From: Bacteroidales bacterium
GTDB taxonomy: Bacteria > Bacteroidota > Bacteroidia > Bacteroidales > UBA932
DNA length: 45,125 nt
Direction of reading: 5' to 3'
NCBI GenBank assembly: GCA_029009115.1
Contig: JAQXJU010000103.1
Span: 1-45,125 of the forward strand
Below are positions 1 to 45,125 of the stretch, one piece after another; the stretch's first letter is position 1, and every line of letters starts with the position of its first letter. Under the pieces are notes generated by a model, which saw only the letters and a list, made by a program, of their open reading frames with translations, had not been told where the DNA came from and ran no database searches. The translations under genes were made by a program, and so were the position numbers.

Positions 1-1265
1 CGCGCATCACTCAAAGCCTGAATGTGACGGGCGTTGGACACAAGCACATCGCCGGTATCCGCAACAAGGTCCTTCTGCGAATCAGCAAGACGCTCGCGCA
101 ACTTCTCAAGACCCTCACCCGTTTTGGCGCTGATTCTGACAATACACTCTCCCATACCGAATCCGCAATCTTCAAGCACCCGCAAAACAAAGCCTTCAGG
201 GTCAGGCCCCGGAGCATAATTATCGCCTCCTCTCAAATCGGCTTTGTTCAGCACCACAATAAGTTTCTGGCGCTCTTTGTCAAGCCTTTGCAGCAGTTCC
301 TGCAGCCCTTCGGCCTGCTGCAAAGGCTCTGCGCCCAAGTCAAGCACTGCAAGCACCACCGATGCCTTCTCAAGCATCGAGAATGTCCTCTCTATGCCAA
401 TCTGTTCAATAATTTCCGAAGTTTTTCTCAAACCTGCCGTATCGATGAAGCGGAAGAGCAGTCCCCCCAGAGTCACACATTCCTCGATGCTGTCCCTCGT
501 TGTGCCGTGAATATCCGACACAATGGCCCTTTCTTCTCCGACCAGCGCGTTCAGAAGGGTACTTTTTCCGGCGTTGGTCGTTCCGACGATTGCTACGGGG
601 ATGCCGTTACGGATGGCATTTCCCGCACTGAAGGTGCCGATAAGCCTGTCGAAATGGGCGAGTGCCTCCTCCGAGAGTGCTCTGAGCTGCGACCTGTCGG
701 CGAATTCCACGTCCTCTTCGCTGAAGTCAAGTTCCAGTTCCATTAGCGAAACAATGTCCAGCAATTCCCGGCGAATCTGGGAGAGTTCCTTCGAAATGCC
801 ACCTTTAAGCTGCGAGAAAGCAACCCTGTGCGCAGCAGCATTCTGCGACGCGACAACATCCGCAACAGCCTCTGCCTGTGCCAGGTCCATCTTGCCGTTC
901 AGGAAAGCCCTTCTGGTGAACTCGCCAGGGGCCGCCGCCCTAGCTCCTGCCTTGTACAGAAGCTGGAGCAGTCTCGATACAATGTACGATGAACTATGGC
1001 AGGAAATCTCTACCGAATCTTCACCTGTATATGAGCGGGGTGCCCTGAAAACACTCACCAGAACCTCGTCGAGCAGCGTTCCGTCTTCGTCGGCAACAGT
1101 TCCGAAAGCAATTGAATAGCCAGCCATATCTGCAACGCGACCGCGATGGCAGCGTACAAGCCTGTCGGCCACGGCAAGAGCATCTGGCCCGCTGACCCTC
1201 AAGACACATATAGCTCCTGTTCCGGGCACTGTTGCAGGCGCGCAGACTGTATCAGTAAATGTCAT
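1..1265 (-). CDS. mnmE: tRNA uridine-5-carboxymethylaminomethyl GTPase MnmE (partial, runs off left edge)
   Basis: Reverse-strand translation from ATG at 1265: MTFTDTVCAPATVPGTGAICVLRVSGPDAL..., with GEFTRRAFLNGKMDLAQAEAVADVV and G1 motif GTTNAGKSTLLNALVGEERAIVSDIHGTTRD. Absent from the ORF track because it is open at the window edge. Confidence 0.95.
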   Translation of the reverse strand, partial: MTFTDTVCAPATVPGTGAICVLRVSGPDALAVADRLVRCHRGRVADMAGYSIAFGTVADEDGTLLDEVLVSVFRAPRSYTGEDSVEISCHSSSYIVSRLLQLLYKAGARAAAPGEFTRRAFLNGKMDLAQAEAVADVVASQNAAAHRVAFSQLKGGISKELSQIRRELLDIVSLMELELDFSEEDVEFADRSQLRALSEEALAHFDRLIGTFSAGNAIRNGIPVAIVGTTNAGKSTLLNALVGEERAIVSDIHGTTRDSIEECVTLGGLLFRFIDTAGLRKTSEIIEQIGIERTFSMLEKASVVLAVLDLGAEPLQQAEGLQELLQRLDKERQKLIVVLNKADLRGGDNYAPGPDPEGFVLRVLEDCGFGMGECIVRISAKTGEGLEKLRERLADSQKDLVADTGDVLVSNARHIQALSDA

Positions 1266-1299
1266 TGAAATCCAACTTGAAATAATGTGCAAATTTAGC

Positions 1300-1307
1300 G
1301 ATATTTG
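1300..1307 (+). promoter_or_regulatory. -7 box candidate of the GH2 gene
   Basis: GATATTTG with CTTG at 1276-1279 (20-nt spacer); ATG only 5 nt downstream. Confidence 0.45.
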
Positions 1308-1312
1308 TCGGT

Positions 1313-3778
1313 ATGAAAAAGACATTGATATCTCTTCTGTGCGCACTTGCTGCCATCAGCGCAGCAGCAACTACAGTTCCCTCTACCAGTAAGATACGCC
1401 TCTGCGATGGCTGGGAGTTCCTCCGCTCCGACCTTGGAAGTCCCTGGGAAGCCGTTCGTCCCGCCAAGAAAGGATCTTCGGAGAGCGTGCCCATCTGGTC
1501 AAAGGTGACACTCCCGCATTGCTTCAACGCCGAAGACGCTGTCGATCCTGACGTCAACTACTATCAGGGTCCCGGCTGGTATCGCAAGAAAATCAACTTC
1601 AGCAACCCCTATCCGGGTGGCCGCACAATACTCGAATTCGAAGGTTCCGGCCAGAAAACACGCGTTTACGTGGGTACGGAACTTGTCGCCAGTCACGTCG
1701 GGGGATACGACGGCTGGTGCGTCGATATCACCGAGGCTCTGGGCGGAAAGAACGAAGAATGGATACTGGTCCGTTGCGACAACTCCCGCGATACCGAGAT
1801 GATTCCCTCCGACCTGTCGGACTTCAATGTGTATGGAGGGATCTACCGCTACCTCAATCTGGTCTATACTCCAGCCGTGCGTTTCGGTCGGATAGCTATC
1901 GAATCAGAGCCCCGCACCAAGGGTCGCAAGTGGGATGTACGCGTTCGTGCAAGCCTACTCGGAGAATCAGCCAAAGAGCTCGAATCCAGCATAGAAAACA
2001 TTTCTGTAACAATTAAGGACCCCGACGGAAACGCCATTGCAAGCCTTACACCCCAGGGTTCGGAGGTCCGTTTCGGAGAGGGTGAAGCCGAATTTGAACT
2101 CGGATTTGAAATTGCCAGGCCTCGTCTCTGGAGTGACACCACCCCCGAGATGTACACCTGTGAAATTGCGTCTGGGGAGTTCAGGGCTGAGGAGCGCTTC
2201 GGCCTTAGGACCTTCGAGTTCCAGGAGAAAGGCCCCTTCTTCCTGAATGGCAAACGCCTGCTCCTTCGCGGGACCCACCGCCACGAAGACCATGCCGGAA
2301 CGGGGTCTGCAATGACCGAAGAGATGATGCGCCGCGAGATGATTATGATGAAGGATATGGGAGTCAACTTCATCCGCCTCGGTCATTACCAGCAATCTGA
2401 AATAATCCTGAATCTCTGCGATTCGCTTGGTATTCTTGTATGGGAAGAAATTCCCTGGTGCCGTGGTGGACTCGGAGGCAAAACCTATCGCGACCAGGCC
2501 CGCAGGATGCTCAGGAATATGATTTCACAGCATTACAACCATCCTTCGGTAATAATATGGGGGCTCGGCAACGAGAATGACTGGCCGGGCGACTTCCCCG
2601 AATTCGACAAGGCTGCCATTCACAGTTTTATGTCCGAGCTCAACGACATAGCCCACGAATGCGACCCTTCGCGAAAGACTGCCATACGCCGCTGCGAATT
2701 CTGCAACGACATCGTTGATGTGTATTCACCTTCCATTTGGGCCGGATGGTACAGAGGTGTTTTCACCGACTACAAGGCTATTTCCGAGAGAGAAATGGCC
2801 AAGGTTCCCCGTTTCCTTCACGTGGAATGGGGAGGGGACAGTCACGCCGGAAGGCATTCTGAGAACGTTTTTGCCAACCTGAAGGGCATAGTCTCGGGTG
2901 AGGGAGACGAACGTGCCGGCGATGCCAGCCTTTATGGAGGGCAGAAGAGGGCCTCCAAAGACGGAGACTGGTCCGAGAGCTACATCGTGCGTCTTATCGA
3001 CTGGCATCTCAAGGAGCAGGAGACGATGCCCTGGCTCAGCGGAACGGCTTACTGGCCCTTCAAGGATTTCTCTACTCCTGTACGGCCCGAGAATCCTGTT
3101 CCTTACGTAAACCAGAAAGGAGTTGTCGAGCGCGACCTGACTCCCAAGGAGAGCTACTATGTGTTCCAGTCGTACTGGACTGAGAAGCCTATGGCCCACA
3201 TCTACGGTCATTCATGGCCCATACGCTGGGGCGACAGGGGAGACCTGAAGGAAGTGCTCGTGTATTCTAACTGCGACGAGGCCGAACTCTTCGTAAACGG
3301 TATCAGCCAGGGCGTACGTAAACGCAACTCACAGGACTTCCCGGCAGCCGGACTCCGCTGGAACTGCGAATACAACGAAGGAGAGAATCATCTCAAGCTT
3401 GTAGCCCGAAAAGGAAAGACCGTTGTGGTGGATGAGATTACCCAGGCCTATGAAACACGCAAATGGGGCAAGGAAGCCAGAATCGAGGTTTCGACAAGCG
3501 ACTGCTCAGACGGGATCGCTCAAATTGACGTCCGTCTGGTTGATGAGCAGGGAGTTCCCTGCCTCGACAGCCGCAAGTACTTCCGCTTCAGTCTTGTAGG
3601 AACCGGCTCGCTGATAGTCAACCAGGGTACTGCCAGCGGCAGCAAACTGGTCCAGGCTTGTAACGGAAGCGGCCGCATCAGGTTACGCACAAAAACAAAT
3701 TCCGAGCGCAATGCAAGCGCCCGGAACATAGTGTGTATAAGTGTCGAAGGCCTTGAGCCGGCATTCGTCGAACTCTAG
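1313..3778 (+). CDS. Glycoside hydrolase family 2 (beta-galactosidase-like), secreted
   Basis: 821 aa; N-terminal signal peptide; [14 protein letters not shown] acid/base region, HVEWGGD nucleophile region, NFIRLGHYQ barrel motif, extra C-terminal domain. Confidence 0.9.
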
Positions 3779-5658
3779 AAAGTGTCGTAATACTTGGCCT
3801 CTCGGGGTGAAACTTTGTTCATATTGTCGAGAAGGTCGAAGTTGGTTTTGTATTCATCCATCAGTTGAAGCATAAAGTTGATTGCTTCAGTGGGATTCAT
3901 ATCCGACAATAGCTTTCTGAGTATCCAGATCCTCTGTCCCACACCCTTGGGATACAGAAGGTCGTCGCGGCGGGTACCAGAAAGTACTATATTGACGGCA
4001 GGGAAGATACGCTTGTTTGCAAGGGTACGGTCGAGCTGGAGTTCCATATTGCCTGTGCCCTTGAATTCTTCGAAGATTACGTCGTCCATCTTGGAGCCTG
4101 TCTCGGTAAGAGCTGTGGCAAGAATAGTCAGCGAACCGCCTCCCTCGATGTTTCGGGCTGCGCCGAAGAAACGCTTGGGTTTCTGGAGGGCGTTGGCATC
4201 GACACCACCCGAAAGAACCTTGCCGGACGCAGGCTGAACTGTATTGTATGCACGGGCCAGACGCGTGATGGAGTCGAGCAGAATCACGACGTCGTGACCG
4301 CACTCGACAAGTCTCCGGGCCTTTTCAAGCACCATATTGGCAACCTTGACGTGACGTTCTGCCGGTTCGTCGAAGGTCGAGGCGACAACCTCGGCGCGAA
4401 CGCTCCTCTGCATGTCGGTTACTTCTTCGGGACGTTCGTCAATCAGTAGCACAATTTCGTAAACCTCCGGATGATTGTCGGCAATTGCATTGGCTATGCT
4501 CTTCAGCAGCATTGTCTTACCGGTCTTGGGCTGCGAAACGATCAGGCCCCTCTGGCCCTTTCCGATAGGAGAGAACATATCGACAATACGGCAGGAAAGG
4601 TCTTTCTCGTGTCCATTGCCGAGCAGATTGAACTTCTCGTTGGGGAAAAGGGGAGTGAGGAAGTCGAAGGGCACCCTGTCACGGATGAACTCGGGCGTAC
4701 GTCCGTTGACATACTTTATCTTCAGAAGAGGGAAATACTTCTCGTTCTCGCGCGGAGGCCTGATTTCGCCAGTGACGGTATCTCCAGATTTCAGAGCATT
4801 GGCTTTTATCTGATTCTGAGAGACATAGATATCGTCAGGTGAATTCAGATAGTTATAGTCGGATGAACGCAGGAATCCGTATCCATCGGGCATAATCTCA
4901 AGGACTCCAGTTGACTCCACCGTTCCCTCGAATTCAGGATAGCGGGGGCTGCGGGCTTGATGCTGCTGTGGCACCGCTGCGCCATTGGCCGAAGCCTTGC
5001 CAGGATGCTTATGTGCGCTTGAGGCCTCTTCATTGGCAGGCTGGCCTTCGCCCTCGTTTTTGGGGCTTTCGACGGGGAGAGCCTTGACTTCGGGCACATC
5101 GGACGCCTGAACGGAGGCACCCTGGGCATTCTTGGGCTTGCGGCCACGCTTCTTTGGTGCAGCCGCAGGCACAGGGCCGTTATCAATGGCAGGAGCAGCG
5201 GGGACAGTCTTTTCAGGCTCTGGGCTATTGTCTGCCTTTGGCTGGGGCTCAGAGACATATTCGGCAATTTTTACCGGTGCAACAGAAGCAGGAGCTATCC
5301 TTTTGCGGGGCTGCCTTTTGCGTGGCTGGCCATCCTCGCTCAGGGTCGAAGGATTTTCGCCCTTCGGTGCAGGTGTTTCCCTCACTGGTGCAGGCTGAGT
5401 TGCAGGAGCAGTTTCGGCTACCGTACTTGCATTCACTGCCGCAGCTGAAGGCTTGAGGGCATCCTTACGCGGACGGCCTCTCTTTGCCTTGGGTTTTTCC
5501 TCGGGTTTGCGCGAAGCAACAGATGCTTCAGCATCAAGAATGGCAAAGGCGAGATTCTCGTCGTCCATCTTCTTGTTGATTTTGATGTTCAGCTCTCCGG
5601 CAATAGTCTCAAGTTCCTGACGGGACATTGCATTCAGCTGATAAAGGCTGTGTGACAT
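3775..5658 (-). CDS. rho: Transcription termination factor Rho with long disordered N-terminal insertion
   Basis: 627 aa; Rho core ([43 protein letters not shown] Walker [16 protein letters not shown]); residues ~45-242 are low-complexity K/P/A-rich. Confidence 0.97.
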
Positions 5659-5729
5659 AAAAAATGATAATTATGACCGGAGATCCCGGATACGTTTCAG
5701 AATTAACTCCGCAAAGATATCAAAAAAAA

Positions 5730-8522
5730 CTAATTATCCCAATAGCTGCTGCTCTTCTTGAAACGAAGAATGTCTGCAAGTGCAGCGGCATTGGCGGCAA
5801 TTCTGAAGCTGTATGACTTCCATGTACCGGTAGGGACCCACGATACCGAGATATTGAAGCAATGGAGGTCATAGGTGGCTGAGAACTGGGTAGTAGTCAT
5901 TTTCATTGCCTGCAGGTCAAAGCCGGTACTTGCATTCAGTGCCATCTTGGGAGTCAGTTTGATGTTGCCGGACAGACCGAGAGTCTGAACAAACTGATTC
6001 TCGCCGGCAATCTTTCCATCCTGGACCTTATAGTTCTTCCTGAAACTGAAGTTGTAGTTCATATTCACAGACCAGGGCACATTGGGATTGGTGTAGTACA
6101 GCCATCCCCCCGGAATGTATTCACCCGTTACCGGATGATAGTAAATCCTTCTGTAATAATCGGCAGGGGAGCCTCCGCCGGCGGGCGCCCCCATATCTGC
6201 ACCACCTGTCTGGGCTGCAGTAGGGCGAGAACCGTCGTTGCCGTCAATCTTTCCGCTTCCGGATATCGAATAAGACAGCGATGCCGATGCACTTGTCATC
6301 CTCAGGAGCTTGAAAGGATTGTCCTGCACGTTGAAACGGTCGATTCTTGCAACCCTGTTACCTCCTACAACTGCTATCTGATAGGGGTCGAAGCTAGCGC
6401 TTCCGCTAATCGAAATCTTGCCGAAGATAGACGTTGACATCGACATATTGACGGTGCTCATCTTCAGCGAATCGGCCAGAAAATTGTATCCTGTCGATAT
6501 GTTCAGCTGATCCAGAAGTTTGAACTTCTTGCTGCCTGAACCTGTGGTATCGGCAAAATTGCGGACCTTTGCTTCAAGGTTGTTGCCTATCGAAAGTGAA
6601 GCCGTAGCTGAACGGCCCTTTCCCGGCGGGGAATACATCTGCCCTGCGTACCTGTTGTACTCATAGGTTTTCTCCTGACCGCTCTTGTCGGTATAATGCA
6701 ATGTTCTCCAGCCATTTGCGTAGGTTCCCTTTTCGGGGCTGAAGGACATCGAAAGCGATGGCGAGACAACGTGCCTTATCGCCTGAATACGTCTGTGTTT
6801 TCCGAAATTGAAAAGTCCGTAAAGGCGAGTGCTCATCGATACCGATCCTGAATAGTTCTGGGTAATTCCGAATGTGCCGAACTGCTTGCCCTGCTGGGCT
6901 TCGACCCTGTCGGTATCGCTGTTATACACGTAGTCGGTACTGCGGAAGAACCAATTTTGACCGTAACTGACCGAGGGGTTGACATTGAAATAATTGGCAA
7001 TGGTAAAGTTAGGGAGGCCTATCGAAAAGTTATGGGCCATACCGTTCTGGAACTTGTCCGTAAAGCCTTCCTGTCCGAATTCGGATGCCTTGAAACTGAT
7101 TCTGTTCTGAAGGGTGGTGTTGTATCCCAGCGAGAATCTTTCATAGAATCTCTCTTTGCCTACCCTGTTCTTCCGTTTGAATGGATAGAAAGTGCTAACC
7201 GAGAAGGTAATGTTTGGCAGGGTGAAGCTGTATGACGAATCCCTTGAGTTCTGGTTGTGTAAGGCATTGATTGAAAGGTTTATCTTGCCGTTCCAGTTCT
7301 TGGAATAAGATATCGAAGACGAAATCTGGTTCTCGAGGGCTTCACTCACGGAAGTGGAGTTGTATCGGTTGTTCGATGGGCTCGAGAAATTCACTGAGGC
7401 GCTGAAAGATGTCCCCGGATGTGCCTTGGAATCCTGTGAATGAGACCATTTAAGCCCGAAGTTCTTGGTCTGGAAGAAATCAGCGCTGCCTTTCTCTCCT
7501 GTCTGGTCGTTGGAATAATTCAGTCCGAAGGAACCGTTAAACTTGTAATTAACTTTGTATCTTGAATTTATGTCAATTCCCCATGAGCCGAGGGTGTAGA
7601 GGTCCCCGGTCACCGAGAGGTCGAAATAGTCTCCGAACACAAAGTACATTCCCGCGTCTCTCATGTAGAATCCTCGGGCAGCCTCCTCGCCGAAGGTTGG
7701 CATCAGCATTCCCGTTGCCCTCTGAGGGCGTTTGGGGATAAAGCCGAAGGGCAGTGCCACGAAAGGCAGGTGTACGTCTTCCACAACCATATGCGCCGGT
7801 CCGAAGACGGTCTTCTGACTGGGCTTGGTTATAACCTTGGCGGCCGACAGTTCGAGCCAGTAGTGGGGATGCTCCTTGTCGCAGACAGTGTACTTTCCCT
7901 TGGTTATGTTGATGGAACGGTCCGGCATCATCTTGATGTTCTTGCCGTGGAGAATTCCGTCTTCCTCGTTTGTCACCATATTGGAGATGCGGGCCTTGCT
8001 GGAATTGAAGTTGTATCGAACCTCCTCCATATTATAGGATTTGCCCCCCTGCTCCATAACGGGGCGCCCTTTCCATTCGCCGGATATTGTGTCAAGAACT
8101 CCCCGTGCGTACACAGTACCGGAATTCATGTCATATTCCATATATTCGGCAGTGAGCTTCATATTCTGGTATGTCACCGATACATCGCCGTAGTAGTAAA
8201 TGAGCTTCTGTCCGTTGGAAAAGACTTCGACAATCGAATCGCGGGCCTGAGAGAATGCCGGCCTGTCGAGGGAACTCTTCGAGAGCATCGCAAGCGAATC
8301 GCTCCTGTGCAGCGAATCGGCACGGGCAATCGAATCACGTCTTGCCAGGGTAGCTGAATCGGGCGCAGGAGCTACGGACTCAGTTTTCGCAACACTCTGA
8401 CGCGCAGCGCGACGAGCAGCTCTTGGCCTGCTTTGGGCCGATGCGGCAATACATGCCACAACTGCTATGGCGGCGGCAAGAAGTCGATATTTTCTTTTCC
8501 CTATCATTCCAAAATTATGCAA
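5730..8522 (-). CDS. lptD: LPS-assembly protein LptD (OstA-like)
   Basis: 930 aa; signal peptide; OstA-like N-terminal domain (FSNGQKLIYYYGDVSVTYQNMKLTAEYMEYDMNSGTVYARGV); long beta-barrel; divergent from an amidase. Confidence 0.88.
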   Translation of the reverse strand: MHNFGMIGKRKYRLLAAAIAVVACIAASAQSRPRAARRAARQSVAKTESVAPAPDSATLARRDSIARADSLHRSDSLAMLSKSSLDRPAFSQARDSIVEVFSNGQKLIYYYGDVSVTYQNMKLTAEYMEYDMNSGTVYARGVLDTISGEWKGRPVMEQGGKSYNMEEVRYNFNSSKARISNMVTNEEDGILHGKNIKMMPDRSINITKGKYTVCDKEHPHYWLELSAAKVITKPSQKTVFGPAHMVVEDVHLPFVALPFGFIPKRPQRATGMLMPTFGEEAARGFYMRDAGMYFVFGDYFDLSVTGDLYTLGSWGIDINSRYKVNYKFNGSFGLNYSNDQTGEKGSADFFQTKNFGLKWSHSQDSKAHPGTSFSASVNFSSPSNNRYNSTSVSEALENQISSSISYSKNWNGKINLSINALHNQNSRDSSYSFTLPNITFSVSTFYPFKRKNRVGKERFYERFSLGYNTTLQNRISFKASEFGQEGFTDKFQNGMAHNFSIGLPNFTIANYFNVNPSVSYGQNWFFRSTDYVYNSDTDRVEAQQGKQFGTFGITQNYSGSVSMSTRLYGLFNFGKHRRIQAIRHVVSPSLSMSFSPEKGTYANGWRTLHYTDKSGQEKTYEYNRYAGQMYSPPGKGRSATASLSIGNNLEAKVRNFADTTGSGSKKFKLLDQLNISTGYNFLADSLKMSTVNMSMSTSIFGKISISGSASFDPYQIAVVGGNRVARIDRFNVQDNPFKLLRMTSASASLSYSISGSGKIDGNDGSRPTAAQTGGADMGAPAGGGSPADYYRRIYYHPVTGEYIPGGWLYYTNPNVPWSVNMNYNFSFRKNYKVQDGKIAGENQFVQTLGLSGNIKLTPKMALNASTGFDLQAMKMTTTQFSATYDLHCFNISVSWVPTGTWKSYSFRIAANAAALADILRFKKSSSYWDN

Positions 8523-8560
8523 ATTAACAAAATTATCGGGGCATCAGCAATTTTTTTGCG

Positions 8561-8568
8561 TATATTTG
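8561..8568 (+). promoter_or_regulatory. -7 box of the amidase gene
   Basis: TATATTTG, exact TAnnTTTG; ATG 7 nt downstream. Confidence 0.55.
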
Positions 8569-8575
8569 TTTCCCG

Positions 8576-9694
8576 ATGAAGCCTTCGTATTTCATATTCT
8601 CAGTGGCGGCTCTGCTCATAAGCCTCGCACCAGGGGCACTTGCAGAAGGTCAGGCTCCGGCAGCTGAACTCGCTCTTAAGACCGTCGTTCTGGATGCCGG
8701 TCACGGCGGAAGAGACCCTGGATGTGTGAGCGGCGACGGCAAGACCTACGAGAAAGACATAGTTCTACGGATCACCCTCCGTCTGAAAGAACTTATCGAA
8801 GAATCATTCCCCGGAGTCAATGTTCTGACAACCAGAGATAAAGACGTGTTCATCCCCTTAATTGAGAGAGCGCGGTTCGCCACCCGTAACAATGCGGACC
8901 TCTTTATCTCAATACACATCAACGCCCAGCGCAAGGGCAGCAATGCCAACGGTTTCTCGGTTCATCTGCTCGGTCAGTCGCAGGACAAGAACAAGGACAC
9001 TTACGCCTTCAATATGGATGTATGTCAGCGGGAGAACTCAGTCATCTACCTCGAAGACGATTACAACACCAATTACAAAGGTCTCAATGATGACGATCCC
9101 CAGACTGCCATCTTCCTCAATCTGATGCACACTGCCTACAGGGAGCAGAGCCTCCTGTTTGCCGACAAGGTGAATGACGAGATCAAGACTTCGTCGGTGC
9201 TGCGCCGTTCCAATGGAGTGATGCAGAACAATTTCGCTGTTCTGAGGCTGGCTACTATGCCCGCTGTTCTGCTCGAACTCGGGTTCATCACAAATCCTGT
9301 TGACCTCGAAACCCTGCGCAATCCCGACAAACTGGAGCAGCTGTCAGTCTCGCTCTTCAATGCCTTCTCAAGATATAAAGAGATGTATGATGCCTCGGTG
9401 CGGATAGAAAGCATGGCTACGGAGATTCCAGCGGTGAGCGCCGATACCTTGAAGCGAAGTGTGCTATACGCCATTCAGATTTTTGCAAGCGGAAAGACTC
9501 TTCCCAAAGATGACTCCCGCTTTCTTGGCTACAAACCACTCGTGATACAAGGTTCTTCAATCAACAGATATTTCATCTGCAGCGGAGAAAATCTGGCCGA
9601 GGTCAGTGAGCATCTTCCCAAGGTCAGAGAGAAATATCCCGACTCTTTTCTCGTTCAGATTATAGACGGAAAAGAGGTGAGGAGAGTCAAATGA
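8576..9694 (+). CDS. N-acetylmuramoyl-L-alanine amidase (Amidase_3)
   Basis: VVLDAGHGGRDPGCVSGDGKTYEKDIVL, DLFISIHINAQ, PAVLLELGFITNPVDLE motifs; N-terminal signal peptide. Confidence 0.93.
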   Translation: MKPSYFIFSVAALLISLAPGALAEGQAPAAELALKTVVLDAGHGGRDPGCVSGDGKTYEKDIVLRITLRLKELIEESFPGVNVLTTRDKDVFIPLIERARFATRNNADLFISIHINAQRKGSNANGFSVHLLGQSQDKNKDTYAFNMDVCQRENSVIYLEDDYNTNYKGLNDDDPQTAIFLNLMHTAYREQSLLFADKVNDEIKTSSVLRRSNGVMQNNFAVLRLATMPAVLLELGFITNPVDLETLRNPDKLEQLSVSLFNAFSRYKEMYDASVRIESMATEIPAVSADTLKRSVLYAIQIFASGKTLPKDDSRFLGYKPLVIQGSSINRYFICSGENLAEVSEHLPKVREKYPDSFLVQIIDGKEVRRVK

Positions 9695-9980
9695 AAAGGT
9701 CCTCCGAACCAGCTGCTGGGTGAGTCGTTGAGACTGAATAAGTTATACAATACAAAGTATAAAAATAACTGCAATCGCAGTTCTGAATCTTGGCGATAAT
9801 TCATTAGGATTCAATGAGTTACACCAAAAGATTCATAAATTACAGGCCTAATTAACTTAGGGCAAAGAAAGCAAAAAAACAATAGTGAAAAACTTTTTTT
9901 ATTATGTTTTTTTCACCCATCTTTGCACAAGTCTTTGCGAGAGCTCCACATCAAGGGCAATCAACACAAAGCAACAAGAA

Positions 9981-11405
9981 ATGGAACAGGAACTTCACAT
10001 AAGGATCTGGGAGGATTGTCTGCGGATTATAGAGCAGAATATCGAGCCCCGCAAGTACGCGACTTGGTTCAAGCCGCTGCGTGCTGTCTCGATTTCAGGA
10101 TCTACCCTGACCCTCGAAGTGCCTACCGATTTCTTCCGCGAATACCTGGACAATGTCTATCTCGACCTCATAAAGAAAACCCTCAAAAGGGTTATAGGAG
10201 TCGATGCAAAACTCGAGTATCTGGTCAACCCCGTGAAGACCCAGCCCGCTATGAGGCTTCCGCAGGCTGCCGGAAACACTCCCGTCAACAGAGAAGTCGA
10301 AGTCAGCACGGCACATCTTGTCCAGGGGCCCGATCCCTTCGTCTATCCCGGAGTAACCAAACTCAGGATTAATCCCAGGCTGAACCCTGTATATTGTTTC
10401 GACAATCTGGTCAAAGGTGTTTGTAACAAGATAGGCATTACTGCCGGTATCAACATCTCTGATGCCCCCGGCAAGACTCCCTTCAATCCTCTGTTCATTT
10501 TCGGAGGCCCCGGACTCGGAAAGACCCATCTGGCCCAGGCCATAGGACTCGCAGTCAAGGAAAAGTTCCCTGAACTGGTTGTGCTCTATGTCACCGGCAA
10601 CGAGTTCAAGACCCAATATATGGATGCGGTCAATGTGCGTAACAAGCTCACTGACTTCCTCAAGTTCTATATGCAGATAGATGTCCTGATTGTCGATGAC
10701 ATCCAGGACCTTGTCGGCCAGGGCAATCAGAATGCATTCTTCAATGTGTTCAATCATCTGCACCAGCACGGCAAGCAGCTTGTCCTGACATCAGACCGCG
10801 CACCTATCGACCTCCAGAACTTTGAGGAAAGACTGCTCTCCCGTTTCAAATGGGGTTTGTCGGTAGAACTCCAGCATCCCGACTTTGAGACCCGTCTTGC
10901 GATGCTCAAGGCCAGAACCTACAGAGAAGGCGTAAGCATAAGTGACGACATCCTTCAGTACCTTGCAGCCCACATAAAGACCAACTTCCGCGAACTTGAA
11001 GGCGTGCTGATTTCGCTGATTGCACACGTCGCCAACTCGCACGAGGAAAATTCTCTTACCCTTGCTTCGCGCATCATTGACAAACTGATAGGGGAGGAGC
11101 AGAATGAAATTTCAATCGACAAGGTTCAGAAGGTTGTCTGCGAATACTTCAACATATCCCGGGATACACTACTGTCAAAGTCGCGAAAGAGACAGATTGT
11201 CCAGGCCAGGCAGATAGCCATGTATATGAGCCGGAATATGATAGCCAACTGTTCGCTTTCGACCATAGGCTCCGAAATAGGAGGCAAGGACCACGCAACA
11301 GTCCTGCACGCCTGCAACACCGTGTCTGACCTTATGGCAACAGACCGAACCTTTAAGAAATACATAACTGACATTGAGTCAATGCTTGCTCCCAAAGGAC
11401 GTTGA
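9981..11405 (+). CDS. dnaA: Chromosomal replication initiator DnaA (start re-called to internal ATG)
   Basis: MEQELHIRIWEDCLRIIEQNI...; Walker A GGPGLGKTHLAQAIG; C-terminal signature GGKDHATVLHACNTV. The ORF-track start at 9885 adds a 32-aa N-terminus not expected for DnaA. Confidence 0.96.
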   Translation: MEQELHIRIWEDCLRIIEQNIEPRKYATWFKPLRAVSISGSTLTLEVPTDFFREYLDNVYLDLIKKTLKRVIGVDAKLEYLVNPVKTQPAMRLPQAAGNTPVNREVEVSTAHLVQGPDPFVYPGVTKLRINPRLNPVYCFDNLVKGVCNKIGITAGINISDAPGKTPFNPLFIFGGPGLGKTHLAQAIGLAVKEKFPELVVLYVTGNEFKTQYMDAVNVRNKLTDFLKFYMQIDVLIVDDIQDLVGQGNQNAFFNVFNHLHQHGKQLVLTSDRAPIDLQNFEERLLSRFKWGLSVELQHPDFETRLAMLKARTYREGVSISDDILQYLAAHIKTNFRELEGVLISLIAHVANSHEENSLTLASRIIDKLIGEEQNEISIDKVQKVVCEYFNISRDTLLSKSRKRQIVQARQIAMYMSRNMIANCSLSTIGSEIGGKDHATVLHACNTVSDLMATDRTFKKYITDIESMLAPKGR

Positions 11406-11442
11406 GTCCTGCAGGAGCAGTTTATTTTTTAAGAATTCCGAT

Positions 11443-12867
11443 ATGAATACCAGTTCAGTACTGGCAATCTTCAAGGAGATTACCGCCATCCCTCGTGAAT
11501 CCGGCCACGAAGGGCCTATTACCGCGTATCTGTGCGACTGGGCTGTCCGCCACGGACTTGCAGTCAGCACCGATGAAATTCAGAATGTGATAATAACCAG
11601 GGAAGCTGCTCCGGGCAAGGAGGATGTTCCCACAATCGTTCTTCAGGCACATCAGGATATGGTGTGCGAGAAGTTGCCCGGTGTGCGTCACGACTTCTCG
11701 AAGGATCCCATCCGCTACGAGATTGAAGACGGCTGGATGATTGCCAAAGAGACTACACTCGGAGCAGATGACGGAATAGGAATCGCCGCCTGCCTTGCGC
11801 TTCTTGAGAGCGACCTTCCCACCGGAAAGATTGAATGTGTATTCACCATATCCGAAGAGACGGGAATGGACGGAGCCGAGAATATGAAGGAAGGCTTCTT
11901 CAGCGGCAAGACTCTTATCAATCTCGATTCAGAAGACGAAGGCCAGCTCTTCATCGGATGTGCCGGAGGAGAGAACACAATGGCAAAGTTCAGCTACTCC
12001 ACTCAGGCGGTTGATCCTAGCTGGACAACAATCGAGCTCAGAATCGAAGGAGCCCTTGGCGGTCATAGCGGAGATGACATCAACAAGAAGAGGCTGAACA
12101 CCGTCCAGTGTCTTGCATCTTTCCTTGAGACAGAGCTTGCCAACGGCCTTATGCTTAAGCTTCTATCCGGAGGCGGCAAGAGCAACGCCATCGCCCGCGA
12201 CTGCTATGCCATAATCGCAGTTCCCGATTCTCAGGCCTGCATCTCTCGATTCGAGGCATTCGCCGCGTCCGTCAAAGAAGAGTACAAGGGTTATGAAGAT
12301 GGCCTGGTGTTCAGTTCAAAGCGCAGCAATTCAAACGAAAAGGCCGTTGACTCCGATACAACTTCTTCACTCATTCACGCATTAGTGAGTTGCCCCCACG
12401 GGGTCGTTTCGATGTGCAAGGACATTCCCGGGCTCGTCCAGACTTCGACCAATCTTGCCTCTGTAAAGATGCAGGAGCAGGGTTTCATTACCGTTTCAAC
12501 AAGTCAGAGAAGCAGTGTCGAAAGCGAACTGGACGAAATTGTAGCGCGTGTAAGTGCCGTATTCACCGGCCACAATGCCGCAGTGCGCAGTTTCAACCGC
12601 TATCCCGGCTGGGAGCCCGATGTGAACAGCCATATTCTTGAGATTTGCACCGAGTCGTACCGCAGGCTCTTCAATACCGAGCCCGAGATCAAGGCAATTC
12701 ACGCCGGTCTTGAATGCGGACTGTTCCTGCGCAAATTCCCCGGACTGGATATGATTTCGTTCGGTCCGACCCTCAGGGGAGTGCACGCTCCGGGCGAAAG
12801 GCTCGATCTTGCCTCGATGGACAAATTCGTGGAACTGCTCAAGGATGTCGTATGCAACTTCAAATAG
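11443..12867 (+). CDS. pepD: Aminoacyl-histidine dipeptidase (PepD-like, M20)
   Basis: MNTSSVLAIFKEITAIPRESGHEGPI; metal-site motifs HQDMVCEK, TLGADDGIGIA, SEETGMDGA. Confidence 0.92.
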   Translation: MNTSSVLAIFKEITAIPRESGHEGPITAYLCDWAVRHGLAVSTDEIQNVIITREAAPGKEDVPTIVLQAHQDMVCEKLPGVRHDFSKDPIRYEIEDGWMIAKETTLGADDGIGIAACLALLESDLPTGKIECVFTISEETGMDGAENMKEGFFSGKTLINLDSEDEGQLFIGCAGGENTMAKFSYSTQAVDPSWTTIELRIEGALGGHSGDDINKKRLNTVQCLASFLETELANGLMLKLLSGGGKSNAIARDCYAIIAVPDSQACISRFEAFAASVKEEYKGYEDGLVFSSKRSNSNEKAVDSDTTSSLIHALVSCPHGVVSMCKDIPGLVQTSTNLASVKMQEQGFITVSTSQRSSVESELDEIVARVSAVFTGHNAAVRSFNRYPGWEPDVNSHILEICTESYRRLFNTEPEIKAIHAGLECGLFLRKFPGLDMISFGPTLRGVHAPGERLDLASMDKFVELLKDVVCNFK

Positions 12868-13508
12868 CTCCTTCTATACTGTCCGCTGATTTTCTGAATC
12901 TAGGCAGGGACATTCAGATTCTGAACAAGAGCGCCGACCTTATCCATCTCGACGTTATGGACGGCGTTCAGGTTCCTAACCTTTCCTTCGGCTTCTCGGT
13001 TACCGATGCCGTATCGAAGGTCGCAAGTATTCCTATGGATGCCCACCTGATGATTTGCAACCCGGCAAAGTATGCCGACAGATTCATCGATGGGGGAGTT
13101 TCATATTTGAGCTTTCATCTCGAAGCGGCTGGAGACGGCTCTGCCGAACTTCTTTCGCACATACGCTCAAGAGGCGTGAAAGCCGGGCTTGCCATCAATC
13201 CGGACGTTCCCGTCAGCCGCCTCTTTCCATACATAGGGAAGGCCGATTTCTTCTTGATAATGTCGGTATTTGCCGGATTCGGAGGGCAGAAGTTCATTCC
13301 CGAAAGCATAGACAGAATCGCGATGCTGCGCGAACGTCTTGTCAGCGAATCAGACCCCGCCCTTATTGAGGTTGACGGAGGTGTCGGCACATCCAACATC
13401 AAGGAGCTGTATCAGGCTGGCGCATCAATGTTCGTAGCAGGAAGTGCCGTATTCAAGGGAGGAGATCCGGCAGCTGCGATACAATCACTTCGCGAAGCCG
13501 CTCTATAA
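12852..13508 (+). CDS. rpe: Ribulose-phosphate 3-epimerase
   Basis: MQLQIAPSILSADFLNLGRD, LIHLDVMDGVQVPNLSFG, IEVDGGVGTSNIKELYQAGASMFVAGSAVF. Start overlaps pepD by 16 nt. Confidence 0.96.
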   Translation: MQLQIAPSILSADFLNLGRDIQILNKSADLIHLDVMDGVQVPNLSFGFSVTDAVSKVASIPMDAHLMICNPAKYADRFIDGGVSYLSFHLEAAGDGSAELLSHIRSRGVKAGLAINPDVPVSRLFPYIGKADFFLIMSVFAGFGGQKFIPESIDRIAMLRERLVSESDPALIEVDGGVGTSNIKELYQAGASMFVAGSAVFKGGDPAAAIQSLREAAL

Positions 13509-13998
13509 TCTCTTTCACATCATACTCTTTTCCTGTAAGCAGGGACATTGAAACAGGATTCGGCAGATTGTCAGAAAAGACTTTCTGATTGACATTTACG
13601 CCGATTCCAAGAATTGTTGTATCCACGAACTTGCCCTTCAGAACATTCTCTATCAGCATACCGCAAATCTTTCGGGGCCCCACCCAGATGTCATTGGGCG
13701 GTTTCATCCATACTTCTATCCCGTATTCACGGAAGAAAGTGCGCATTGCGGCTCCCATCATAAGGTTGATAAGCCCCGAATCCCTTGCCAGAAGGCCTGA
13801 GTCGTGCCTGAGGAGCAGCGAAAAAGTTGCATTCTCGCCCGGGGCCGAGGTCCAAACGTGGTCGCCCTGACCTCTCCCGCTGGTTTGATTAACGGCAGCA
13901 ATTACTGACAGATTGTCAAGCCTCTGAAGCTGCCTTTTCATCTCATTGTTAGTGGAATCCAGTATTTGGAACCATTTGACAGGTGGCAATTCGGTCAT
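13453..13998 (-). CDS. birA: Biotin--[acetyl-CoA carboxylase] ligase, short monofunctional BirA-type
   Basis: From MTELPPVKWFQILDSTNNEMKRQL; QTSGRGQGDHVWTS biotin-loop motif, PPNDIWVGPRKICGMLIEN, GIGVNVNQ. 181 aa. Confidence 0.88.
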   Translation of the reverse strand: MTELPPVKWFQILDSTNNEMKRQLQRLDNLSVIAAVNQTSGRGQGDHVWTSAPGENATFSLLLRHDSGLLARDSGLINLMMGAAMRTFFREYGIEVWMKPPNDIWVGPRKICGMLIENVLKGKFVDTTILGIGVNVNQKVFSDNLPNPVSMSLLTGKEYDVKEIIERLREVIVSQLPDLLP

Positions 13999-14012
13999 TG
14001 GCGAAGTTTTTG

Positions 14013-14020
14013 TATATTTG
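14013..14020 (+). promoter_or_regulatory. -7 box upstream of rsfS-ftsH-cdsA
   Basis: TATATTTG, exact TAnnTTTG, 26 nt before the rsfS ATG. Confidence 0.5.
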
Positions 14021-14046
14021 TCGGATGCAAATTTAGGAACTCTTTT

Positions 14047-14442
14047 ATGATTACACACGACCTTCGCGTCATAGCAGATGCAATTCTCGATAAAAAAGGG
14101 CAGGATGTAGTATCGTTGGACCTCAGACCCATTGGAACAGCCATTTCCGACTATTTCGTAGTCTGCGACGGCTCTTCCACGACCAATGTCGCGGCAATTG
14201 CCGACAACATCATCCGCAAGACTTCCGAAGAACTCAATCTGAAGCCTGTGCGTATGCAGGGAATGGAGAACAACTTCTGGATCATTCTCGACTACGGAAA
14301 CATAGTCATTCACATTTTCCAGAAGGAATACCGCGATTTCTACAGGCTCGAAGACCTCTGGGCCGATGCTCCGAGAAAGACTTACAAAGCCCGCAGGACA
14401 AGCGCGAAGAAGAAAGACAGCGAAAATGGCACAACAGAATAA
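14047..14442 (+). CDS. rsfS: Ribosome silencing factor RsfS (Iojap)
   Basis: MITHDLRVIADAILDKKGQDVVSLDLRPIGTAISDYFVVCDGSSTTNVAAIADNI...WIILDYGNIVIHIFQKEYRDFYRLEDLWADA. Confidence 0.95.
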   Translation: MITHDLRVIADAILDKKGQDVVSLDLRPIGTAISDYFVVCDGSSTTNVAAIADNIIRKTSEELNLKPVRMQGMENNFWIILDYGNIVIHIFQKEYRDFYRLEDLWADAPRKTYKARRTSAKKKDSENGTTE

Positions 14443-16423
14443 AGGCAAGAAAAAGGGGAACAAGCCCCGTGTCAAGGTCATACGAATAAATCTCGCGTGG
14501 CTTTATATTCCGTTTATCCTCCTGATTGTGGGGATGTTGTACTCCAACAAGGGAGTACCTGCACAGAAGATTGAGTGGGCCCAGGTTCAGGAGATAGTCC
14601 GTAGCGGAGATGTCAAAGAAATTCATTTCGTGCGCAACGACTTCGAGGGAACCGTAACAATTCGCCCCGACAGTCTTGGAAAGTACGCCGAAATGTTCGG
14701 AGGGCAGGTCCCTTCCAAATCTCCTCACTTTACCTTTATGGTATCCACCAAGTTCGATGCCGAGAAGGAGTTTGGGCTCCTGAACGAAGCCCTTCCCGAA
14801 GAGTCCAGAGCCAAGATTGTGATGGAGAACGACTCCAAACTATGGTCAGGGATACTCGAATGGATGCTCTTTCCCATACTCCTCATTTTGATGTGGGTGC
14901 TGATGTTCCGTGGTATAGGGAAGAATATGGGAGGAGGTCCCGGAGGCGGAGGCGGAATCAATCCCTTCAATGCAGGTAAATCCACCGGAAAACTAGCCGA
15001 CAAGAAGAACATTAAGGTTACCTTCAAGGATGTTGCCGGACAGCACGGTGCCAAGGAGGAAGTAATGGAGATAGTCGATTTCCTCCGCAACCCCGACAAG
15101 TACACAAAACTTGGGGCAAGAATCCCTCGTGGAGCCCTGCTCGTAGGCCCTCCGGGTACCGGAAAGACCCTTCTGGCAAAAGCTGTTGCGGGCGAAGCTG
15201 ACGTTCCCTTCTTCTCTATCAGCGGTTCCGACTTTGTGGAGATGTTCGTCGGAGTCGGCGCTTCGAGAGTCCGCGACCTCTTTGCCCAGGCAAAGGAGAA
15301 GGGCAAGGCCCTGATTTTCATAGATGAAATCGATGCTGTAGGACGTGCCCGCGGAAGGAATGCCGGTTTCTCGGGGAATGATGAGCGCGAGAATACCCTG
15401 AACCAGCTTCTTGCTGAGATGGACGGCTTTGACAGCAACAGCGGAATAATAGTACTTGCTGCTACCAACAGGGTTGACATACTCGACAAGGCCCTGATGA
15501 GGGCTGGCCGCTTCGACCGGCAGATTTATGTCGGGCTTCCTGAACTTGAGGAGCGCAAGGAGATTTTCCAGGTTCACCTGAAAGGCATCTCGCTCGGCGA
15601 AGATTTCGATATGGACACCATCGCCAAGCATACAGCCGGATTCTCGGGTGCTGACATAGCCAACGCCTGCAACGAGGCAGCCCTTGCCGCAGCGCGTCAC
15701 AACCACGTCAAAGTTCTCAATTCCGACTTCATCGAAGCCATTGACAGAATTGTTGCAGGTATTGAAAGAAAGGACTATATACTCTCCGCAGAAGAGAAGA
15801 GAAGCATTGCCCACCACGAGGCCGGTCACGCTGTGACTAGTTGGCTGCTGCCTCACGGTCACGCCCTTCTGAAGGTCACTCTGATTCCCCGAGGCAACGC
15901 CCTTGGTGCAGCCTGGTACCTGCCTGACGAGCGCAAGTTGATGTTCAAGTCTGAACTGATGGACCAGATGTGCTCCCTGATTGGAGGAAGGGTTGCTGAA
16001 GAAATGATTAACGGCGAACCTTCGACAGGAGCACAAAACGATCTCGAACGCCTCACCAAACTCGCATACGGGATGGTTCAGACCTACGGAATGAGCAACA
16101 CCATAGGCAACCTTTCTTATTATGACAGTACCGGGGACAGGGCTTACGACTTCAACAGGCCGTATTCCGAGAAGACTGCCGAGGCTATGGATGCCGAAGT
16201 GAAGACTCTTGTCGCCCAAATCCACGACAAGACCCTCAAGATACTCACCGACAACAAGGAAGGCTTTCTGAAGGTGGCTCAGCTCCTGCTTGAGAAGGAG
16301 ACAATCTTTGCCGAAGATGTGGAGAAGATACTTGGTCCCAAGGTAAAGCCTTCGACTCAGAGCAGCCCTGAAGTGGCCGAAGCTCCTGAAGAAGACAAGG
16401 AAAGCGACAATTCAAATGAGTAA
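14426..16423 (+). CDS. ftsH: ATP-dependent zinc metalloprotease FtsH
   Basis: [34 protein letters not shown]-region [23 protein letters not shown], zinc motif HHEAGHA; 17-nt overlap with rsfS. Confidence 0.97.
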
Positions 16424-17246
16424 CTTCTGGATAAGGACAATTTCTGGCGCGGCATACTTTGCCGTGCTTCTTGCTGCATTGCTCATAAACGAGTTCGTCT
16501 TCGGAGCCATTGCAGCAATCTTTACCGGGGTGCTTGCCTTCGAGTTCTGCCGGCTATCCGACGGAGCATCCCTAAAGGCCGGCAGCGTTGTCAGCATCGT
16601 GGCATCCGTCTGCCTGTTTGCATTGGTTTATGCCTGTGAGGTATTCGGTATGCAGGCAAAATATGTTTCCGCAGTTTTCTTCCTTATGCCGGTAATGCTT
16701 CTCACCTGCCTTGCGAAGCCTTCTGCCATAGGTATGAAAACCGTAGCACACGAGCTGGCCTGTCTGATTTATATTGCCCTTCCTATGAGCCTGTCCACAA
16801 CGCTTGTGTTCAGGGGTGGCGAGTTTGACGGGAGCCTGCTTCTGTCTTTCTTCATTATGATATGCTGCTCCGATGTAGGAGCTTATTGCATAGGAACTGC
16901 ATTCGGCCAGAAGAAGGGGAGCCGCAAACTCTGCCCTGAGGTATCTCCCCTCAAATCCTGGGCAGGATTCTGGGGCGGATTGGGCTTCTGCATAGCAGCA
17001 GGAGTCATTCTCGGCTTTACCCAGCTTATGAACATCCCCGTAATTCACTCCGTTGCCCTTTCTATAATAATCCACCTCGGAGGAACCCTTGGCGATCTTT
17101 TCGAATCAAGGTGGAAAAGGGATGCCGGAGTCAAGGATTCAGGGCGCATCATCCCCGGGCATGGAGGCCTTCTGGACAGGCTCGACAGTTCACTCATAGC
17201 GATTCCCGCAGCCTCTGCTTATCTGATACTATTCAACCTTTGGTAA
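16416..17246 (+). CDS. cdsA: Phosphatidate cytidylyltransferase
   Basis: 276 aa multi-TM; C-terminal signature SRWKRDAGVKDSGRIIPGHGGLLDRLDS. Confidence 0.95.
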   Translation: MSNFWIRTISGAAYFAVLLAALLINEFVFGAIAAIFTGVLAFEFCRLSDGASLKAGSVVSIVASVCLFALVYACEVFGMQAKYVSAVFFLMPVMLLTCLAKPSAIGMKTVAHELACLIYIALPMSLSTTLVFRGGEFDGSLLLSFFIMICCSDVGAYCIGTAFGQKKGSRKLCPEVSPLKSWAGFWGGLGFCIAAGVILGFTQLMNIPVIHSVALSIIIHLGGTLGDLFESRWKRDAGVKDSGRIIPGHGGLLDRLDSSLIAIPAASAYLILFNLW

Positions 17247-17253
17247 CCAGCCT

Positions 17254-17907
17254 ATGAAAATCGACAAGAATTCCTACGGGACCGTCTTCGGTGTACTCGC
17301 CGGAGTTGTACTCGCCGTTTTCCTGTTCATCCGATTTATTCCCAACATCTGGATTTCGTTCCCGCTATGCCTCTTTGCAGTGTGGTTCGGAATCTTTGTT
17401 GTGTGCTTTTTCAGGGTTCCTGTTCGCAAACCTGCCGGCTCGTCCACGATTGTAACCTCTGCTGCCGACGGCAAGGTTAAATACATAGGGCCGGCCTACG
17501 AAGGCGAATTCCTTAAAAGGGACTGCCTCAAGGTGAGCGTCTATATGAACTTTTTTGATATGCACGCCAACTTCTGGCCCGTTGACGGCGAAGTAAGCTA
17601 CTACAAGTACCATCCTGGGAAGCATATGCTTGTCATCAAGCCCAAGGCCTCTGAACTCAACGAGCATACCTGCACCTGCATCCGTACACCTGAGGGCAAG
17701 GATGTGTTTTTCAAGCAGATAGCCGGTGGATTCGCACGCAGGATAGTTAACTATGCCAAGCCCGGCTTGAAGGTCAAGTCGGGTCGTCAGTGCGGTATAA
17801 TAAAGTTCGGCTCGCAGATGGATATCTATCTGCCCCTCGATGCAAAAATCAAGGTATCTCTGAACGAATCAACGAGGTCGGCAGAGACAATTATCGCAGA
17901 ACTGTAG
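17254..17907 (+). CDS. psd: Phosphatidylserine decarboxylase (short PSD type)
   Basis: VYMNFFDMHANFWPVDGEV and C-terminal self-cleavage context GRQCGIIKFGSQMDIYLP with the GS pair; follows cdsA. Confidence 0.93.
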   Translation: MKIDKNSYGTVFGVLAGVVLAVFLFIRFIPNIWISFPLCLFAVWFGIFVVCFFRVPVRKPAGSSTIVTSAADGKVKYIGPAYEGEFLKRDCLKVSVYMNFFDMHANFWPVDGEVSYYKYHPGKHMLVIKPKASELNEHTCTCIRTPEGKDVFFKQIAGGFARRIVNYAKPGLKVKSGRQCGIIKFGSQMDIYLPLDAKIKVSLNESTRSAETIIAEL

Positions 17908-17911
17908 ATTC

Positions 17912-19213
17912 CTATTCCGACTGAAGGATAAGTTCGAGCAGACGATCGGCAGCCTCCTCCTGGGGGATGTGCCTGAGGACTGGTGTCTTTTGGCGGTATA
18001 TTGTCACCTTCCCGTTCCCTTCGCCAACATAACCCCAGTCGGCATCGGCCATCTCGCCGGGACCATTGACTATGCATCCCATAACGGCAATGACAATATT
18101 CTGAAGATGAGCCGTTTTGCTCTTTACTTCTTCAAATGCAGCCTGAATGTCATACATAGTCCTTCCGCATCCGGGGCAGGCAATATATTCAGGACGATAG
18201 AAGCGGCGACGTGAGGCCTGCATTATCTCGTCGCGAAGATACTCTCCAATCTCGGGGTCATCAATTTCGTCAACCCTTCGCGAGAGCAGCGCAGGGCCCC
18301 ATTTACAGGCCGCATCAAGCATCTTTCCCTCTTTTTCTCCAAGTGCAGGTGCACTTACTCTTGAATCGTAACGCGCTGCGATATAGCGTGCTATAGGGAC
18401 TTCGGCTTCAGGGGGCTCGGTCAGTGATACCCTTATCGTATCACCTATGCCTTCTTCCAGAAGACTGGCGATTCCTACACAGGACTTGATTCTGCCGGCA
18501 TCACCATTGCCAGCTTCGGTTACGCCAAGATGCATAGGGAACACTATTGAGCACTCTTCCTTCATCAACGAAGCCAGTTTGCGGTAAGCCTCGGTCATAA
18601 CAACGGTATTGCTTGCTTTTAGCGAGACAACAACCTTCCTGAAATCTTTGTCGAGGCACAATTTAATCCACTCCATAGCTGCCTTTGCCATAGCCTCGGG
18701 CGTATTGCCGTAAAGATTGGTGATGTAGTCGCCGAGCGACCCGTGATTGAGACCTATCCTGATGGCGGTGTTGTGCTGTCGGCATACGTCGAGCAACTCT
18801 GAGAACTGGTCTCTTGCCTTCTGGTGATCCTTGTGGAAGTTCCCCGGATTGATGCGGACCTTGTCAACGTAGGGAGCCACGGCAATTGCGGTAGCCGACG
18901 AGAAGTGTATGTCGGCAACTATTGGGGTAAAGATGCCTTCGGCTCGGAGATTCGCCCGGATCTGGCGTATGCAAGGAACGTCCTGCAGGCCAGGAACTGT
19001 CAGACGTATCATCTGGGCTCCGCAGGCGGCAAGGCTCAGGCACTGGCGGGTGCTGGCCTCTACGTCGCAGGTGTGGGTATTGCACATAGTCTGGATGACG
19101 ATGGGGGAGTCTCCCCCTATTACCAGACCAGAATCACCTATCGCTACCGGTATTGTTTTCAGTCTTTCCATTGTTATAGACAAATTCTTTGGCTTCTCTC
19201 CTGAGGTCGGCAT
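17912..19213 (-). CDS. ispG: 4-hydroxy-3-methylbut-2-enyl diphosphate synthase IspG (GcpE), apparently insert-reduced
   Basis: DIHFSSATAIAVAPYVDKVRINPGNF, CPGCGRTMYDIQ, MGCIVNGPGEMADADWGYVG. Likely start MERLKTIP at about 19171. Confidence 0.93.
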   Translation of the reverse strand: MPTSGEKPKNLSITMERLKTIPVAIGDSGLVIGGDSPIVIQTMCNTHTCDVEASTRQCLSLAACGAQMIRLTVPGLQDVPCIRQIRANLRAEGIFTPIVADIHFSSATAIAVAPYVDKVRINPGNFHKDHQKARDQFSELLDVCRQHNTAIRIGLNHGSLGDYITNLYGNTPEAMAKAAMEWIKLCLDKDFRKVVVSLKASNTVVMTEAYRKLASLMKEECSIVFPMHLGVTEAGNGDAGRIKSCVGIASLLEEGIGDTIRVSLTEPPEAEVPIARYIAARYDSRVSAPALGEKEGKMLDAACKWGPALLSRRVDEIDDPEIGEYLRDEIMQASRRRFYRPEYIACPGCGRTMYDIQAAFEEVKSKTAHLQNIVIAVMGCIVNGPGEMADADWGYVGEGNGKVTIYRQKTPVLRHIPQEEAADRLLELILQSE

Positions 19214-20000
19214 TGGTCTTTCCTTTGCGCTTTGTGAGTTGGAAATGGATTCCGGCCGTAATCATAATGTCGAAAGGATATGCAAACCTGTAGTAGTATT
19301 GATTGTACTGACTTGGAGACGAATCGGGAGTGTAAATGCTCGACCACGAATATCGGACGAGAGCGTTGAAATGCAGTTCTACAGGATCGAAAATAAAGCC
19401 TATCCCAAGTCCGCCCTGAAGACCGTAGTCGAAACGTATGTCAATATCCCTGAAGTTGTTGGCCACCTCTTCGGAAAGACTGGGGCCTATCCTCTTGACA
19501 TTTGTCCTGTAGCCCCCGTATATTCCGATGTTGACCATCAGTTTCATAAATTCAGTATCTGCGTGAATCTGGGCCAGAAAAGGGACCTCGATGACATCCA
19601 TTCTCATCTGGGTGGCACCGTCGCAGGTATTGGTGACACCGGTCTCAGAGTCTGGTTTGAAGAGGAAGCCCTCGTGTCCGTATGCTATGCCAGTCTGAAA
19701 GCCGAAATGCGGCATATACCCGAACATCTTGCCGTAGCGCGTTAGAGTAAGCGAAAAATAGCTCGGAGTAAAGAGCGTACCCTGCTTCTGGCTGGGATTG
19801 AAGAGCATAGTCGAGAAGGTAGGGCCGTAGTTCACACCAATCAGGGTATAGTCGTTGAGAGTCTTGCTTGTCGAAATCTGCACCGTATCGAGATACGCAT
19901 CAGGAAAAACAGTCTTAAGACTGTCGGCAGCAGAAAGGCTTAACGCTGGCAGGAGAATGGTAAGTATCTGAAGCACTAATCTTTTCATCGCCTTGTTCAT
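19134..20000 (-). CDS. PorT-like outer-membrane beta-barrel protein (hypothetical)
   Basis: 288 aa; signal peptide; alternating amphipathic strands with aromatic ends; C-terminal strand FDIMITAGIHFQL. Confidence 0.6.
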   Translation of the reverse strand: MNKAMKRLVLQILTILLPALSLSAADSLKTVFPDAYLDTVQISTSKTLNDYTLIGVNYGPTFSTMLFNPSQKQGTLFTPSYFSLTLTRYGKMFGYMPHFGFQTGIAYGHEGFLFKPDSETGVTNTCDGATQMRMDVIEVPFLAQIHADTEFMKLMVNIGIYGGYRTNVKRIGPSLSEEVANNFRDIDIRFDYGLQGGLGIGFIFDPVELHFNALVRYSWSSIYTPDSSPSQYNQYYYRFAYPFDIMITAGIHFQLTKRKGKTNADLRREAKEFVYNNGKTENNTGSDR

Positions 20001-21796
20001 TTCGTAAAGAGTTCCTGCAGGTCAACACTCTGGGTCATTTCGACACTTGCGGGCACGTCGATGTACTTATCTGAATCGACAAGCAGGAAACGGACCTTTT
20101 CAGGTTGGCGTTGCTCAAGGAGTGAGCCCGTATCGACTATCGAGTTGCGATTCTTGTCCTCGGTAATCCTTATGCAATAGCGGCCTTGCTTGAGATAGGG
20201 GAAGTTCAGCTGGCTGTCACTTCCGATAATGTACGAACGGAGGACTTTGTCTCGCTTTTCGTTGAGAAGGTCGATAATGTACTTCTGGCTGACTCCGGAT
20301 ACGTTCAGAATCAGGGTGCTCAGGGTTTCGTCGGTGGGCAGGCTGAACTTGACCTCGGTGCTGTCGCTCCAGAAGCCGTTGATGTCTCTGAATGCACGGG
20401 CAGGGACCTTGAACCTGTATTCGAACCCCTTCTGCAGCTTGACTTTAGGAGTCAGACGATATTTCCTGAGGTTCAGGGTGTCTCTTTGGACCGAGAACTC
20501 TCCCTTGAACTCCTTCTGCTTGGGATTAAGATAGGTGAACCTTATCGAATCGAACTTCTCATAGATGATGGGGAAGTTGAACTCCATTTCAAGCCCGTTC
20601 TGCTCGACAGTCTCAGATTCGGCCTTCAGCTTTAAGATGCAGGTGGTATCGTCGTGCTTTATATCGCGACGGGACATCTTAGACAAGGTCTTCTTTCCGC
20701 CCTCCATAACAAGCTTGAAATGCTCCACATCGGGTTTGAGCAAGCCTGTAGAATCTGTTTTTCGATAATTGACAAACAGATGCAGGGTGTCCAGATTCTT
20801 GCGCCTGTCATTCACCCATATCTCAAGGCTGTCCTGCTCTATGTTGAACTGGGTAATCAGTTTGGAGGCCGGTATTCCGCGTACCCAAACCGAGTCTATC
20901 CAGGCATTGGGTGCCATAAATGTCACATAAGCCGCCCTTTCGGCCGTACGAACCCTGTTTACCACATACTGCTTGCTGGGTTTCTCCCTGAAGATGTTCA
21001 GTTCGACAGCCGCCTTGCGAGCAAGACAGGCAAGGGTGTCCTTCATATCATACTTCTTCAGTTCGGGGATGCTATCGTGGACTTTCCCAACAGGGACAAC
21101 AAGGGTATCCAGAAAGCCAATCTGTTCACTGTCAGGATCGTAGATATTGTTATTGTTGGCATCCTTAACAGCATAAATCCTGTAAACGGTGTCCTGGATA
21201 TGAGGTATGGCAAAGAAGCCCCAGTCGTCGGTACGGGCGGCTGCAACAGGCCTGCGCAGGAATACAGCCGAGTCTGCAAAGTCTTTGTACAGAAGGACCT
21301 TGGCGCCCTTCACGGGATCGAGATTACGGCAGTCCTGAACTACTCCCGTGATATACATCGAGTCAATCTCAGGCCCTGTTGAAAATACATAGGTGTATCC
21401 CGGGAACATATTTCCCTCGTTGTTGTCGGCAATCGCATCCGACATCTCCAGGGTATAGGTGGTATTCGGAAGGAGGTCCTCTTCAAAGCTTACTACCACC
21501 GACTTGCCCCTCAGCTTCGACTTGGGAGCTTTCTCCTGAGGCGGCGAGAGGAAGATGTTGGTCGCCGTCTTTATGGTCACATACTCGTCGAAAGTGAAAA
21601 CCAGTTCTGTCTTGCTCTGAGGCACATTGACCGATCCGGGCAGTGGATTGATATGTACCAGAACCGGAGGAAGAGTATCCTTGAGCCCCCCTGTAGGTGC
21701 CTGGGTGGTATTGGCGCAGGAAGGAGCGAACAATGTCAGCGAGAGTATCCCGACGACAAAGGCAAGAAGAAAGTATATGTCGCAGTGTCTTTTCAT
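19997..21796 (-). CDS. Ig-like (Big_5 type) domain lipoprotein
   Basis: 599 aa; lipobox-like FAPSCA; PPVLVHINPLPGSVNVPQSKTELVFTFDEYV... Ig-like domain. Confidence 0.75.
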   Translation of the reverse strand: MKRHCDIYFLLAFVVGILSLTLFAPSCANTTQAPTGGLKDTLPPVLVHINPLPGSVNVPQSKTELVFTFDEYVTIKTATNIFLSPPQEKAPKSKLRGKSVVVSFEEDLLPNTTYTLEMSDAIADNNEGNMFPGYTYVFSTGPEIDSMYITGVVQDCRNLDPVKGAKVLLYKDFADSAVFLRRPVAAARTDDWGFFAIPHIQDTVYRIYAVKDANNNNIYDPDSEQIGFLDTLVVPVGKVHDSIPELKKYDMKDTLACLARKAAVELNIFREKPSKQYVVNRVRTAERAAYVTFMAPNAWIDSVWVRGIPASKLITQFNIEQDSLEIWVNDRRKNLDTLHLFVNYRKTDSTGLLKPDVEHFKLVMEGGKKTLSKMSRRDIKHDDTTCILKLKAESETVEQNGLEMEFNFPIIYEKFDSIRFTYLNPKQKEFKGEFSVQRDTLNLRKYRLTPKVKLQKGFEYRFKVPARAFRDINGFWSDSTEVKFSLPTDETLSTLILNVSGVSQKYIIDLLNEKRDKVLRSYIIGSDSQLNFPYLKQGRYCIRITEDKNRNSIVDTGSLLEQRQPEKVRFLLVDSDKYIDVPASVEMTQSVDLQELFTK

Positions 21797-23992
21797 CTAA
21801 ATGTCTGTTCTGACGACCTCACGTATGCCGTCAATTTTGGCAAATCCGTCCAGCATCTCGTTCAGGCCGTCCCTGTCGCTGACCAGCAGTTCGAGGTAGC
21901 CCTCGAAGACACCGCCGTCGGAGCCGAGCTGAATCTTTCGGATATTTACACCGAGAGTCTTTGAAATGAAGAAAGTCAGTTCGTTGAGAATGCCGACCCT
22001 GTCTATTCCCTTGATTGAAATCCGTACAGGGAAATCCTCGCGGGATGAGGCACCCCATTCGGGCACTACAAGCCAGTTTCCGTGCTTGCTGGCTATCCTT
22101 TCGGCAGTCTTGCAGCTCTTCTTGTGCACCATTACCGTCCCGTCGGGGTAGAGGAGTCCGATTACCGGGTCTCCGGGTATGGGATTGCAGCAGCTGGCCA
22201 TCTCGTACTTCCTTCCATCATCCTTCGAAGTGCTTATTACAAAGCTGTTGTCGGAGTGTTCGGTAGATATGGCCGAGTCCTTGAGTATGGTCTTGAACTC
22301 TTCGGGTCCAATCAGCCCCAGCCCTATGCGGAAAAGGAGTTCCTTACGGTCGTTTATCTGTGCAAAGCCCTGGAACTTGCGGAAGGTTTCTATGTCGTCG
22401 GGGACTTCCATAGCCAGCAGCCTCTCGTGGTAGATGCGATCACCTTTGGCTACATATTCCTTAAAGGATATGCGGAAATAGTCGATTATCAGGTTTCTGG
22501 CGTGTCTTGTCTGAACGAACTGCAGCCAGTCGAGCTGGGGATGACCTTCGGATGTGGTAATTATCTCGACCTGGTCTCCCTGCTTGAGAACTCTTGACAG
22601 GGGCACGAGCTTCATATTGACCTTTGCGGCAATGGCTGAATGCCCTATATGGGTATGAATCAGGTAGGCAAAGTCCAGCGCCGTAGCCCCGTTCTGGATA
22701 GACTTCTGCTCACCCTTGGGGGTGAATACAACTATCTGACTCGATATAAGGTCATTGTGAATGATGTCCAGAAGCTCGCTGGCATTCATATCCTTACTCG
22801 TAAGGATATCCTGGAGTTTGGCCAGCCATTTGTCCATCTCCGAATCATTCTCGGTTATGTAACCCTCTTTCTTATATGCCCAGTGGGCGGCGATGCCCTT
22901 CTCGGCTATGTCGTCCATACGGCGCGAGCGGATCTGGACCTCGACCCATATGCCCACCTGGCTCATCAGGGTGCAGTGCAGAGCCTCGTACCCATTGCTC
23001 TTGGGGAGTTTTATCCAGTCTCTCATACGCCCGGGCTGGTCTTTGTACAGGCTCGTCACTATTGAATATATCAGATAGGCCTGCTGGCGTTCGTCAATTC
23101 CCGATACCGGGTCAAAGATGATTCTTACAGCATACAGGTCATAAACCTGCTCGAAGGGGATTCCCTTGGTCTGCATCTTGCGCCATATCGAGTAGGGCGT
23201 CTTGATGCGCTTGAGTATCGTAAACTTGTAGCCGGCATCAGTGAGAGACTTCTCTATGGGGGCAATGAAGGCATCAATTTCCTTGTCGCGGATTTCGACA
23301 CTCCACTTGATGCGCGCGGCTATGTCGTTGTAGGCTTCGGGCTCCTTGAACCTGAGCCAGATGTTCTCCATTTCAGACTTGATTCCGTAGAGTCCGAGTC
23401 TGTGGGCAAGAGGAATGAAGATGAACATAGTCTCGGAGAGAATCTTGTCTCTCTTGTGTTCGGGCATCGAGTCTATGGTGCGGCAGTTGTGCAACCTGTC
23501 GGCAAGCTTTATGAGAACGACCCTCACATCATCCCCCAGGGTCAGCAATATGCGCTTGAAATTCTCGGCCTGAAGGCTTTCGGTGTAGATATTGACCTTC
23601 TGGTTGCGGTCCTCGTTGTCAAGTACGGTCTTGATTTTGGTGAGACCTTCAACAAGCGAGGCAATCTTGTCACCGAACAGATTGCGAATGTCCTCGACAG
23701 AATAGTCGGTATCTTCGACTACGTCGTGCAGAAGGGCAGCAGATATTGACTTGTATCCGAGACCTATATTCTCCACGACTATCCTCGCAACTGCCATAGG
23801 ATGAAGTATATACGGTTCACCTGAACGGCGCCGTACATTCTTGTGTGCTTCGTTGGCAAAATCGAAGGCCTTGCAAACAACCTGATACTCTTCGCAGTCA
23901 GGACATCTCTTCCTGACTATATCCAGCAGCGACGCCTTTTCCCTGTCAATCTGCGCGAAATCCTTTCCGGTAAACTTGGAGAAACTGCTCAT
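21797..23992 (-). CDS. Bifunctional RelA/SpoT-type (p)ppGpp synthetase/hydrolase
   Basis: 731 aa; HD motif LLHDVVEDTDYSVEDI, synthetase EQVYDLYAVRIIF, TGS and C-terminal ACT regions. Confidence 0.96.
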   Translation of the reverse strand: MSSFSKFTGKDFAQIDREKASLLDIVRKRCPDCEEYQVVCKAFDFANEAHKNVRRRSGEPYILHPMAVARIVVENIGLGYKSISAALLHDVVEDTDYSVEDIRNLFGDKIASLVEGLTKIKTVLDNEDRNQKVNIYTESLQAENFKRILLTLGDDVRVVLIKLADRLHNCRTIDSMPEHKRDKILSETMFIFIPLAHRLGLYGIKSEMENIWLRFKEPEAYNDIAARIKWSVEIRDKEIDAFIAPIEKSLTDAGYKFTILKRIKTPYSIWRKMQTKGIPFEQVYDLYAVRIIFDPVSGIDERQQAYLIYSIVTSLYKDQPGRMRDWIKLPKSNGYEALHCTLMSQVGIWVEVQIRSRRMDDIAEKGIAAHWAYKKEGYITENDSEMDKWLAKLQDILTSKDMNASELLDIIHNDLISSQIVVFTPKGEQKSIQNGATALDFAYLIHTHIGHSAIAAKVNMKLVPLSRVLKQGDQVEIITTSEGHPQLDWLQFVQTRHARNLIIDYFRISFKEYVAKGDRIYHERLLAMEVPDDIETFRKFQGFAQINDRKELLFRIGLGLIGPEEFKTILKDSAISTEHSDNSFVISTSKDDGRKYEMASCCNPIPGDPVIGLLYPDGTVMVHKKSCKTAERIASKHGNWLVVPEWGASSREDFPVRISIKGIDRVGILNELTFFISKTLGVNIRKIQLGSDGGVFEGYLELLVSDRDGLNEMLDGFAKIDGIREVVRTDI

Positions 23993-24939
23993 TCTTTGTC
24001 TGTTTCATTCTCTCCTTCGGGGAGATGGTAATTGTCCACGTTCTGGAACCCGTATGTAAGCTGGGCTCCGTACATAATAATCTGCCAGCTGTAGTTCATC
24101 CACATCATAAAGAGAGGGATGGCCGCAATGGCTCCATATACTGCATTAAGTCTGGTCACGAATACCTGGGTCTCGAGATAGAGGTATTGGAAAATCGTGA
24201 AAACCGCTGCCGAAACAAGAGCCGACTTAAGGGCATAGCGATACCTCACGAAAGTAGCAGGAATGTATTTGTACATTGCTGAAAGGGTCATCACGGCTAT
24301 GCCGTAGAAGCAGAGCCAGCCGAATATCACAGGCAGAAAATTCAAATCTCCCAGATCAAGACCTATCAGCTTGGTAACGTTGGTATAGAAAGCAATTCCC
24401 GCACCGAAAATCAGTACCAGAAATGGCGAAAGCACCAGAAGCATAATGTAATACGAGAATCGCTTGTATATTTTGCGCGGAATCTTGCGTATGCCCCATA
24501 CATTGTTGAAAACTCTTTCGACCTGGAACATCAGCCATAGTATTGCCCACAGGAAGGTTATTGCACCCACCAGGCCGACTGCAGAAGACCTGGCCACCTC
24601 GATTATGTTGTTGGCCCTTCCCATTACTGCATTGATTACCGATGTATTGGCAGGTATCACCTTAAGCAGAAGTTGATGTAGAAAATCTGAAATGCCCAGA
24701 CCATCCGATACGGCAAAGATGAATGCGAGGAAGGGGACTATCGCAAAAGTAGCGAAATAGCTGAGTGCCACGCACTGAAATCCCATCCTGTTCTCGGCAA
24801 AGGAATCAAGGGTCACCCTTGCCAGCTTGATGAAACGGACCAGCCTTCTCTTTACCTTGCCGACACCTTCAAGGTCCAGAGACCAGATGCGGTTGGTGAA
24901 AATATCTTTGAAATCCTGCTGTATCCTTGCCTTCTTCAT
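23989..24939 (-). CDS. YihY/BrkB-family inner membrane protein
   Basis: From MKKARIQQDFKDIF; multi-TM with GLVGAITFLWAILWLMFQVERVFNNVWGI and GAIAAIPLFMMWMNYSWQIIMYGAQL. Confidence 0.9.
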   Translation of the reverse strand: MKKARIQQDFKDIFTNRIWSLDLEGVGKVKRRLVRFIKLARVTLDSFAENRMGFQCVALSYFATFAIVPFLAFIFAVSDGLGISDFLHQLLLKVIPANTSVINAVMGRANNIIEVARSSAVGLVGAITFLWAILWLMFQVERVFNNVWGIRKIPRKIYKRFSYYIMLLVLSPFLVLIFGAGIAFYTNVTKLIGLDLGDLNFLPVIFGWLCFYGIAVMTLSAMYKYIPATFVRYRYALKSALVSAAVFTIFQYLYLETQVFVTRLNAVYGAIAAIPLFMMWMNYSWQIIMYGAQLTYGFQNVDNYHLPEGENETDKE

Positions 24940-24940
24940 C

Positions 24941-28351
<3,411 letters not shown>

Positions 28352-28357
28352 AGCCGT

Positions 28358-28963
28358 CTATTGCTTTGAAATGATATTGTCTATCATACCGTAATCCAGG
28401 GCCTCGGGAGAGGTCATCCAGTAATTGCGGTCTGAATCGGCGAAAACCTTATCCAGGGGCTGGCCACTATGCTCAGCGATTATCTCGAAGAGTTCGCGGC
28501 GCATACGCTCGATTTCCCTGGCCTCAATCAGGATATCAGAGGCCTGCCCCTGGACACCGCCGAGAGGCTGGTGAATCATTACCCGAGAATGTTTCAGGGC
28601 AGAACGCTTCCCCTTTGCGCCTCCGCAGAGGAGGACTGCTGCCATCGAAGCGGCCTGTCCGGTGCAAACAGTTGCCACATCGGGACGTATCAGTTGCATT
28701 GTATCATAAATAGCCATACCCGCGGTCACACTGCCACCGGGGGAGTTGATGTACATTTTGATGTCGGCTTCGGGGTCAACTGACTCGAGAAACAGGAGCT
28801 GGGCCTGGATGATATTGGCGACATCGTCGTCGATTGGAACGCCAAGAAAAATGATCCTGTCCATCAGGCATCTCGAGAATACGTCCATAGACGCGACGTT
28901 CATCCGACGTTCCTCTATGATGGTCGGATTGATGTAGGCAGCCATTGTCTCAATGTTTTTCAT
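28358..28963 (-). CDS. clpP: ATP-dependent Clp protease proteolytic subunit
   Basis: [35 protein letters not shown] with catalytic Ser and His regions. Confidence 0.97.
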
Positions 28964-28971
28964 TGCAATAT

Positions 28972-29520
28972 CTAAATCTTTACGTTAATTTTCTTGTATC
29001 CCATTCTCTGAAGCTGGACAGCAGCTCCGAGCCTGTACATCACGGTGTATGTGCGTGCGAGTATATAGAATCCCGTATCGGTCTGTGCCTCTATGCCTTC
29101 GTGACGGATTAGGCCCCGGGCAGCTTCAGAGCAAGCGAGGAAAAAGGAGTTCAGAGCCGAAGCCTGCTCTTTGTCTAACTGCAGCATACTGTAGAGCACG
29201 TGCTCATCCATATCGTCCCATCCGCGCGGACCATAGTAACTGGGATATGGGTCGGATCTGTGTCCCATCCAGTCGCTGTCCCACTGGAAGGCGACTGCCA
29301 TTCCAAGAAAAGCAGCCCAGGCAATTGCGGCATCGGGATATGAATTGAAATTGACAACGGCGTCTGCAATGTATGCGGCAGCGAATTCATTGTCCCATCG
29401 CCCGTCGATATCAGGGTTGCTCACTATCTCTCCATCCAAAAAGCCGGCAGAGGTTCCAAGCTTTGCCAGCCCTCCGGCTAGCATGGTCTCATAGTGGTCG
29501 AGGTATTCAGTTTTATCCAT
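28972..29520 (-). CDS. Conserved hypothetical protein
   Basis: 182-aa ORF fitting tightly between clpP and the GH13 gene; no family recognised. Confidence 0.75.
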
Positions 29521-29522
29521 AA

Positions 29523-30818
29523 TTATCTAAGCTTCAATATTTTGTAATCCCAAGCCGGAACTTCGACAAGATAATCTCCCGAAGGAACTCCAGCCAAGCC
29601 TCCAGGTACCCTGACTCTTACAGCACTCTCTTCGGAGCCGAAGTTGCATACGACCAAAGCAGCAGCATCTGGCCCGTATCGGAGGAAGGCAAAATGCCTG
29701 TCAGCATCAAAACCCGGAGCGGTCGAGGCGCCATCCTGACACCAGCAGAGGTCATAATTGGCCCCGGAGACAAAGGGTTCACAGGCCGAGAGTTGCATAA
29801 GGCCCCGGTAGCGGGCCAGAAGCTGGGCTTCCCTCTGGTTCAACACACCATCTCCTTTTGAATGCAGATGCTTGAAAAGCCTTGCAATCGAAGCAGGATG
29901 GCACCAGCTGAAAATGCTTGTCCGCCCGTCAGAGGATTCAATAGCAGCTTCTCCGACTTCCTGACCGAAGTAGAGCATTGCCGATGCTCCGTTGAAAAGG
30001 CAGGCAACTGCCATAGCAGCAAAGGCCTTTTCCGGGATTGAAGCGTAATGCACCGAAGCGAAGCGCTGCTCGTCGTGGTTCTCGAGAAAGTTCAGCATAT
30101 GACTCTGCCCGGGGCCTATCCTCTGCCAGTTCCAGGTAAGACGCCTCGCTGTGTCGGAGGCTGTCATAATAGACCTCACAGAATCGTAAAAGCCCGATTT
30201 GTCATACAGGAGGTCGAAACCGGCAGCAATGTATGACCCGTAGGAATCCATATTATAAACCTCCGAGATAAAGACAAGAGAGTGGTAGTCCTCCCTTGAG
30301 GCGGCAATTAGAGCCCTGAGGCTGTCCAGAGGCACGAGTTCGACCATATCGCAGCGGAAACCATCCACTCCTTTCGAAGCCCAGAAACGCAGAATATCGG
30401 TCATTGCGGGCAGGGTTGCCGGATTAGACCAGTCAATCTTGCGGGTGTCGCTCCAGTCGTAGTCCCAATGGTCAAATACGGGAATCCCGTTCACGGCATC
30501 GGGGCTTACGTGATTTGGAACAAAGTCAATGAGGACCTTCATCCCTGCGCGATGGCACCTGCGGACAAGATTGCAGAACTCCTGCATACGCCTTGCAGGG
30601 TCGTCGGCAAGATATGGGTTGGTATCGTAATAGTCACTCACTGAATATGGTGAGCCGGGGCATCCCTTGACGTAAGGCTCACCGCTGGCATGCCGGGGTA
30701 TGCCCGTGAACCACACGGCATCGATGGCCAGGCTCCCCAGATGCCCGAAGAAAGCATTGTCGAAAGACGAGAAGCGGCCTTTGCCCCACAGACGCGTTAA
30801 AACCTGATATATCCTCAT
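29523..30818 (-). CDS. GH13 alpha-amylase family hydrolase (no obvious signal peptide)
   Basis: KVLIDFVPNHVS, GFRCDMVELVP (nucleophile D), FISEVYN (E), LNFLENHDEQR (D). Confidence 0.92.
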   Translation of the reverse strand: MRIYQVLTRLWGKGRFSSFDNAFFGHLGSLAIDAVWFTGIPRHASGEPYVKGCPGSPYSVSDYYDTNPYLADDPARRMQEFCNLVRRCHRAGMKVLIDFVPNHVSPDAVNGIPVFDHWDYDWSDTRKIDWSNPATLPAMTDILRFWASKGVDGFRCDMVELVPLDSLRALIAASREDYHSLVFISEVYNMDSYGSYIAAGFDLLYDKSGFYDSVRSIMTASDTARRLTWNWQRIGPGQSHMLNFLENHDEQRFASVHYASIPEKAFAAMAVACLFNGASAMLYFGQEVGEAAIESSDGRTSIFSWCHPASIARLFKHLHSKGDGVLNQREAQLLARYRGLMQLSACEPFVSGANYDLCWCQDGASTAPGFDADRHFAFLRYGPDAAALVVCNFGSEESAVRVRVPGGLAGVPSGDYLVEVPAWDYKILKLR

Positions 30819-31531
30819 ATCCTGCGCCTGAATTCAGAAAGACAAACAGCCGTTGCCACGGCAACGTTGAGTGATTCGGCACCTGCCCCCTGTCTTGCAA
30901 ATGAGGGTATTGTGATGCGGCGGCATACTTGTGAGGCCACATCATTACCAATGCCGTCGGCTTCGTTACCCATTACGAGAATACTGTCTGAAGAGAGTTC
31001 GGCGGAATAGATTGATTCGCCTCCGAGAAAGGTTCCAACAACCTCGCGTCCTTCTTTAGAAAAAGCATCGCAAACTTCTGCAAGATTGCAGTTTATAACC
31101 TTCACTCTAAAGATAGATCCCATTGAAGACTGTATAACCTTGGGATTGAAGGTTTCGACTGTTCCTTCGCCGGCATATACGGCAGATACCCCGAACCAGT
31201 CGGCAATCCTGAGGATTGTTCCGAGATTGCCGGGGTCACGCACAGAGTCGAGTCCAATGCAAAGCCCTCTTTCGGGTTTTGAAAAGACCTCGGGAGCGGG
31301 TTGCCTCAATACGGCCAGAACCGGAGACGGGCTGCTTAGATTGCTGATGCGAGCCATCGCCTCTTCGCCGATTTCATCCCTGCGCCATAGCGACACCAGT
31401 TCGAATCCGCTTTCAAGCGCCTCGCGGACCATCTTCTCACCCTCGACGGTGAAGAGCCCCGTTTCTACCCTGAACTTCTTGACTGACAGGGATTTAATTA
31501 GTTTGATATCTGATTTGGTGATTGTTGTCAT
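30815..31531 (-). CDS. TrmH/SpoU-family RNA 2'-O-methyltransferase
   Basis: GLDSVRDPGNLGTILRIADWFGV, SILVMGNEADGIG, IPSFARQGAGAESLNVAVATAVCLSEF. Confidence 0.94.
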   Translation of the reverse strand: MTTITKSDIKLIKSLSVKKFRVETGLFTVEGEKMVREALESGFELVSLWRRDEIGEEAMARISNLSSPSPVLAVLRQPAPEVFSKPERGLCIGLDSVRDPGNLGTILRIADWFGVSAVYAGEGTVETFNPKVIQSSMGSIFRVKVINCNLAEVCDAFSKEGREVVGTFLGGESIYSAELSSDSILVMGNEADGIGNDVASQVCRRITIPSFARQGAGAESLNVAVATAVCLSEFRRRI

Positions 31532-31594
31532 AAAGGGTCTGGGGACATTGCAGGTACAAAATTAGTTTTTTTTGGCGGATTATTCTAAATTTGT

Positions 31595-33775
31595 ATGATT
31601 ATGAAAGGATTCCGCAGCCTCATTGCCCTGCTGCTTGCCGCGGCTGTTTGTTCCTGCAGCACCACACGGGTGCTGGAGCAGGGACAGTACAGGCTGGCCC
31701 GAAACGAAATCAAGATAGTCGGCGGCGACGGCAAACTCAACTCCTCTCAGTTGTCTCCCTATGTCAGGCAGCAGCCAAACTCTTATTTTATCTTCGGCTG
31801 GAATCCCTTCCTGCACATCTACAACTGGTCCGATGGTTCCGACCGCCTGTTTTCCAGGCTGGCCCGCACGATAGGCGAGGCACCGGTAGTTTATGACGCC
31901 GATCTTGTAGAATTGTCTCTCGAGAACATTGAACGCCGGATGGAGACTCTCGGTTACTACAATTCCGAGGTCAGCAGCGAAGTCAGCGTCCACAGGCGCC
32001 TTGCAAGTGTATCGTACATAGTCAAGCCGGGTACGCGCTTCGTTGTTGACAGCATCACTTTCCATCTGCCCGACAACGAAGAATTCAAGGAGGAATTCTT
32101 TGCCGACAGTTCCAATATGATAGTGCATCCCGGAGATTTTCTTTCCGAAGACATTCTAGGCCAGGAGTCAGCCCGTTCGGCATCACACTTCCGCAAGAAG
32201 GGCTACTTCGAACTCAATAAGAATCTGTACTCCTTCGTGGCCGATACCATCAGCATCAAAGGAAAGACCATACTCGAATATCATATCGGAGACGATGATA
32301 ATGACGAGCGAATACGCAAATACAGAATAGGAGACGTGAAAATCTCGCATTCCAGCGAGATTCCATTCAGAAGCAGCGTGCTTAAGAGCCTGAACACCAT
32401 ACGTCCGGGCGAGCTTTACAACGAACAGACCGTAAACAATACCTACAGCAGGATGTCCTCACTGAAGGTGTTCAGCAGCGTCGGAGTAGAGATGAGCAAG
32501 AGGGGAGCGGGTAGCGACCTTGTGGACTGCAACATCAAGCTCACCGAATCGATGACCAAGGGGTTCAAGGCCAATCTGGAGATGTCAACCAATTCCACGG
32601 GCCTGTTTGGGATATCCCCCCAGTTGAGCTTCTACAACAAGAACATCTTCCACGGAGGAGAGTGGTTCAAGACCTCGCTGGTCGGTAATTTCCAGTTCCG
32701 TCCCTCTGACAATGTTCACTCCAACGAGTTCGGAGCGTCAGCCGGACTGAGCCTTCCAAAATTCCTCGGTTTGCCATACAAGGCATTCAAAGGCCCCGTC
32801 ATCCCTCGCACAGAGTTCAATGCCTCATTCAACTTCCAGAGCCGTCCTGAATACACCAGAAATATCTTCTCATTCTCTTTCGGCTATTCCGGTACCCATA
32901 AGGAAAGGCTTTCGTATCAGTTCTACCCTCTGCAGATGAACTTTGTGCGTCTCTTCGACCTCGATCCGGCCTTCTCCAAGACTCTCGAGGGGAATCCTTT
33001 TATGAAGTACGCATATCAGGACCACTTTGATACCGGAGCCGGAGGAACCGTATATTACGCGACCAATACCGACATCGTCCCCAAAACCTCGTTCTCGTTC
33101 GCAAGGTTCACCTTCGACCTCTCGGGAAATGTGATTAGTCTGTTCAACGATGTCCTGAGAAGAAATGCAGACGGAACTGCCCTTATCTGGGGGGCTCCAT
33201 ATACCCAGTATGTGAGGGCTGAACTGAATCTCGGACGCACCTACAGGTTTGGATCGGATGATGGAGATGCAATTGCCACCAGGGTGTTGCTCGGAGCGGG
33301 ATATGCATACGGAAACTCTACTGCTATCCCCTTTGAGAAGCAGTTCTACAGCGGTGGTGCCAACAGCCTCAGAGGATGGCAGGCCCGTTCGGTCGGGCCC
33401 GGTGCTGCACCAATGAACAATTCCTTCAGTATTCCGAGCCAGACCGGAGACCTCAAGTTCGAGGCAAACCTTGAATACCGCTTCAATATGTTCTGGAAGA
33501 TGGAGGGAGCGTTCTTTGCTGAATGCGGAAATGTCTGGACCCTGGGCTCAGATACACCTCAATCAAATTTTGCCTTCGATAGATTCTTCGAGACACTTGC
33601 AGCAGACTGGGGGCTCGGCCTCAGGATCAACCTAGATTTCATCCTGCTGCGCCTCGACCTTGGAATCAAGGTTTACGACCCTTCCAAGAGTGCCGAGACG
33701 CGCTGGATTGGTCCTTCGGAGTGGCTCAAGTCTGACAATATGGCCCTTCACTTCGGAGTTGGCTATCCTTTCTGA
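31595..33775 (+). CDS. BamA/TamA-family outer membrane protein (lipoprotein-like)
   Basis: 726 aa; lipobox-like AAVCSCST; POTRA-like region; C-terminal Omp85 features FYSGGANSLRGWQARSVGPG, FEANLEYRFN, LHFGVGYPF. Confidence 0.88.
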   Translation: MIMKGFRSLIALLLAAAVCSCSTTRVLEQGQYRLARNEIKIVGGDGKLNSSQLSPYVRQQPNSYFIFGWNPFLHIYNWSDGSDRLFSRLARTIGEAPVVYDADLVELSLENIERRMETLGYYNSEVSSEVSVHRRLASVSYIVKPGTRFVVDSITFHLPDNEEFKEEFFADSSNMIVHPGDFLSEDILGQESARSASHFRKKGYFELNKNLYSFVADTISIKGKTILEYHIGDDDNDERIRKYRIGDVKISHSSEIPFRSSVLKSLNTIRPGELYNEQTVNNTYSRMSSLKVFSSVGVEMSKRGAGSDLVDCNIKLTESMTKGFKANLEMSTNSTGLFGISPQLSFYNKNIFHGGEWFKTSLVGNFQFRPSDNVHSNEFGASAGLSLPKFLGLPYKAFKGPVIPRTEFNASFNFQSRPEYTRNIFSFSFGYSGTHKERLSYQFYPLQMNFVRLFDLDPAFSKTLEGNPFMKYAYQDHFDTGAGGTVYYATNTDIVPKTSFSFARFTFDLSGNVISLFNDVLRRNADGTALIWGAPYTQYVRAELNLGRTYRFGSDDGDAIATRVLLGAGYAYGNSTAIPFEKQFYSGGANSLRGWQARSVGPGAAPMNNSFSIPSQTGDLKFEANLEYRFNMFWKMEGAFFAECGNVWTLGSDTPQSNFAFDRFFETLAADWGLGLRINLDFILLRLDLGIKVYDPSKSAETRWIGPSEWLKSDNMALHFGVGYPF

Positions 33776-35073
33776 TCCTTTTTAGGATAATACTTGGGCC
33801 AGCAGTTCTCGAGATAGCGTCTGAGTGTATCCTCGTGGCGGTTTTCCTGAGGTTCGTAGAAGATTGTGCCTTCCATTCCAGTGGGCAGGAACTCCTGATC
33901 CACGAAGTTGCCGGGATAGTCGTGGGCATATTTGTAGCCGTCGGAATAGCCGAGCTGCTCCATAAGCGAAGTCGGAGCATTGCGAAGATGAAGAGGCACA
34001 GGAGCAGAAGGATTATCGTGCGCTGAAGCCATAGCTGCTCCAATTGCCAGATACGCCGCATTGCTCTTGGGAGAGGATGCAAGGTATATCGTGCACTCCG
34101 ACAGAGGGATACGGGCCTCGGGCATACCTATTGACTGGACTATCGAGAAGGTGGCATTAGCCAGCAGCAAGGCATTTGGATTTGCCAGTCCTATGTCTTC
34201 CGAGGCCGATATGCACAGTCTCCTGGCAATGAAGAGGGGATCTTCGCCACCATCCAGCATCCTTGCAAGATAATAAACCGCTGCATTGGGGTCAGAACCG
34301 CGTATGCTCTTGATAAAAGCCGAGATAATATCATAATGCAGTTCACCGTTCTTGTCGTAGATTGCCATATTATCCTGAAGACAGGCAGTAACAGAGGCGT
34401 TGTCAATGACAATCCTGGGTTCAGAGCGGAGAGCATCGGTGACAATTTCCAGAATATTGAGGAGTTTGCGGGCATCGCCACCGCTATGGCGCATCAGAGC
34501 TCCCGTTTCTCTTATCTCGATGTCGAGTTTCGAGAGCTCGACATCTTCGGCAAGAGCCCTATCCAGCAGAATCTGCAAGTCCTCGGGCTCAAGCGACTTC
34601 AGAACGAATACCTGGCAGCGCGACAGAAGAGGAGTGATTACCTCAAATGAGGGATTCTCTGTTGTTGCGCCTATCAGGATGACAGTTCCTGCCTCGACGG
34701 CCCCAAGCAGGGAATCCTGCTGGGCTTTGTTGAAACGATGTATTTCGTCAATAAAGAGAATAGGAGGAGCAGGATTGCCGAAGAGAGACTTTGACTTAGC
34801 CCTTTCGACGACATCCCGCACGTCCCTGACACCTGATGTGACAGCAGACAAGGTATAGAACTCCCTGTCGAGAGTATCGGCTATGATTCGTGCAAGACTG
34901 GTCTTTCCGACTCCCGGAGGGCCCCACAAAATGAACGATGAAAGATTCCCGTTTTCAATCATATTGCGCAGGATGCAGCCCTTTCCGACAAGATGGCGCT
35001 GTCCGACATAGGTTTCGAGACTGCGGGGACGCATTCTCTCAGGCAAAGGTGGCAGTAAAGTATTTTTATCCAT
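33763..35073 (-). CDS. rarA: Replication-associated recombination protein A (RarA/MgsA)
   Basis: MDKNTLLPPLPERMRPRSLETYVGQRHLVGKG; ILWGPPGVGKTSLARIIA; LFIDEIHRFNKAQQDSLL. Confidence 0.95.
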   Translation of the reverse strand: MDKNTLLPPLPERMRPRSLETYVGQRHLVGKGCILRNMIENGNLSSFILWGPPGVGKTSLARIIADTLDREFYTLSAVTSGVRDVRDVVERAKSKSLFGNPAPPILFIDEIHRFNKAQQDSLLGAVEAGTVILIGATTENPSFEVITPLLSRCQVFVLKSLEPEDLQILLDRALAEDVELSKLDIEIRETGALMRHSGGDARKLLNILEIVTDALRSEPRIVIDNASVTACLQDNMAIYDKNGELHYDIISAFIKSIRGSDPNAAVYYLARMLDGGEDPLFIARRLCISASEDIGLANPNALLLANATFSIVQSIGMPEARIPLSECTIYLASSPKSNAAYLAIGAAMASAHDNPSAPVPLHLRNAPTSLMEQLGYSDGYKYAHDYPGNFVDQEFLPTGMEGTIFYEPQENRHEDTLRRYLENCWPKYYPKKDQKG

Positions 35074-35228
35074 AAAACGCAATATATCTACAAAAGAAAC
35101 ATATTTGTTAGGTATGTTAACATTTTTGTTATAGCTCTTATCAGGCCATTTTCTACACGAATATAGCACTTACAGAAGCTATTTCAAAGGTTTTTTGCTA
35201 ACTTCGTATTGCTTTTAGTTGACACGTA

Positions 35229-35813
35229 GTGAAAAGAACCTCAAACCTCCTGTTCGGGCTGCTGAGCCTGCTGCTTACGAGCCTGCCCCTTTCCCTGACA
35301 GCGCAGGAAGAGAGGTATTCCTCGGGCTTGTACAACTCTCCCCGTGGCTTTGGCATCGTTGTTCAGAAGAACGATTTCTCCGATTACAGTTTCAACTCCT
35401 TTCTGCTATGTGCCGACACATACGGTGTCCTGACCGGACGAAGCCGCTTTCCCGGAGTGAAATTCAATTTCAGCCGCAATTTCAGAATGATTACCTTCCG
35501 AGGTGAGAATTGTATGTTCGACCTCTTTGCCGGGACCGGTGTCTCTGGTGGTTTCGTAAGGGATTTTGAGAAGGGCAGTTTCATACACAAAGAAGCTCTC
35601 AACATGAATTTCGGGGCCATCGCAGCCAGCAGTTTCACTACAGGCTGCCACTTCCGTTTCAGTCGCAGGCTTGACCTTGAACTTTCCTGGATGCTTGAAC
35701 TTGGAATGCATATACGCAAGGACGAGTATCATAACGGGACTCTCCTTTCATTATACAGTAACGGCTTGATAAGAACCTTGTATCCCCAGTTAATCATTCT
35801 CTACAAATGGTAA
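35229..35813 (+). CDS. Secreted/outer-membrane beta-barrel-like hypothetical protein (GTG start)
   Basis: 194 aa; signal peptide ...LLLTSLPLSLTAQE; alternating strand pattern; possible promoter-like TAACTTCG upstream. Confidence 0.6.
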   Translation: MKRTSNLLFGLLSLLLTSLPLSLTAQEERYSSGLYNSPRGFGIVVQKNDFSDYSFNSFLLCADTYGVLTGRSRFPGVKFNFSRNFRMITFRGENCMFDLFAGTGVSGGFVRDFEKGSFIHKEALNMNFGAIAASSFTTGCHFRFSRRLDLELSWMLELGMHIRKDEYHNGTLLSLYSNGLIRTLYPQLIILYKW

Positions 35814-36427
35814 GATTCAAGTCATTTATTATCACCTTGTTATCTCTTGCGATGCTACTTGGTTCCCTGGAGAGCCGGGCACAAAAGACAGGTTTCCGCT
35901 ACGGATTCGAATGGGGAGTATCGAGCCTGGTGATGAATGCCTACCATTACAACTTTCTTACCGACGAAGGCTTCAGGGTGAATGACACAGGCATAGAGAG
36001 CCCGCTTATTTCGAATATGGGAATCCTCGGTCACATAGACCTGTGCGTTGCCGACCTCATGACATTCTCGCTTTGCTCCGGTTATATGGGTGTCAATGCA
36101 AACAGAAGAATCATTCCTGTCAGCGGACGTGTATGCTTCTCGCCCAAAGGATGTTACGAAGACGGTGTGCTTGCCTTCATCGATGCAGGAATAGGTATCA
36201 ACAGTATAAAGTCAGACTATGTCCTGATTCTATCAAAGGCAGGAACGGGATACCGATACGCTCTTTCGCCAAGTTTATCTCTGGACTTTCTTGTCAACGC
36301 CCAGGTAGCAATAGATCACCCCGAAGTATGGGACAAAGTAGCACAAAGTTACGTTTCTGCAGTACACGTACGCAGAAGCGATGCCTTCTATCTGGCTCTG
36401 GGAGTATCTATTGCCTTGACTTTCTAA
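35807..36427 (+). CDS. Secreted/outer-membrane beta-barrel-like hypothetical protein
   Basis: 206 aa; signal peptide ...LLGSLESRAQ; overlaps upstream ORF by 7 nt, so likely an operon partner. Confidence 0.6.
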   Translation: MVRFKSFIITLLSLAMLLGSLESRAQKTGFRYGFEWGVSSLVMNAYHYNFLTDEGFRVNDTGIESPLISNMGILGHIDLCVADLMTFSLCSGYMGVNANRRIIPVSGRVCFSPKGCYEDGVLAFIDAGIGINSIKSDYVLILSKAGTGYRYALSPSLSLDFLVNAQVAIDHPEVWDKVAQSYVSAVHVRRSDAFYLALGVSIALTF

Positions 36428-37707
36428 AACAGGGCATCGACCTTGCTGACAATTTCCTCGGCCGGGATTGAAGGGTCAATCACAAGATCGGGAGTCTTGT
36501 AAACGAAGCCTTTCTGCATCGAAGCAAGGGTTCCGCCTCCGGTGGCATTCAGCATAATCACCTCGTCGCGACTAACCTGCCCTGTTTCGACAGCCTGGGC
36601 AAGAGCAGCTACTGCGCAAGATGCAGCCGGGAGGAGCTCATAGCCTTCAAGTGTCCTGAAGCGCAGGCTCCAGTACATAATGTCGTCGTTGCTGGCAAGG
36701 AATACATCTCCCTTGCTGTCGCTAAGGGCGTCGAAGAGACCTCCGGCAATGGGATAGGGCGGTTTGCGGTTCGAAAGGACCTTTGCCTGAATAATCTCGG
36801 CCTGCCTGCGTCCATCCTCGGGAGTAAGATCAACAAGGGCTCTCTGACCAGCCTTCCAGCTGTCGTAGATAAGGCTGAATGGCTTGTTCTGGGCAACATA
36901 CAGACGCATTTTGTGGGTACCGAAACGGCCGTCTTCAATGAGCCTGAGATTATTTTCCCACGCGGCTATGGTACCTGTCCCGGAACCTACGGCCTGGAAA
37001 TAGGCATCAGGAATGCGACCAATCTTCTCGACTGCGCTCAGAAGGGTAGTTCCCATACCGTCGCGACGGGCAACATTCTTCGCTCCTCCTTCGGCAAAGT
37101 ATTTAGGATCGCTGCAGAGCTTGTCACCAAGGGTAATGGCATCGAAGTAGTCGCATCCGTGAGGGGCGGCGATGAGCTTCACGCAGGACCTGAGTTTCTT
37201 GTGAAACCAAAGGTCGTGCTCGCTGTCCTGGGGTATGCAGATGACCACGGGAATCTTGTTGTCAGAACATACCTGCGCAAAGGCTCGGGCCGTATTTCCT
37301 GCACTCTGAACCACCAGTATGCGCTTCTCGTGTTCGGGAATCCTCGCACAGACAGTGAAAGCCTCGGTTTCCTTGAACGAACAGGTCTTCATCTCCGCCC
37401 CTATCGAAGGATTGTAGCCGGAGAAAGTGATATATAGATTCTCAAGGCCGAGTTCACGGGCAAGCCCCTCGCTGCGATATGTAACAGGAGCGCAGGAATT
37501 TTTGAGGGTGCGCCTGATGGGCATCCAGTTGGCATATCTGTAGATTCCGTCAAGGTCCTCACGGGGAGTGAAAGACTTGCACCCATACTGAGCGCGTACC
37601 AGCGAAGGGTTAGTTCCCTCGGGGTCGGCGAGAGTCCATCCTTCATCCTCGAAAACTCTGCCGCTCGATACATTGAGCAGTTTGTAGGGGGTAGGAGAGA
37701 ATTTCAT
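36424..37707 (-). CDS. Cysteate-synthase-like PLP enzyme (threonine synthase superfamily)
   Basis: 427 aa; PLP-lysine region CSFKETEAF, QSAGNTARAFAQV, GSGTGTIAAWE, C-terminal ATGGGTL. Resembles Bacteroidota cysteate synthases, though threonine synthase-like proteins are close relatives. Confidence 0.75.
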   Translation of the reverse strand: MKFSPTPYKLLNVSSGRVFEDEGWTLADPEGTNPSLVRAQYGCKSFTPREDLDGIYRYANWMPIRRTLKNSCAPVTYRSEGLARELGLENLYITFSGYNPSIGAEMKTCSFKETEAFTVCARIPEHEKRILVVQSAGNTARAFAQVCSDNKIPVVICIPQDSEHDLWFHKKLRSCVKLIAAPHGCDYFDAITLGDKLCSDPKYFAEGGAKNVARRDGMGTTLLSAVEKIGRIPDAYFQAVGSGTGTIAAWENNLRLIEDGRFGTHKMRLYVAQNKPFSLIYDSWKAGQRALVDLTPEDGRRQAEIIQAKVLSNRKPPYPIAGGLFDALSDSKGDVFLASNDDIMYWSLRFRTLEGYELLPAASCAVAALAQAVETGQVSRDEVIMLNATGGGTLASMQKGFVYKTPDLVIDPSIPAEEIVSKVDALF

Positions 37708-37719
37708 TCTTTATGTGGT

Positions 37720-38679
37720 TTAGAGTTTCTTGAAAAGGAATATCATATACGCAAGGTAGGCAAGCAGAAGAATGCCACCTTCCCAGCGGTCTATCTTGTC
37801 ACGCTTGCCTGTGTATGCGAATACCCAAATAAGGACCATCGAGGCCAGCAGGGCAATGGCATCCACAATATTGATTCCGGCAAGGGAGAGAGGAGTTACT
37901 ATAGAAGAGGTTCCAAGAATCAGCAGTATGTTCATCACGTTGGAACCGAGGATGTTACCCAGAGCGAGCTGATCCTTCCTCTTGGCAGCTGCAACTATGC
38001 AGGTTGCCAGTTCAGGGAGCGAGGTCCCGCCAGCAAGCAGAGTGATGGCAATGAACTTTTCACTTACCCCGGCAGCCTGGGCAATGTTCACTGCGGAATT
38101 CACGAACAATTGTCCTCCGGCAATCAGTCCGGCAAGACCGGCCAGAATCAGCAGCACCGAAGTAAAAGTGCTTCTGACCTTTTCTTCTGAGTCGCCCTCG
38201 GAAGCACCCTTGCCAATTTTGAAGCAATAGTACAGATACGCTGCCATAATTACAAGAAAGACAATACCTTCAACCCTGGATAGCCTGTCGGCAGCTCCTA
38301 TACCGAGCAGGCTATGGGACATTCCGCAGAAGATCAGCAGGAAACTTACGAGCAGCGTCAGGGGGATATCCATACGCCTGTTGGCAGCAGTCATTGCCAC
38401 GGGAGTGACAAGGGCTGTTGTCCCGAGTATCAGCAGGGTATTGAAGATATTCGAGCCGATTACGTTTCCGACCGATATATCGGCACTGCCCTGCAGCGCG
38501 CCGGTAAGGCTTACTACAAGTTCAGGGCATGAAGTGCCGAAGCCCACTATCGTAAGACCTATGACAAACTCACTGATTCCCGCCTTGCGCGCAACAGACG
38601 AGGCTCCGTCAACAAGCCATTCTGCTCCCATCACAACAAGAAAGAGCCCGGCTATGAGTATAAGTATCTGAAGGAACAT
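37720..38679 (-). CDS. Calcium/sodium antiporter (CaCA, YrbG-like)
   Basis: Two alpha-repeats: GFGTSCPELVVSLTGALQGSADISVGNVIGSNIFNTL and AGGTSLPELATCIVAAAKRKDQLALGNILGSNVMNIL. Confidence 0.95.
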   Translation of the reverse strand: MFLQILILIAGLFLVVMGAEWLVDGASSVARKAGISEFVIGLTIVGFGTSCPELVVSLTGALQGSADISVGNVIGSNIFNTLLILGTTALVTPVAMTAANRRMDIPLTLLVSFLLIFCGMSHSLLGIGAADRLSRVEGIVFLVIMAAYLYYCFKIGKGASEGDSEEKVRSTFTSVLLILAGLAGLIAGGQLFVNSAVNIAQAAGVSEKFIAITLLAGGTSLPELATCIVAAAKRKDQLALGNILGSNVMNILLILGTSSIVTPLSLAGINIVDAIALLASMVLIWVFAYTGKRDKIDRWEGGILLLAYLAYMIFLFKKL

Positions 38680-38680
38680 A

Positions 38681-40090
38681 TCAAATCAATTCGAGTGCAC
38701 AAACATTTTCGACGTGCTGGGTGTGGGGGAACATATCCACAGGTTGGACACGTGTTATCTTGTATTTTTCTGACAAAAGGGCGCAGTCCCTTGCCTGAGA
38801 AGCCGGATTGCAGCTCACATAGACTATTCTCCGGGGGCTGGATCGGAGTATGGTCTGCACCACATCAGGATGCATCCCGGCCCTCGGAGGATCGACTATC
38901 ATCACATCGGGAGCACCGTGCCCGGCAATAAATGCGTCGGTGAGGACATCCTTCATGTCTCCGGCAAAAAACTCGCAGTTCGATATTCCGTTGCTGCGGG
39001 CATTGACCCGGGCATCTTCTATTGCTTCGGGAACATACTCGATTCCGATGACCTTGGCAGCCTTTCGGCTCACGAACTGGGCTATGGTCCCCGTCCCGGT
39101 GTAGAGGTCGTAAACAGTCTCGTTCCCGCTCAGCGAAGCAAACTCCCTGGCTACGCTGTAGAGCCTGTAGGCCTGGGCGGAGTTGGTCTGATAGAAAGAT
39201 TTGGGACCTATCCTGAAGCTGAGGCCCTCCATCTGTTCATAGATGGCATCATCGCCCTTGTATAGCAGGCACTCCTGGTCGGAGATTGAGTCGTTGAGCT
39301 TGCTGTTTATGACGTAATACAGCGAAGTGATCTGGGGAAAGGCTTCGGCTATGGCATCAAGCATAGGGAAGATGGCTGGCGATTGCTCTGCAAAGCACAT
39401 AATCAGCATCACGGCACCTGTGATTGTGGTCCGGATGAACATATTACGCATCAGACCGTGATTCTCGCGAAGGTTGTAGAAGGGTAGTGAATGCCTTACT
39501 GCATAATCTTTTACAAACAACCGTATGGCATTGGAAGGTTCTGCCTGCAGATGACAATCCTTGATATCCAGTACTTTGTCGAAGAACTTGCCAACGTGGA
39601 AACCAAGCCCCAGCCTTTCTTCAGCACTCAACGAGTCGGGGTCTTCCGAGGCCATAATCCAACGCTTGTCTGAAAAGGAGAACTCCAGCTTATTACGATA
39701 ATATTCTATTGATTCAGAACCTATTACTGGTTCCACACCAGGGATTTCAAGATGACCTATCCTTACCAGCTGGTCATACACCTGCTGTCTTTTGGCCTCA
39801 AGCTGAAGCCGATAGGGCAAAACTTGCCATTTGCACCCTCCGCAGACCCCGAAATGCGGGCAGAACGGCTCAAGCCTGTCAGGGGAGGGCTTTACCATCC
39901 TCTGTATGCGGCCTTCCCAGTAATTCTTTTTCTTCTTGATAACCCGGACGTCCACAATATCGCCGGGCACGGCAAACTCGATGAATACCACCATTCCGTC
40001 GTCTGTATGGGCAATTGCCTTGCCTTCAGCAGCGACAGATTCAACTAAAAGTCCTTCGAGTACTATATCAATCCTTTTATTTCTGGACAT
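38681..40090 (-). CDS. 23S rRNA (uracil-C5)-methyltransferase (RumA/RlmD family)
   Basis: TRAM-like N-terminus; Fe-S Cys motif CPHFGVCGGCKWQ; VDPPRAGMHP; YVSCNPASQARD. Start re-called to MSRNKRIDIV. Confidence 0.94.
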   Translation of the reverse strand: MSRNKRIDIVLEGLLVESVAAEGKAIAHTDDGMVVFIEFAVPGDIVDVRVIKKKKNYWEGRIQRMVKPSPDRLEPFCPHFGVCGGCKWQVLPYRLQLEAKRQQVYDQLVRIGHLEIPGVEPVIGSESIEYYRNKLEFSFSDKRWIMASEDPDSLSAEERLGLGFHVGKFFDKVLDIKDCHLQAEPSNAIRLFVKDYAVRHSLPFYNLRENHGLMRNMFIRTTITGAVMLIMCFAEQSPAIFPMLDAIAEAFPQITSLYYVINSKLNDSISDQECLLYKGDDAIYEQMEGLSFRIGPKSFYQTNSAQAYRLYSVAREFASLSGNETVYDLYTGTGTIAQFVSRKAAKVIGIEYVPEAIEDARVNARSNGISNCEFFAGDMKDVLTDAFIAGHGAPDVMIVDPPRAGMHPDVVQTILRSSPRRIVYVSCNPASQARDCALLSEKYKITRVQPVDMFPHTQHVENVCALELI

Positions 40091-40141
40091 AATTCTGCGA
40101 AGATAGCAAAAAACAAGCAAACAATAATCGGAGGAAAGGAG

Positions 40142-40149
40142 TATCTTTG
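40142..40149 (+). promoter_or_regulatory. -7 box of the EamA transporter gene
   Basis: TATCTTTG, exact TAnnTTTG, 9 nt before the ATG. Confidence 0.55.
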
Positions 40150-40158
40150 CGTCCCGAA

Positions 40159-41082
40159 ATGAGAACTGAGAAATTACTCGGACATTTGTCCACCGCTGCC
40201 GCATATTCGATATTCGGGCTCAACATAGTCTTTTGCAAAGACATAGCCAACACACATTGTGTGGAGCCCATTGTTCTTTTCACCCTGCGCTCGGGCGGAG
40301 CGGCGTTGCTGTTCTTCCTGATATCGGTTTTCCTTCCCATGGAGAAGATTGAAAGAAGTGATTTCGTAAAGATAGCCGGAGCATCGGTCATAGGCCTGTT
40401 CATACCTCAGGTGACCTTTCTTGTTGCCATATCTATGGCTACATCCATAGACACCGCAATTATGAGCACTCTTGGGCCTATCTTCACAATGATATTCGCA
40501 TTCATCTTTCTTGGCGAGCCTGTCACGCTGAGGAAGGCTGGGGGAGTAGCGCTCAGTTTCGCCGGGGTTATCTTCTTGATTCTAAATTCAGTACACTTGG
40601 GAGGAGCCAGCTCGTCCACGCCCTTGGGGATAGTGCTTCTGCTGGTGAACTGCCTGAGTTTCTCGCTATATCTGGGACTCTTCAGACCTGTAATCTCTAA
40701 GTACAGCGTAGTCAACTTTATGAAGTGGAGTTTCTTGATATCGGCAGTTCTGTCTCTGCCTTTTTCGATGAAGGGGCTGTTGAATACCGATTTCGCAGCC
40801 ATTCCGCCCAAGGTATGCCTCGAGATTGGCTACCTGATTCTGTGCGCAACTTGTATGGCATACTTCCTGATTCCTTTCGGGCAGAAGCGCCTCAGACCAA
40901 CTCTTGTGAGTATGTACACCTATCTGCAACCGATTATCGCGGCCGTTGTTAGCATCAGTACAGGAATTGACACTCTCGGCTGGCAAAAGATTCTTGCCAC
41001 AGTGCTGATTATTTCAGGAGTAGTTCTTGTCAGCAAAAGCAGGGCAGCAAATAGTGCTCCGTCGCAAGGAAGCCCTGATTAA
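40159..41082 (+). CDS. DMT/EamA-family transporter
   Basis: 10-TM pattern with two EamA repeats; MRTEKLLGHLSTAAAYSIFGLNIVFCKDI. Confidence 0.92.
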   Translation: MRTEKLLGHLSTAAAYSIFGLNIVFCKDIANTHCVEPIVLFTLRSGGAALLFFLISVFLPMEKIERSDFVKIAGASVIGLFIPQVTFLVAISMATSIDTAIMSTLGPIFTMIFAFIFLGEPVTLRKAGGVALSFAGVIFLILNSVHLGGASSSTPLGIVLLLVNCLSFSLYLGLFRPVISKYSVVNFMKWSFLISAVLSLPFSMKGLLNTDFAAIPPKVCLEIGYLILCATCMAYFLIPFGQKRLRPTLVSMYTYLQPIIAAVVSISTGIDTLGWQKILATVLIISGVVLVSKSRAANSAPSQGSPD

Positions 41083-41109
41083 ACAGTCGGACATATGATT
41101 GGTTGAATT

Positions 41110-41199
41110 ATGAGCGAAACAGTTACAATCACAACAAAGCGATTCTCTGACATTCAGTGCGCAGACGATGCCGCCAAGGCGAAAAGTGGCAATGAGTGA
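41110..41199 (+). CDS. Putative 29-aa micro-ORF overlapping the DUF5131 start
   Basis: ATG...TGA: MSETVTITTKRFSDIQCADDAAKAKSGNE; its stop lies 8 nt inside the next gene (41192 ATGAGTGA). Confidence 0.35.
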   Translation: MSETVTITTKRFSDIQCADDAAKAKSGNE

Positions 41200-41998
41200 G
41201 AAATGGGATATATATGCTGACTGGAATCCATGGCACGGCTGCACAAAGATAAGCCCGGGCTGCAAGTATTGTTATGTCTATAGGCAGGATGAGATGTACG
41301 GCAGCACTGTGGCTAGCAGTTTGTGCAGAAAAACAGGAGCGTTCAATCTGCCTGTGAAGCGGAAGAGGGACAAGTCCTACAAAATCCCGAGCGGCAAGGT
41401 AGTGTTCACCTGTTTTACCTCAGACTTTTTATTGGAGGATGCCGATGAGTGGAGAAAGGAATGCTGGCAGATGATACGCGAACGGAAAGATTTGTATTTC
41501 TATTTCTTCACAAAAAGGATACACCGCTTTGAGCAATGTATGCCTTCGGATTGGGGCGACGGATATGACAATGTGCTCATTGGCTGCACAGTGGAAAACC
41601 AGCAAATGGCCGATTTCAGGCTTCCTATCTTCAAGTCATTGCCAATCAAGCACAAATCCATAATCGCGTCTCCTCTTCTCAGCGCTTTGAATCTGATACC
41701 ATACCTTGATGATGAAATCGAGGAAGTCAGTACAGGCGGCGAGTCCGGAATAGATGCGAGAGTCTGTGATTATCAATGGGTTCTGAATCTTCGGGATCAA
41801 TGTATTTCCAAAAATATTCCATTCCGCTACCATCAGACAGGGGCAAGGCTTCTCAAAGATGGAAAGTTATACCGCATCCCACGGCGTTATCAACTAGTTC
41901 AGGCGCACAAGGCCAACATTGATTTCCGTATTGGTCGTTACTATGTCCCCGAAACAGCGGATACATCCCTTTGGAAAGAAAGCGATTATCACGATTGA
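41192..41998 (+). CDS. DUF5131 / phage Gp37-Gp68 family protein (radical-SAM-like)
   Basis: WNPWHGCTKISPGCKYCYV (C-x6-C-x2-C), VFTCFTSDFLLEDADEWR, STGGESGIDARVCDYQWVLNLRDQC. Confidence 0.88.
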   Translation: MSEKWDIYADWNPWHGCTKISPGCKYCYVYRQDEMYGSTVASSLCRKTGAFNLPVKRKRDKSYKIPSGKVVFTCFTSDFLLEDADEWRKECWQMIRERKDLYFYFFTKRIHRFEQCMPSDWGDGYDNVLIGCTVENQQMADFRLPIFKSLPIKHKSIIASPLLSALNLIPYLDDEIEEVSTGGESGIDARVCDYQWVLNLRDQCISKNIPFRYHQTGARLLKDGKLYRIPRRYQLVQAHKANIDFRIGRYYVPETADTSLWKESDYHD

Positions 41999-42012
41999 AG
42001 CTGAAACTACCT

Positions 42013-42093
42013 ATGAAATCAAAGACACTGAGAATCATACTTGCGGCGGGAACTGTCGTTTCGCTCGCCTGGCAATATATTGCCTTGTTGTAA
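42013..42093 (+). CDS. Putative 26-aa hydrophobic peptide ORF
   Basis: ATG at 42013 to TAA at 42091-42093: MKSKTLRIILAAGTVVSLAWQYIALL; basic N-terminus plus one TM-like helix. Below the ORF-track length cut-off. Confidence 0.3.
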   Translation: MKSKTLRIILAAGTVVSLAWQYIALL

Positions 42094-42155
42094 GTATCAG
42101 GGGAACAGGAAGCAGTTGGGCATTGCCCGCCGCTCTGTCTTGAGCGCTATCGGGT

Positions 42156-42325
42156 AACCCAGAACTCAAAACGATTGAAAGGATCGCAGAGTCCTTGGGC
42201 GTTCCGGTCCGGCCCTGTTCCAAGATATTAGAACCGTTGAAGGCTTTGTTTCTATCAATGGGAGCCTTTATCGTTTCTATACAAAGGAAGAATTGGAAGC
42301 TATGATTACGAAGAAGATGAAATAA
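42156..42325 (+). pseudogene. C-terminal remnant of an XRE-type HTH regulator, frameshifted
   Basis: NPELKTIERIAESLGVPVRP (42156 onward) then, after a frame change near 42212-42215, LFQDIRTVEGFVSINGSLYRFYTKEELEAMITKKMK*. N-terminal HTH half missing. Confidence 0.6.
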
Positions 42326-42443
42326 TTTGCTAATTTCTCAAGTTTGACACTTGTATTCATTGCAGACTGACATATTTCGAGGCTACAGACCGCTGTAATG
42401 GCGATTTGTAGCCTCAAGATTTTTTTAGGATATGTAATGTTTT

Positions 42444-42583
42444 ATAGTTGTGATGGGGTGGACTTCGGTCCGGTACGCGCCTATGGCGCTATCCCTCCCA
42501 TTGGCCCTGTTGGGCCAATAGGCCCCTCCCGTTCACGAAGTCACGGGCGACTACGCCGCCCGAAGTCCACCCATCACAACTAT
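42444..42583. repeat. 140-bp GC-rich multi-branched palindrome at the 3' end of the transposase
   Basis: ATAGTTGTGATGGG(G)TGGACTTCGG pairs with CCGAAGTCCACCCATCACAACTAT (24 bp, one bulge); interior hairpins GCGCC-TAT-GGCGC, ATTGGCCC-TGTT-GGGCCAAT, CCCGT-N10-ACGGG. Confidence 0.85.
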
Positions 42584-44367
42584 CTGTCGCCATTATCCTC
42601 CTTTTTACGTTTTTTGGTCAACGATATGATGCTTCTCATCTGCTTCTTTGTGACTATCTGATAGTCCGTTCTAAAGCCTGCTGAGCCGTGCAGATGGTTT
42701 GTGAGATCTGTTCTTGTATAGGTAGGCACATATCCCTCTCCGTTGATACTCAGGAAGTTCATATCCTTCAGTGTGTCCAGGATTTCCCTTGTCGTGAAGT
42801 GCATACCACCTCTGTTTATCTTCTTTTCCAGATATCTATACAGCAGCAGTGACAGGAAGCATGTCAGGAAGTGGGCCTTTATCCTGTCATCCCGTTTCAG
42901 ATATACCGGTCTTGCGTTAAGATCGCTCTTGGTAATACGGAAGTCATTTTCTACAATCCATCTTCCGCTGTTCATCCTTATTACCTCTTCCGCTGGACCT
43001 TCCAAGTCTGTACATATGCAGTAGAAGCCATCGTACTGCGCCTCCTGATCTATCATTTCCTGATTCAGAGAGTAACTCGTCACCTGTGCGAGTTCTCCGT
43101 CATTGGTACAATGTTCCGCCTTTATGAACCTCTTTGCATCGTTAGGGCTCTTGCGCTTCCCCGTATTCGCTTTGCCTGATTCTAGAAGAGCCTGGGCTCT
43201 TTCTATCTGCCTGTTGCGGACATAGGACAGATAGTCGCGGTATTTGAACGAGAAGGTGACGATATAGCGTTGCTCAAGTGTTTCTCCGGTGGACATCTTT
43301 ACCGGCTCCCAACGCTCTTTGTAAAAGAGGGTTTCATGACACTCCCTGGCATCAACTTCCGTCAGGTCATAGGTTCTATCGGAGCCACGCATATGCCATC
43401 CTGACGTATCTAGAGCCCATTCCTGCAGTGTCTTGTTCATCTTCTTGACGGATTGAACCGTAATGAAAGACCTCTCGCTCACCGCATCATTCTTCCTGTT
43501 CTCGTATGATGACAGGCCTGCGTCGGTGCATACGATTATTTTGGATAACCCAAACTTCTCTTTAAGTATCTCCTCCATAGGCTTGAGCGTGGTGGTTTCA
43601 GCCTTGTTGCCCGGTTCAATGCACATCGCAAGAGGAAAGCCATCTCTGTCCACAAAGAGTCCCATCTGAACTATAGGTAGTGGACGTCCCTCCTTACAGT
43701 GACCATATTGCACAAGGCCACCTTCCTCCTCCCACTCGAAGAAGTAGTTCGTCAGGTCATAATAAACAACACTTGTGTCGCGCTTCCCAAGTTTGAGGCT
43801 GCGCTTGTACACATCCGCCTGTATCTCATTGAACTCTGTCGCCAACAGACTGAGAGCTCGATAGACCTGATGGATATCCTCTTCCGGCTGTTCAAGGAAC
43901 TTCCTGGCGTCTTCCAGTGACGACAGCTTGGAGCCGGGATACAGCAGACGAGTGTAAAGAAGGTGCGAAAGGATTTCGCTGAGATTGTACTTATTCTTGT
44001 GCTTCTTCTCGATTTTCTTGCAGATATAGTCCAGACCAAGCTCGTAATAGATCTTCTGAAGGAACAGATAACCGCCATTGTAGCAGCGTTGTTCGTCCTT
44101 CGCAACCAGAGTTGTTGGGGAATACTCCACTATCACTTTTCGGGCATTCTCTTTTTCCGCAGCCGTCAACTCGGCAACATATTTTTTTGCCTCGCCTATA
44201 GGGTCCGCATCCCCAAAGCGTGCCTTGAGATCATCAAGGGTGCCGAGACGCTCAATGTTTTTGGTCGAACATTTTCCATCGTTTGTGCGAAATGACTTCT
44301 GAACGTAGAAAAAAGTGTAATTTTTTGATTTGCAGGATTTTAATATCATATTTCCATCTTTTAACAT
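42580..44367 (-). CDS. IS1634/IS4-like transposase
   Basis: VVYYDLTNYFFEW, IVCTDAGLSSYENR, GRWIVENDFRITKSDLNARPVYLKRDDRIKAHFLTCFLSLLLYR (YREK-like/C1-type region). Start at MLKDGN (44367) or MILKSC (44349). Confidence 0.9.
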   Translation of the reverse strand: MLKDGNMILKSCKSKNYTFFYVQKSFRTNDGKCSTKNIERLGTLDDLKARFGDADPIGEAKKYVAELTAAEKENARKVIVEYSPTTLVAKDEQRCYNGGYLFLQKIYYELGLDYICKKIEKKHKNKYNLSEILSHLLYTRLLYPGSKLSSLEDARKFLEQPEEDIHQVYRALSLLATEFNEIQADVYKRSLKLGKRDTSVVYYDLTNYFFEWEEEGGLVQYGHCKEGRPLPIVQMGLFVDRDGFPLAMCIEPGNKAETTTLKPMEEILKEKFGLSKIIVCTDAGLSSYENRKNDAVSERSFITVQSVKKMNKTLQEWALDTSGWHMRGSDRTYDLTEVDARECHETLFYKERWEPVKMSTGETLEQRYIVTFSFKYRDYLSYVRNRQIERAQALLESGKANTGKRKSPNDAKRFIKAEHCTNDGELAQVTSYSLNQEMIDQEAQYDGFYCICTDLEGPAEEVIRMNSGRWIVENDFRITKSDLNARPVYLKRDDRIKAHFLTCFLSLLLYRYLEKKINRGGMHFTTREILDTLKDMNFLSINGEGYVPTYTRTDLTNHLHGSAGFRTDYQIVTKKQMRSIISLTKKRKKEDNGDR

Positions 44368-44446
44368 ATCACAATATATTACAAAGATAGAAAGAATATT
44401 TGACAAAAAAAAGACTTTCAATAGAAAGTCTATCAAATATTTATGA

Positions 44447-44587
<141 letters not shown>

Positions 44588-44622
44588 TAAAGGCAGCTAT
44601 CGATAATATTTCTGACGAAAAG

Positions 44623-44654
44623 TTTGCAGAATAAAAAATTCTGTGCTACCTTTG
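44623..44654 (+). promoter_or_regulatory. Bacteroidota-type promoter for tRNA-Gly
   Basis: -33 TTTG (44623-44626), 20-nt spacer, -7 TACCTTTG (44647-44654), 10 nt before the tRNA. Confidence 0.75.
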
Positions 44655-44664
44655 CAATCCCAAC

Positions 44665-44737
44665 GCGGAAATAGCTCAGTTGGTAGAGCGCAACCTTGCC
44701 AAGGTTGAGGTCGCGGGTCCGAGCCCCGTTTTCCGCT
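44665..44737 (+). tRNA. tRNA-Gly (anticodon GCC), no encoded CCA
   Basis: GCGGAAA acceptor pairs TTTCCGC; anticodon arm AACCTTGCCAAGGTT; T-arm CGGGTCCGAGCCCCG. Confidence 0.95.
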
Positions 44738-44745
44738 CAAAAGAT

Positions 44746-44780
44746 GAACGACAGTCCTTGTGGCTGTCGTTCGGCGTTTT
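44746..44780 (+). terminator. Intrinsic terminator-like hairpin after tRNA-Gly
   Basis: GAACGACAG-N9-CTGTCGTTC stem followed by GGCGTTTT. Confidence 0.6.
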
Positions 44781-44883
44781 CAGAGATGATGGTTCCAGAG
44801 CCCGCGACCGAAACCGCACCCCCGAGGGGTCGCCGCGCAGCGGCGGGGGATAACGTAAAAGCAAAGGCATCGCCGCGCGATGC

Positions 44884-44910
44884 CGCGGGTCCGAGCCCCG
44901 TTTTCCGCTC
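44884..44910 (+). repeat. 27-bp direct repeat of the tRNA-Gly 3' end (original copy 44712-44738)
   Basis: CGCGGGTCCGAGCCCCGTTTTCCGCTC identical in both places. Confidence 0.95.
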
Positions 44911-44911
44911 C

Positions 44912-44957
44912 AAAGAATTAGAGGGTAACCCCCAAAAGGGTTATCCTCTAATTCTTT
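44912..44957. terminator. 20-bp stem-loop, probable bidirectional terminator
   Basis: AAAGAATTAGAGGGTAACCC-CCAAAA-GGGTTATCCTCTAATTCTTT, one G-T wobble. Confidence 0.6.
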
Positions 44958-45125
44958 ATGGTATCGTGCGACGGATGGCAGGGTACTGGGGTTGGCATGG
45001 GGTAGAAGAATATCTAGAGAGCTGACTTGTCATTTCACGGGATTGCTCAATCGGCCTCAGAGGTGCTTCTGACAGGGGTCTCCCTGACCGGTGAAATTCA
45101 CCTCGGAAGGCAATGTGCCCCAGAG

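What the first reader, a model, noticed from the sequence alone, without database searches (positions are those of the whole stretch)
42444..42583. Cloverleaf-like GC-rich palindrome fused to the stop codon of an IS transposase: candidate structured RNA or nested mini-element
Seen directly: a 24-bp outer stem (14 bp + bulged G + 10 bp) encloses several perfect hairpins: GCGCC-TAT-GGCGC (42477-42489), ATTGGCCC-TGTT-GGGCCAAT (42500-42519) and CCCGT-N10-ACGGG (42528-42547). GGCG-ACTA-CGCC (42546-42557) competes with the last. GACTTCG (42461-42467) can pair with either of two CGAAGTC copies (42537-42543 or 42561-42567), so two alternative folds are possible. The outer stem overlaps the transposase TAG at 42580-42582. 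The segment is far more GC-rich and structured than the rest of the IS. Inference: it could be an IS-encoded regulatory or guide-like RNA, an elaborate terminator protecting the element, a transposition-control cruciform, or a MITE-like repeat that inserted into the IS. The only element-level families I know with a structured RNA by the transposase are IS200/IS605-type (omega RNA) and IS110-type (bridge RNA); this is an IS1634/IS4-like DDE element, so such an RNA would be unexpected.
Basis: partly seen in the sequence, partly recalled or inferred. Interest (0 to 1): 0.72.

Follow-up and report, generated by a model that had tools for sequence, protein, structure and literature searches.

The report
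In-frame palindromic repeat riding an IS
The GC-rich palindrome at the end of this insertion sequence is one copy of a previously unlisted family of small folded repeats that has spread through a genus of gut bacteria, often landing in frame inside essential genes, and the insertion sequence happens to carry one copy.

Summary
The structure is real (fold z-score -7 to -9), but it is not an IS-specific guide RNA. It is one member of a dispersed palindromic-element family. Each copy has a conserved ~60-nt core closed by a 20-30-bp outer stem whose sequence differs at nearly every locus. The core holds an H-type pseudoknot (AGTC/GACT with CCCGT/ACGGG) and hairpins. Both pseudoknot helices and the outer stem show compensatory changes. 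A covariance model finds the core in 255 of 300 genomes of the window's genus and sporadically in three other families. It is not in Rfam 15. Many copies lie in frame inside conserved genes (TilS, TrmB, RsmA, RsmE, RlmB, MurB, PBP1C, MazG, XerC, FolC, DnaX). Related genomes have empty sites, and one site shows the core inverted between homologous arms. Of 27 IS1634 relatives, 8 carry the element at the transposase stop codon. The closest known kind is the Rickettsia palindromic element; this differs by the conserved pseudoknot, locus-specific but complementary arms, and carriage on an IS. How it multiplies is unknown; strand-biased G-U wobble (47 versus 16) suggests sense-strand RNA or ssDNA folding matters.

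The parts
42560..42583 (-). left (5') arm of the outer stem, ATAGTTGTGATGGGTGGACTTCGG; contains the transposase stop codon TAG (42582-42580)
   Evidence: compensatory changes in sister copies
42549..42552 (-). pseudoknot helix P1, 5' strand AGTC
   Evidence: covariation: 27 and 9 double changes at two pairs in 59 copies
42543..42547 (-). pseudoknot helix PK, 5' strand CCCGT, in the P1 loop
   Evidence: invariant in type 1 copies, compensatory in other subtypes
42539..42542 (-). pseudoknot helix P1, 3' strand GACT
42528..42532 (-). pseudoknot helix PK, 3' strand ACGGG, followed by the conserved AGGGG
42497..42522 (-). P3 hairpin CCTATTGGCCC-AACA-GGGCCAATGGG; its inner part varies in sequence and length between copies
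42477..42489 (-). P4 hairpin GCGCC-ATA-GGCGC, optional in the family
42444..42468 (-). right (3') arm of the outer stem, CCGAAGTCCACCCCATCACAACTAT
42580..44349 (-). IS1634-family transposase gene, the host of this copy
   Evidence: NF033559 360.8 bits; DDE_Tnp_1
42379..42415 (-). separate hairpin GAGGCTAC-AAATCGCCATTACAGCGGTCT-GTAGCCTC between the element and the IS end; conserved also in IS relatives that lack the element
   Evidence: sequence directly

Best explanation
It is a copy of a small (~130-150 bp), non-autonomous palindromic insertion element of Bacteroidales that works like the Rickettsia palindromic elements. The element consists of a conserved pseudoknotted core closed by a long outer stem. 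Shown here: it is inserted at many unrelated places, it lies in frame inside conserved genes without closing their reading frames, it is absent at the same sites in relatives, and its core has been inverted in place. Also shown: the outer stem changes sequence while staying paired. Inferred: the single-stranded sense-strand fold is what the replication or insertion machinery recognises, since there are no conserved DNA termini for a transposase. New copies bring arms with them, which then drift together through pairing selection and/or hairpin-templated repair. The IS1634-type element acquired one copy at its transposase stop codon long ago and now carries it passively, perhaps with a side benefit as a 3' end structure.
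For: Dispersed copies independent of the IS. Model hits in 255 of 300 genomes of the genus. In-frame host genes identified by NCBIfam/Pfam, often with the family match split by the insert. Empty sites in the RlmI-like gene and FolC and MurB. Covariation of the core, pseudoknot and outer stem. In ortholog pairs the cores are 86-100% identical while the left arms are 50-82%. The core is inverted between homologous arms in TrmB. G-U outnumbers A-C 47 to 16 in arms of 59 distinct loci, p = 1e-4. The IS clade shares the element down to 66% transposase identity.
Against: No enzyme that moves it was found. No clean target-site duplication was seen at the empty sites. Cores are conserved at orthologous sites more than neutral junk should be, which hints at a function or at exchange between copies. 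Core length changes at two orthologous sites suggest exchange but do not prove it. All genomes are MAGs, with no expression data.
Confidence: 0.75

Rival explanations
1. A functional host RNA family: each copy makes a protein-binding structured RNA, or an RNA processing or stability element, kept by selection at each locus.
For: True pseudoknot with compensatory changes. Cores stay 86-100% identical at orthologous sites where coding flanks are about 85-93% identical. Sense-strand G-U bias.
Against: Copies sit in either orientation, mostly antisense inside unrelated housekeeping genes, and numbers swing from none to 18 or more between species of one genus. Empty sites show the hosts do without them.
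Confidence: 0.15
2. A 3'-end structure of the IS, such as a terminator or a barrier against impinging transcription, selected for the IS's own sake.
For: It sits exactly at the transposase stop and is shared, with double compensatory changes, across IS copies.
Against: No U-tract follows it. The IS already has another conserved hairpin next to its end (42379-42415). Most relatives of the IS lack the element. Most copies of the element are not in an IS.
Confidence: 0.07
3. An IS-encoded guide or bridge-type RNA that directs transposition.
For: Structured RNA next to a transposase, with variable arms.
Against: DDE IS1634 transposase. Absent from most relatives of the IS. Present without any IS in hundreds of loci. 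Arms have no target elsewhere in the genomes.
Confidence: 0.02
4. A chance palindrome or an assembly artefact.
For: MAG data only.
Against: Fold z-scores -7 to -9, many independent assemblies, the same sites in separate genomes, and covariation far above shuffles.
Confidence: 0.01

Closest known systems
Rickettsia palindromic elements (RPE; Ogata 2000, described in PMC2229807 and PMC3733652)
   Same: About 105-150 bp palindromes, dispersed, intergenic and in frame inside conserved protein genes, mover unknown.
   Different: RPEs have conserved terminal inverted repeats and are reported to lose arm identity with age (PMC6649704). Here only the core is conserved, it holds a covarying pseudoknot, the arms are locus-specific yet stay complementary, and one copy is carried by an IS.
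REP / GTAG- and CGTC-tagged repeats with RAYT transposases (PMC3733652)
   Same: Short dispersed palindromes, some intragenic, ends that can supply a TAG stop.
   Different: REPs are 20-40 bp with a fixed tetranucleotide tag. Here ~140 bp, and GTAG/GTGG varies (27 versus 32 of 59 copies).
Coding palindromes of Nematomorpha mitochondrial genes (PMC6649704)
   Same: Near-perfect inverted repeats inside genes that stay paired while changing; template switching was proposed there.
   Different: Mitochondrial; no dispersed conserved core was noted in the passages I read.
MITEs
   Same: Small, non-autonomous, dispersed, palindromic.
   Different: MITEs share conserved terminal repeats with a transposon and make target duplications; neither was seen.

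Membership tests
Rickettsia palindromic elements (RPE) | 100-150 bp palindromic repeat dispersed in the genome | tested here: met
Rickettsia palindromic elements (RPE) | In-frame insertion in conserved protein-coding genes | tested here: met
Rickettsia palindromic elements (RPE) | Conserved terminal inverted repeats shared by the copies | tested here: not met
   arms differ at nearly every locus
Rickettsia palindromic elements (RPE) | Sequence relationship to known RPE families | not tested
   RPE sequences were not compared directly; Rfam gave no match
REP / RAYT repeats | 20-40 bp hairpin with an invariant GTAG or CGTC tag | tested here: not met
   GTAG 27, GTGG 32 of 59; length ~140 bp
REP / RAYT repeats | Associated RAYT transposase | not tested
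   no search for RAYT genes was run
MITE | Conserved TIRs matching a transposase element, target-site duplication | tested here: not met
   no conserved ends; no clean duplication at the empty sites
IS110 bridge RNA / IS200-IS605 omega RNA | Encoded by an IS with DEDD or HUH/TnpB-type genes and conserved with it | tested here: not met
   transposase is IS1634; structure absent from most IS relatives
Known Rfam RNA family | Match at or above the gathering score | tested here: not met

The most novel reading that the evidence does not exclude
The element is a bacterial analogue of a SINE. It multiplies through its sense-strand RNA (or ssDNA), whose pseudoknot is recognised by an enzyme acting in trans. 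This would explain the lack of conserved DNA ends, the strand-biased G-U pairs even in copies antisense to their host gene (20 versus 3), and arms that need only pair. The IS copy would then be a horizontally mobile seed for new invasions; the window's genome shows no other type 1 copy.
Probability: 0.18. Interest if true: 0.9.

Novelty: new variant of a known kind. Interest (0 to 1): 0.72.

Why it matters
In-frame palindromic insertions are best known from Rickettsia, where they are reported to decay after insertion. Here is a family in most species of a common gut genus that interrupts many conserved enzymes while keeping their frames open. It keeps a covarying pseudoknot and renews its stem sequence in concert. 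It offers a system for asking how palindromic elements multiply, how proteins tolerate random loops, and how an IS can carry such an element between lineages. It also warns annotators that TilS, MurB and similar proteins of this genus contain element-derived segments.

Tried and rejected
Rfam: no match. Exact core in IMG/VR and IS DNA in plasmids: nothing. IS transposase in viral contigs: nothing. Arms as guides: searched 28 arms in their four genomes; they matched their own partner arms or similar arms of sister copies only. Pre-existing hairpin as the insertion target: rejected for the RlmI-like gene, FolC and MurB, whose empty sites have no palindrome. Intergenic empty sites in G028/G052 were too rearranged to give a junction. 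A simple ungapped count of arm changes between orthologs fails for three pairs because of bulges; only TilS, RsmE, RsmA and the IS pairs are used from it. Host-mRNA effect: the G-U bias in antisense copies could partly be selection against hairpins in the mRNA; the sense-oriented sample (6 versus 4) is too small to tell.

Full report
What was checked. The palindrome is at the stated place and its stems are real. RNA folding energies are far below shuffled sequence on both strands (z -7.35 and -8.65). The host ORF is an IS1634-family transposase (NF033559, 360.8 bits; DDE_Tnp_1). Its TAG lies in the left arm of the outer stem.

Presence in the IS. A scan of GTDB genomes gave 28 loci with relatives of the transposase. 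Of 27 whose sequence beyond the match end was read, eight carry the element just after the stop codon: L006, L007, L008, L010, L011 (cut by a contig end), L012, L024, L031. One has a degraded form (L009). Three have other palindromes there: L016 with a related core, L014 and L017 with a different one. The rest mostly have only the short hairpin near the IS end. Carriers span 96% to 66% transposase identity, so the association is old but not universal.

It is a dispersed family. A DNA search of 100 relatives found copies in 32 other genomes of the same genus and one of another family, mostly away from the IS and often several per genome. Comparing copies shows a fixed core and arms of about 20-30 bp that are near-perfect inverted repeats but differ at nearly every locus. 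A covariance model of the core matched 255 of 300 genomes of the genus, many at the 18-per-genome scoring cap. Across 393 genomes of the order only five had it: the own genome, another genus of the same family, and three other families. A plain DNA search of 297 genomes across the phylum found it only in the own genome. The own genome has the IS copy plus two copies of a second subtype inside a larger repeat.

Structure. In the window, read on the - strand, P1 is 42552-42549 with 42542-42539. The pseudoknot helix is 42547-42543 with 42532-42528. P3 is 42522-42512 with 42507-42497, P4 is 42489-42485 with 42481-42477, and the outer stem is 42583-42560 with 42468-42444. On 59 cores, P1 has 27 and 9 sequences with double compensatory changes at two pairs; covariation is 0.274 against 0.098 in shuffles. 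The pseudoknot helix is invariant in type 1 copies but changes compensatorily in other subtypes (CCCGT/ACGGG, CCCTC/GAGGG, CCCGC/GCGGG, CCCAT/GTGGG). For full elements, including the window copy, 14 of 22 outer-stem pairs have double changes, and the covariation score is 0.398 against 0.138, 0 of 500 shuffles. Sliding controls drop to background in every case. None of this is in Rfam 15.

In-frame insertions. Open reading frames run through the element in genes identified by NCBIfam or Pfam: TilS (two different sites), TrmB, RsmE, RlmB/TrmH, RsmA, a 23S rRNA methyltransferase-like protein, MurB, PBP1C, MazG, XerC, FolC, DnaX and a ComEA-like protein. In several, the family match is split around the insert. 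Empty sites: the RlmI-like gene and FolC of G046 against G022, and MurB of G007 against G226 and others.

How it changes. In orthologous pairs between G022 and G046 the cores are 86-100% identical over aligned positions. The left arms are 50-82% identical while remaining complementary within each copy; coding flanks are mostly about 85-93% and less conserved flanks lower. In RsmA seven stem pairs changed on both sides. In TrmB the core is inverted between homologous arms. In RsmA and an apbE-like locus one genome has a core about 50 nt longer than its ortholog, which hints at core exchange. Mismatches in arms favour G-U over A-C on the sense strand (47 versus 16 in 59 distinct loci, p = 1e-4). 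The bias is strongest in copies antisense to their host gene (20 versus 3). This is expected if the sense-strand RNA or ssDNA fold matters, although avoidance of hairpins in host mRNA could contribute.

Mechanism. Shown: dispersed copies, in-frame insertion, absence at orthologous sites, paired change of arms, in-place inversion, a covarying pseudoknot, and carriage by an IS lineage. Inferred: insertion depends on the single-stranded fold rather than on DNA ends; arms are copied with the element (some copies in G026 and G039 share arm motifs) and then drift in concert; the IS is a passive carrier. Unknown: the enzyme.

Known relatives. The behaviour matches Rickettsia palindromic elements (facts from PMC2229807, PMC3733652, PMC6649704), but the conserved terminal repeats that mark RPEs are not present. 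I therefore describe it as RPE-like, not as an RPE. Guide RNAs of IS110 or IS200/IS605 type are excluded by transposase type and distribution. The genus is probably Cryptobacteroides, inferred from a 96%-identical transposase in a named Cryptobacteroides MAG.

Limits. All comparisons use MAGs, with no expression data. RAYT or reverse-transcriptase partners were not searched, and copy numbers are lower bounds because of scoring caps. The original RPE papers were not read (one lookup found it not held). My literature searches found no description of such an element in Bacteroidales, which is not proof that none exists.

Noticed in passing
window 42379-42415: Hairpin with loop AAATCGCCATTACAGCGGTCT near the IS end; the loop is conserved in nearly all IS1634 relatives while its outer stem varies, so it may be a transposase- or transcription-related signal.
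   Followed up: partly
own genome C14:21244-21329 (L005): A solo 86-bp copy of the IS end including that hairpin, 89% identical: an IS remnant or a miniature derivative.
   Followed up: no
window 45030-45125; L005; L210; L211: Long dispersed repeat with GTGAAATTCACCTCG and GAGGGCCTTCTGA units, also next to the two type 2 copies of the element in the own genome.
   Followed up: no
window 44714-44739 and 44885-44910: The 3' end of the tRNA gene (GCGGGTCCGAGCCCCGTTTTCCGCTC) is repeated about 170 bp downstream, like an attachment site of a former integrative element.
   Followed up: no
L167-L186 (MurB loci): One MurB loop is an insertion hot spot in many species, holding at least three different short palindromic repeats in frame (TCATTCTGAGCGAAGCGAAGAATCT, CATTGCGAGGAGCG..GACGTGGCAATCT, and this element).
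   Followed up: partly
L014:4031-4160, L017:1782-1910: At the same place after the IS transposase stop, a different palindrome with core CGGCGGC..GCCGCCGGGTATGCAT and long arms.
   Followed up: no
L189, L191: Long-core variant with about 50 extra nt (GCCCTTTGGGCAAGTGTCCCCCGGGGGAC...) in the pseudoknot region; orthologous sites carry the short core.
   Followed up: partly
host genes in G022/G046 (L065-L070, L087-L091): Many in-gene copies lie in RNA-modification enzymes (TilS, TrmB, RsmA, RsmE, RlmB, an RlmI-like enzyme); not tested for enrichment.
   Followed up: no
L080-L086 (G028/G052): Another abundant dispersed repeat, ACTGCAGGTGTAACATTTC..GGCACACCTGCAGTAACGG, next to several copies.
   Followed up: no
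L046 (G087) and L082 (G028): Nearly identical element plus upstream terminator hairpin in two different families, and contigs of G087 end inside it: apparently a recent horizontal spread of a larger unit.
   Followed up: partly
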